A DNA stretch of 38,239 bases from Chromobacterium piscinae (lineage in GTDB: Bacteria > Pseudomonadota > Gammaproteobacteria > Burkholderiales > Chromobacteriaceae): positions 1 through 38,239 of the forward strand of contig NZ_JAJOHV010000029.1 in assembly GCF_021129175.1 (NCBI RefSeq). Direction: 5' to 3'. Shown one piece after another: positions 1 to 38,239 of this stretch (the stretch's first letter is position 1; each line of letters opens with the position of its first letter). Made by a program: the position numbers and the translations under genes. The notes below the pieces were generated by a model. The model saw only the letters and a program-made list of their open reading frames with translations, searched no databases and had not been told where the DNA came from.

Positions 1-1137
1 CGGCTGGGACGGAGCGGCCGGGCGCGCGGGCGCGGCGCTATCCGCCGGCGCGACGGCCGGGTGGAAGGCCAGCATCCGCAGCAGCGCCATATTGAAGCCG
101 GCGTGCTCGTCCGGCGCCAGCGCCAGGTCCTTGCGGCCATGGATGGCGATTTGATAGTACAGCTGCACGTCCTGCGGCGCGATGGCGTCGGCCAGCGCGA
201 ACAAGCTGTCGCGCTCGGGCTCGTCGGCAGCCAGCGCCGTCGGCACCGTCTGCGCCAGCGCCAGTTGCTGCAGCAGCACCGCCAGTTCGGACAACGCGGA
301 ATCGAAACTGACGCCGCGTTCGGCCAGGCGGTCGGCCTCGGCCATCAGCGCCGGGCCGTCGGCGGCGGCCAGCGCCTGCAGCAGGGTAAACAGGTAGCGG
401 CGATCCACCGCGCCCAGCATCGCGCGCACGCCGTCTTCCTTGACCTCGCCCAGTCCGTAGGCGATGGCCTGATCCAGCAGCGACTGCGCGTCGCGCATCG
501 AGCCGGACGCGGCGCGGCCAAGCAAGGCCAGCGCCGGCGCCTCGTACTGGATGCCCTCGACGTCCAGCATATGGGCCAGATGGCTGGACACCTGCTGCGG
601 CGTCATATTGCGCAAGGAAAACTGCAGGCAGCGGGACAGCACCGTCACCGGCACCTTCTGCGGGTCGGTAGTGGCCAGGATGAACTTGACGTGGCCCGGC
701 GGCTCTTCCAGCGTCTTCAGCATCGCGTTGAACGCGCTCTTCGACAGCATATGCACTTCGTCGATGATGTAGACCTTGAAACGGCCCATCGTCGGCGCGT
801 ACTGGGCGTTTTCCAGCACTTCGCGGATGTTGTCGATGCCGGTGTTGGACGCGGCGTCGATCTCCAGCAGGTCGACGAAGCGGCCGCTGTCGATCTGGCG
901 GCAGGCTTGGCATTCGCCGCAGGGCTCGGCCGTGGTGCCGGTTTCGCAGTTCAGGCTCTTGGCCAGAATCCGGGCGATGGTGGTCTTGCCTACGCCCCGG
1001 GTGCCAGTCAGCAGGTAGGCGTGGTGAAGCCGCTGCTCTTTCAGGGCGTTGGAGAGGGCGCGCACCACGTGCTCCTGGCCGACCAGGTCGGCGAAGCGTT
1101 TGGGGCGCCACTTGCGGGCAAGGACTTGATAGCTCAT
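1..1137 (-). CDS. dnaX: DNA polymerase III subunit gamma/tau, N-terminal 379 residues (cut by window edge)
   Basis: Clamp-loader ATPase of the replicative polymerase: it opens the beta clamp and loads it on DNA. The frame is open from an ATG at 1137 to the left edge, so the tau-specific C-terminus and any programmed frameshift site lie outside the window. Visible: MSYQVLARKWRP start typical of the family, Walker A GTRGVGKT at residues 45-52, the four zinc cysteines C64, C73, C76 and C79, the Walker B/DEVH box at 126-129, sensor-1 ATTD and the SRC arginine-finger motif near residue 170. Alanine/proline-rich sequence begins near residue 360, as expected where domain III passes into the linker. 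It is read away from mltB, with 97 bp between them. Confidence 0.97.
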   Translation of the reverse strand, partial: MSYQVLARKWRPKRFADLVGQEHVVRALSNALKEQRLHHAYLLTGTRGVGKTTIARILAKSLNCETGTTAEPCGECQACRQIDSGRFVDLLEIDAASNTGIDNIREVLENAQYAPTMGRFKVYIIDEVHMLSKSAFNAMLKTLEEPPGHVKFILATTDPQKVPVTVLSRCLQFSLRNMTPQQVSSHLAHMLDVEGIQYEAPALALLGRAASGSMRDAQSLLDQAIAYGLGEVKEDGVRAMLGAVDRRYLFTLLQALAAADGPALMAEADRLAERGVSFDSALSELAVLLQQLALAQTVPTALAADEPERDSLFALADAIAPQDVQLYYQIAIHGRKDLALAPDEHAGFNMALLRMLAFHPAVAPADSAAPARPAAPSQP

Positions 1138-1234
1138 GGGGGCGGATTTTAATGGCAATTGCCGCGCAAGGCGACAGGTTTCACCGGCGCGGCCTTCCTG
1201 GCGGCGCCGGCGTCTTGTTGCGAAAGCCCGCGTC

Positions 1235-2275
1235 TTACTGCGCGGCGGAGGCCGGGTCCGGCCGCTGCGCCAGCGAGGCGTAGTAGCGCTGCCGCAGCTG
1301 GCCGGCGATTTCCTGCACCGCCTTGGCGTACAGCGTGCTGCGGTTGTAGCGGGTGATCGCGTAGAAATTATTCAGGCCCAGCCAGTATTCGGTGACGCCG
1401 GGCGCGGTTTCCAGCGAGAACAACACCGCCGGCACGTTGTCGGCCAGCGGCGTTTGCGGCGCCACGCCCATCTTGCGCAGATCGCCCACCGTGTAGTGCA
1501 GGTTGAATTTGTCGGCCAGCAGCTTGTCGACCTGGGCTTCCGGCGCCACGCTGGCCGGCGCCACGATGTCGTCGCCGCGCTTCCAGCCGTGCAGCTGGAA
1601 GTAATGGGCGACGCTGCCGATGGCGTCGTGCGGGTTGCTCCAGATGTCGCGATGGCCGCTGCCGTCGAAATCCACCGCCCACTTGCGGTAGCTGGACGGC
1701 ATGAATTGCGGCAGGCCCATCGCGCCGGCGTAGGACCCCTTCAGCGTCAGCGGGTCCTTGCCCTCTTCCTTGGCCAGCAACAGGAACTGGGTCAGTTCGC
1801 CGCGGAAGTACTCGGCGCGGCGCGGGTAGTCGAAGCCGATGGTGGACAGCGAGTCCACCAGCCGGAAGCTGCCGGTGTTGCGGCCGTAATGGGTTTCCAC
1901 GCCCAGGATGGCGACGATCACCTCCGGCGCCACGCCGTACTCGCGCTCGGCGCGCGCCAGGGCGTCGGCGTTGCCTTGCCAGAACGCGGTTCCGTCTACG
2001 ATCAGCTTGTCGTTGACGGTCGTCGCGCGGAATTGATACCACGGCCGCGAGGTGGACGGCTTGTCGAGGATGCGGATGATGTTGGGCTTCAGCTCCACAT
2101 TGGCGAACACCGCCTCCAGCTCGGGGCGGTTGAACTGGCCTGTGGCCACCTGCTCGTCGATGTAGCGCTGCACGTCGGGGCGCGCCAGAAAGGCGGCGTC
2201 GGCCTGGGCTTGCGGAGCGGTGAAGGCCGCGCCGGCCAAAGCGGCGGCGATGGCCAGTTTCAACATCGATTTCAT
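1235..2275 (-). CDS. mltB: Lytic murein transglycosylase B family (soluble, periplasmic)
   Basis: Cleaves the MurNAc-GlcNAc bond of peptidoglycan, forming 1,6-anhydromuropeptides. 346 aa from the ATG at 2275, chosen because it gives a clean signal peptide (basic MKSMLK, hydrophobic alanine-rich core, AQA cleavage near residue 25). An upstream ATG at 2311 overlaps the hrcA stop and would put a charged stretch before the signal. No lipobox cysteine is present, so unlike E. coli MltB this is probably not a lipoprotein. The catalytic glutamate is E127 in GVETHYGRNTG, and the family motif SYAGAMGLPQFMPSSY lies at 181-196. The gene follows hrcA by about 30 bp on the same strand and could be co-transcribed. 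MltB-type domain identity is firm; the exact paralogue name is not. Confidence 0.93.
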   Translation of the reverse strand: MKSMLKLAIAAALAGAAFTAPQAQADAAFLARPDVQRYIDEQVATGQFNRPELEAVFANVELKPNIIRILDKPSTSRPWYQFRATTVNDKLIVDGTAFWQGNADALARAEREYGVAPEVIVAILGVETHYGRNTGSFRLVDSLSTIGFDYPRRAEYFRGELTQFLLLAKEEGKDPLTLKGSYAGAMGLPQFMPSSYRKWAVDFDGSGHRDIWSNPHDAIGSVAHYFQLHGWKRGDDIVAPASVAPEAQVDKLLADKFNLHYTVGDLRKMGVAPQTPLADNVPAVLFSLETAPGVTEYWLGLNNFYAITRYNRSTLYAKAVQEIAGQLRQRYYASLAQRPDPASAAQ

Positions 2276-2307
2276 GATTCTGCTTTCTTTTTTGGTATGG
2301 CTCGAGT

Positions 2308-3327
2308 TCATTCGCGGAAGGACAAGGCGTTGCTGACCAGGCGGGCGGTGATGTCGACGATGGGGATCACCCGCTCGTAGGCCATGCGGGTGGGGCCGAC
2401 CACGCCCAGCGTGCCGACCACCTGGCCATTGATGCAGTAGGGCGCGGTCACCACCGAACATTCGTCCAGCGTCATGACTCCAGACTCCTCGCCGATGAAA
2501 ATGTTCACCCCCTGCGCCTCCCGTCCCTGCGCCAGCAATTTCAGGAGTTCGGTCTTGCGCTCGAACACGCCGAACAGCTCCCGCAGCCGCGACAGATCAT
2601 CCGACAGATCATGCACCTGCAGCAGCCTCGAGCCGCCGCTGACCACCACGTCCTCGTTGCGCTTGGCCAGCGTCTGCTGGCCCAGTTTCACCGCGGCGGC
2701 CATCAATTCGGCGATGTCGCCCTGCAGCTGCCGCAGCTCGCCCTCCACCCGCGACGTGACGGCGCTCAGCCCTTGTCCGGCGTAATGCTGGTTGATGAAG
2801 TTGCCGGCCTCCACCAGTTCGGACGGCGTATAGTCGCGCTCGGTGTTCAACAGGTGGTTCTGCACGTCGCCGTCCAGCGTCACCAGTATCATCAGCACCC
2901 GCCGTTCGGACAGGCGCAGGAATTCGATCTGGCGGAAGGCGACGTCGCTGCGCTGCGGCGTCAGCACCACGCCGGCGAAGCTGGTCAGCTCGGACAGCAG
3001 CGACGACGCCGCCTGGGCGATGCGCTGCGGGCTGTCCGGCTGCAGATTAGCCTCCAGCTCGTGGCGCGACAGCTCGTCCAGCGGCCGTATCGTCAGCAGC
3101 CGGTCGACGAACAGCCGATAGCCGCGCGCGGTGGGAATCCGGCCCGCCGAGGTGTGCGGCGAGGCGATCAGGCCCATGTTCTCCAGATCGGCCAGCACAT
3201 TGCGCACCGTGGCCGACGACAGCTCCACCCCGGGCAGCAGCGACAGAGTCTTGGAAGCCACCGGCTGACCGTCGGCGATATACCGTTCGATCAGCGCCTT
3301 CAGCAAATGTTGGGCGCGTTCGTTCAT
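2308..3327 (-). CDS. hrcA: Heat-inducible transcription repressor HrcA
   Basis: Repressor that binds CIRCE operators of chaperone genes and is stabilised by GroEL. 339 aa from the ATG at 3327 ([16 protein letters not shown]). An adjacent ATG at 3330 would add one Met. The N-terminal winged helix is plain: [24 protein letters not shown], then [16 protein letters not shown], which is the hallmark HrcA stretch. The C-terminal GAF-like domain ends in [24 protein letters not shown] run sits just before the start. A TACAAT hexamer at 3337-3342 (minus strand) would put the transcript start almost on the ATG, so a leaderless mRNA is possible. No CIRCE inverted repeat is seen here, and no dnaK/groE genes lie alongside. 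Confidence 0.96.
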
Positions 3328-3336
3328 CATGTCCCC

Positions 3337-3364
3337 ATTGTACACATCCTGCACCGCGCCAAAA
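3337..3364 (-). promoter_or_regulatory. Possible sigma-70 promoter of hrcA
   Basis: Read on the minus strand, TACAAT lies at 3342-3337 with a weak TTTTGG hexamer 16 nt upstream. Transcription would begin near 3330, at or next to the hrcA start codon. Only the -10 is convincing. Confidence 0.35.
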
Positions 3365-3441
3365 GGGGGCGTGGCGCGGCTTTACGACCATGGCACGAAA
3401 ACCGCCCTCCCCAAGCTGCTGTTAGCCCTCTGGTTTTCTGC

Positions 3442-3447
3442 GATAAT
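3442..3447 (+). promoter_or_regulatory. Candidate -10 box of recA
   Basis: GATAAT 41 bp before the recA start, on the recA side of the 160-bp hrcA/recA divergent spacer. No good -35 is found at 16-18 bp. No CTGT-N8-ACAG LexA operator was found in the spacer. Confidence 0.4.
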
Positions 3448-3487
3448 CGCCCCCATCATTGGTCCGACCTACCCCATTGGAGACAGC

Positions 3488-4540
3488 ATGGCTTCCGAAG
3501 ACAAGAGCAAGGCGCTGGCCGCGGCCCTTTCCCAGATTGAAAAACAATTTGGCAAGGGTTCGATCATGCGCATGAGCGACAACCAGATCAACGAAAACCT
3601 GCAGGTGGTCTCCACCGGCTCGCTGACCCTGGACCTGGCGCTGGGCGTCGGCGGCCTGCCGCGCGGCCGCGTGGTGGAAATCTACGGCCCGGAGTCGTCC
3701 GGCAAGACCACCCTGTGTCTGCAAGCAGTGGCCGAGATGCAAAAATTGGGCGGCACCTGCGCCTACATCGACGCCGAAAACGCGCTGGACCCGCAATATG
3801 CGCAAAAGCTGGGCGTCAAAGTCGACGACCTGCTGATCTCGCAGCCGGACACCGGCGAGCAAGCGCTGGAAATCTGCGACATGCTGGTGCGCTCCAGCGG
3901 CGTCGATCTGATCGTGATCGACTCGGTGGCCGCCTTGGTGCCGAAGGCTGAAATCGAAGGCGAGATGGGCGACAGCCACGTCGGCCTGCAAGCCCGCCTG
4001 ATGAGCCAGGCGCTGCGCAAGCTGACCGGCAACATCAAGCGCACCAACACCCTGGTGATCTTCATCAACCAGATCCGCATGAAGATCGGCGTGATGTTCG
4101 GCAACCCGGAAACCACCACCGGCGGTAACGCGCTGAAGTTCTACGCCTCCGTGCGCCTGGACATCCGCCGCACCGGCGGCATCAAGAAGGGCGAGGAAGT
4201 GATCGGCAACGACACCCGCGTCAAAGTGGTGAAGAACAAGGTTTCCCCGCCGTTCCGCCAGGCTGATTTCGAAATCCTGTACGGCGAAGGCATCTCGCGC
4301 CAGGGCGAAATCATCGAGCTGGGCGTCAAGCACGGCTTCGTCGACAAGTCCGGCGCCTGGTACGCCTACAACGGCCAGAAGATCGGCCAAGGCAAGGACA
4401 ACACCCGCGAATGGCTGAAGGCCAACCCGGCCATCGCCGAGGAAATCGAGCGCAAGATCCGCGAAGCGGTGGGCATCAAGATCGAGATCAACGAAGCCCA
4501 GGGCGACGAAGAGTTCGCCGACGACGCCTTCGACGCCTGA
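3488..4540 (+). CDS. recA: Recombinase RecA
   Basis: ATP-dependent strand-exchange protein for homologous recombination and SOS co-protease activity. 350 aa, close to the usual 350-355. The start is fixed by a GGAG ribosome site 7 bp before ATG and the normal [25 protein letters not shown]-terminus. Walker A GPESSGKT is at 67-74, the catalytic glutamate is E97 in YIDAEN, and [22 protein letters not shown] is the L2 region. The residue after the catalytic glutamate is Asn, where E. coli and Neisseria have His (AEHALDP). The C-terminus is acidic ([13 protein letters not shown]), as expected for the autoregulatory tail. Its TGA overlaps the recX ATG, giving translational coupling. Confidence 0.99.
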
Positions 4541-4998
4541 TGGCGGCGGAAGGCAAAAGCCTGAAGGCGCGGGCCGCCGAACTGCTGTCCCGCCGGGAAT
4601 ACACCCGGCAGGAACTGGTTCGGCGGCTCGCGCCTTTTGCCGACAGCGAGGACGAGCTGAACGCGGCGCTGGACGAACTGGCCGCCGCCGACTGGCAGTC
4701 TGACGACCGTTTCGCCCGCCAGTTCGCCAGCAGCAAGGGCGCCAAGTTCGGCAGCCGCCGCCTCGCGCAGGAAATGCGCCAGCGCGGGGTGGACAGCGAA
4801 ACCATACGCGAAGCGCTGTCCGGCCAGGACGACCTCGCCAGCGCGCGCGAACAGTGGCGCAAGAAATTCGGCCGGCTGCCGGCCGACGCGGCGGAAAAAG
4901 CCAAGCAATACCGTTTCCTGGCGCAGCGCGGCTTTCCCGCCGACGTGATCCGCCAGGTATTGGCGAGCGGCGGAGACGACGACTTCTACGAGGACTGA
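4540..4998 (+). CDS. recX: Regulatory protein RecX
   Basis: Small RecA modulator that caps or destabilises RecA filaments. 152 aa, in the RecX size range. The ATG at 4540 shares its A with the recA stop (TGATG), the standard recA-recX arrangement, so no separate ribosome site is needed. Three-helix repeats typical of RecX are visible: LLSRREYTRQELVRRL, then LAAADWQSDDRFARQFASSKGAKFGSRRLAQEMRQRGV, then KKFGRLPADAAEKAKQYRFLAQRGFPADVIRQVL. It ends in an acidic tail. It is probably expressed at a lower level than recA by coupling or partial termination; no hairpin is seen between the two genes. Confidence 0.96.
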   Translation: MAAEGKSLKARAAELLSRREYTRQELVRRLAPFADSEDELNAALDELAAADWQSDDRFARQFASSKGAKFGSRRLAQEMRQRGVDSETIREALSGQDDLASAREQWRKKFGRLPADAAEKAKQYRFLAQRGFPADVIRQVLASGGDDDFYED

Positions 4999-5001
4999 GC
5001 C

Positions 5002-5460
5002 ATGGCAACGCGCAGCATCGCCACCGAAATCGACATCGCCGCCAGCCCGGAGCGGGTGTGGCAGGTGCTGACCGACTGGCGGCGCTACCCGGAATGGAAC
5101 CCGTTCATCGTCGGCCTGCATGGCCGCCACGAAGCCGGCGCCCGGCTGGTGGCCACTCTCCATCCGCCAGGCGGACGCCGCCTGACTTTCCGTCCCCGGC
5201 TGAGCGAATTCTCCGCCGGCAGCCTGATGGCCTGGCGCGGCAAATTGCTCGTTGCCGGCCTATTGGACGGCGAGCACCGCTTCCGGCTGGAAGCGCTGGA
5301 TGGCGGCGGCACCCGCCTGCATCACGTCGAGGATTTCTCCGGCCTCTTGCTGCCGCTGATCGGCGACGGACTGCTGGAGCGCGCCCGTCAAGGCTTCCTG
5401 CAGATGAACCAGGCGTTGAAGCGGCGCTGCGAAGCGCTTGCCAGCCAGGCCCCGGCTTGA
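5002..5460 (+). CDS. SRPBCC-fold protein (polyketide cyclase/dehydrase-like), function unknown
   Basis: 152 aa, starting 3 bp after recX with GAGG 8 bp before the ATG, so it is probably in the recA-recX transcript. N-terminal TEIDIAASPERVWQVLTDWRRYPEWNPF is the classic START/SRPBCC entry strand and helix (V-W-x-V-L-x-D-x-x-x-Y-P-x-W-N-P). Later TRLHHVEDFSGLL and the C-terminal amphipathic helix ARQGFLQMNQALKRRCEA complete the helix-grip fold. Such proteins bind small hydrophobic ligands; no catalytic residues or substrate can be assigned. No signal peptide, so cytoplasmic. The location beside recA/recX says nothing clear about its role. Confidence 0.85.
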   Translation: MATRSIATEIDIAASPERVWQVLTDWRRYPEWNPFIVGLHGRHEAGARLVATLHPPGGRRLTFRPRLSEFSAGSLMAWRGKLLVAGLLDGEHRFRLEALDGGGTRLHHVEDFSGLLLPLIGDGLLERARQGFLQMNQALKRRCEALASQAPA

Positions 5461-5523
5461 CACAATCGATGGATTCGTCCTGGCACGGCGCCCGGACCAG
5501 ATTTTGAAAATTGACCGAAAATC

Positions 5524-8157
5524 ATGAAAACTTCTGAAATTCGCAAGAAATTCCTGGATTTCTTCGCCTCCAAAGGCCACCAGGTAGTTCCCTCCAGCAG
5601 CCTGATCCCCGGCAACGACCCGACGCTGATGTTCACCGTCGCCGGCATGGTGCAGTTCAAGGACGTGTTCCTGGGCTTCGAGAAGCGCGACTACACCCGC
5701 GCCACCACCAGCCAGAAATGCCTGCGCGCGGGCGGCAAGCACAACGACCTGGAAAACGTCGGCTACACCGCGCGCCACCACACCTTCTTCGAAATGCTGG
5801 GCAACTTCAGCTTCGGCGACTACTTCAAGCGCGACGCCATCACCTTCGCCTGGGAATTCCTTACCGGCGAGCAATGGCTGGCGCTGCCGAAGGACAAGCT
5901 GATGGTGACGGTGTACGCCACCGACGACGAAGCCTACGACATCTGGCACAACACCGTAGGCGTGCCGGCAGACAAGATCGTCCGCATCGGCGACAACAAG
6001 GGCGCGCCGTATGCGTCCGACAACTTCTGGACCATGGGCGACACCGGCCCCTGCGGCCCGTGCACCGAGATCTTCTTCGACCACGGCCCGTCCGTCGCCG
6101 GCGGCCCTCCGGGCAGCCCGGACGAAGACGGCGACCGCTTCATGGAGATCTGGAACAACGTCTTCATGCAGTTCAACCGCGACGACGCCGGCACGCTGCA
6201 CCCGCTGCCCAAGCCGTCGGTCGACACCGGCATGGGCCTGGAGCGCCTGTCCACCGTGCTGCAGCACGTGAAGTCCAACTACGAGACCGACGCGCTGGCC
6301 TGTCTGGTGCGCGCCGCCGCCCGCGAAACCGGCGTGGAATACAGCCAGGACGTGCCGTCGCTGAAAGTGATCGCCGACCACATCCGCGCCTGCTCCTTCA
6401 TGGTGGCCGACGGCATCCTGCCGTCCAACGAGGGCCGCGGCTACGTGCTGCGCCGCATCGCCCGCCGCGCGATCCGCCACGGCTACAAGCTGGGCCAGAA
6501 GGGCCTGTTCTTCCACAAGATCGTCGCCGACCTGGTGGCCGAGATGGGCGAAGCCTATCCGGACCTGCGTGAGAAGCAGGCGCATATCGAAGACGCGCTG
6601 CGCGCCGAGGAGATCAAGTTCGCCGAGACGCTGGAAATCGGCATGGGCCTGGTGGACTCTGCGCTGGAAGGCGGCAAGACCGCTCTGGACGGCGACACCA
6701 TCTTCAAGCTGTACGACACCTTCGGCTTCCCGGTGGACCTGACCGCCGACATCTGCCGCGAGCGCGGCATCCACGCCGACCTGGAAGGCTTCGAGCGCGC
6801 GATGGAAGCGCAGCGCGAGCGCGGCCGCGCCGGCTCCAACTTCAAGATGAGCGGCAAGATCGCCTACAACGGCGACGACACCCGCTTCCACGGCTACGAC
6901 AAGAGCAGCGTCGACGCCAAGATCCTGGCGCTGTACAAGGGCACCGAAGCGGTGGACAGCCTGTCTGCCGGAGACGAAGGCATCGTGGTCCTCGACCACA
7001 CCGCTTTCTACGCCGAAGGCGGCGGCCAGGTGGGCGACGTCGGCGAAATCTCCGCCGCCGGCGGCATCGCCGCGCTGTTCGACGTGGCCGACACCCAGAA
7101 AATCCAGGGCGCGGCCTTCGGCCACAAGGGCAAGCTCGCCCGCGGCGCGCTGAAGGTGGGCGACGCCGTCACCGCCACCATCGACCTGCACCAGCGCCAG
7201 GCCAGCGCCCGCAACCACTCCGCCACCCACCTGCTGCACGCGGCGCTGCGCCATGTGCTGGGCGGCCACGTGGTGCAGAAGGGCTCGCTGGTCAATCCAG
7301 AGCGCACCCGCTTCGACTTCGCCCACGGCGAAGCCGTCACCGCCGCGCAGATCGCCGAGCTTGAACGCGTGGTCAACCACGTGATCGCCGCCAACTACGA
7401 AGTCAAGGCCGAGCTGATGAGCATGGAAGACGCGCAGAAGTCCGGCGCGATGATGCTGTTCGGCGAGAAGTACGGCGACGAAGTGCGCGTGCTGACCATG
7501 GGCGACTTCTCCGCCGAGCTGTGCGGCGGCACCCACGTCAAGCGCACCGGCGACATCGGCCTGTTCAAGATCGTGGTCGAAGGCGGCGTGGCCGCCGGCG
7601 TGCGCCGGATCGAAGCCGTCACCGGCGAAGGCGCGCTGGCCTACATCCAGGCTCAGGATGCGCTGATCAAGGAAGCCGCGGGCGCGCTGAAGGCGCAGAC
7701 CAGCGACGAGGTGGTCGCCAAGATCACCGCGCTGCAGGACAACGTGAAATCGCTCGAGAAGGAGCTGGCCAAGCTGAAAGGCCAGCTGGCAGCCTCTGCC
7801 GGCGACAGCCTGTCCGACGCCGCCGCCGACGTGAACGGCGTCAAGGTGCTGGCGGTCGAGCTGCCGGGCGCCGACAACACCGCGCTGCGCGAAACGCTGG
7901 ACAAGCTGAAGGACAAGCTCGGCTCCGCCGCCATCGTGCTGGCCGCCAAGGGCGACGGCAAAGTGGCGCTGGTGGCCGGCGTCACCGCCGACCTGACCGG
8001 CAAGCTGAAAGCCGGCGAACTGGTCAATTTCGTCGCCCAGCAAGTCGGCGGCAAAGGCGGCGGCCGTCCGGACATGGCCCAGGCCGGCGGCACCCAGCCG
8101 GAAAACCTGGACGCCGCGCTGAAAGGCGTGCAAGCCTGGGTGGCCGGCAAGCTGTAA
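5524..8157 (+). CDS. alaS: Alanine--tRNA ligase
   Basis: Charges tRNA-Ala and hydrolyses mischarged Ser/Gly-tRNA-Ala. 877 aa, near the bacterial norm of about 875. The N-terminal class II core starts [19 protein letters not shown] and contains the motif-2 region [19 protein letters not shown] and motif-3-like [15 protein letters not shown]. The editing-domain zinc ligands are all present: H565 and H569 (HSATH), C667 and H671 (CGGTH). The C-Ala domain carries the [15 protein letters not shown] stretch near the C-terminus. No strong Shine-Dalgarno is seen before the ATG. A 63-bp gap follows the SRPBCC gene, and a strong terminator lies 25 bp after the stop. A very long open frame on the opposite strand (5260-8184) is a high-GC codon shadow, not a gene. 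Confidence 0.99.
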
Positions 8158-8182
8158 ACCGTCCCCTCTTGTTGTGCAGAAC

Positions 8183-8213
8183 AAACGGCCACATGGATTC
8201 CATGTGGCCGTTT
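8183..8213 (+). terminator. Rho-independent terminator of alaS
   Basis: Perfect 15-bp arms (8183-8197 and 8199-8213) around a single central base, so the real loop is a few bases of the stem tip, followed by T-rich sequence. The symmetric A/T flanks mean it could also stop transcription from the other strand. Confidence 0.92.
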
Positions 8214-8242
8214 TTCATATCTTCATAATTTTTCATTACACT
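8214..8242 (+). promoter_or_regulatory. Sigma-70 promoter of the GNAT gene
   Basis: TTCATA at 8214-8219, 17-bp spacer, TACACT at 8237-8242, directly after the alaS terminator. The predicted start near 8249 leaves a 22-nt leader containing AGGAG before the ATG at 8272. Confidence 0.6.
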
Positions 8243-8271
8243 CGACGGCGGCCCATCCTCAGGAGCACGCC

Positions 8272-8757
8272 ATGAGCGACACCGCATTTCGCCTCGCCGG
8301 CTGGGACGACCTCCCCGCCATCCGCCTATTGCTGCAACAGGCCTTCGGCCCGCTGCAAACGATGCTGCCCAGCCGCCCCACCGCGCTGGACGAAACCGTC
8401 GCCAGCCTAACCGGACACCTGGCCAGCGGCAGCCAGATCTTCGTCGCCGAACGGCAAGGACAGCCGGTGGCCTGCCTGCTGGTGCTGCCGCCCGACGACG
8501 GCTGCGCCGAAGTCAAGCGCGTCTGCACCCACCCGGACTGGCAAGGCTACGGTCTCGGATCGGCGTTGATGAGCCACGCGGAGCGGCAACTCAGCCTGCA
8601 AGGCGTGCAAAGGCTGAAACTGTCCACTCGCCGCCGGCTGCCTGACAACCTGCGCTTCTACCAGCGGCTGGGCTACAGCCAGAGCGCGGCCCAGCCTTAC
8701 CCGGCCGGCATCGACGACGAGCGCATCGAACTGAGCAAGACGCTGGCGGCAGCCTGA
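8272..8757 (+). CDS. GNAT-family N-acetyltransferase
   Basis: Acetyl-CoA-dependent acetyltransferase of unknown substrate. 161 aa, one domain. AGGAG lies 8 bp before the ATG. Acetyl-CoA-binding motif A is CAEVKRVCTHPDWQGYGLGSALM (residues 78-100) with the R/Q-x-x-G-x-G loop as QGYGLG at 91-96. Motif B is NLRFYQRLGY. The motifs are intact, so it is probably active. No neighbour points to a substrate: it sits alone between the alaS terminator and an AT-rich spacer. Confidence 0.93.
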   Translation: MSDTAFRLAGWDDLPAIRLLLQQAFGPLQTMLPSRPTALDETVASLTGHLASGSQIFVAERQGQPVACLLVLPPDDGCAEVKRVCTHPDWQGYGLGSALMSHAERQLSLQGVQRLKLSTRRRLPDNLRFYQRLGYSQSAAQPYPAGIDDERIELSKTLAAA

Positions 8758-8971
8758 GCGTCTTGTAATAGTCACAACTATCCAAACCAACAAAATCTGT
8801 AAGTTTGTTTCAAATCAAAGCACATGAAATCATAAATTACTAATATAACCATGCTTCTTATGGCTTCTCCTTTGTTGTTTGCTTTGATGCCCCGGCACCC
8901 CCGGGGCTCTTTTTTTTGTCCGCCGCGCTTATAGTGGGAAATGAAAACATGCTGCCGCACCGGAGACATCC
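8758..8971 (+). other. AT-rich spacer with an orphan terminator; possible small RNA
   Basis: 214 bp. The first 120 bp are far richer in A+T than the surroundings and contain no credible gene. A TAATAT hexamer at 8841-8846 could be a -10, but no good -35 fits. A pyrimidine-rich, anti-Shine-Dalgarno-like run (CTTCTCC) precedes the terminator at 8889-8917. The segment is either the GNAT 3' UTR or a short independent RNA; the sequence alone cannot decide. Confidence 0.35.
8889..8917 (+). terminator. Rho-independent terminator
   Basis: 7-bp GC stem (GCCCCGG / CCGGGGC, 8889-8895 and 8901-8907), 5-nt loop, then TCT and seven T. It lies 130 bp after the GNAT stop and 55 bp before the next start codon. 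Confidence 0.88.
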
Positions 8972-9718
8972 ATGCGCGTCGCCCTCATCGCCCTGCTCTG
9001 CCAACTCCTGGCCCTGTCCGCCCGCGCGGAAGCGCCGCCTCCCGAGCTGCTCGCCCTGACCGAATCCCTGCCCCCTCTCAGCTATGAGGAAGGAGGCGAA
9101 CACAAAGGCTTTTCCAACGAATTACTGCAGATGATGCTGCGCGACAGCGGCCTGCGCGCCGTGATTGAAGTCAAGCCGTGGAGCCGGGCGCTGAGGGAGG
9201 CGCAGCAAACGCCCAATACCCTGCTCTATCTGACGGTCAGAACGCCGGAGCGCGAAGCGTGGTTCAAATGGATAGGCCCGGCGCTGCCGCTGCCGATCGA
9301 GGTATTCCGGCTGGCCGGACCGCATGCGCCGCCGGCATCGATGGACGAAATCCGGCGGGCCAAGATCGCGGTGGCGCGCGACACGCCGGGAGAGAAGATA
9401 CTGGAAGAAAAGGGCTTCGCCGCCAGCGACAATCTGGTGCTGACCAACGATGAGGCCCAATCAGCCAGACTGCTGTACGCGCGCCGCGTGCAGTTCAGCG
9501 CCGGCGTCGGCCTGTTCCAGCGCTACGCCGCTCGCCAGCAGGGGCAAAATCCGGAACAGCTGGAACCGGTGCTGGTGCTGGACGACCGCACCCGCTTCTA
9601 TTTCGCGCTGCAGAAGGACAGCAAGCCGGAATACGCCGCCCGGCTGCAGGCGGCGCTGGACAAGATCAAGCAGGATGGCCGCTACGCCGCGCTGTTGAAG
9701 CGCTACAACCATCCATAG
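8972..9718 (+). CDS. Periplasmic substrate-binding protein, family 3-like (amino-acid type)
   Basis: 248 aa. Residues 1-19 are a signal peptide (short basic start, LIALLCQLLALSARA core, cleavage near ARA/EA). The mature part has the order of bacterial extracellular solute-binding protein family 3: an N-lobe start ALTESLPPLSYEEGGEHKGFSNELLQMMLRDSG, then VEVKPWSRAL-like segment, YLTVRTPEREAWFKWIGP, a hinge with KIAVARDTPGEKIL, and a C-terminal helix ALDKIKQDGRYAALLKRY, which is the usual family ending. No ABC permease or ATPase lies next to it, so it may be an orphan binding protein or sensor component rather than part of a local transporter. GGAG precedes the ATG. Confidence 0.85.
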   Translation: MRVALIALLCQLLALSARAEAPPPELLALTESLPPLSYEEGGEHKGFSNELLQMMLRDSGLRAVIEVKPWSRALREAQQTPNTLLYLTVRTPEREAWFKWIGPALPLPIEVFRLAGPHAPPASMDEIRRAKIAVARDTPGEKILEEKGFAASDNLVLTNDEAQSARLLYARRVQFSAGVGLFQRYAARQQGQNPEQLEPVLVLDDRTRFYFALQKDSKPEYAARLQAALDKIKQDGRYAALLKRYNHP

Positions 9719-9877
9719 GAAATAAGCGGAAGGAAACGCGGCGCAGGATCGGGCCTCTCCAAACGCCGCCACCGCGGATAAAAGTCCCAAGCCAAGGCGC
9801 GCCGCGGCCCAGGCACTGAAAACCATAGGGCACAGGGGCGCAACGCGGGGTCGGGCTTTTGTCAGCGGCGCAAAAAA

Positions 9878-10645
9878 CTACAGCACCAGCTTGCCGCCCG
9901 CCAGCGCCAACATCACCGCCAGCGCCGGCCGCAGCCAATGGTCGGACAGGCGGCCGGCCAAGCGGCTGCCCAGCCAGATGCCCGGCAAGGAACCGCTGAG
10001 CAGCTTCAACAGCAGCACCCAGTCCAGGTGGCCCATGCCGGCGTGGCCTAGGCCGGCCACCAGCGTCAGCGGCACCGCGTGGGCGATCTCGGTGCCGACC
10101 AGCCGCGTGGTGGGCAGCGCCGGATACAGCATGAACAGCGCCAAGGTGCCCAGCGCGCCGGCGCCGATCGAGCTCAGCGTCACCAGCACGCCCAGTACAA
10201 CCCCGACCAGCGCCGTCGGCCACCAGCGGCCATCGACGCCCAGCTTGGCGGCATGATGGCCGCCGACTTTCAGCAGCCAGGGCTTGAACAGGATGGCGAA
10301 GGCCGTCAGCAGCAAGGCCAGTCCCAGAACGAAGCGGCACAACGCGTCCATCACTTGGGCCGGCACGTGCAGCCAAGACAGCAGGCCAAGCGTCAGCAAG
10401 GCGGCCGGCACGCTGCCCAGCGACAGGTGCCAGGTGATGCGCCAATCGATGTGGCGCTGCTTGTGATGGACCACCACGCCGCCGGCCTTGGTCACCGCGG
10501 CGTACAGCAGGTCGGTGCCGACGGCGGTTGCCGGCGAAATGCCGAACCACAGCAGAATGGGCGTCATCAGCGAGCCGCCGCCCACCCCGGTCAAGCCGAC
10601 GATGAAACCGACGGCCAATCCCGCCATCGTATATCCCAAATCCAT
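9878..10645 (-). CDS. TauE/SafE-family membrane permease
   Basis: Putative anion exporter family (sulfite, sulfoacetate and related organosulfur anions). 255 aa from the ATG at 10645, chosen because MDLGYTMAGLAVGFIVGLTGVGGGSLMTP is how the family usually begins and a GGGGG run lies 7 bp upstream. An ATG at 10657 would add MGAP. About seven to eight membrane segments in two half-repeats: GLTGVGGGSLMTPILLWFGI opens the first half, and SIGAGALGTLALFMLYPALPTTRLVGTEIAHAVPLTLVAG the second, carrying the repeated glycine-rich family signature. Substrate not assignable. It stands alone on the minus strand, convergent with the binding-protein gene. Confidence 0.9.
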   Translation of the reverse strand: MDLGYTMAGLAVGFIVGLTGVGGGSLMTPILLWFGISPATAVGTDLLYAAVTKAGGVVVHHKQRHIDWRITWHLSLGSVPAALLTLGLLSWLHVPAQVMDALCRFVLGLALLLTAFAILFKPWLLKVGGHHAAKLGVDGRWWPTALVGVVLGVLVTLSSIGAGALGTLALFMLYPALPTTRLVGTEIAHAVPLTLVAGLGHAGMGHLDWVLLLKLLSGSLPGIWLGSRLAGRLSDHWLRPALAVMLALAGGKLVL

Positions 10646-10994
10646 GGGAGCCCCCATTCATGCTGCAAGATGTCGTTGATCCTACGCGCTTTGCTTATAA
10701 CAATTTAGACCTATTAGCTACAACTTTATGATCAACAACACTAACCCATGCGTCCATGCAGGTTTCATCGCAGCGTCAAGCCGGCGTAACACGGCTCGAC
10801 TATGTTTCGATATGAACAAAACGACAAGGAACGCCACAACCCCTTCCCGATTTACACCCAAGTGCTTTACAAACCAGGCAAATCGCGTCAACTTGATACT
10901 GTCAGGGCGCAGCCTGACCGCTTGCGACACCCAACAGCACGCCAGCCGCCAGGCCCCCCTGAGAAGCCCACGTTTCGAGATCGAAAGGTGCAGG
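10646..10994. other. Long spacer between the TauE/SafE gene and a possible small ORF
   Basis: About 350 bp. The part from 10680 to 10870 is AT-richer than its surroundings. A TATAA-containing stretch at 10693-10700 could serve the minus-strand permease gene. I see no protein with family resemblance, no RNA gene and no clear repeat. Confidence 0.4.
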
Positions 10995-11183
10995 ATGATT
11001 TCTCGTATCCCCCTGAGCGTTCGCAGAAAACAAGCCCGTGACCAACATGAAAGCTTTCTCTACGCAGTAGCCAAGCCCCAGCTGAGCGACGAAGAAAGAT
11101 CCCGCCAACAGAAGGTTCGCCAGCGCGCGCACGACCGCGACGACGCCCGCTTCCTGGCCGATCGCTGCGACGATCTGTTCTGA
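10995..11183 (+). CDS. Small hypothetical protein, 62 aa (uncertain)
   Basis: Not recognised. The frame starts at an ATG preceded by GAAAGGTGCAGG and encodes a strongly charged soluble peptide: MISRIPLSVRRKQARDQHES, then KPQLSDEERSRQQKVRQRAHDRDDARFLADRCDDLF. No signal or membrane segment. The same frame is open back to 10728 but that part looks non-coding. A GTG-started hydrophobic frame on the other strand (10902-11132) overlaps it, and only one of the two can be favoured; the plus-strand one has the better ribosome site and a weak hairpin just after its stop. Confidence 0.4.
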   Translation: MISRIPLSVRRKQARDQHESFLYAVAKPQLSDEERSRQQKVRQRAHDRDDARFLADRCDDLF

Positions 11184-11501
11184 CTCTCCACCCGGGGCCG
11201 CTGGCCCCCTGCAGCCTTTCCCCGCCCAAGGCTGAGCGTCTCCTGTTTTTCTTTACATCTCCCTCTCCCGCCCTAACGGCCCGTTGATGCCCGACGGACA
11301 TAGCCTTCAAACTCTCCGACATCCCGGCTCCCCAGCTAAAGAAAATCAAAAAAACAGCCAAACCGCTAATTAATCGATCAAAAAATTGCCGATAAAGATA
11401 ATTTTTATATTTTCTTTATGCCCATTAGCGCGCTTTTATCATGTTTTTGACGCCGGTTTGATTACCTTCCACATCGCACATTACGTATGGAGATTTTCGT
11501 T
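11184..11501 (+). promoter_or_regulatory. Spacer and control region upstream of kdp
   Basis: 318 bp without a gene. The left part holds a GGGGCC-GCT-GGCCCC hairpin (11194-11208) with only a short pyrimidine tail. From about 11340 to 11445 the sequence is strongly A+T-rich, which is unusual here. It contains the T-rich box at 11402-11423 described separately, then a TTGACG hexamer at 11447-11452 with no good -10 at 17 bp (CACATC), as expected for an activator-dependent promoter. GGAG at 11489-11492 serves the first small ORF. Confidence 0.55.
11402..11423 (+). promoter_or_regulatory. Candidate KdpE-binding box
   Basis: T-rich segment TTTTTATATTTTCTTTATG followed by CCC. It closely resembles the T-rich KdpE operator described upstream of E. 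coli kdpFABC (TTTATAC, T-run, TACACCCC pattern, recalled from memory). It lies about 24 bp upstream of the TTGACG hexamer, the right side for an OmpR-class activator. KdpE is encoded at the end of the same operon. Confidence 0.55.
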
Positions 11502-11594
11502 ATGGATCTGCTCTACCTGGGCCTCATCGCGCTGTTTGGCGCGCTGACTTGGCTCTTGATCGCAGCCTGCGACCGTTTGGGAGGCAAGCAATGA
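11502..11594 (+). CDS. 30-aa membrane peptide at the head of the kdp operon
   Basis: Encodes a single hydrophobic helix ([20 protein letters not shown], then [10 protein letters not shown]). GGAG lies 9 bp upstream. The stop overlaps the kdpF start (ATGA), which makes translation of both very likely. It is distinct from KdpF, which is the next ORF. From memory, peptides of this pattern (one helix followed by CDRL) occur ahead of kdpF in other kdp operons, but no function is known to me. It could be an extra pump subunit or a translational leader. Confidence 0.75.
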
Positions 11595-11680
11595 CTGCCT
11601 GGTATCTGATCAGCGCCTTGCTGGCGCTGGGACTGTTCGTCTACCTGATCTACGCATTGGTCAAACCGGAGAATTTCTAA
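11591..11680 (+). CDS. kdpF: K+-transporting ATPase subunit KdpF
   Basis: 29 aa, the typical KdpF length. One membrane helix ([20 protein letters not shown]) and the family ending YALVKPENF (compare YALINAEAF in E. coli). KdpF is a stabilising peptide of the KdpFABC complex. GGAGG precedes the ATG, which overlaps the upstream peptide's stop. kdpA starts 2 bp after its stop. Confidence 0.92.
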
Positions 11681-11682
11681 TC

Positions 11683-13491
11683 ATGAGCACACCCGCCATG
11701 CTGCAACTGGGCTTGTTCCTGGTTGTGCTGATCGCGCTGGCCTGGCCGCTGGGCGCTTACATGACGCGCGTCATGCAGGGGGAAAATGTCGGGCCGGTCC
11801 GCTTCTTCGCGCCGCTGGAGCGCGCGTTCTACCGCCTGGCCGGCATCAAGCAGGATGAAGAGATGGGCTGGCGCGGCTACGCGGTGGCGCTGATCCTGTT
11901 CAACGTGTTGGGCGTCGTCGCCGTCTACGCGCTGCAACGGCTGCAGGGCATGCTGCCGTTCAATCCGCAGGCGATGGCCGCGGTATCGCCGGACTCCTCG
12001 TTCAACACCGCCATTTCCTTCGTCACCAACACCAACTGGCAAAGCTACGGCGGCGAAACCACGATGAGCTACCTGACCCAGATGCTGGGACTGACGGTGC
12101 AAAACTTCGTGTCCGCCGCCACCGGCGCCGCCGTGGTGATCGCGCTGATCCGCGGCTTCGCCCGCCACAGCAGCGCCAAGATCGGCAACTTCTGGGTGGA
12201 CATCACCCGGATGACGCTGTACGTGCTGCTGCCGCTGGCCGTGGTATTCGCGCTGATTTTCACCCAGCAGGGTGCCATCCAGAACCTGTCCGCCTACAAG
12301 GACGTCCATACCGTCGAAACCGTCAAATACCAGCAGCCTAAGCAAGACGCCAAGGGCAACCCAGTGCTGGGCAAGGACGGCAAGCCGGTGATGGAGGACA
12401 AGACCAGCCAGACGCAGACGCTGCCGATGGGCCCGGTGGCCTCGCAGGAAGCGATCAAGATGCTGGGCACCAACGGCGGCGGCTTCTTCAACGCCAACTC
12501 CGCTCACCCGTATGAAAACCCGACGCCGCTGGCCAACTTCCTGCAGGACATCGCCATCTTCCTGATTCCGGCCGCGCTGTGCTTCCTGTTCGGCCGCATG
12601 GTCGGCGACCGCCGCCAGGGCTGGGCCATCCTCGCCGCGATGACCATCATGTTCGCCACCGCGGTGGTGGTGGAAACCAACGCCGAGCAGGCCGGCGTGC
12701 CGCAATACAGCTCGCTGGGCATAGACCAGCGCGCCAGCGCGCTGCAGTCCGGCGGCAATATGGAAGGCAAGGAAGCCCGCTTCGGCATCATCGACACCTC
12801 GCTGTTCGTCGCCGTGACCACCTCCGCCTCCTGCGGCGCGGTCAACGCGATGCACGATTCGCTGACGCCCATCGGCGGCCTGGTGCCGATGTTCCTGATG
12901 CAGCTGGGCGAAGTGGTGTTCGGCGGCGTCGGCTCCGGCCTGTACGGCATGTTGATCTTCGCGATTCTGGCGGTGTTCATCGCCGGCCTGATGGTGGGCC
13001 GCACGCCGGAATACCTGGGCAAGAAGATCGAAACCTACGAGATGAAGATGACCGCGATCACCATCCTGGTGACCCCGACCCTGGTGCTGGCGCTGACCGC
13101 GATCGCCGTCAGCCTGGCCGCGGGCAAAGCCGGCATCGCCAATCCGGCCGCGCACGGCTTCAGCGAGATCCTCTACGCCTTCACCTCGGCCGCCAACAAC
13201 AACGGCAGCGCCTTCGCCGGCCTGTCCGCCAACACGCCGTTCTACAACATCATGACCGGCCTCGCGATGTTCTTCGGCCGCTTCTTCATGATCGTGCCCA
13301 TCCTGGCGATCGCCGGCTCGTTGGCCGCCAAGAAGCGCCTGGCCGTCACCGGCGGCACCCTGCCTACCCACGGCCCGCTGTTCGTTACGCTGTTGATCGG
13401 CACCGTGCTGCTGGTGGGCGCCCTCAACTATGTTCCGGCCCTGGCGCTGGGCCCGGTGGTCGAGCACCTGCAAATGCTCGCCGCCCGCTAA
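11683..13491 (+). CDS. kdpA: K+-transporting ATPase subunit A, KdpA
   Basis: The K+-binding, channel-like subunit of the KdpFABC pump (superfamily of K+ transporters), in the inner membrane. 602 aa, longer than E. coli KdpA (557). The four P-loop filter regions are visible: [10 protein letters not shown] at 115-124, [36 protein letters not shown] and NNNGSAFAG. About ten membrane segments. Extra length comes largely from a hydrophilic loop of roughly 40 residues before the second filter ([16 protein letters not shown]). The gene is 2 bp after kdpF, with GGAGAA before the ATG. Confidence 0.98.
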
Positions 13492-13515
13492 GCGCGTCAG
13501 TCAAGGAAACTCGAT

Positions 13516-15630
13516 ATGAACGACAATAATCATTCCAAGCAGCTGGCGGCCCCCGCCGCCAGCCACAAGAGCGCGAGCAAGTCGCTGCTCGATCCGGCGC
13601 TGATGAAGCCCGCCATCGTCGACTCGTTCAGGAAGCTGTCGCCGCGCACCCAGTGGCGCAATCCAGTGATGTTCGTGGTGTACGCGGGCAGCATCCTGAC
13701 CACGGCGCTATGGATCCAGTCGCTGGTCGGCCATGGCGAGGCCCCGTCCGGCTTCATCCTGGCCGTGGCGCTGTGGCTGTGGTTCACCGTGCTGTTCGCC
13801 AACTTCGCCGAGGCGCTGGCCGAGGGCCGCAGCAAGGCCCAGGCCGCCAGCCTGCGCTCCGCCAAGAAGAACGTGGTGGCCAAGAAGCTGGCCGGCGGCA
13901 ATCACGGCGCCGCCAAGAGCATCGTCGACGGCACATCCTTGCGCAAGGGCGACTACGTGCTGGTGGAAGCCGGCGACGTGATCCCGGTGGACGGCGACGT
14001 GATCGAAGGCGTGGCCTCGGTGGACGAGTCGGCCATCACCGGCGAATCGGCGCCGGTGATCCGCGAGTCCGGCGGCGACTTCTCCTCGGTCACCGGCGGC
14101 ACCCGCGTGCTGTCCGACTGGATCGTGGTGAAGATCACCGCCAATCCGGGCGAAACCTTCCTCGACCGCATGATCGCGATGGTGGAAGGCGCCAAGCGCC
14201 AGAAGACGCCGAACGAGATCGCGCTGACCATCCTGCTGGTGGCGCTGACTATCGTGTTCCTGATCGTCACCGTGACGCTGCTGCCGTTTTCGCTGTTCAG
14301 CGTGGACGCGGCCAAGGCCGGCACGCCGATCAGCATCACCACCCTGGTGGCGCTGCTGGTCTGCCTGATTCCGACCACCATCGGCGGCCTCTTGTCCGCC
14401 ATCGGCGTGGCCGGCATGAGCCGCATGATGGGCGCCAATGTGATCGCCACCTCCGGCCGCGCGGTGGAAGCCGCCGGCGACGTGGACGTGCTGCTGTTGG
14501 ACAAGACCGGCACCATCACGCTGGGCAACCGCCAGGCATCGGCCTTCATCCCGGCGCCGGGCGTGTCCGAGAAAGACCTGGCCGACGCCGCGCAGCTGGC
14601 CTCCCTGGCCGACGAAACGCCGGAAGGCCGCAGCGTGGTGGTGCTGGCCAAGCAGAAATTCAATCTGCGCGAACGCCAGCTGGCCAGCCATGAAGCCGTG
14701 TTCATCCCGTTCACCGCGCAAACCCGGATGTCCGGCATCGACTACGACGGCCGCCAGATCCGCAAGGGCGCCATCGACGCCATCCGCCGCCACATCGCCG
14801 AACAAGGCGGGCAATTCCCCGACGCGCTGGCGAAAAACGCCGAGGACGTGGCCCGCCGCGGCTCCACCCCGCTGCTGGTGGCCGAAGGCAACCGCGCGCT
14901 GGGCGTGATCGAGCTGAAGGACATCGTCAAGGGCGGCATCAAGGAGCGCTTCGCCGAGCTGCGCCAGATGGGCATCAAGACGGTGATGATCACCGGCGAC
15001 AACCCGCTGACCGCCGCCGCGATCGCCGCCGAGGCCGGCGTGGACGACTACCTGGCCGAGGCCACGCCGGAAGCCAAGCTCAAGCTGATCCGCAGCCATC
15101 AGGCCGAAGGCAAGCTGGTGGCGATGACCGGCGACGGCACCAACGACGCGCCGGCGCTGGCCCAGGCAGACGTGGCGGTGGCGATGAACACCGGCACCCA
15201 GGCGGCCAAGGAAGCCGGCAATATGGTGGATCTGGACTCCAATCCCACCAAGCTGATCGAGATCGTGGAAATCGGCAAGCAGATGCTGATGACGCGGGGC
15301 TCCCTGACCACCTTCTCCATCGCCAACGACGTGGCCAAGTACTTCGCCATCATCCCGGCGGCGTTCGCCAGCACCTACCCGCAGCTGAACGCGCTGAACG
15401 TGATGGGCCTGAACAGTCCGGCCTCGGCCATCATGTCGGCGGTGATCTTCAACGCCGTCATCATCGTGGCGCTGATTCCGCTGGCGCTGAAAGGCGTGAA
15501 ATACCACGCCCGAAGCGCGGCCGAGCTACTGCGCGGCAACCTGCTGGTCTACGGCCTGGGCGGCCTGTTGGTGCCCTTCGCCGGCATCAAGCTGATCGAC
15601 ATGCTGCTGGGCGCGATGGGCCTGGTGTAA
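13516..15630 (+). CDS. kdpB: K+-transporting P-type ATPase subunit B, KdpB
   Basis: ATP-hydrolysing P-type subunit that energises K+ uptake through KdpA. 704 aa. Motifs: TGES at 175-178, whose Ser178 corresponds to the regulatory phosphoserine of E. coli KdpB (S162); phosphorylation motif DKTGT with D329; nucleotide-domain signature KGAIDA; and hinge motif [22 protein letters not shown]. The N-terminus carries a polar extension before the first helix. All catalytic residues are present. The gene lies 24 bp after kdpA, with AAGGAAA before the ATG. Confidence 0.99.
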
Positions 15631-15641
15631 GCGGCGGCCGC

Positions 15642-15663
15642 GGCTCCCGGCATGCCGGGAGCC
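15642..15663. repeat. Perfect 22-bp palindrome between kdpB and kdpC
   Basis: The 22 bp at 15642-15663 (GGCTCCCGGCAT then GCCGGGAGCC) form a perfect dyad in the 78-bp kdpB-kdpC gap, the largest gap inside the operon. No T-run follows, so it is not an intrinsic terminator. It may stabilise the kdpFAB part of the mRNA or tune the subunit ratio. Confidence 0.7.
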
Positions 15664-15708
15664 CGGCGACGCGGCGCGCTCCGCGCCAATAGAATGGAAA
15701 GGATTATC

Positions 15709-16287
15709 ATGAAAGTCATTCGTCCCCTGCTGGTGATCTTCGGCGGCCTGTCGCTGATCACCGGCCTCGCCTACCCGCTCGCCACCACCGGCATCGCCCA
15801 GGCGGCATTCCCGGCGCAGGCCAACGGCAGCCTGATCGAGAAAGACGGCAAGGTGGTGGGCTCGCGGCTGATCGGCCAGAGCTTCACCGGCGAGCAATAC
15901 TTCTGGGGCCGCCCGTCGGCCACCAGCCCGATGCCGTACAACGCCGGCAGTTCCGGCGGCTCCAACCTGGGCCCGACCAATCCGGCGCAGCTGGCCGCGG
16001 TGAAAGGCAATGTGGAAGCGATCCGCAAGGCGCACCCGACCCAGACCGGCCCGGTGCCGGTGGACCTGGTGACCGCGTCGGCCAGCGGCCTGGACCCGGA
16101 AATCTCGCTGGCCTCCGCCTATTACCAGGTTGACCGCGTGGCCGCCGCGCGTAAACTGCCGGCAGACGCGGTGCGCAAGCTGGTCGACGGCCGCGTCGTC
16201 GGCGAAACCTTCGGCTTGCTGGGCGAGCCGCGCGTCAACGTGCTGGAGCTGAATCTGGCGCTGGACGAACTCTCCAAGAAAGCTTAA
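15709..16287 (+). CDS. kdpC: K+-transporting ATPase subunit C, KdpC
   Basis: Single-span subunit that aids nucleotide binding and complex assembly. 192 aa, the usual size. The start at 15709 is chosen for GAAAGGA 6 bp upstream and for [31 protein letters not shown], the conserved N-terminal helix; an ATG at 15694 would add MERII. Family motifs: [50 protein letters not shown], and [19 protein letters not shown] near the end. kdpD begins 6 bp after its stop. Confidence 0.97.
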
Positions 16288-16293
16288 ACCCGC

Positions 16294-18981
16294 ATGACCG
16301 ATCAGCGCCCCGACCCGGATGCCCTGCTGGATGAACTGAAGCGCGAAGAGCTGGAGGCTCAGCGCGGACGGCTGAAGATTTTCTTCGGCGCCTGCGCCGG
16401 CGTCGGCAAGACCTTCGCCATGCTGGCCGCCGCGAGGATCAAGCAACAGGAAGGGGTCAAGGTGCTGGTCGGTGTGGTGGAAACCCACGGCCGCAAGGAA
16501 ACCGCGGCCCAGCTGGACGGCCTGGAAGTACTGCCGCCCAGCCGGATCGAGTACAAGGGCCGCGCGCTGTCGGAATTCGACATCGACGCGGCGCTCGCCG
16601 TCAATCCGCAACTGATCCTGATCGACGAGTTCGCCCACTCCAACGCCCCCGGCTCGCGCCACCCCAAGCGCTGGCAGGACGTGGAGGAGCTGCTCGCCGC
16701 CGGCATCGATGTCTACACCACTCTCAATGTGCAGCACCTTGAGAGCCTTAACGATGTGGTCGGCCAGATCACCGGCATCATCGTCAGGGAAACGCTGCCC
16801 GACCATGTGTTCGACATGGCCGACGAAGTCTCGCTGGTGGATTTGCCGCCGGACGAGCTGTTGTCCCGCCTCGCCGCCGGCAAGGTCTATCTGCCGCAGC
16901 AGGCCGAGCGCGCGGTGAAGAATTTCTTCCGCAAGGGCAATCTGCTGGCGCTGCGCGAACTGGCCCTGCGCCGCACCGCCGACCGCGTCGACGCGCAGAT
17001 GCGCGCCTACCGCGCCGACCAGTCGATCAAACCGGTCTGGCACGCGCGCGAGCGGCTGCTGGTCTGCGTCGGCCCCGGACCGGGCACCGAGAAGCTGGTG
17101 CGCAGCGCCAAGCGGCTGGCCGCCAATCTGGACGCCGACTGGATCGCCGTCTACGTGGAGACGCCCAAGCTGCAGCGGCTGCCGGAAGAGCAGCGCGCGC
17201 GGATATTGAAGGGGCTGAGGCTGGCGCAGGAGCTGGGCGCCGAAACCACGGTGCTGGGCGGCAGTTCGCTGGCCGCCACCTTGCTGGCCTACGCCCGCAC
17301 CCGCAACGTGTCCAAGCTGGTGGTCGGCAAATCCAACCGCGGCTGGATCGCCCGGCGGTGGGAAGGTTCGCTGGTCGCCGAGCTAAGCCGCCTGTCAGGC
17401 GATGTCGACGTCTACGTGGTGGCGCATGAACTGGAAGAAGACGCGGACAGGCGCGGCAAGCGCGTGCCCAGCCTGCTGTTCAGCGACAGCGAGTCCGGCA
17501 ACGCCGCGCGCGGCTACCTCGCCGCCGCCGCCATCTGCTTCGCCACCACCGAGCTCAACCACCTGCTGGTGCCCTATTTCGCGCTGTCCAACGTGATCAT
17601 GGTGCATCTGCTGGCGGTGGTGCTGATCGCCACCCGCTATGGCCGCGGCCCCGGCGTGCTGGCGTCCTTCCTGTCGGTGGCGGCGTTCGATTTCTTCTTC
17701 GTGCCGCCGCAGCTGTCGTTCGCGGTGTCCGACACCCAATACCTGCTGACCTTCATCGTGATGCTGGTGGTGGCGCTGATCATCAGCCAGCTGACCGCCC
17801 GCTTCCGCTTCGAAGCCACCATCGCCACCTACCGCGAGCGCCGCACCCGCGCGCTGTACGACCTGGGCCGCGAACTGGCCGGCGCGCTGACCGCCTCGCA
17901 AATCATCGAAACCGCGGTCGGCCGGCTGGAGCCGCTGTTCCGCGCCAAGGTGATGCTGTTCATTCCCGACAGCGAGGACCGCCTGCGCGCCGCCACCGAC
18001 AGCGGCAACGACGCCGACGCCGGCGTCGCGCAGTGGGTGTTCGACAACCAGCAGCCGGCCGGCCTCGGCACCAACACGCTGCCGTCCAACGCCGCGCTCT
18101 ACGTGCCGCTGAAAGCGCCGATGCGGGTGCGCGGCGTCATCGCGCTGCTGCCGGAGGAGACCGTCCACCCCTTCCTGCCGGAGCAACAGCGGCTGCTGGA
18201 GACCTGCGCCGCCCAGATCGCGCTGGCGCTTGAGCGGGTGCATTACGTGGAAGTGGCCCAAGACGCCATCGTGGCGATGGAGTCGGAGCGGCTGCGCAAC
18301 AGCGTGCTGTCGGTGGTGTCCCACGACCTGCGCACGCCGCTGACCAATATGCTGGGCATGGCCAATATGCTGAACGCTCCCACCCTGCCGCCGGGCCAGC
18401 AAGCCGAGATCGCCCAGTCCATCCAGGACGAGGCGCTGCGGATGACCAAGCTGGTGACCAATCTGCTGGATATGGCCAAGCTGCAATCCGGCGTAAAACT
18501 GAACAAGGAATGGCAGCTGCTGGACGAAGTCGTCGGCAGCGCCGTGCGCGCCTGCGAGCGCAGCCTGCGCCACCACAAGCTGGAGCTGGATCTCAGCCGC
18601 GACCTGCCGGTGCTGGAATACGACGCGGTGCTGATCGAGCGCGTGCTGGTCAACCTGCTGGAGAACGCCGGCAAGTACACGCCGGCCGGATCGCGCATCG
18701 AGCTGGCCGCCCGCCACGACGGCGACAAGGTCCGCATCACCGTCACCGACGACGGCCCGGGCCTGCCCGCTAGCATGGAGCACCGCGCCTTTGACAAATT
18801 CACGCGCGGCGCGCCGGAATCCACCACGCCCGGCGTCGGCCTGGGCCTGGCCATCTGCCGCGCCATCATTGAAAACCACGGCGGAACGATAGAAGCCGGC
18901 AATGTCCGTCCGCACGGCGCCCGCTTCTGCTTCACGCTGCCGGCCGGCGCGCCTCCCGCGCTGCCGCCGGACGACGCCTGA
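16294..18981 (+). CDS. kdpD: Osmosensitive K+ channel sensor kinase KdpD
   Basis: Membrane histidine kinase that senses K+ limitation or salt stress and phosphorylates KdpE. 895 aa, matching E. coli KdpD (894). Order: N-terminal KdpD domain with Walker A GACAGVGKT at 32-40 and IDEFAHSNAPGSRH near 110; a USP-like domain (RLLVCVGPGPGTEKLVRSAKRLA); four closely spaced membrane helices around residues 405-500; a GAF-like domain; then the kinase with H677 in VVSHDLRTPLTN, N-box LLENAGKYTP, G1 DDGPGLP and G2 TPGVGLGLAICR. All motifs are intact. It is co-transcribed with kdpFABC, so the pump and its sensor are expressed together. No strong ribosome site is seen, which suggests coupling to kdpC. Confidence 0.99.
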   Translation: MTDQRPDPDALLDELKREELEAQRGRLKIFFGACAGVGKTFAMLAAARIKQQEGVKVLVGVVETHGRKETAAQLDGLEVLPPSRIEYKGRALSEFDIDAALAVNPQLILIDEFAHSNAPGSRHPKRWQDVEELLAAGIDVYTTLNVQHLESLNDVVGQITGIIVRETLPDHVFDMADEVSLVDLPPDELLSRLAAGKVYLPQQAERAVKNFFRKGNLLALRELALRRTADRVDAQMRAYRADQSIKPVWHARERLLVCVGPGPGTEKLVRSAKRLAANLDADWIAVYVETPKLQRLPEEQRARILKGLRLAQELGAETTVLGGSSLAATLLAYARTRNVSKLVVGKSNRGWIARRWEGSLVAELSRLSGDVDVYVVAHELEEDADRRGKRVPSLLFSDSESGNAARGYLAAAAICFATTELNHLLVPYFALSNVIMVHLLAVVLIATRYGRGPGVLASFLSVAAFDFFFVPPQLSFAVSDTQYLLTFIVMLVVALIISQLTARFRFEATIATYRERRTRALYDLGRELAGALTASQIIETAVGRLEPLFRAKVMLFIPDSEDRLRAATDSGNDADAGVAQWVFDNQQPAGLGTNTLPSNAALYVPLKAPMRVRGVIALLPEETVHPFLPEQQRLLETCAAQIALALERVHYVEVAQDAIVAMESERLRNSVLSVVSHDLRTPLTNMLGMANMLNAPTLPPGQQAEIAQSIQDEALRMTKLVTNLLDMAKLQSGVKLNKEWQLLDEVVGSAVRACERSLRHHKLELDLSRDLPVLEYDAVLIERVLVNLLENAGKYTPAGSRIELAARHDGDKVRITVTDDGPGLPASMEHRAFDKFTRGAPESTTPGVGLGLAICRAIIENHGGTIEAGNVRPHGARFCFTLPAGAPPALPPDDA

Positions 18982-19001
18982 AACCACAAGAGCGACAAGA
19001 C

Positions 19002-19718
19002 ATGAACGACGCACCCATTTCCGTAGTGATCATCGAAGACGAAAAGCCGATCCGCCGCTTCCTGTCGGCGGCGCTGGAAGAGGAGAATCTTACCGTCTAC
19101 GAGGCCGAGACCGGCAAGCAGGGACAGATAGAGGTGGCGACCCGCAAGCCCGATCTGGTCATCCTGGACCTGGGCCTGCCGGACATGAACGGCATAGACG
19201 TGATCAAGAGCCTGCGCGAGTGGAGCGACATCCCCATCCTGGTGCTGTCGGCCCGCACCCAGGAGACCGAGAAAGTGGCGGCGCTGGACGCCGGCGCCGA
19301 CGACTACCTGACCAAGCCCTTCGGCGTCGCCGAATGCCTGGCGCGGATCCGGGTGCTGCTGCGCCGCCGCATCCACGGCAGCGCGGCGGCGCAGCAAACC
19401 TTCCAGTTCGGCGACATCAAGGTGGATCTGGTCAACCGCCTGGTGCACAAGGGCGAAACGCCGGTGCATCTGACGCCCATCGAATACCGCTTGCTGTCCA
19501 CGCTGATCCGCAACGCCGGCAAGGTCATCACCCACCGCGAGCTGCTGCTGGCGGTATGGGGGCCGTCATTCTCCGAACACAACCAGTATCTGCGCGTCTA
19601 CATGGGCCATCTGCGGCAGAAACTGGAAGACAATCCGGCGATGCCGCGCCACATCGTCACCGAAACCGGCGTCGGCTACCGGCTGGTGGAGCAGGAGCTG
19701 CGCCAGCCGGCGGATTGA
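19002..19718 (+). CDS. kdpE: Response regulator KdpE
   Basis: OmpR-class activator of the kdp operon. 238 aa. Receiver domain with acidic pocket E12/D13, phosphoacceptor D56 (VILDLGLPD), switch S83 and K105 (YLTKPF). C-terminal winged helix includes HLTPIEYRLLSTLIRNAGKV and the recognition-helix region HNQYLRVYMGHLRQKLE, closing with ETGVGYRL. It lies 20 bp after kdpD. The likely target is the T-rich box at 11402-11423. It ends the operon; the next good terminator is 190 bp downstream but belongs to a separate transcript. Confidence 0.98.
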   Translation: MNDAPISVVIIEDEKPIRRFLSAALEEENLTVYEAETGKQGQIEVATRKPDLVILDLGLPDMNGIDVIKSLREWSDIPILVLSARTQETEKVAALDAGADDYLTKPFGVAECLARIRVLLRRRIHGSAAAQQTFQFGDIKVDLVNRLVHKGETPVHLTPIEYRLLSTLIRNAGKVITHRELLLAVWGPSFSEHNQYLRVYMGHLRQKLEDNPAMPRHIVTETGVGYRLVEQELRQPAD

Positions 19719-19808
19719 AAGATATCGCCCGCCTCGCTCAAGAGATCGCGAAGAACAGTCGTTGCCGGATGAAATCCCGCTGGCGGCGCGGGCGCTGCCG
19801 TAGGATGG
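19719..19808. other. kdpE downstream spacer
   Basis: Short stretch between the kdpE stop and the next promoter. I see no gene, repeat or convincing terminator in it. Confidence 0.4.
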
Positions 19809-19837
19809 TTGACAGCCCGCTGCCATCGGCATAATCT
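19809..19837 (+). promoter_or_regulatory. Strong sigma-70 promoter of the SAM-II leader
   Basis: Perfect TTGACA at 19809-19814, 17-bp spacer, TAATCT at 19832-19837. The predicted start (about 19844) falls exactly at the 5' end of the riboswitch aptamer, so the aptamer is the first thing transcribed. Confidence 0.85.
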
Positions 19838-19842
19838 AACGT

Positions 19843-19904
19843 TCATGCGCCGATTTGACACAGCTTGCGGGCGCTTGATAAATGCCAGCTAAAGCGTATC
19901 CGGA
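19843..19904 (+). ncRNA. SAM-II (SAM-alpha) riboswitch aptamer, copy 1
   Basis: Matches the SAM-II core base for base at the conserved positions: GCGCC (19847-19851) opens P1 and pairs with GGCGC (19869-19873); GATTT follows P1; TTGC lies at 19865-19868; TGATAAATG follows P1's 3' strand; then AGCTAAAG, whose GC (19888-19889) pairs with GC of TTGC in the H-type pseudoknot. These blocks are the same as in the crystallised Sargasso Sea SAM-II RNA as I recall it. SAM-II binds S-adenosylmethionine and turns genes off. The aptamer is followed at once by an intrinsic terminator, so the first control step is probably transcriptional. Confidence 0.92.
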
Positions 19905-19906
19905 TC

Positions 19907-19940
19907 AACCCGCTTGCGCTTAATGGCCAGCGGGTTTTTT
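19907..19940 (+). terminator. Intrinsic terminator, expression platform of riboswitch copy 1
   Basis: 8-bp stem AACCCGCT (19907-19914) with AGCGGGTT (19929-19936), 14-nt loop, T-run through 19940. The aptamer tail AAGCG (19892-19896) can pair with CGCTT (19911-19915) in the 5' arm. That would be an antiterminator, mutually exclusive with both the ligand-bound pseudoknot and the terminator. Confidence 0.85.
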
Positions 19941-19986
19941 CATGGCTGGCCGGGGCATGCTCTCCCGCAGGCGGTTTCGGATCGGC

Positions 19987-20050
19987 TCAGGCGCCGAGTT
20001 AATGACAACTTGCAGGGCGCCGAAAAATCCTGCTAAAGCGTCGCCGGCCA
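19987..20050 (+). ncRNA. Second SAM-II-like aptamer (diverged copy 2; SAM-II/SAM-V type)
   Basis: About 62 nt aligned with copy 1 over its whole length. Conserved: GCGCCGA start, TGACA, CTTGC, GGGCGC, an A-rich GAAAAAT joining segment, and the identical TGCTAAAGCGT end with CCGG shortly after. P1 is GGCGCC (19990-19995) with GGCGCC (20016-20021). Differences: GAGTTAA replaces GATTTGA after P1, and GAAAAAT replaces GATAAAT. These touch the ligand-contact region, so affinity or class may differ (SAM-V has a SAM-II-like core). Its tail runs into the helix that holds the ribosome site of the 99-aa gene. Confidence 0.75.
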
Positions 20051-20051
20051 T

Positions 20052-20090
20052 CCAGGCCCGGCACGCGCAGCGCGACCGAACCTGGGAGAG
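20052..20090 (+). promoter_or_regulatory. Ribosome-site-sequestering helix, expression platform of copy 2
   Basis: CCAGG (20052-20056) pairs with CCTGG (20081-20085), and an inner CGCG-CAG-CGCG hairpin lies at 20064-20074. The Shine-Dalgarno GGGAGAG (20084-20090) starts inside the outer helix and is 6-8 bp from the ATG at 20097. A translational off-switch is the simplest reading. Confidence 0.6.
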
Positions 20091-20096
20091 CCAAAA

Positions 20097-20396
20097 ATGT
20101 ACGACTGCCTGCAAGACAGCTATACCGATTTCTCTTTTGCGATTTTTGATGCCGTGGGAAGACCTCGCCCCCTCTGTGGCAGCCTGAGCGCCACACCGCT
20201 GCCGTCCGGCGACGACAGCGCCCTGCACGACCTCGCCGCCTTCGCCCGCGACCAGGGCTATGACATAGACCGCGGCGAACAGCAACTGACCGTCCGCGAC
20301 ATCAGCCTGGCCGACGCGCTGGCGATCAACACCCGCTTCGGCGGCGAGCTGATCATCAGCTGCGATCTGCGGCGCGATCCGCCGGTGCGGTTCTAA
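20097..20396 (+). CDS. Uncharacterised 99-aa protein under tandem SAM riboswitches
   Basis: Not recognised. Begins MYDCLQDSYTDFSFAIFDAV; the second half is DLAAFARDQGYDIDRGEQQL, then a VRDISLADALAINTRFGGELIISC ending, which suggests a small alpha/beta fold. Acidic and soluble, without signal peptide or membrane span. Codon use matches neighbouring real genes (strong G/C at third positions), and GGGAGAG is well placed, so it is very likely translated. Control by SAM-II-type riboswitches is otherwise known mainly for methionine/SAM synthesis and uptake genes (metA, metX, metK, bhmT and similar), so a role in sulfur amino-acid or methyl metabolism is inferred from context only. The next gene has its own promoter. 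Confidence 0.8.
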   Translation: MYDCLQDSYTDFSFAIFDAVGRPRPLCGSLSATPLPSGDDSALHDLAAFARDQGYDIDRGEQQLTVRDISLADALAINTRFGGELIISCDLRRDPPVRF

Positions 20397-20475
20397 GCGC
20401 GTCCCGCCAAGCGCCTGGGTCTATACTCCGTAGCGCAACGTGGCGCCATGTCCACGGGGCTTGGCTGTCCTTATG

Positions 20476-20505
20476 CAGACAGTATGCGGGCGGGGCGGCT
20501 ATAAT
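20476..20505 (+). promoter_or_regulatory. Sigma-70 promoter of the MATE-murB pair
   Basis: CAGACA at 20476-20481, 18-bp spacer, perfect TATAAT at 20500-20505. The start near 20512 leaves a leader of about 25 nt with AGGA before the ATG at 20538. Confidence 0.7.
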
Positions 20506-20537
20506 CGGCAGTTTCTGCCCCAAATCCGCAGGACCGC

Positions 20538-21935
20538 ATGCTGTTCGAACTCAACCGCGCCTCGCGCGCCGAAATCCTGGCCGAAGCGCGCCAGATCGCC
20601 GGACTCGCGCTGCCGATGATGGTCGCCCAGATCGCCCAGGTGGCCACCAGCTTCGTCGACACCGTGATGGCTGGCCGCGTCGGCACCGACGACCTGGCCG
20701 CCGTGTCGCTGGGCGCCAGCGTGTTCATCACCGCCTACGTGACGCTGATGGGCGTGGTCGCCGCGCTCAATCCCATCCTGTCCCACCATTTGGGCTCCCG
20801 AGACCAGCGCGCCTTCAGCCACGACGCGGCCCAGGGCCTGTGGTTCGGCCTCATCCTCGGCATCCTAGGCGGCGGCCTGATGCTGGCGCTGGAAGCGCCG
20901 CTGCGCCACTGGCTGCACCTGCCGCCCGAGGTCACCGACAAGGTGATGCTGTTCATCTCCGGCGCGGCCATCGGCATGCCGGCGGCGATGATCCACCGCG
21001 CGCTGCACGCCTACGCCTCCAGCCTGGGCCACCCCAAGGCCATCATGGTGGTCAGCCTCTTGGCGCTGGCGCTGAACGTCCCGCTCAACTACATCCTGAT
21101 CCACGGCCTGTTCGGCATGCCCAAGATGGGCGGCGCCGGTTGCGGCTGGGCCACCGGCATCGCGTTCTGGTTCAACTGCCTGGCGCTGCTCGCCTATGTC
21201 AGCTGGCATCGCAATTTCCGCGACAATCGCATCCTTGCCGGGCTGGCCGCGCCGGACTGGCGCCGCTTCATCGCCTTCCTGAGGCTGGGCGTGCCCATCG
21301 GTCTGTCTTTCTTCGTCGAAGTCAGCCTGTTCTCCTTCATCGCGCTGCTGATCGCCGAGCTGGGCACTGTGGTCGTGGCCACCCACCAGTCGGTGCTGAA
21401 CTTCTCCAGCCTGATCTACATGCTGCCGCAAAGCGTGGCCACCGCGCTGTCGGTGCGGGTCGGCCACCACGCTGGCGCCGGCGACTACAAGGCCGCCCGC
21501 TTCATCTCCGGCGTCGGCATGTTGATGGGGCTGGCGATGGCAGGCGGCGCGATGCTGCTGGTGCTGCTGCTGCGCGAGCCCATCATGTGGATGTACAGTA
21601 CCGATCCCAGAGTGATCGCGATGGGCACCTCGCTGCTGCTGTTCGCCGCCGTCTATCAACTGACCGACGCCGCCCAGACCATCGCCTCCGGCGCGCTGCG
21701 CGGCTACAAGCTGACCGCGGTGCCGATGCTGATCCACATCACCTCGTTCTGGATGGTGGGCCTGGGCCTGGGCATGCTGCTGGGGCTGACCGACTGGATC
21801 GTGCCGCGGATGGGCATCTATGGCTTCTGGACCGCGCTGGTGATCAGTCTGACCGTAGCCGGCCTGCTTCTGACCTATTATCTGGCCCGCGCCAGCCGCA
21901 AGCGGCTGCACCGCGACCAAGGAATCCTGTTATGA
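20538..21935 (+). CDS. norM: MATE-family multidrug/cation antiporter (NorM type)
   Basis: Inner-membrane efflux pump driven by Na+ or H+. 465 aa, twelve predicted helices in two six-helix halves, the usual MATE size. The N-terminal signature LALPMMVAQIAQVATSFVDTVMAGRVGTDDLAAVSLG matches NorM (substrate-path residues in TM1). The middle GAGCGWATGIAFWFN and the second-half start LRLGVPIGLSFFVEVSLFSFIALLIAELG, then ATHQ, are also typical. Its stop overlaps the murB ATG, so a cell-wall enzyme is coupled to an efflux pump. Substrates cannot be predicted from sequence. It could be read through from the riboswitch leader, but it has its own good promoter. Confidence 0.95.
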   Translation: MLFELNRASRAEILAEARQIAGLALPMMVAQIAQVATSFVDTVMAGRVGTDDLAAVSLGASVFITAYVTLMGVVAALNPILSHHLGSRDQRAFSHDAAQGLWFGLILGILGGGLMLALEAPLRHWLHLPPEVTDKVMLFISGAAIGMPAAMIHRALHAYASSLGHPKAIMVVSLLALALNVPLNYILIHGLFGMPKMGGAGCGWATGIAFWFNCLALLAYVSWHRNFRDNRILAGLAAPDWRRFIAFLRLGVPIGLSFFVEVSLFSFIALLIAELGTVVVATHQSVLNFSSLIYMLPQSVATALSVRVGHHAGAGDYKAARFISGVGMLMGLAMAGGAMLLVLLLREPIMWMYSTDPRVIAMGTSLLLFAAVYQLTDAAQTIASGALRGYKLTAVPMLIHITSFWMVGLGLGMLLGLTDWIVPRMGIYGFWTALVISLTVAGLLLTYYLARASRKRLHRDQGILL

Positions 21936-22957
21936 CCCTGCAGTTTCGCGCGGATGTCGACCTGCGCCCCTACAACACCTTCGGCATGGCCGCCCGCGCC
22001 GCCCACTTTTGCCAACTGGACAATGCCGCCGACCTGCCGGCCCTGCTCGCGCATCCCCTGTACCGGCAAGGCCCGGTGCTGTGGCTGGGCGGCGGCAGCA
22101 ACCTGCTGCTGACCCGCGACTATCCCGGCCTGGTGGTCAAGGTAGCGCTGGCCGGCATCCGTCTGCTGGGCGAGGACGGCGATGACGTGATCGTCGAGGC
22201 CGCAGCCGGCGAAAACTGGCATGGCTTCGTCCAGCACGCGCTGGCCCAAGGCTGGTTCGGCCTGGAGAATCTCAGCCTGATACCGGGCACCGTCGGCGCG
22301 AGCCCGGTGCAGAACATCGGCGCCTACGGCGTCGAAGTGAAGGACCGGTTGCTGGAAGTGGTGTGCGCGCGGCTGGACCGGAACGGCGAGGCGCTGACGC
22401 TGTCGAACGCCGAGTGCCGCTTCGGCTACCGCGACAGCGTGTTCAAGCGCGAGGCCGCCGGTCGGCTGCTGGTGACGGCGGTCCGCTTCCGGCTGTCCCG
22501 CCGCGCGGATCTGCGCACCGGCTATGGCGACATCCAGAAACAGCTGCAAGCCGACGGCGTGGATCAGCCGACCCCGCTGGACATCAGCCGGGCGGTGGTC
22601 GCCATCCGCCAGAGCAAGCTGCCCGATCCCGCCGTGCTGGGCAACGCCGGCAGCTTCTTCAAGAATCCGGTCGTCGACGCCAGACAGGCCGCCGCGCTGC
22701 TGGAGCGCCATCCGCAATTGCCCAACTATCCCGCCGCCGACGGCCGGGTCAAGCTGGCCGCGGGCTGGCTGATCGATCAATGCGGGCTGAAAGGCTATCG
22801 CGACGGCGACGCCGGCGTGCACGACAAACAGGCGCTGGTGCTGGTCAACCACGGCCAGGCCACCGGCGCCCAAATGCATGCGCTGGCGCGCAAGGTGCAG
22901 GGCTCGGTAAGCGAGAAATTCGGCGTGGCGCTGGAACCGGAACCGCTGATCCTGTAA
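21932..22957 (+). CDS. murB: UDP-N-acetylenolpyruvoylglucosamine reductase
   Basis: Reduces UDP-GlcNAc-enolpyruvate to UDP-MurNAc with NADPH and FAD, a cytoplasmic step of peptidoglycan synthesis. 341 aa, E. coli-like (type I, 342 aa). The ATG at 21932 overlaps the MATE stop (ATGA), with AAGGAA upstream. FAD-binding GGGSNLL near 53-59, LSLIPGTVGASPVQNIGAYG in the FAD domain, FGYRDSVFK with the substrate-side arginine, catalytic-serine motif GNAGSFFKNP, and the C-terminal glutamate region ALEPEPLIL. All key residues are present. Confidence 0.98.
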   Translation: MTLQFRADVDLRPYNTFGMAARAAHFCQLDNAADLPALLAHPLYRQGPVLWLGGGSNLLLTRDYPGLVVKVALAGIRLLGEDGDDVIVEAAAGENWHGFVQHALAQGWFGLENLSLIPGTVGASPVQNIGAYGVEVKDRLLEVVCARLDRNGEALTLSNAECRFGYRDSVFKREAAGRLLVTAVRFRLSRRADLRTGYGDIQKQLQADGVDQPTPLDISRAVVAIRQSKLPDPAVLGNAGSFFKNPVVDARQAAALLERHPQLPNYPAADGRVKLAAGWLIDQCGLKGYRDGDAGVHDKQALVLVNHGQATGAQMHALARKVQGSVSEKFGVALEPEPLIL

Positions 22958-22996
22958 GCGCCCAGCCCCCGACAACGCAATGTCTTTGGAGAGCAA

Positions 22997-23605
22997 ATGA
23001 GCAAGCAAGCGGAAGTTCTGGTATTCGATCTGGGCGGCGTATTGGTGGACTGGAACGGCATCGATCCTCTGCTGCGGCTGTCGGGTGGCCGGCTGGAGCG
23101 CGAACAGGCGCGCCTGTTCTGGATCGACAGCCCCTGGGTGGCCAAGCTGGATCTGGGCGAATGCGAGCCGCGGGAGTTCGCCGCCGCGATGACCGACACC
23201 CTGCAGCTGGGCGTGGATGCTGATGCGATGCTCGGGCAACTGTCCGACTGGCTGGCAGGCGCCTACCCCGGCGCAGCGGAATTGCTGGCCGAACTGTCGC
23301 GCCGCTTTCCGCTGGCCGCGCTCAGCAACAACAACGCGCTGCACTGGGACAAGATAGACCGCGAATTCGGCCTGCTGCCGCACTTCCGGCACACCTTCGC
23401 CTCCCACCTGCTGCATCTGCGCAAGCCGGATGCCGCCGTTTACCAGCACGTCCAGCAAACCCTGGGCGTCGCGCCGGAAGCCATCGCCTTCTTCGACGAC
23501 AACATCGAATGCGTGGAAGCCGCGCGCGCTCAGGGCTGGCAAGCCTTCCACACCGCGGGCCTGCCCCAGGTCCGCGCCGCGCTGCAGGCGCAGGGCTGGC
23601 TATAA
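22997..23605 (+). CDS. HAD-superfamily phosphatase (YihX-like, subfamily IA)
   Basis: 202 aa. Motif I is VFDLGGVLVDWN with nucleophile D11; the D+2 residue is Gly rather than Asp, as in E. coli YihX, a glucose-1-phosphate phosphatase. Motif II LAALSNNN (S110), motif III K143 in HLRKPDAAVYQ, motif IV FFDDN (D167/D168). An alpha-helical cap lies between motifs I and II. Substrate unknown; a sugar phosphate is plausible. GGAGAG precedes the ATG. It is 39 bp after murB and may be co-transcribed. Its last 6 bp overlap the convergent MAPEG gene. Confidence 0.9.
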   Translation: MSKQAEVLVFDLGGVLVDWNGIDPLLRLSGGRLEREQARLFWIDSPWVAKLDLGECEPREFAAAMTDTLQLGVDADAMLGQLSDWLAGAYPGAAELLAELSRRFPLAALSNNNALHWDKIDREFGLLPHFRHTFASHLLHLRKPDAAVYQHVQQTLGVAPEAIAFFDDNIECVEAARAQGWQAFHTAGLPQVRAALQAQGWL

Positions 23606-23986
23606 AGCGATCACGCCGCCGGCGCGCAGAAACAGGTAAAGCACGGCCAGCAGGCCGATCAGCCAGGCCAGCGAGCGCAGCGCCGCCTTGTCCGCCACGT
23701 ACAGCAGGCCATGCGTGACGCGCGCCAGCGCGAACACGGCGGCGGCGGCGTTCATCTCAGCAACCGGCACCTTCATCAGCCATGCGGCCGTTACGGCCGC
23801 CAGATAGGTGGGCAGCGCCTCCCAGGCGTTCTGCTGCGCCCAGTTGGCGCGCTGGCGGTAACCCGCCAGCTGCGCCGCCCACTCCCGCGGACGATGGTTG
23901 TCGTAACGCACCCCGGCCTTGGCCACGCCGGCCCAGGTCAGCGGCAGCATCGCGGCCAACAACAGACTCCATAGTACGAACGGCAT
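23600..23986 (-). CDS. MAPEG-family membrane protein
   Basis: 128 aa, four membrane helices, matching the small bacterial MAPEG proteins (glutathione/eicosanoid metabolism family). AAGGAGAAG lies just upstream of the ATG at 23986. Family features: NHRPREWAAQLAGYRQRANWAQQNAWEALPTYLAAV (R-x-x-R-A and N-x-x-E-x-x-P motifs) and ALARVTHGLLYVADKAALRSLAW (A-R-x-x-H). Catalytic activity is not certain for this branch; many members have no known substrate. It overlaps the HAD gene tail-to-tail by 6 bp and lies 25 bp after the CbiM-like gene. Confidence 0.92.
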   Translation of the reverse strand: MPFVLWSLLLAAMLPLTWAGVAKAGVRYDNHRPREWAAQLAGYRQRANWAQQNAWEALPTYLAAVTAAWLMKVPVAEMNAAAAVFALARVTHGLLYVADKAALRSLAWLIGLLAVLYLFLRAGGVIAL

Positions 23987-24011
23987 CGACTTCTCCTTGT
24001 CTTGACAGCGC

Positions 24012-24686
24012 TCAGTCGGGGCCCGGCTTGCCTCCAAGATAGCGCCCGTCGTCAAAGGTCGCCACCCAGCGCGGCTTGTACACCACCAGCACCGCGAGCA
24101 GCAAGCCGGTGGTGAAGGCTTCCGACCACGACAGCAAGAAGTAATAAGGCAATGCTTCCTCCAACAGCGCGTCCCAGGGGTAGGCGCCGGCCAGGCCCAG
24201 CGCCAGCACGCCGCACAAGGCCGCCGCCAGCAGGCTAGCTCCGCCGGCCAGGAAGCCGTTGACGAAGACGTAGATGAAAAAATGCGCGGGCAAGCGCCGC
24301 CGCGCCAGCTCCAGCATGCCGGATGTCACCGCCACCGCGGGCAGAGCCGTCAATAGCCAATTGAGCCCCAGCGCCCGCCAGTCGGCGTGGCCGGCCGCGG
24401 CCAAGGCCAGCTGCACCGCCGCCAATGCCAGCATCGCCAGCCATGGCCCCATCAGCAAGGTGAACAAGGCCGCTCCCAGCAAATGGAAGGACAAACCCGG
24501 CTGCAGGCCGCCGCGCAGCAGCCATAGCGCCAAATCCAGCACGCAGGCCCCCATCCAGGCATTCAGCGCGGCCGGATCCAACATGCGCCATCGCACCCGG
24601 AACGCGGCGAAAGCCAGCGCCGCGGCCGCGAGCGCGCCGGCCAGCCACGGCGCCCAGCCGGCAAACAGCAATGCGGACAAATCCAT
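24012..24686 (-). CDS. CbiM-like integral membrane protein (energy-coupling factor permease family)
   Basis: 224 aa from the ATG at 24686; an upstream TTG at 24695 is possible but has no better ribosome site. About seven hydrophobic helices. RGGLQPGLSFHLLGAALFTLLMGPWLAMLALA resembles the conserved CbiM/COG3235-like core with an S-F-H-x-L-G histidine, the position of metal-handling residues in CbiM. The HFFIYVFVNGFLAGG segment and C-terminal ALPYYFLLSWSEAFTTGLLLAVLVVYKPRWV are also typical of this uncharacterised branch. No CbiQ/CbiO partner lies nearby, so a transport role (Ni/Co?) is only suggested by family. Probably co-transcribed with the MAPEG gene. Confidence 0.75.
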   Translation of the reverse strand: MDLSALLFAGWAPWLAGALAAAALAFAAFRVRWRMLDPAALNAWMGACVLDLALWLLRGGLQPGLSFHLLGAALFTLLMGPWLAMLALAAVQLALAAAGHADWRALGLNWLLTALPAVAVTSGMLELARRRLPAHFFIYVFVNGFLAGGASLLAAALCGVLALGLAGAYPWDALLEEALPYYFLLSWSEAFTTGLLLAVLVVYKPRWVATFDDGRYLGGKPGPD

Positions 24687-24815
24687 GACGTTCAAATCAA
24701 AAGAAACCGGGCTTCAGCATAACAGATGCCCGCGCGCCCTCCGGGACTTTCGCCGCCGGCGGACGCGCCAACTCCGGCTCCTGCCGTTACAATACGCTTT
24801 TGGATGGAGACCTTC

Positions 24816-25655
24816 ATGCCCCTGCCCGCCCACCACCTGATCGCCCAACACGTATCCCTGGCCCTGGCCGAAGACATCGGTTCCTGCGACTGGACCGCCC
24901 GGCTGATAGCCGCCGACAAGACCGGCGCCGCCCGCGTGATCGCCCGCGAAGACGCGGTGATCTGCGGCCAGGCCTGGTTCGACGAATGCTTCCGCCAGGT
25001 GGATGCGCGTTGCCGGGTGGAATGGTTGGCCGCCGAGGGAGAAAAGGTGGCAGCGGGCAGCGAGCTGTGCCGCATCGGCGGCCCGGCCCGCGCGCTACTC
25101 ACCGCCGAACGCAGCGCACTCAACTTCCTGCAGCTGCTGTCCGGCGTCGCCAGCGAAACCCGCCGCTACGTCGACGCGGTTTCCGGCCACCGCGCCCGCA
25201 TTCTCGATACCCGCAAGACCCTTCCCGGCCTGCGGCTGGCGCAGAAGTACGCAGTCACCGTAGGCGGCGGCGCCAATCAGCGCATCGGCCTGTTCGACGG
25301 CATCCTGATCAAGGAAAACCACATCATGGCCGCCGGCGGCGTCGCCCAGGCGATGGCCCAGGCGCAGGCCGGCCTGCCGCCGGGCGTCACGCTGCAGATC
25401 GAGGTGGAGTCGCTGCCGCAACTGGAGGAAGCGCTGAACCACGGCGCCAAACTGGTGCTGCTGGACAATATGTCGCTGGACGACATGCGCCGCGCGGTGG
25501 AGATCAGCGCCGGCCGCGCCGAGCTTGAGGCCTCGGGCGGCATCGACCTCGACAGCGTGCGCGCCATCGCCGCCACCGGCGTCGACCGCATCTCCGTGGG
25601 CAAGCTGACCAAGGACGTGCGCGCGCTGGATCTGTCCATGCGCTTCACCCTGTAA
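24816..25655 (+). CDS. nadC: Nicotinate-nucleotide pyrophosphorylase (carboxylating)
   Basis: Converts quinolinate and PRPP to nicotinate mononucleotide and CO2 in de novo NAD synthesis. 279 aa, a normal size. The start at 24816 is chosen for GGAG 6 bp upstream; an ATG at 24804 would add METF and place the SD inside the gene. LAEDIGSCDWTA opens the N-terminal domain, ERSALNFLQLLSGVAS at 98-113 and DTRKTLPGLRLAQKYAV at 131-147 are the active-site stretches, then GGGANQRIGLFDGILIKENHI and ASGGIDLDSV in the barrel. A TACAAT hexamer at 24788-24793 is a likely -10. No nadA or nadB nearby. Confidence 0.98.
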   Translation: MPLPAHHLIAQHVSLALAEDIGSCDWTARLIAADKTGAARVIAREDAVICGQAWFDECFRQVDARCRVEWLAAEGEKVAAGSELCRIGGPARALLTAERSALNFLQLLSGVASETRRYVDAVSGHRARILDTRKTLPGLRLAQKYAVTVGGGANQRIGLFDGILIKENHIMAAGGVAQAMAQAQAGLPPGVTLQIEVESLPQLEEALNHGAKLVLLDNMSLDDMRRAVEISAGRAELEASGGIDLDSVRAIAATGVDRISVGKLTKDVRALDLSMRFTL

Positions 25656-25731
25656 CGCGCTACGCAGCCATGGGCAGAGCTGTCATACTGAGGACATGCC
25701 TACTATAAGCAAAGCATAGCCCTCACCGTTC

Positions 25732-27609
25732 ATGGACATGACTCCGCCCAGATTCGGCTCCCGCTCCGCCCGCCACGCCAAATGGGGCGCCGCGCTATTG
25801 TTGCTGGTGACCCTCGCGTTGCTGGCGGTGGACCTGTCCACCAGCTACCGCCAGCTGGAAACCGAAGCCGGCCGGCAAGCGAGCGGCCTAAGCCAGCTGC
25901 TGGCGGAAAGACTGAGCTCCGGCATCCACGAGGCCGGCCTGATCCTGCAGAGCAGCAACCAGATTCCCGAAATCCAGCGCCTGCTGCGCAGCGGCACGCT
26001 GGAGCCCGGCGCGCGCCAGAACCTGACGCAGAAGCTGCTGCAGCTGCTGCAGCTGGCGCCCTACCTCAGCCGCGTCGAAATCGTGGACACCGCCTGCCAG
26101 ACGGTGTTCAGCAGCAAGCTCGACGGCACGCCCCGCCCGCACCACAACGAATTCTGCCGCTGGCTGCACCGGATCGACCCCAAGGAAAGCAACTACACCA
26201 CGGTGATACACAGCCCCACCGACGGCGGCATCGTGCTTGCCAACAAGCTGTACGACGGCGAAGGCAACCTGATCGGCATGGCCACCGGCCTGATCAAGCA
26301 TAACTTCATCCAGGACGAGGTCAGCCGGCTGACGGTGGGAGAACACGGCGAGATCCTGGTGCTGGACCAGCGCCAGCTGACGGTGACGCGCTGGCCGCAA
26401 ACCAACGGCAACGACCCGCAAAGCTACCGGCCGTTGCAGCCGCGCGAGATACTGTCCCACGATCCGGGGCAGATGCTGTTCGACGCGCCATCCAGCTTCG
26501 ACGGCCGCGAACGGCTGTACAGCATGCGCCAGACCGGCAACTACCCGTTCCAGGTGGCGGTGGGCCTGTCTCGGCGCGACTTCACCCGCTACGTCTGGGA
26601 CAAGGCCTGGCTGGCGATCCCGGGCTGGCTGTTCCTCTCCGCGCTGACCCTGCTGGCGCTGCGCAAGCATCTATCCAATCTGCACCAGCACCAGCAGCTG
26701 CTGCAAGGCAACGAGCGCATACGCGCCAGCGAGGAGCAGGCCAGGCTGATCCTGGACACCGCGCCGCTGGCGCTGCTGCTGGTGAACCCCCAGACCATCC
26801 GCATCCGCCACGCCAACTCGCCGGCGCGGGAAATGCTGGGCCTGCCGCCGCGCGATCCCGAGCAGGCCGCCGACAATGAACTGAACCTGCCCTTGAAGCT
26901 GCAGCCGGTGGAGCAATGGCTGCGCGAGGGAGAGGACGCGCTGCAGCAAGAGGTGGAGCTGGAGCTGGAGGACAAGAGCCGGCTATGGGCGATCGCCTCG
27001 CTGCGCCGGCTAGGACACGACAGCCAGCCGTCGGCGCTGATCGCGCTGTATGACATCTCCGGCCGCAAGCTGCTGGAACAGCAGTTGCACGAAAGCAATC
27101 AACAACTGGCCGAGATGGCGGTCACCGACCCCCTGACCCGCCTGTACAACCGCCGCCACGCCGATATGGTGCTGCGCGACGAGATCAGCCGCTGCGAGCG
27201 CTACGGCCAGACCATGGCCATCGCGGTGTTCGACATCGACCACTTCAAGCGCTTCAACGACCAATACGGCCACCAGGCCGGCGACGACGTGCTGGTGGCC
27301 GTCGCCAACGCGCTGCGCGACACCACCCGCAACACCGACATCAACGCGCGCATCGGCGGCGAAGAGTTCATGGTGATCTTCCCCTACACGCGGCTGCGCG
27401 ACGCGCAAAAAGTGATGAGCCGGCTGCAGATCGCGCTGACCCACACCACCTTCCCCTTTGTCGAACAACGCATCACCTTCAGCGGCGGCGTCACCGACTG
27501 GCGGCCGGGCGACAACCCGGCGCTGATGATGTCGCGCGCCGACAAGCTGCTGTACGACGCCAAACAGTCGGGCCGCAACGTGGTGTTGTCGGATCAGGAA
27601 GAAGCGTGA
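25732..27609 (+). CDS. Membrane diguanylate cyclase (periplasmic sensor, PAS-like, GGDEF)
   Basis: Makes c-di-GMP from two GTP. 625 aa: TM helix near 19-34, a periplasmic sensory region of about 250 residues (Cache-like by layout, with SRVEIVDTACQTVFSS), a second TM near 290-310, a PAS-like domain (ARLILDTAPLALLLVNPQTIRIRHAN), a short coiled linker, then GGDEF. The catalytic motif is GGEEF at 542-546. The inhibitory I-site RNTD at 533-536 is exactly five residues before it, so product inhibition is expected. FDIDHFKRFNDQYGH and TDPLTRLYNRR are intact. No EAL domain. The ATG at 25732 lacks a clear ribosome site and an in-frame ATG at 25738 is an alternative. It ends 16 bp from the convergent Nudix gene. 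Confidence 0.94.
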   Translation: MDMTPPRFGSRSARHAKWGAALLLLVTLALLAVDLSTSYRQLETEAGRQASGLSQLLAERLSSGIHEAGLILQSSNQIPEIQRLLRSGTLEPGARQNLTQKLLQLLQLAPYLSRVEIVDTACQTVFSSKLDGTPRPHHNEFCRWLHRIDPKESNYTTVIHSPTDGGIVLANKLYDGEGNLIGMATGLIKHNFIQDEVSRLTVGEHGEILVLDQRQLTVTRWPQTNGNDPQSYRPLQPREILSHDPGQMLFDAPSSFDGRERLYSMRQTGNYPFQVAVGLSRRDFTRYVWDKAWLAIPGWLFLSALTLLALRKHLSNLHQHQQLLQGNERIRASEEQARLILDTAPLALLLVNPQTIRIRHANSPAREMLGLPPRDPEQAADNELNLPLKLQPVEQWLREGEDALQQEVELELEDKSRLWAIASLRRLGHDSQPSALIALYDISGRKLLEQQLHESNQQLAEMAVTDPLTRLYNRRHADMVLRDEISRCERYGQTMAIAVFDIDHFKRFNDQYGHQAGDDVLVAVANALRDTTRNTDINARIGGEEFMVIFPYTRLRDAQKVMSRLQIALTHTTFPFVEQRITFSGGVTDWRPGDNPALMMSRADKLLYDAKQSGRNVVLSDQEEA

Positions 27610-27625
27610 ACCGGAGAATCCGGCG

Positions 27626-28237
27626 TTAGAAAGACGCGCCGCCCAGCGCGTCCGCCAGCATCCACATCATCGCCGCGGTCGCGCCCCAGATGGTGTGCCG
27701 GTCCCATTGCAGCGACAGATACTGGCCGGCCACGCCATCGCGGACATAGTCGTGGCGGCTGTACGCCTGCCGATCCAGCAGCAGCGGGAGCGGCACTTCG
27801 AACACCTCCGCCACCTCGTCCGGCGCCGGCGCCAGCGCCAGCGGCGGATGCAGCAGCCCCACCACCGGCGTGACCAGATAACCAGTCACCGTCACGTAGT
27901 CCGGCAAGCTTCCCAACACCCGCACCGACGATTCCGGCAGGCCGGTCTCCTCGCGCGCCTCGCGCAGCGCGGCCGCCTGGGCCGACACGTCGCCGTTCTC
28001 CAGCTTGCCGCCGGGAAAACTGACCTGCCCGGGATGGCTGGACAGGTGGTCGGTGCGGCGGGTGAACAGCACCGTGGCGCCGTCCGCGTGCCACACCAGC
28101 GGCACCAGCACCGCGGCAGCCTTCAAGCCGGGCGATGCCGCCCGATAGGGCAAATCGGCCACCCTGCCGGTGAAATCGTAGGATTGCAGCCGTCCGGCGA
28201 TCATCGCGGCGGCCTCGTCTGCCTCCATGGACCACAT
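27626..28237 (-). CDS. nudL: CoA pyrophosphatase, Nudix family (NudL type)
   Basis: Likely hydrolyses CoA and derivatives to phosphopantetheine and 3',5'-ADP. 203 aa from the ATG at 28237, chosen for AAAGGA about 8 bp upstream; in-frame ATGs further up (28282, 28318) would run into the rho terminator. The signature FTRRTDHLSSHPGQVSFPGGK, then NGDVSAQAAALREAREETGL (about residues 59-100) matches the UPF0035/NudL pattern, in which LxxHxGQxxFPGGxxD precedes the Nudix helix REAxEE. Metal-binding glutamates are present in REAREE. The role in C-terminal WGATAAMMW is typical of the family. Confidence 0.92.
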   Translation of the reverse strand: MWSMEADEAAAMIAGRLQSYDFTGRVADLPYRAASPGLKAAAVLVPLVWHADGATVLFTRRTDHLSSHPGQVSFPGGKLENGDVSAQAAALREAREETGLPESSVRVLGSLPDYVTVTGYLVTPVVGLLHPPLALAPAPDEVAEVFEVPLPLLLDRQAYSRHDYVRDGVAGQYLSLQWDRHTIWGATAAMMWMLADALGGASF

Positions 28238-28296
28238 ATCGTTATCCTTTTGTCTCCCGGCGCCCGCTCTTGCGGCGGACATGTCTCCAATGTACC

Positions 28297-28328
28297 AAAA
28301 AAAATGCCAGACCGGCATGGTCTGGCAT
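28297..28328 (-). terminator. Intrinsic terminator of rho
   Basis: Minus-strand hairpin with 10-bp arms (28319-28328 and 28304-28313), 5-nt loop, followed by eight T (A-run at 28297-28304 on the plus strand). It starts 20 bp after the rho stop and separates rho from nudL. Confidence 0.93.
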
Positions 28329-28347
28329 CTTGGCTGGCGGATATCGC

Positions 28348-29604
28348 TCAGCGGCGCATCGAGTCGAAGAAAGCCTGGTTCGACTTGGTGGCCTTGATCT
28401 TGTCCTGCAGGAATTCCATCGCCTCCAGGTCGTCCATCGGGTACAGCAGCTTGCGCAGCACCCAGATGCGCTGCAGCTGGTCCTGCGGAATCAGCAGCTC
28501 TTCGCGGCGGGTGCCGGAGCGGTTGATGTTCATCGCCGGGAAGATGCGCTTTTCGGCCATCTTGCGGTCCAGATGGATTTCGCAGTTGCCGGTGCCCTTG
28601 AATTCCTCGTAGATCACATCGTCCATGCGGCTGCCGGTGTCGATCAGCGCGGTGGCGATGATGGTCAGGCTGCCGCCCTCCTCCACATTGCGCGCGGCGC
28701 CGAAGAAGCGCTTGGGACGCTGCAGCGCGTTGGCGTCCACGCCGCCGGTCAGCACCTTGCCGGAAGCCGGCACCACGGTGTTGTAGGCGCGGGCCAGACG
28801 GGTGACGGAGTCCAGCAGGATGACCACGTCCTTCTTGTGCTCGACCAGGCGCTTGGCTTTTTCGATCACCATCTCGGCGACTTGCACGTGGCGGGTGGCC
28901 GGCTCGTCGAAGGTGGACGACACCACTTCGCCGCGCACCGAGCGTTGCATTTCCGTCACTTCTTCCGGACGCTCGTCGATCAGCAGCACGATCAGCACCG
29001 CGTCGGGGTGATTGGCGGTGATCGCATGGGCGATGTGCTGCAGCATCACAGTCTTGCCGGACTTCGGCGGCGCCACCAGCAGCGCGCGCTGGCCGCGGCC
29101 GATGGGCGCGATCAGGTCGATGATGCGGCCGGTGATGTTTTCTTCGGCGCGGATGTCGCGCTCCAGCTTGAACTGCTCGGTCGGGAACAGCGGCGTCAGA
29201 TTCTCGAACAGAATCTTGTGCTTGGAGTTCTCCGGCGCCTCGCCGTTTACCTTATCCACTTTCACCAGCGCGAAATAGCGCTCGCCATCCTTCGGCGTGC
29301 GGATCTCGCCCTCGATCGAATCGCCGGTATGCAGATTGAAGCGGCGGATCTGCGAGGGGCTGACGTAGATGTCGTCCGGACCCGCCAAGTAGGAGGTATC
29401 CGGGCTGCGCAGGAAACCGAAGCCGTCCGGCAACACTTCCAGCGTACCCTCGCCGAAAATGCTCTCGCCCTTCTTGGCCTGGTTCTTCAAAAGCGCAAAG
29501 ATCAGATCCTGCTTGCGCAACCGGTTGGCGCCGTCGATCTCGTTGGAAATGGCCATTTCAACGAGCTCGGATACGTGGAGATGTTTGAGATCAGATAAGT
29601 GCAT
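28348..29604 (-). CDS. rho: Transcription termination factor Rho
   Basis: Hexameric RNA helicase that ends transcription at C-rich untranslated RNA. 418 aa, one short of E. coli Rho (419), with no inserted domain. N-terminal [18 protein letters not shown], cold-shock-type RNA-binding domain with [31 protein letters not shown]-loop APPKSGKT at 178-185, Walker [17 protein letters not shown], and the Q-loop/R-loop region ending in [23 protein letters not shown]. It lies downstream of trxA on the same strand, as in E. coli. The 126-bp gap holds a hairpin that may attenuate rho. Confidence 0.99.
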
Positions 29605-29673
29605 AGCGGTCGTGAGGTCGACTCGGTAGTAATGAGGCGGAGCGCCTATCGGGGGTGTGGAAGCGTAAACGAA

Positions 29674-29699
29674 ACGGGCGGCTTGCTTATGCCACCCGT
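29674..29699 (-). promoter_or_regulatory. Hairpin in the trxA-rho gap (possible attenuator)
   Basis: Minus-strand stem of 9 bp with one G-U pair (29691-29699 with 29674-29682) and an 8-nt loop, followed by TTTCGTTT. The tail is too broken for a strong terminator. E. coli rho is known to be autoregulated by attenuation in its leader, so this is a candidate site for that. Confidence 0.45.
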
Positions 29700-29730
29700 C
29701 ATGAAAGATTGTGCGTGGAGAATAGACGCT

Positions 29731-30057
29731 TTACAGTTGACTGTCAATGAAGGCGGTCAGCTGGCTCTTGGACAGCGCGCCCACCTTGGTGGCGGCGACT
29801 TGGCCGTCCTTGAACAGCATCAGAGTCGGGATGCCGCGGATGCCGAATTTGGGCGGAGTCTGCTCGTTCTGGTCGATGTTGAGCTTGGCGACTTTCAGCT
29901 TGCCTTCGTATTCCTTGGCCACTTCGTCCAGGATCGGAGCGATCATCTTGCACGGACCGCACCATTCGGCCCAGTAGTCGACCAGCACCGGGCTGTCGGC
30001 CTTCAGGACATCGTTTTCAAAAGAATCGTCGGTTACGTGCAGGATCAGATCGCTCAT
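29731..30057 (-). CDS. trxA: Thioredoxin 1
   Basis: Cytoplasmic disulfide reductase, recycled by thioredoxin reductase. 108 aa, same length as E. coli TrxA. GAGGAAG precedes the ATG at 30057. Active site WCGPC with C33 and C36, preceded by VLVDYWAE; the buried aspartate and [19 protein letters not shown] follow; the cis-proline lies in [15 protein letters not shown]-terminal [13 protein letters not shown]. It is the first gene of a trxA-rho arrangement, and is divergent from fabI across about 200 bp. Confidence 0.98.
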
Positions 30058-30201
30058 GGCTTCCTCGTCAAAATTGGGTGTGCTTAATTCGGGATGGTAG
30101 CAAGCGGCGGAGCGGGCGGCAACCTGCGGCACAAAGTTCCCTTCCCCCTTCGTTCAAGGGGTTATCCTCGCATAAACGAGCGCCTGACTTCGACGACGCT
30201 G

Positions 30202-30228
30202 CTGCAAATCGCCGGCATTCGGTATAAT
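30202..30228 (+). promoter_or_regulatory. Promoter of fabI
   Basis: Perfect TATAAT at 30223-30228. The best -35-like hexamer (CTGCAA at 30202-30207) is only 15 bp away, so the -35 is weak. A start near 30235 leaves a leader of about 24 nt containing GAAGGA. Confidence 0.55.
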
Positions 30229-30258
30229 GACCGGCTGTTTACATGAGAAGGACACCAA

Positions 30259-31047
30259 ATGGGCTTTCTGCAAGGCAAGAAAATCCTGATCACCGGCATG
30301 ATCTCCAACCGCTCGATCGCCTATGGCATCGCCCAGGCCTGTCATCGCGAAGGCGCCGAGCTGGCGTTCACCTACGTGGTGGACAAACTGGAAGACCGCG
30401 TCCGTGAAATGGCGGCCGACTTCGGCTCCAAGCTGGTTTACCGCTGCGACGTGCAGAACGACGACGAGATCAACCAGCTGTTCGCCGACCTTGCCAAGCA
30501 ATGGGACGGCCTGGACGGCCTGGTGCACTCGATCGGCTTCGCCCCGCGCGAAGCGCTGGAAGGCGACTTCCTGGATTCTCTGAGCCGCGAAGCGTTCCAG
30601 ATCGCCCACGACGTGTCGTCCTACAGCTTCCCGGCGCTGGCCAAGGCCGCGCGGCCGATGATGCAGGGCCGCAAGGCCGCGCTGCTGACGCTGTCCTACC
30701 TGGGCGCGGTGCGCGCGATCCCGAACTACAACGTGATGGGTCTGGCCAAGGCCAGCCTGGAAGCGTCGGTGCGCTTCATGGCCGCCAGCCTGGGCAAGGA
30801 AGGCATCCGCGTCAACGGCATCTCCGCCGGTCCAATCAAGACCCTGGCCGCCGCGGGCATCTCCGGCTTCTCCAAGCTGCTGAACATGGCCTCCAGCCAG
30901 GCCTGCCTGCGCCGCAACGTGACCACGGAAGAAGTGGGCAACGCCGCCGCCTTCATGCTGTCCGACCTGGCTTCCGGCATCACCGGCGAGATCACCTACG
31001 TCGACGCCGGCTACAGCGTCAATGCCTTGAACGTGCCGGAAGAATAA
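30259..31047 (+). CDS. fabI: Enoyl-[acyl-carrier-protein] reductase (NADH), FabI type
   Basis: Last reduction step of each fatty-acid elongation cycle, in the cytoplasm. 262 aa, matching E. coli FabI. The N-terminal nucleotide loop is [13 protein letters not shown]. Catalytic Y147, Y157 and K164 follow the Y-x6-Y-x6-K spacing ([18 protein letters not shown]). HSIGFAP keeps Gly93, and Met160 equals E. coli M159; both are positions where changes give triclosan resistance, so the wild-type drug-sensitive form is expected. [13 protein letters not shown] and the C-terminal [15 protein letters not shown] are typical. A short-chain dehydrogenase other than FabI is unlikely given this match. Confidence 0.98.
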
Positions 31048-31066
31048 GCGCTTCCGCGTTCCAGAC

Positions 31067-31115
31067 GCCAACGGCGCGGGCATTGCCCGCGCCGTTTTCC
31101 ATTCATGCCCCGCCA
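31067..31115 (+). repeat. 49-bp palindromic intergenic element, copy A
   Basis: 42 of 49 positions match copy B at 34889-34937 by hand alignment. The element is a hairpin plus the shared tail TTTCCATTCATG, CCCCGCCA. One stem position pair changes from G-C here to A-T in copy B, keeping the stem. Confidence 0.7.
31070..31098 (+). terminator. Terminator of fabI (part of a 49-bp repeated element)
   Basis: 12-bp GC-rich arms (31070-31081 and 31085-31096), 3-nt loop, then TT and CC. It starts 22 bp after the fabI stop. The T-run is short, but the stem is very stable. Confidence 0.8.
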
Positions 31116-31262
31116 ATCGCCCCCGCCAGCCCCCCCTCCGGTTTTTTCACGCCACTCGGCGCTGTTTCCCGTGTCACTGACCACTCATTCCAGCAAGGGG
31201 TCGCTATTTAGAACTCACGATGCTGGTGATGGCCAGCGCCAGCCACAGTCGCTTGCCTGAAA

Positions 31263-33008
31263 TCAGATATGGAATCGCTCCACCACGTTCTTGAGCTTGC
31301 TAGCGCGCTGGTTCAATTCGTCCAGGGTGGAGCTAGCGCTTTGCGCCACTTCCGACGTGGAGCGGGTCATGCCGTTGATGTGCTCTGTGGTGTGGGCGAT
31401 ATTGCCGACAGCGGTGGACTGCTCCCGGGTAGCATGGGTGATCTGCGCGAAGGTTTCTACCACCTGCCCCATCAAACCGCCAATGTTCTCGATTTCATTG
31501 GCAGCGCTCTGAGCCAGGTCCACGCTCTGGTCCACGGTGCTGCGCGCCTGCTGCATGCTGCTGACGGTGCCGGCGGTCTGCTGCTGCATGCCCTGGGTCA
31601 TGGTTGTGATTTCAGTCGTCGCCTGTGCTGTGCGCTCGGCCAACTTGCGCACTTCGTCCGCCACCACGGCGAAACCCCGGCCCTGCTCCCCGGCGCGGGC
31701 GGCCTCGATGGCCGCGTTCAGCGCCAGCAGATTGGTTTGGTCCGCAATATCCTTGATCACCCCGACGATAGAGCTGATCTCCTCGGAATGCTTGCCGAGG
31801 GAGTGCAGGGTATCGCCCAATGTCGCCATCGCCTGGGACAGTTTGCCCACCTCCGCCGATACCTGCTGCATCGCGTGGCGGCCGCGCTCGGCGCTGTCAT
31901 TGGCCTGGGAAATGATGGCGTTGGCGTCGGAGGTGGTATCGGCGACATGGGTCACGCTGACGGTGATCTGCTCGATGGTCGCGGCATTGGAGCTGATCGC
32001 CTGGTTCACCTGATCGGCGTCCGAACTGATGCGGTTGGTGGTCTGATGCAATGACCCCACCGCGCTCACCAGCTCGCCTGCATTGTTGTTGACCTCACCG
32101 ATCAGCCGGCGCAACCGCTGGTTCATCACCCCGATCTGGCCCAGCGCGCTGTGTTCCGGCGCATTGGGCACCGCCACCGTCAGATTGCCGGAGGCGATTT
32201 CCTGCAGCACCTGCTCGATCTCGCTTACCGTGCCGCCCAGTTGGACATTCAATTGACGCCGGCCCAGCAGAATCAGGAACAGGATTTCCCCCACCAGCAG
32301 GATGATGGTCACCAGAAACACCAGCTGCGCATTGGACAGCCTATCGCGCGCCTGTTGCAGTGCGGTATTGGTGCGCTGATCCAGCAGCACGAAGAAGTCG
32401 TCGATAGGCTTCATGATCTTGGCCTTGTACTGGTGGTACTCCTTGCTGTGCACCAGCTTGCGCGCCAGTTCCATGTCGGGCTGTCCGTTGACCGTGTAAT
32501 TGCCCTGCGCGTCGGCGAACTTGCCCTTCACCGCGTTCATCGCTCGCACTTCAAGATTGACCAGGCCGTCGGAGTTGGCCTGGGCTTCCTTGAGCTTGGC
32601 GAATTCGTCGTCGGTGAATCCGGCTTGCTTCATCAGGCTTTGCAGCGGCACGGTTTCGCCGTCCGGCCTGGGCTTGTCCTGGCCCGCGGCGACAAAGTCC
32701 CAGTAAATGCGGTTGTACTCCTGCGGCCGCGGCGCCTTGCCGTTGCGGATGTCCAGCACCCGGTTGTACTGCTGCTCGTAGGATGGATCGCCGGTGACGA
32801 CGTAGGTGCGGCCCAGACGAGTGAGATCATCCGAACTCTGCCGCAGCTCGGAGGCGAGCAAGTAGGAATGGTAGCGGTTGTCGCTGGCGGCGCTCATCGA
32901 GTCAACCGCCTGCCGCATGGATATGAAGGTATACACCACGCCGATGAAGGTCAGCACGATCAGCACCAGCAAGCCGTTGATCACGACATTGCCGCGAAAA
33001 TTGTTCAT
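31263..33008 (-). CDS. Methyl-accepting chemotaxis protein (downstream paralogue)
   Basis: Membrane chemoreceptor that controls CheA. 581 aa from the ATG at 33008 (AGGAGC upstream, MNNFRGN start). TM1 near 10-30, a periplasmic region of about 170 residues, TM2 near 245-265, a short HAMP-like segment ([19 protein letters not shown]), then the cytoplasmic coiled coil. The signalling tip [40 protein letters not shown] is perfect. Methylation-helix stretches flank it; no C-terminal CheR-binding pentapeptide is visible (ends NVVERFHI). The ligand is unknown. The periplasmic part is clearly paralogous to the next gene upstream: [17 protein letters not shown], then [19 protein letters not shown]. 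Confidence 0.95.
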
Positions 33009-33057
33009 GGAGGAAGCTCCTTGCGATACGGGTCCGCCGCCTATCCCGGCGACGGAA

Positions 33058-33243
33058 TCAGATACGGGATGCGGGACCGGTCCCGATAACGACAGCACGC
33101 GAATGGGCGGCAGCCGGACTTTGGATGATCGCGCCGACATCGGCGCGTGTCTGGAAACGCTGCATCAGCCTTTGCATCTCGTCCGCGCAGTCATTGCCTT
33201 TTTCGGAGATGATCGCCAGTTCTTCGACGAGGCATGCATTCTG
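33058..33243 (-). pseudogene. In-frame tail of the upstream chemoreceptor, cut off by an amber codon
   Basis: Directly after the TAG at 33244-33246 the same frame stays open for 61 codons to a TGA at 33058-33060. Its first part reads QNACLVEELAIISEKGNDCA, then [10 protein letters not shown], which is the usual chemoreceptor C-terminus after QLSAATQ. It has no start codon of its own and is best read as the lost end of the preceding gene. The later codons may lie beyond the ancestral stop. Confidence 0.7.
33072..33085. repeat. 14-bp perfect palindrome between the chemoreceptor genes
   Basis: CGGGACCGGTCCCG, 64 bp before the start of the downstream receptor. A second inverted repeat, GCGCCGA-CA-TCGGCGC, lies at 33131-33146. 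Neither has a T-run. They may be operators or mRNA structure. Confidence 0.45.
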
Positions 33244-34767
33244 CTACGTGGCGGCGCTCAGTTGCTGGATCGTGGCGTTGATCTGCCCGACCGCGCAGGC
33301 TTGCTCCTTGGCGGCGCTGGCGATTTCCTGGATCAGATAGGCGGTGCGGCGGCTGGAGTCCACGCTGGCTTCAAGCTGTTGTCCGGCCCGGCCGGCCATA
33401 TTCACTCCCAGATTGGCCACGCTGGAAATTTCGCGCGCGGCCGTCTGGCTTCGCTCCGCCAATTTGCGCACCTCCTGCGCCACCACCGCGAAACCCCTGC
33501 CTTGCTCGCCGGCGCGGGCGGCTTCAATAGCGGCATTGAGCGCCAGCAGATTGGTCTGATAGGCGATGTCGTCGATAACCATGGTGCATTCGGCGATCCG
33601 CTTCATGCTTTGCACCGTCTGCTGGACGATATCTCCGCCTTGCTGCGCGTCGACGGCCGCCTTGGCCGCCATGTCTTCCGTCAAGGTCGCGTTGTCACTG
33701 GTCTGACTGATGGATGAGGAGATTTCCTCCAGCGAGGCCGCCGCTTCCGACAGGTTGGCTGCCTGCTCTCCGGTATTGCTAGAAAGGCTCTGGGAAGTGC
33801 TATTGATCTCCGCCGCCAAGTTGGACAGGCGGCCGGCGCTGCTCTGGCTGCTGGCGATGGAGGCATTCAGCCCCGCGATGGTCTGGACAATGGCGCCGGC
33901 CATGCTGTCGGCTGGGTAGCCGCCCTCGCGCGCGTTCACCGTCAAATCTCCTTCGGCCACCGCCCGCATCATGCCTGACACATGCAGCGGCTCGTCTCCC
34001 AGCATCCGGTGCAATTTTCGGTAAATGGTGCGGAACATCAGCACACTCAACACGCAACTGGCGAGCAACAAGCCAATCAGGATGGTCAGCCACAAGCCGG
34101 CCCGCGACTGGGCCTGGCTCACTGCGCGGTTAGTGCGCTGCTCCATCATCTGGTAGAACGCGTCCACCGGGCGCATGATAGAAGCCTTATCCTGATGGTA
34201 CTGGCTATCATGCAAGATGCGTCTGGCCATCGCCGGATCCGGTTCTCCCTGCCGGGTAAAACCGCCCTTGCCATCGGCAAAGCGCCCCTTCATCGCGTTC
34301 ATCGCCATCGTTTCGGTATTCACCAGCCGGTCTGAATTAGCCTGCGCCTCCTTGAGCTTGGCAAACTCGTCGTCGGTGAAGCCGGCCTGGCCCATCAGCG
34401 CCTGCAGCGGCACCGCGACGCCATCAGGCTGCGGCTTGCGGCCATCCACGGCCATGAAATCCCAGCAAATGCGGTTGTAATGCTCTGGACGCGGCAGCTG
34501 GCCATTGCGGATGGCCAACACTGCCCAGTATTGCCGTTCGTACATGGAGTTGCCGGTTTCGGCATAGGTGCGGACCAGCCGGGTCAAGTCGTCTGAGCTT
34601 TGCCTCAGCTCATTGGCCAGCAGGTAGCTCTGATAGCGTTGCGATTCCGCCTGCGCCTGCGTAGCCAACGCCCGCTGCAGTTGAAAAGTGCATAGCAGGA
34701 CCAGCGACAGAAGCAGGATCGTCAGCCCCGCGCTTGCCGCCAGCAAAGATTTGATGCTTAGTCTCAT
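33244..34767 (-). CDS. Methyl-accepting chemotaxis protein (upstream paralogue, C-terminally truncated)
   Basis: 507 aa as read. [29 protein letters not shown] is TM1; a periplasmic region of about 180 residues follows; TM2 is [21 protein letters not shown]; then a HAMP-like segment and the signalling hairpin [40 protein letters not shown], which is intact. The gene stops at a TAG after [12 protein letters not shown], where receptors normally continue with QQNA. The next codons encode the expected tail (separate entry), so this is a CAG-to-TAG nonsense change. The hairpin tip survives, but the last part of the C-terminal helix, which packs against the N-terminal one, is lost. Function is doubtful. 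The periplasmic domain is about half identical to that of the neighbouring receptor. Confidence 0.92.
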
Positions 34768-34827
34768 ACCCCGCCCACCTCGCGCTCAATCGTGGGAATC
34801 CGCCCTTCAAGGGGCTGTTTTGGTACC

Positions 34828-34856
34828 GTTATAGGTATTAATACGAACATTACCAA
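34828..34856 (-). promoter_or_regulatory. Sigma-70 promoter of the upstream chemoreceptor
   Basis: On the minus strand, TTGGTA (34856-34851), 17-bp spacer, TATAAC (34833-34828). It lies about 60 bp before the ATG at 34767, in an AT-rich patch. Not the sigma-28 pattern often used for receptors. Confidence 0.65.
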
Positions 34857-34888
34857 TAGATCGATATCGGACATCGCTCTGCGCAGAT

Positions 34889-34937
34889 GCCGACGGCGCA
34901 GGCTATGCCTGCGCCGCTTTCCATTCATGCTCCGCCA
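34889..34937 (+). repeat. 49-bp palindromic intergenic element, copy B
   Basis: Same element as at 31067-31115, same orientation, 42 of 49 positions identical. It lies after the hybrid kinase stop, but its T-rich side faces the plus strand, so it cannot serve as a T-tailed terminator for the minus-strand kinase gene. Confidence 0.7.
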
Positions 34938-34979
34938 GCAAAGCCCTCTCCGCCTTTTCCGCGCCGCGCGCCATGCGCG

Positions 34980-37388
34980 TCAATCCAGCGCCTTCCCCTC
35001 GTCCAGCGCGCGCAGCGACTCCATCGAACAACTGAAAGCCCGCTCCAGCTCCGGCAGCAGATCCACGGCCGATGCCAGATCCTCGCCTTTGCCCAATCGC
35101 TCCAAAGTCATGCACAGCGAAGCCAGCGGCTGGGCGCCCACGCTGCCGGCGCAATTCTTCAGCGCATGGGCCGCGCGGAACAGGCCGGCGCCATCGCCGG
35201 CGTCCACCGCCTGCCGAATGTCGACCAGCAGCCGCGGCCCCTCGTCCATCCAGGCGGTCAGCATGCGCGGCAGCAAATCCGCCTTGATCCCCCGGATCGC
35301 ATCCAGCGTGCCGGCGTCCAGCCATTCTCCATCGCGGCTCTCCGCATCGCCCGCCGCCGCTTCCGGTCCGGCTGGCGCCTCGTCTCCCAAAGGCAGCCAG
35401 CGGGACAACGCCGCCCCTAGCTCCTGCTGGGTAAAGGGCTTGGCCAGATAATCGTCCATGCCGGCCTCCAGGCAGCGTTCCCGCTCGCCGAGGCCGGCAT
35501 TGGCGGTCAGCGCGACGATGACCAGGCGCGCGTCCCCTCCGCGCGCCTTCTCCCGTTTCCGGATCGCGCCGGTGGCCTGCCAGCCGTCCATCACCGGCAT
35601 CTCGCAGTCCATCAGCGCCAGATCGAACGCGCCGTCCTGCCACAAGCGCAGCGCCTCCTCGCCATTGCGCGCCAGCGCCATTTCGCAACCCAGATTTCCC
35701 AGCATCGCCGTCGCCAGTTCCTGATTGACCAGATTGTCCTCCACCAGCAGGACGCGGCCTTTCAGCTTCGGCTGCCCGTCGTCTCCGCCCTCTTCGCCCG
35801 GCGCCACCCTGGCGACGGACGATCCTAGCTGCAACAAGGCGTTGTACAGCTCGGACCGGCGCACCGGCTTGGTCAGCACCTGGCGCGCCAGCTGCGCGGC
35901 GCCGTTCAGTTGCTGGAAGTCGTCGGCGGCGGAGCTGAGGATGATGGCCGGCGGCGCGGAGGTCCCCAGCCGCTCCCGCACCAGGCTCAGAAACATCTGC
36001 CCGTCCATCTCCGGCATCATCATGTCGGATACGATCAGATCCGCCTCATGCCCCGCCGCCAGCCAGTCCAGCGCCTTCCCGGGCTCATGGAAGGCGTGGA
36101 TGTGGCACTTCCAGGACGCCAGCTGCTGCTCCAAGATCTCCAGATTGGTGACGTTGTCGTCCAGCACCAGCACCCTCATCCGCGCCACGCCGTCGGCCGG
36201 AGGCGGCGGCGACAGGCTGCTCGACGCGCGCGGCAGGCTCAGCGTGAAGTGGAACTCGGCGCCGGCGCCGGGCTCGCTCGCCAGTTCGATGCTCCCGCCC
36301 ATCATGCCGACCAGCCGCTGGGAGATCACCAGACCCAGGCCGGTGCCGCCGAAGCGCCGGGTGGTGGAGCTGTCGGCTTGGGAAAAAGGCTGGAACAGCC
36401 GCTTCTGCTGTTCCGGCGAGATGCCGATGCCGGTATCCCTGACGCTGATGCGGCAGGTCAGCTCCGATGCCGTCTCCGCCACGCTGTCCACCCGCGCCAG
36501 CACCTGGCCGGACTCGGTGAACTTGATCGCGTTGCCCAGCAGATTGGTCAGCACCTGGCCCAGACGCTTGCCGTCGCCGACCACGTCCACCGGCATCAGC
36601 GGCAGCGCGCACATCAGCTCCAGCCCCTTGCCGTAGGCCGCCGGCGCCAACCGCTCGACGATTTCCTCGACCAGCAGATTGAGAGAGAACGGCCGGTTGT
36701 CCAGCTCGAACTTGCCGGCCTCTATCTTGGAAAAATCCAGGATGTCGCTGATGATGGCCAGCAGGCTCTCGCCGGAGCGATGCACCACGCTGACGTAATG
36801 GCGCTGCCGCTCGTCCAGCCGGGTTCGCCGCAGCAGGTCGGTCATGCCGATCACGCCGTTGAGCGGCGTGCGGATTTCATGGCTCATCACCGCCAGGAAT
36901 TCGCTCTTGGCGCGATTGGCCGCCTCTGCGGCGTCGCGCGCTTCGGTCAACTGGGCATTGGCGTCCAGCAAGGCCTGGCTGCGGGCCTCCAGCGCCGTCT
37001 CGCGCTCGTGCAGCGTCTGGTACAGCCGGACGCGGTTGAGCAGCAGGTTGTCGTCCAGCGGCTTCATCAGGTAATCCACCGCGCCCAGGCCGTAGCCGCG
37101 GCCGATGAATTCGTCGGCCTTGAAAATGGCGGTGACGAAGACAATGGGAATGCCGCGCGTGCGTTCGGTCATCTGCAGATGGCTGGCGGTTTCGAAACCG
37201 TCCATGCCCGGCATCTGCACGTCGAGCAGGATCAAGTTGACCTCCCGCTCCAGCGTGATCAGCAGGGCCTCTTCGCCCGATCCAGCCTCCAATACCTCGC
37301 AATCGTCCAGCCGGCTCAGCAGAGCCTGCAGGGTGACGCGGTTGTTGCCGTTGTCGTCCACCACCAGTATCACGAATTTCCGGCTCAT
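34980..37388 (-). CDS. Hybrid sensor histidine kinase, REC-HK-REC-REC-Hpt
   Basis: 802 aa, cytoplasmic, with no membrane span. The order is: receiver 1 ([13 protein letters not shown]; phosphoacceptor D56 in [11 protein letters not shown]); coiled linker; HisKA with H170 in [14 protein letters not shown]; HATPase with [19 protein letters not shown] and GGTGLGL; receiver 2 ([11 protein letters not shown]455); receiver 3 ([12 protein letters not shown]594 in [11 protein letters not shown]); and an Hpt domain with H741 in [14 protein letters not shown]. All four phospho-sites and the ATP pocket are present, so a full His-Asp-His relay is possible within one chain. Input through receiver 1 implies control by another kinase or phosphotransfer. 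The ATG at 37388 overlaps the stop of the CheR-type gene (ATGA), tying the two together. Output partner not visible. Confidence 0.95.
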
Positions 37389-38239
37389 GACGCGGCGCTC
37401 CGTCCCACTCGGTAGATATGGCTGCCGCTGCGATAGGGCTCGAAGCCCATGTCCAGCGCCAGACGGTTCAGGCCGTCCTGCGGCCCCAGCACCAGGAAGC
37501 CCTCGGCATGCAACGATTGCGCGAAGCGCCGCAGCACCTGGCGCTGCAGTTCGGTGTCGAAATAGATCAGCACATTGCGGCAGACCACCAGCTGGAATTC
37601 GTTGAAGATGCCTTCGTCGGTCAGCGAATGGCGGTAAAACAGGATGCGCTGCCGCAGATGGTCGTCGGCCTGCAGGAAGCGGCCGTTCCGGGACAGGTAG
37701 GCGTCGAACAGCCGCTTGCCGCCGCTGCCCAGGTAGTTGGCGCGGTTGGCGTCCAGCGCCTGGGCGGGAAACAGCGCGCTGCTGCCCTGGGCCAGCAGAT
37801 AGGGATTGAAGTCGGTGGCGAACAGGTGGCTGCGGTCCAGCAGGCCCAGTTCGTCCAGCACGATGGCCAGCGAATAGGCTTCCTCGCCGCTGGAGCAGCC
37901 GGCCGACCATAGCTTGATCAGCGGAAAGCTGGACAGATAGGGCAGAATCTCTTCGCGCAGCAGCTTCAGCTGCTCAGGATGGCGGAAGAAGCTGGTCACC
38001 CCCACCGGCAGCTCCGCGCACAGGCGCTCGAACAGCGCGACGTCGGACAGCACCGCGCGCTGGAAATCGGCGAAGCCGCCCATGTGGAACTGCCCCATCA
38101 GGTTGCGGATGCGGCGCTTCAGGCTGTCGCGCTGGTAATTGCGGAAGTCATAGCCGTAATGGCTGACCAGAGCGGCCAGGAACAGCTCCAGCAGCTCGCC
38201 CTCCGGCTGGGCGCCGGCGCCGGCCGCCGCGGCCGCGGC
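37385..38239 (-). CDS. cheR: CheR-type protein-glutamate O-methyltransferase (5' end beyond window)
   Basis: SAM-dependent methylation of receptor glutamates, or a related sensory methyltransferase. 284 residues are in the window and the frame is open through the right edge; an internal ATG at 38098 is not the start because upstream codons encode the CheR N-domain ([20 protein letters not shown], then [11 protein letters not shown]). The catalytic domain shows [12 protein letters not shown] (T-x-F-F-R), SAM loop [22 protein letters not shown], and [13 protein letters not shown] (the N-V-L-I-Y-F motif). The alanine/glycine-rich stretch at the edge suggests an extra N-terminal part or linker. 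Directly coupled to the hybrid kinase, which points to a sensory system of its own rather than the core flagellar cluster. Confidence 0.93.

Follow-up and report, generated by a model that had tools for sequence, protein, structure and literature searches.

How is the gene for a 99-aa protein controlled when it lies behind two riboswitch-like elements in tandem, and to which regulon might it belong? We addressed this question for one locus in the window, by which we mean the entire 38,239-base stretch of DNA that was analysed. On the forward strand, the locus begins with a promoter-like site read from the sequence as TTGACA-17-TAATCT (19809-19837, with TTGACA at 19809-19814). This is followed by a SAM-II-type aptamer of a terminator-associated lineage (copy 1, 19841-19901), an intrinsic terminator (19907-19940) and a SAM-II-like aptamer of a ribosome-site lineage, a type shared with metK leaders (copy 2, 19985-20045). 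The expression platform of copy 2 (20041-20092) extends to the ribosome site, CCTGGGAGAGCC (20081-20092), of the gene encoding the 99-aa protein, a member of what we term the MYDC family (20097-20396). A gene for a NorM-like transporter of the MATE family (20538-21935) lies 3' of the MYDC gene on the same strand, and the upstream region (11683-19718) carries what we take, judging from the translations, to be a kdp potassium-uptake operon with a two-component system. The initial annotation had placed a promoter ahead of the tandem, and this stands in part: the TTGACA box is present and was seen again in the leaders of relatives, but TAATCT agrees with the -10 consensus at three of six letters and a consensus promoter scan did not call the site at 19809.

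Copy 1 had been described as possessing every SAM-II core block, and all of these were indeed found within 19847-19896, comprising a P1 stem (19847-19851 with 19870-19874), the third strand GATTTG (19852-19857), the loop CAGCTTGC (19861-19868) and GCTAAAG (19888-19894). Copy 2 consists of a P1 stem (19990-19995 with 20016-20021), the third strand GAGTTAA, the loop GACAACTTGC (20004-20013) and GCTAAAGCG (20032-20040). Both copies aligned end to end with the Rfam SAM-II model RF00521, copy 1 with 21.6 bits (E 0.011) and copy 2 with 12.3 bits (E 3.6), against a cut-off of 36, and at curated cut-offs Rfam returned no match in the whole window. The RF00521 cut-off was exceeded in 4 of 61 relatives, and copy 1 scored above it in three homologous leaders (L058, L062 and L054). 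A SAM-V model had also been suggested for this region; SAM-V was absent from the six Rfam matches obtained in the window at E up to 10, and we rejected the assignment of copy 2 to SAM-V on this result.

When RF00521 was applied as a survey tool at E up to 1 it proved unspecific, as it also matched 8 of the 14 control genomes, each time below the cut-off. Because of this lack of specificity, and because both copies fall below the Rfam cut-off, we constructed lineage models from 44 copy-1 leaders (R1), from 38 copy-2 leaders (R2) and from 26 aptamers preceding metZ, metK, metH or a cystathionine-gamma-synthase-type gene, with no leader of a 99-aa gene included (R3). Across the 38,239 bases R3 gave just two matches, at 19841-19901 (64.3 bits, E 1.6e-16) and 19985-20045 (47.0 bits, E 1.1e-11), the E-values of such home-made models being rough. 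The training loci of R3 were retrieved with R1 and R2, so that the choice of loci is tied to the 99-aa leaders, and the independent element is the identity of the downstream gene. Copy 1, which the initial annotation had expected a covariance model to recognise, therefore falls short of the RF00521 threshold but is found by the lineage model, and the second aptamer copy that it had described is likewise recovered.

The MYDC protein was found in 60 of the 61 genomes of the host's family. In the wider order, the MYDC profile matched in 41 of 399 genomes with E 1.6e-10 or better, distributed over families f1, f5, f22, f32 and f51, and the same 399 genomes gave 13 additional matches that were weak. 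We assembled 75 MYDC leaders, 60 from the host's own family and 15 from others, in which R3 identified 143 matches. Every leader carried at least one aptamer, with two in 68 leaders and one in seven.

In copy 1 the third strand reads GATTTG in 43 of 44 aligned leaders, and the letters of the binding pocket, namely the third-strand U's and GCTAAAG, are present. The intrinsic terminator reported downstream of copy 1 was confirmed: the search recovered one in 62 of 63 distinct leaders, and in the exception (G170) the stem falls at the limit of the 95-base scan. GCGGG in copy 1 is an alternative pairing partner for the 5' arm of the terminator, CCCGC (P 0.21 in the window's leader). Across 62 leaders this run had a mean of 4.9, compared to 3.9 in shuffled arms, and most single leaders were not above their shuffles. 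The pairing is thus a possible antiterminator, for which these numbers are suggestive only.

The third strand of copy 2 is more variable, reading GAGTTA in 20 of 38 leaders, GATTTA in 13 and another sequence in five; its last two U's are retained, and the first is replaced by G in 21 of 37 pattern-matched rows. The loop and the 3' blocks are almost invariant, with the loop ACAACTTGC present in 37 of 38 leaders. An extra hairpin stands ahead of GCTAAAG within copy 2 in several leaders from families f22 and f5. Compensatory changes in the P1 stem were seen at the outer pair in copy 2 and at three pairs in the metK type, where 18 cells were altered on both sides, a value that none of 500 shuffles equalled and that exceeded every slid version of the stem. 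Both strands of the pseudoknot helix P2 (loop TTGC and GCTAAAG) are present and invariant, so covariation is silent on this helix either way.

Unlike the copy-1 type, the copy-2 type is not followed by a terminator. Its platform in the window contains a local hairpin (GCCGG..CCGGC) and a stretch at 20046-20056 (GGCCATCCAGG) that is able to pair with the ribosome site. We compared the pairing of each leader's downstream stretch with its own ribosome site and with those of other leaders, using a permutation that ignores kinship, and under this procedure a leader's own site was paired more strongly among the MYDC leaders (n=69, z -5.3), within Chromobacterium only (n=17, P 0.0018), among leaders from outside the family (n=17, P 0.0016) and among metK leaders (n=23, z -6.8). 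Constrained folding of 76 leaders gave no consistent SAM-dependent shift in the accessibility of the Shine-Dalgarno sequence, with changes larger than 0.05 going down in eight leaders and up in nine, and the window's copy-2 platform folded alone was unremarkable (z -0.86). The hairpin 3' of copy 2 beat mononucleotide shuffles (P < 0.05) in 35 of 69 distinct leaders; this hairpin is real, yet on its own it does not enclose the Shine-Dalgarno sequence. The helix that the initial annotation had seen enclosing the ribosome site is accordingly backed by the comparative pairing of leaders with their own sites but not by constrained folding or by the fold of the window's platform. At the level of sequence, these comparisons establish two aptamer sub-lineages, the first followed by a conserved terminator and the second by a stretch that covaries with the ribosome site.

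R1 and R2 each matched in 180 of 250 genomes of the order (E up to 0.001, again a rough value), and the two models cross-match. Of 30 R1 loci that we fetched, 17 preceded metZ, three metH, two metK, one a gene of cystathionine-gamma-synthase type and seven a MYDC gene (one recognised by profile only). The 30 R2 loci fetched comprised 22 MYDC genes (eight identified by tblastn and 14 by profile), three metK genes and five other ORFs. When known MYDC loci were excluded, metK lay downstream in all 20 of the further R2 matches selected, and in many families the copy-2 type stands alone before metK. We also found an RF00521 match upstream of metX (L035). Since related aptamers precede genes for methionine and SAM metabolism, SAM would be by far the likeliest ligand.

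In each of nine genomes inspected singly, the window's included, one extra R1 site lies upstream of a metN-like gene. In the window's genome this site is on the minus strand at G000:C20:169630-169684 (L172:1501-1555), and the next gene is metI-like. The two products scored 301 bits (MetN) and 187 bits (MetI), both under the NCBIfam cut-offs, with a metN-like ORF that is shorter than the MetN model and a metI-like ORF that is truncated by the end of the locus. The aptamer at the metN site is compact, the loop ahead of GCTAAAG being shortened, and the same was observed in the eight other genomes inspected.

Searching the 20 metK leaders with Rfam yielded a single match to RF00521 (21.8 bits, under the cut-off) and, at E up to 1, none to SAM-V. 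At two metK loci, SAH riboswitches scoring above their Rfam cut-off lie 3' of metK on the same strand (L244:139-216 and L249:118-202), so that SAM and SAH switches adjoin there. Outside the order, one genome (G691) contains eight R2 matches. The five places that we read in it (L259, L260, L261, L262 and L263) hold tandem leaders of SAM-II type, of which three are almost identical, ahead of short uncharacterised ORFs (98 and 74 aa), followed in one case by an HD-domain-like ORF. Other non-methionine ORFs also lie behind copy-2-type or tandem leaders (L155:1389-2081, L156:1506-2644, L250:1396-2060, L251, L254:1394-3053, L146-L148, L258, L264 and L049). The products in this set include short proteins without a Pfam match, a MoxR-like AAA ATPase (L254, L146-L148) and an HD_4 protein (L156).

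We consider it likely, on the evidence of the leader and its relatives, that positions 19841-20096 act as a two-stage SAM OFF switch, with termination followed by masking of the ribosome site. At high SAM, copy 1 would bind SAM and the terminator would form, stopping transcription. In transcripts that read through, SAM on copy 2 would fix the pseudoknot, leaving the downstream stretch to pair with the Shine-Dalgarno sequence and block translation. At low SAM neither stage would hold, and MYDC, probably together with the MATE transporter, would be made. Within this scheme we infer SAM binding, the direction of the switch, the antiterminator and the exact alternative pairing of copy 2. The initial annotation had proposed a two-stage tandem of SAM-II type outside Pelagibacter; the tandem, the terminator and the methionine-gene context agree with this, whereas constrained folding gave no copy-2 switch. 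A tandem of this kind should produce a sharper and safer OFF state than a single switch, an argument that has been made for other tandems in the available part of a 2022 review (PMC9481103).

The features that set copy 2 apart invite other explanations. Copy 1 might be the only working SAM switch and copy 2 a degraded or purely structural duplicate, as its deviation at one third-strand position, its RF00521 score of merely 12.3 bits and the constrained folding without a copy-2 switch would suggest. We regard this as quite unlikely, because copy 2 appears to be the more indispensable copy: the seven single-aptamer leaders among the 75 (G029-G032, G191, G289 and G318) all retain the copy-2 type, which also occurs on its own before metK in many families and keeps its loop and 3' blocks nearly unchanged. 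A different possibility is that copy 2 senses a ligand other than SAM, such as SAH or some further metabolite related to SAM, which would turn the leader into a two-input gate. The G that is usual at the third strand of copy 2 and of the metK type appears to map to the SAM-V U that the accessible portion of PMC6061858 places beside the ligand adenine, and changes of ligand through small changes in an aptamer are known, according to the part of PMC10853860 available to us. The copy-2 type, though, can have either U or G there, and the gene that this type accompanies is that for SAM synthetase itself, and we therefore hold a second ligand to be unlikely.

Instead of being a riboswitch, the conserved leader might also act in trans as a small RNA or serve as a binding site for a protein, given that sub-threshold matches to the sRNA families RF02424, RF02501, RF02630 and RF01396 overlap copy 1 and its terminator. 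These matches rest largely on the terminator, whereas the conserved letters of the leader are those of the SAM-II core, P1 covaries and methionine genes lie downstream in most R1 loci, which makes this explanation highly improbable. The two-stage SAM switch thus remains the reading that we prefer.

We then considered the genes under this control. In the species collection, from which the window's own record may be missing, the nearest named relative of the MYDC protein comes from Chromobacterium vaccinii, with 98% identity, which puts the window in Chromobacterium or very near it. As the initial annotation had supposed, the 99-aa protein corresponds to no known methionine gene: the family matched nothing in Pfam, NCBIfam or among solved structures, apart from scattered weak matches of single members, and PADLOC gave no match for the protein. 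Codon changes between close relatives concentrate at the third position (against G018, for example, the first, second and third positions carry 7, 5 and 13 changes), indicating that MYDC is a real gene. In a set of 32 diverse members, some pairs share only about 20% of their residues, yet all have M, D and C at positions 1, 3 and 4; since the codons at these residues vary, it is the protein that is under constraint. In one genome (G044, L084) an in-frame TAA follows residue 82 of the MYDC gene. AlphaFold2 predicted a beta-alpha-beta-beta-alpha-beta core for residues 25-93 (mean pLDDT 78.7), with the first 20 N-terminal residues poorly predicted; an ACT-like or other ferredoxin-like fold is only a guess from this model.

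Of the 59 loci of sufficient length, 57 have a MATE gene next in the same orientation, the exceptions being G021 and G260; in four genomes of family f5 and in G377 the projected MATE start and the 3' end of MYDC overlap. This arrangement suggests that MYDC and MATE form one unit. Since Chromobacterium has a 141-base gap between the genes and a TATAAT box belonging to the MATE gene (20500-20505), there is room for a separate promoter, and the MATE gene may also use its own in this genus. If the leader is a two-stage SAM OFF switch, the MYDC-MATE unit would therefore belong to the SAM/methionine regulon, along with metN in the window's genome. Control by low SAM and the position before a transporter would point to MYDC helping to recover or save methionine or SAM, or else working as the transporter's partner.

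Comparison with described systems places the leader close to SAM-II. Like RF00521 (SAM_alpha), its aptamers have P1 and the blocks GATTT, TTGC and GCTAAAG, with order and spacing unchanged, together with a terminator platform and methionine genes in relatives. They differ in that they mostly score under the cut-off and have a short P2a, and in that copy 2 has GAGTTAA, GACAACTTGC and a probable ribosome-site platform. With SAM-V the copy-2 type would have in common ribosome-site control and a related pseudoknot, and some of its relatives have the extra hairpin before GCTAAAG, but neither the window (E up to 10) nor the 20 metK leaders (E up to 1) matched that model. Tandem SAM-II and SAM-II/SAM-V leaders described in the accessible text of PMC9481103 and PMC2704228 place a terminator-controlled aptamer first and a ribosome-site-controlled one second, the order that we propose here. 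The leader studied here differs from them in its second aptamer, which has no SAM-V match, in its target, a small MYDC protein and a MATE transporter, and in its occurrence in a betaproteobacterial order. The 2022 review counts 44 tandem SAM-II leaders, some with the terminator first and the ribosome site second, and leaves their targets unnamed in the text available; because it includes these mixed-platform tandems (PMC9481103), the tandem arrangement itself is not new.

On the distribution of SAM-II, a 2009 study, as far as its available text goes, describes the class as common among alpha-, beta- and gammaproteobacteria (PMC2704228); a 2014 survey, in its accessible part, has SAM_alpha confined to Rhizobiales and Rhodobacterales (PMC4239095). 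That part of the survey also describes a metXZ element with six conserved regions, a pseudoknot and a terminator before metX and metZ, to which the copy-1 type corresponds in anatomy and in genes. The element is not called SAM-II there, and the same text gives no regulator of metK or metNIQ, stating that regulators of betaproteobacterial metY, metK and metNIQ were sought without success. Compared by these descriptions, the metXZ element would be a terminator-type SAM-II. In the open-access literature we found no paper linking SAM-II with Chromobacterium or with betaproteobacterial metK, and none linking a SAM riboswitch with a MYDC-adjacent MATE gene. As far as these searches show, three things are new: the ribosome-site type at metK, the sites before metN and the MYDC-MATE unit as a target.

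Finally, the evidence allows a broader proposal, for and against which we see roughly equal chances. The copy-2 RNA would be a distinct, largely uncatalogued sub-class of ribosome-site SAM riboswitch that controls metK throughout the order, supplying the regulator missing from the 2014 survey. Joined to a terminator-type SAM-II, it would form a ready-made OFF leader placed before several unrelated short proteins, with MYDC-MATE the most widely kept. If this is true, the short proteins behind tandem leaders would constitute a small-protein regulon of SAM starvation. The lineage also illustrates that the Rfam SAM-II model overlooks most members where the motif is common, and it offers a candidate regulator for the betaproteobacterial metK and metNIQ genes that the published survey (PMC4239095) had sought unsuccessfully. 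For the organisms that carry it, the leader marks the conserved two-gene MYDC-MATE unit as a probable part of the SAM response and provides a starting point for the function of MYDC.
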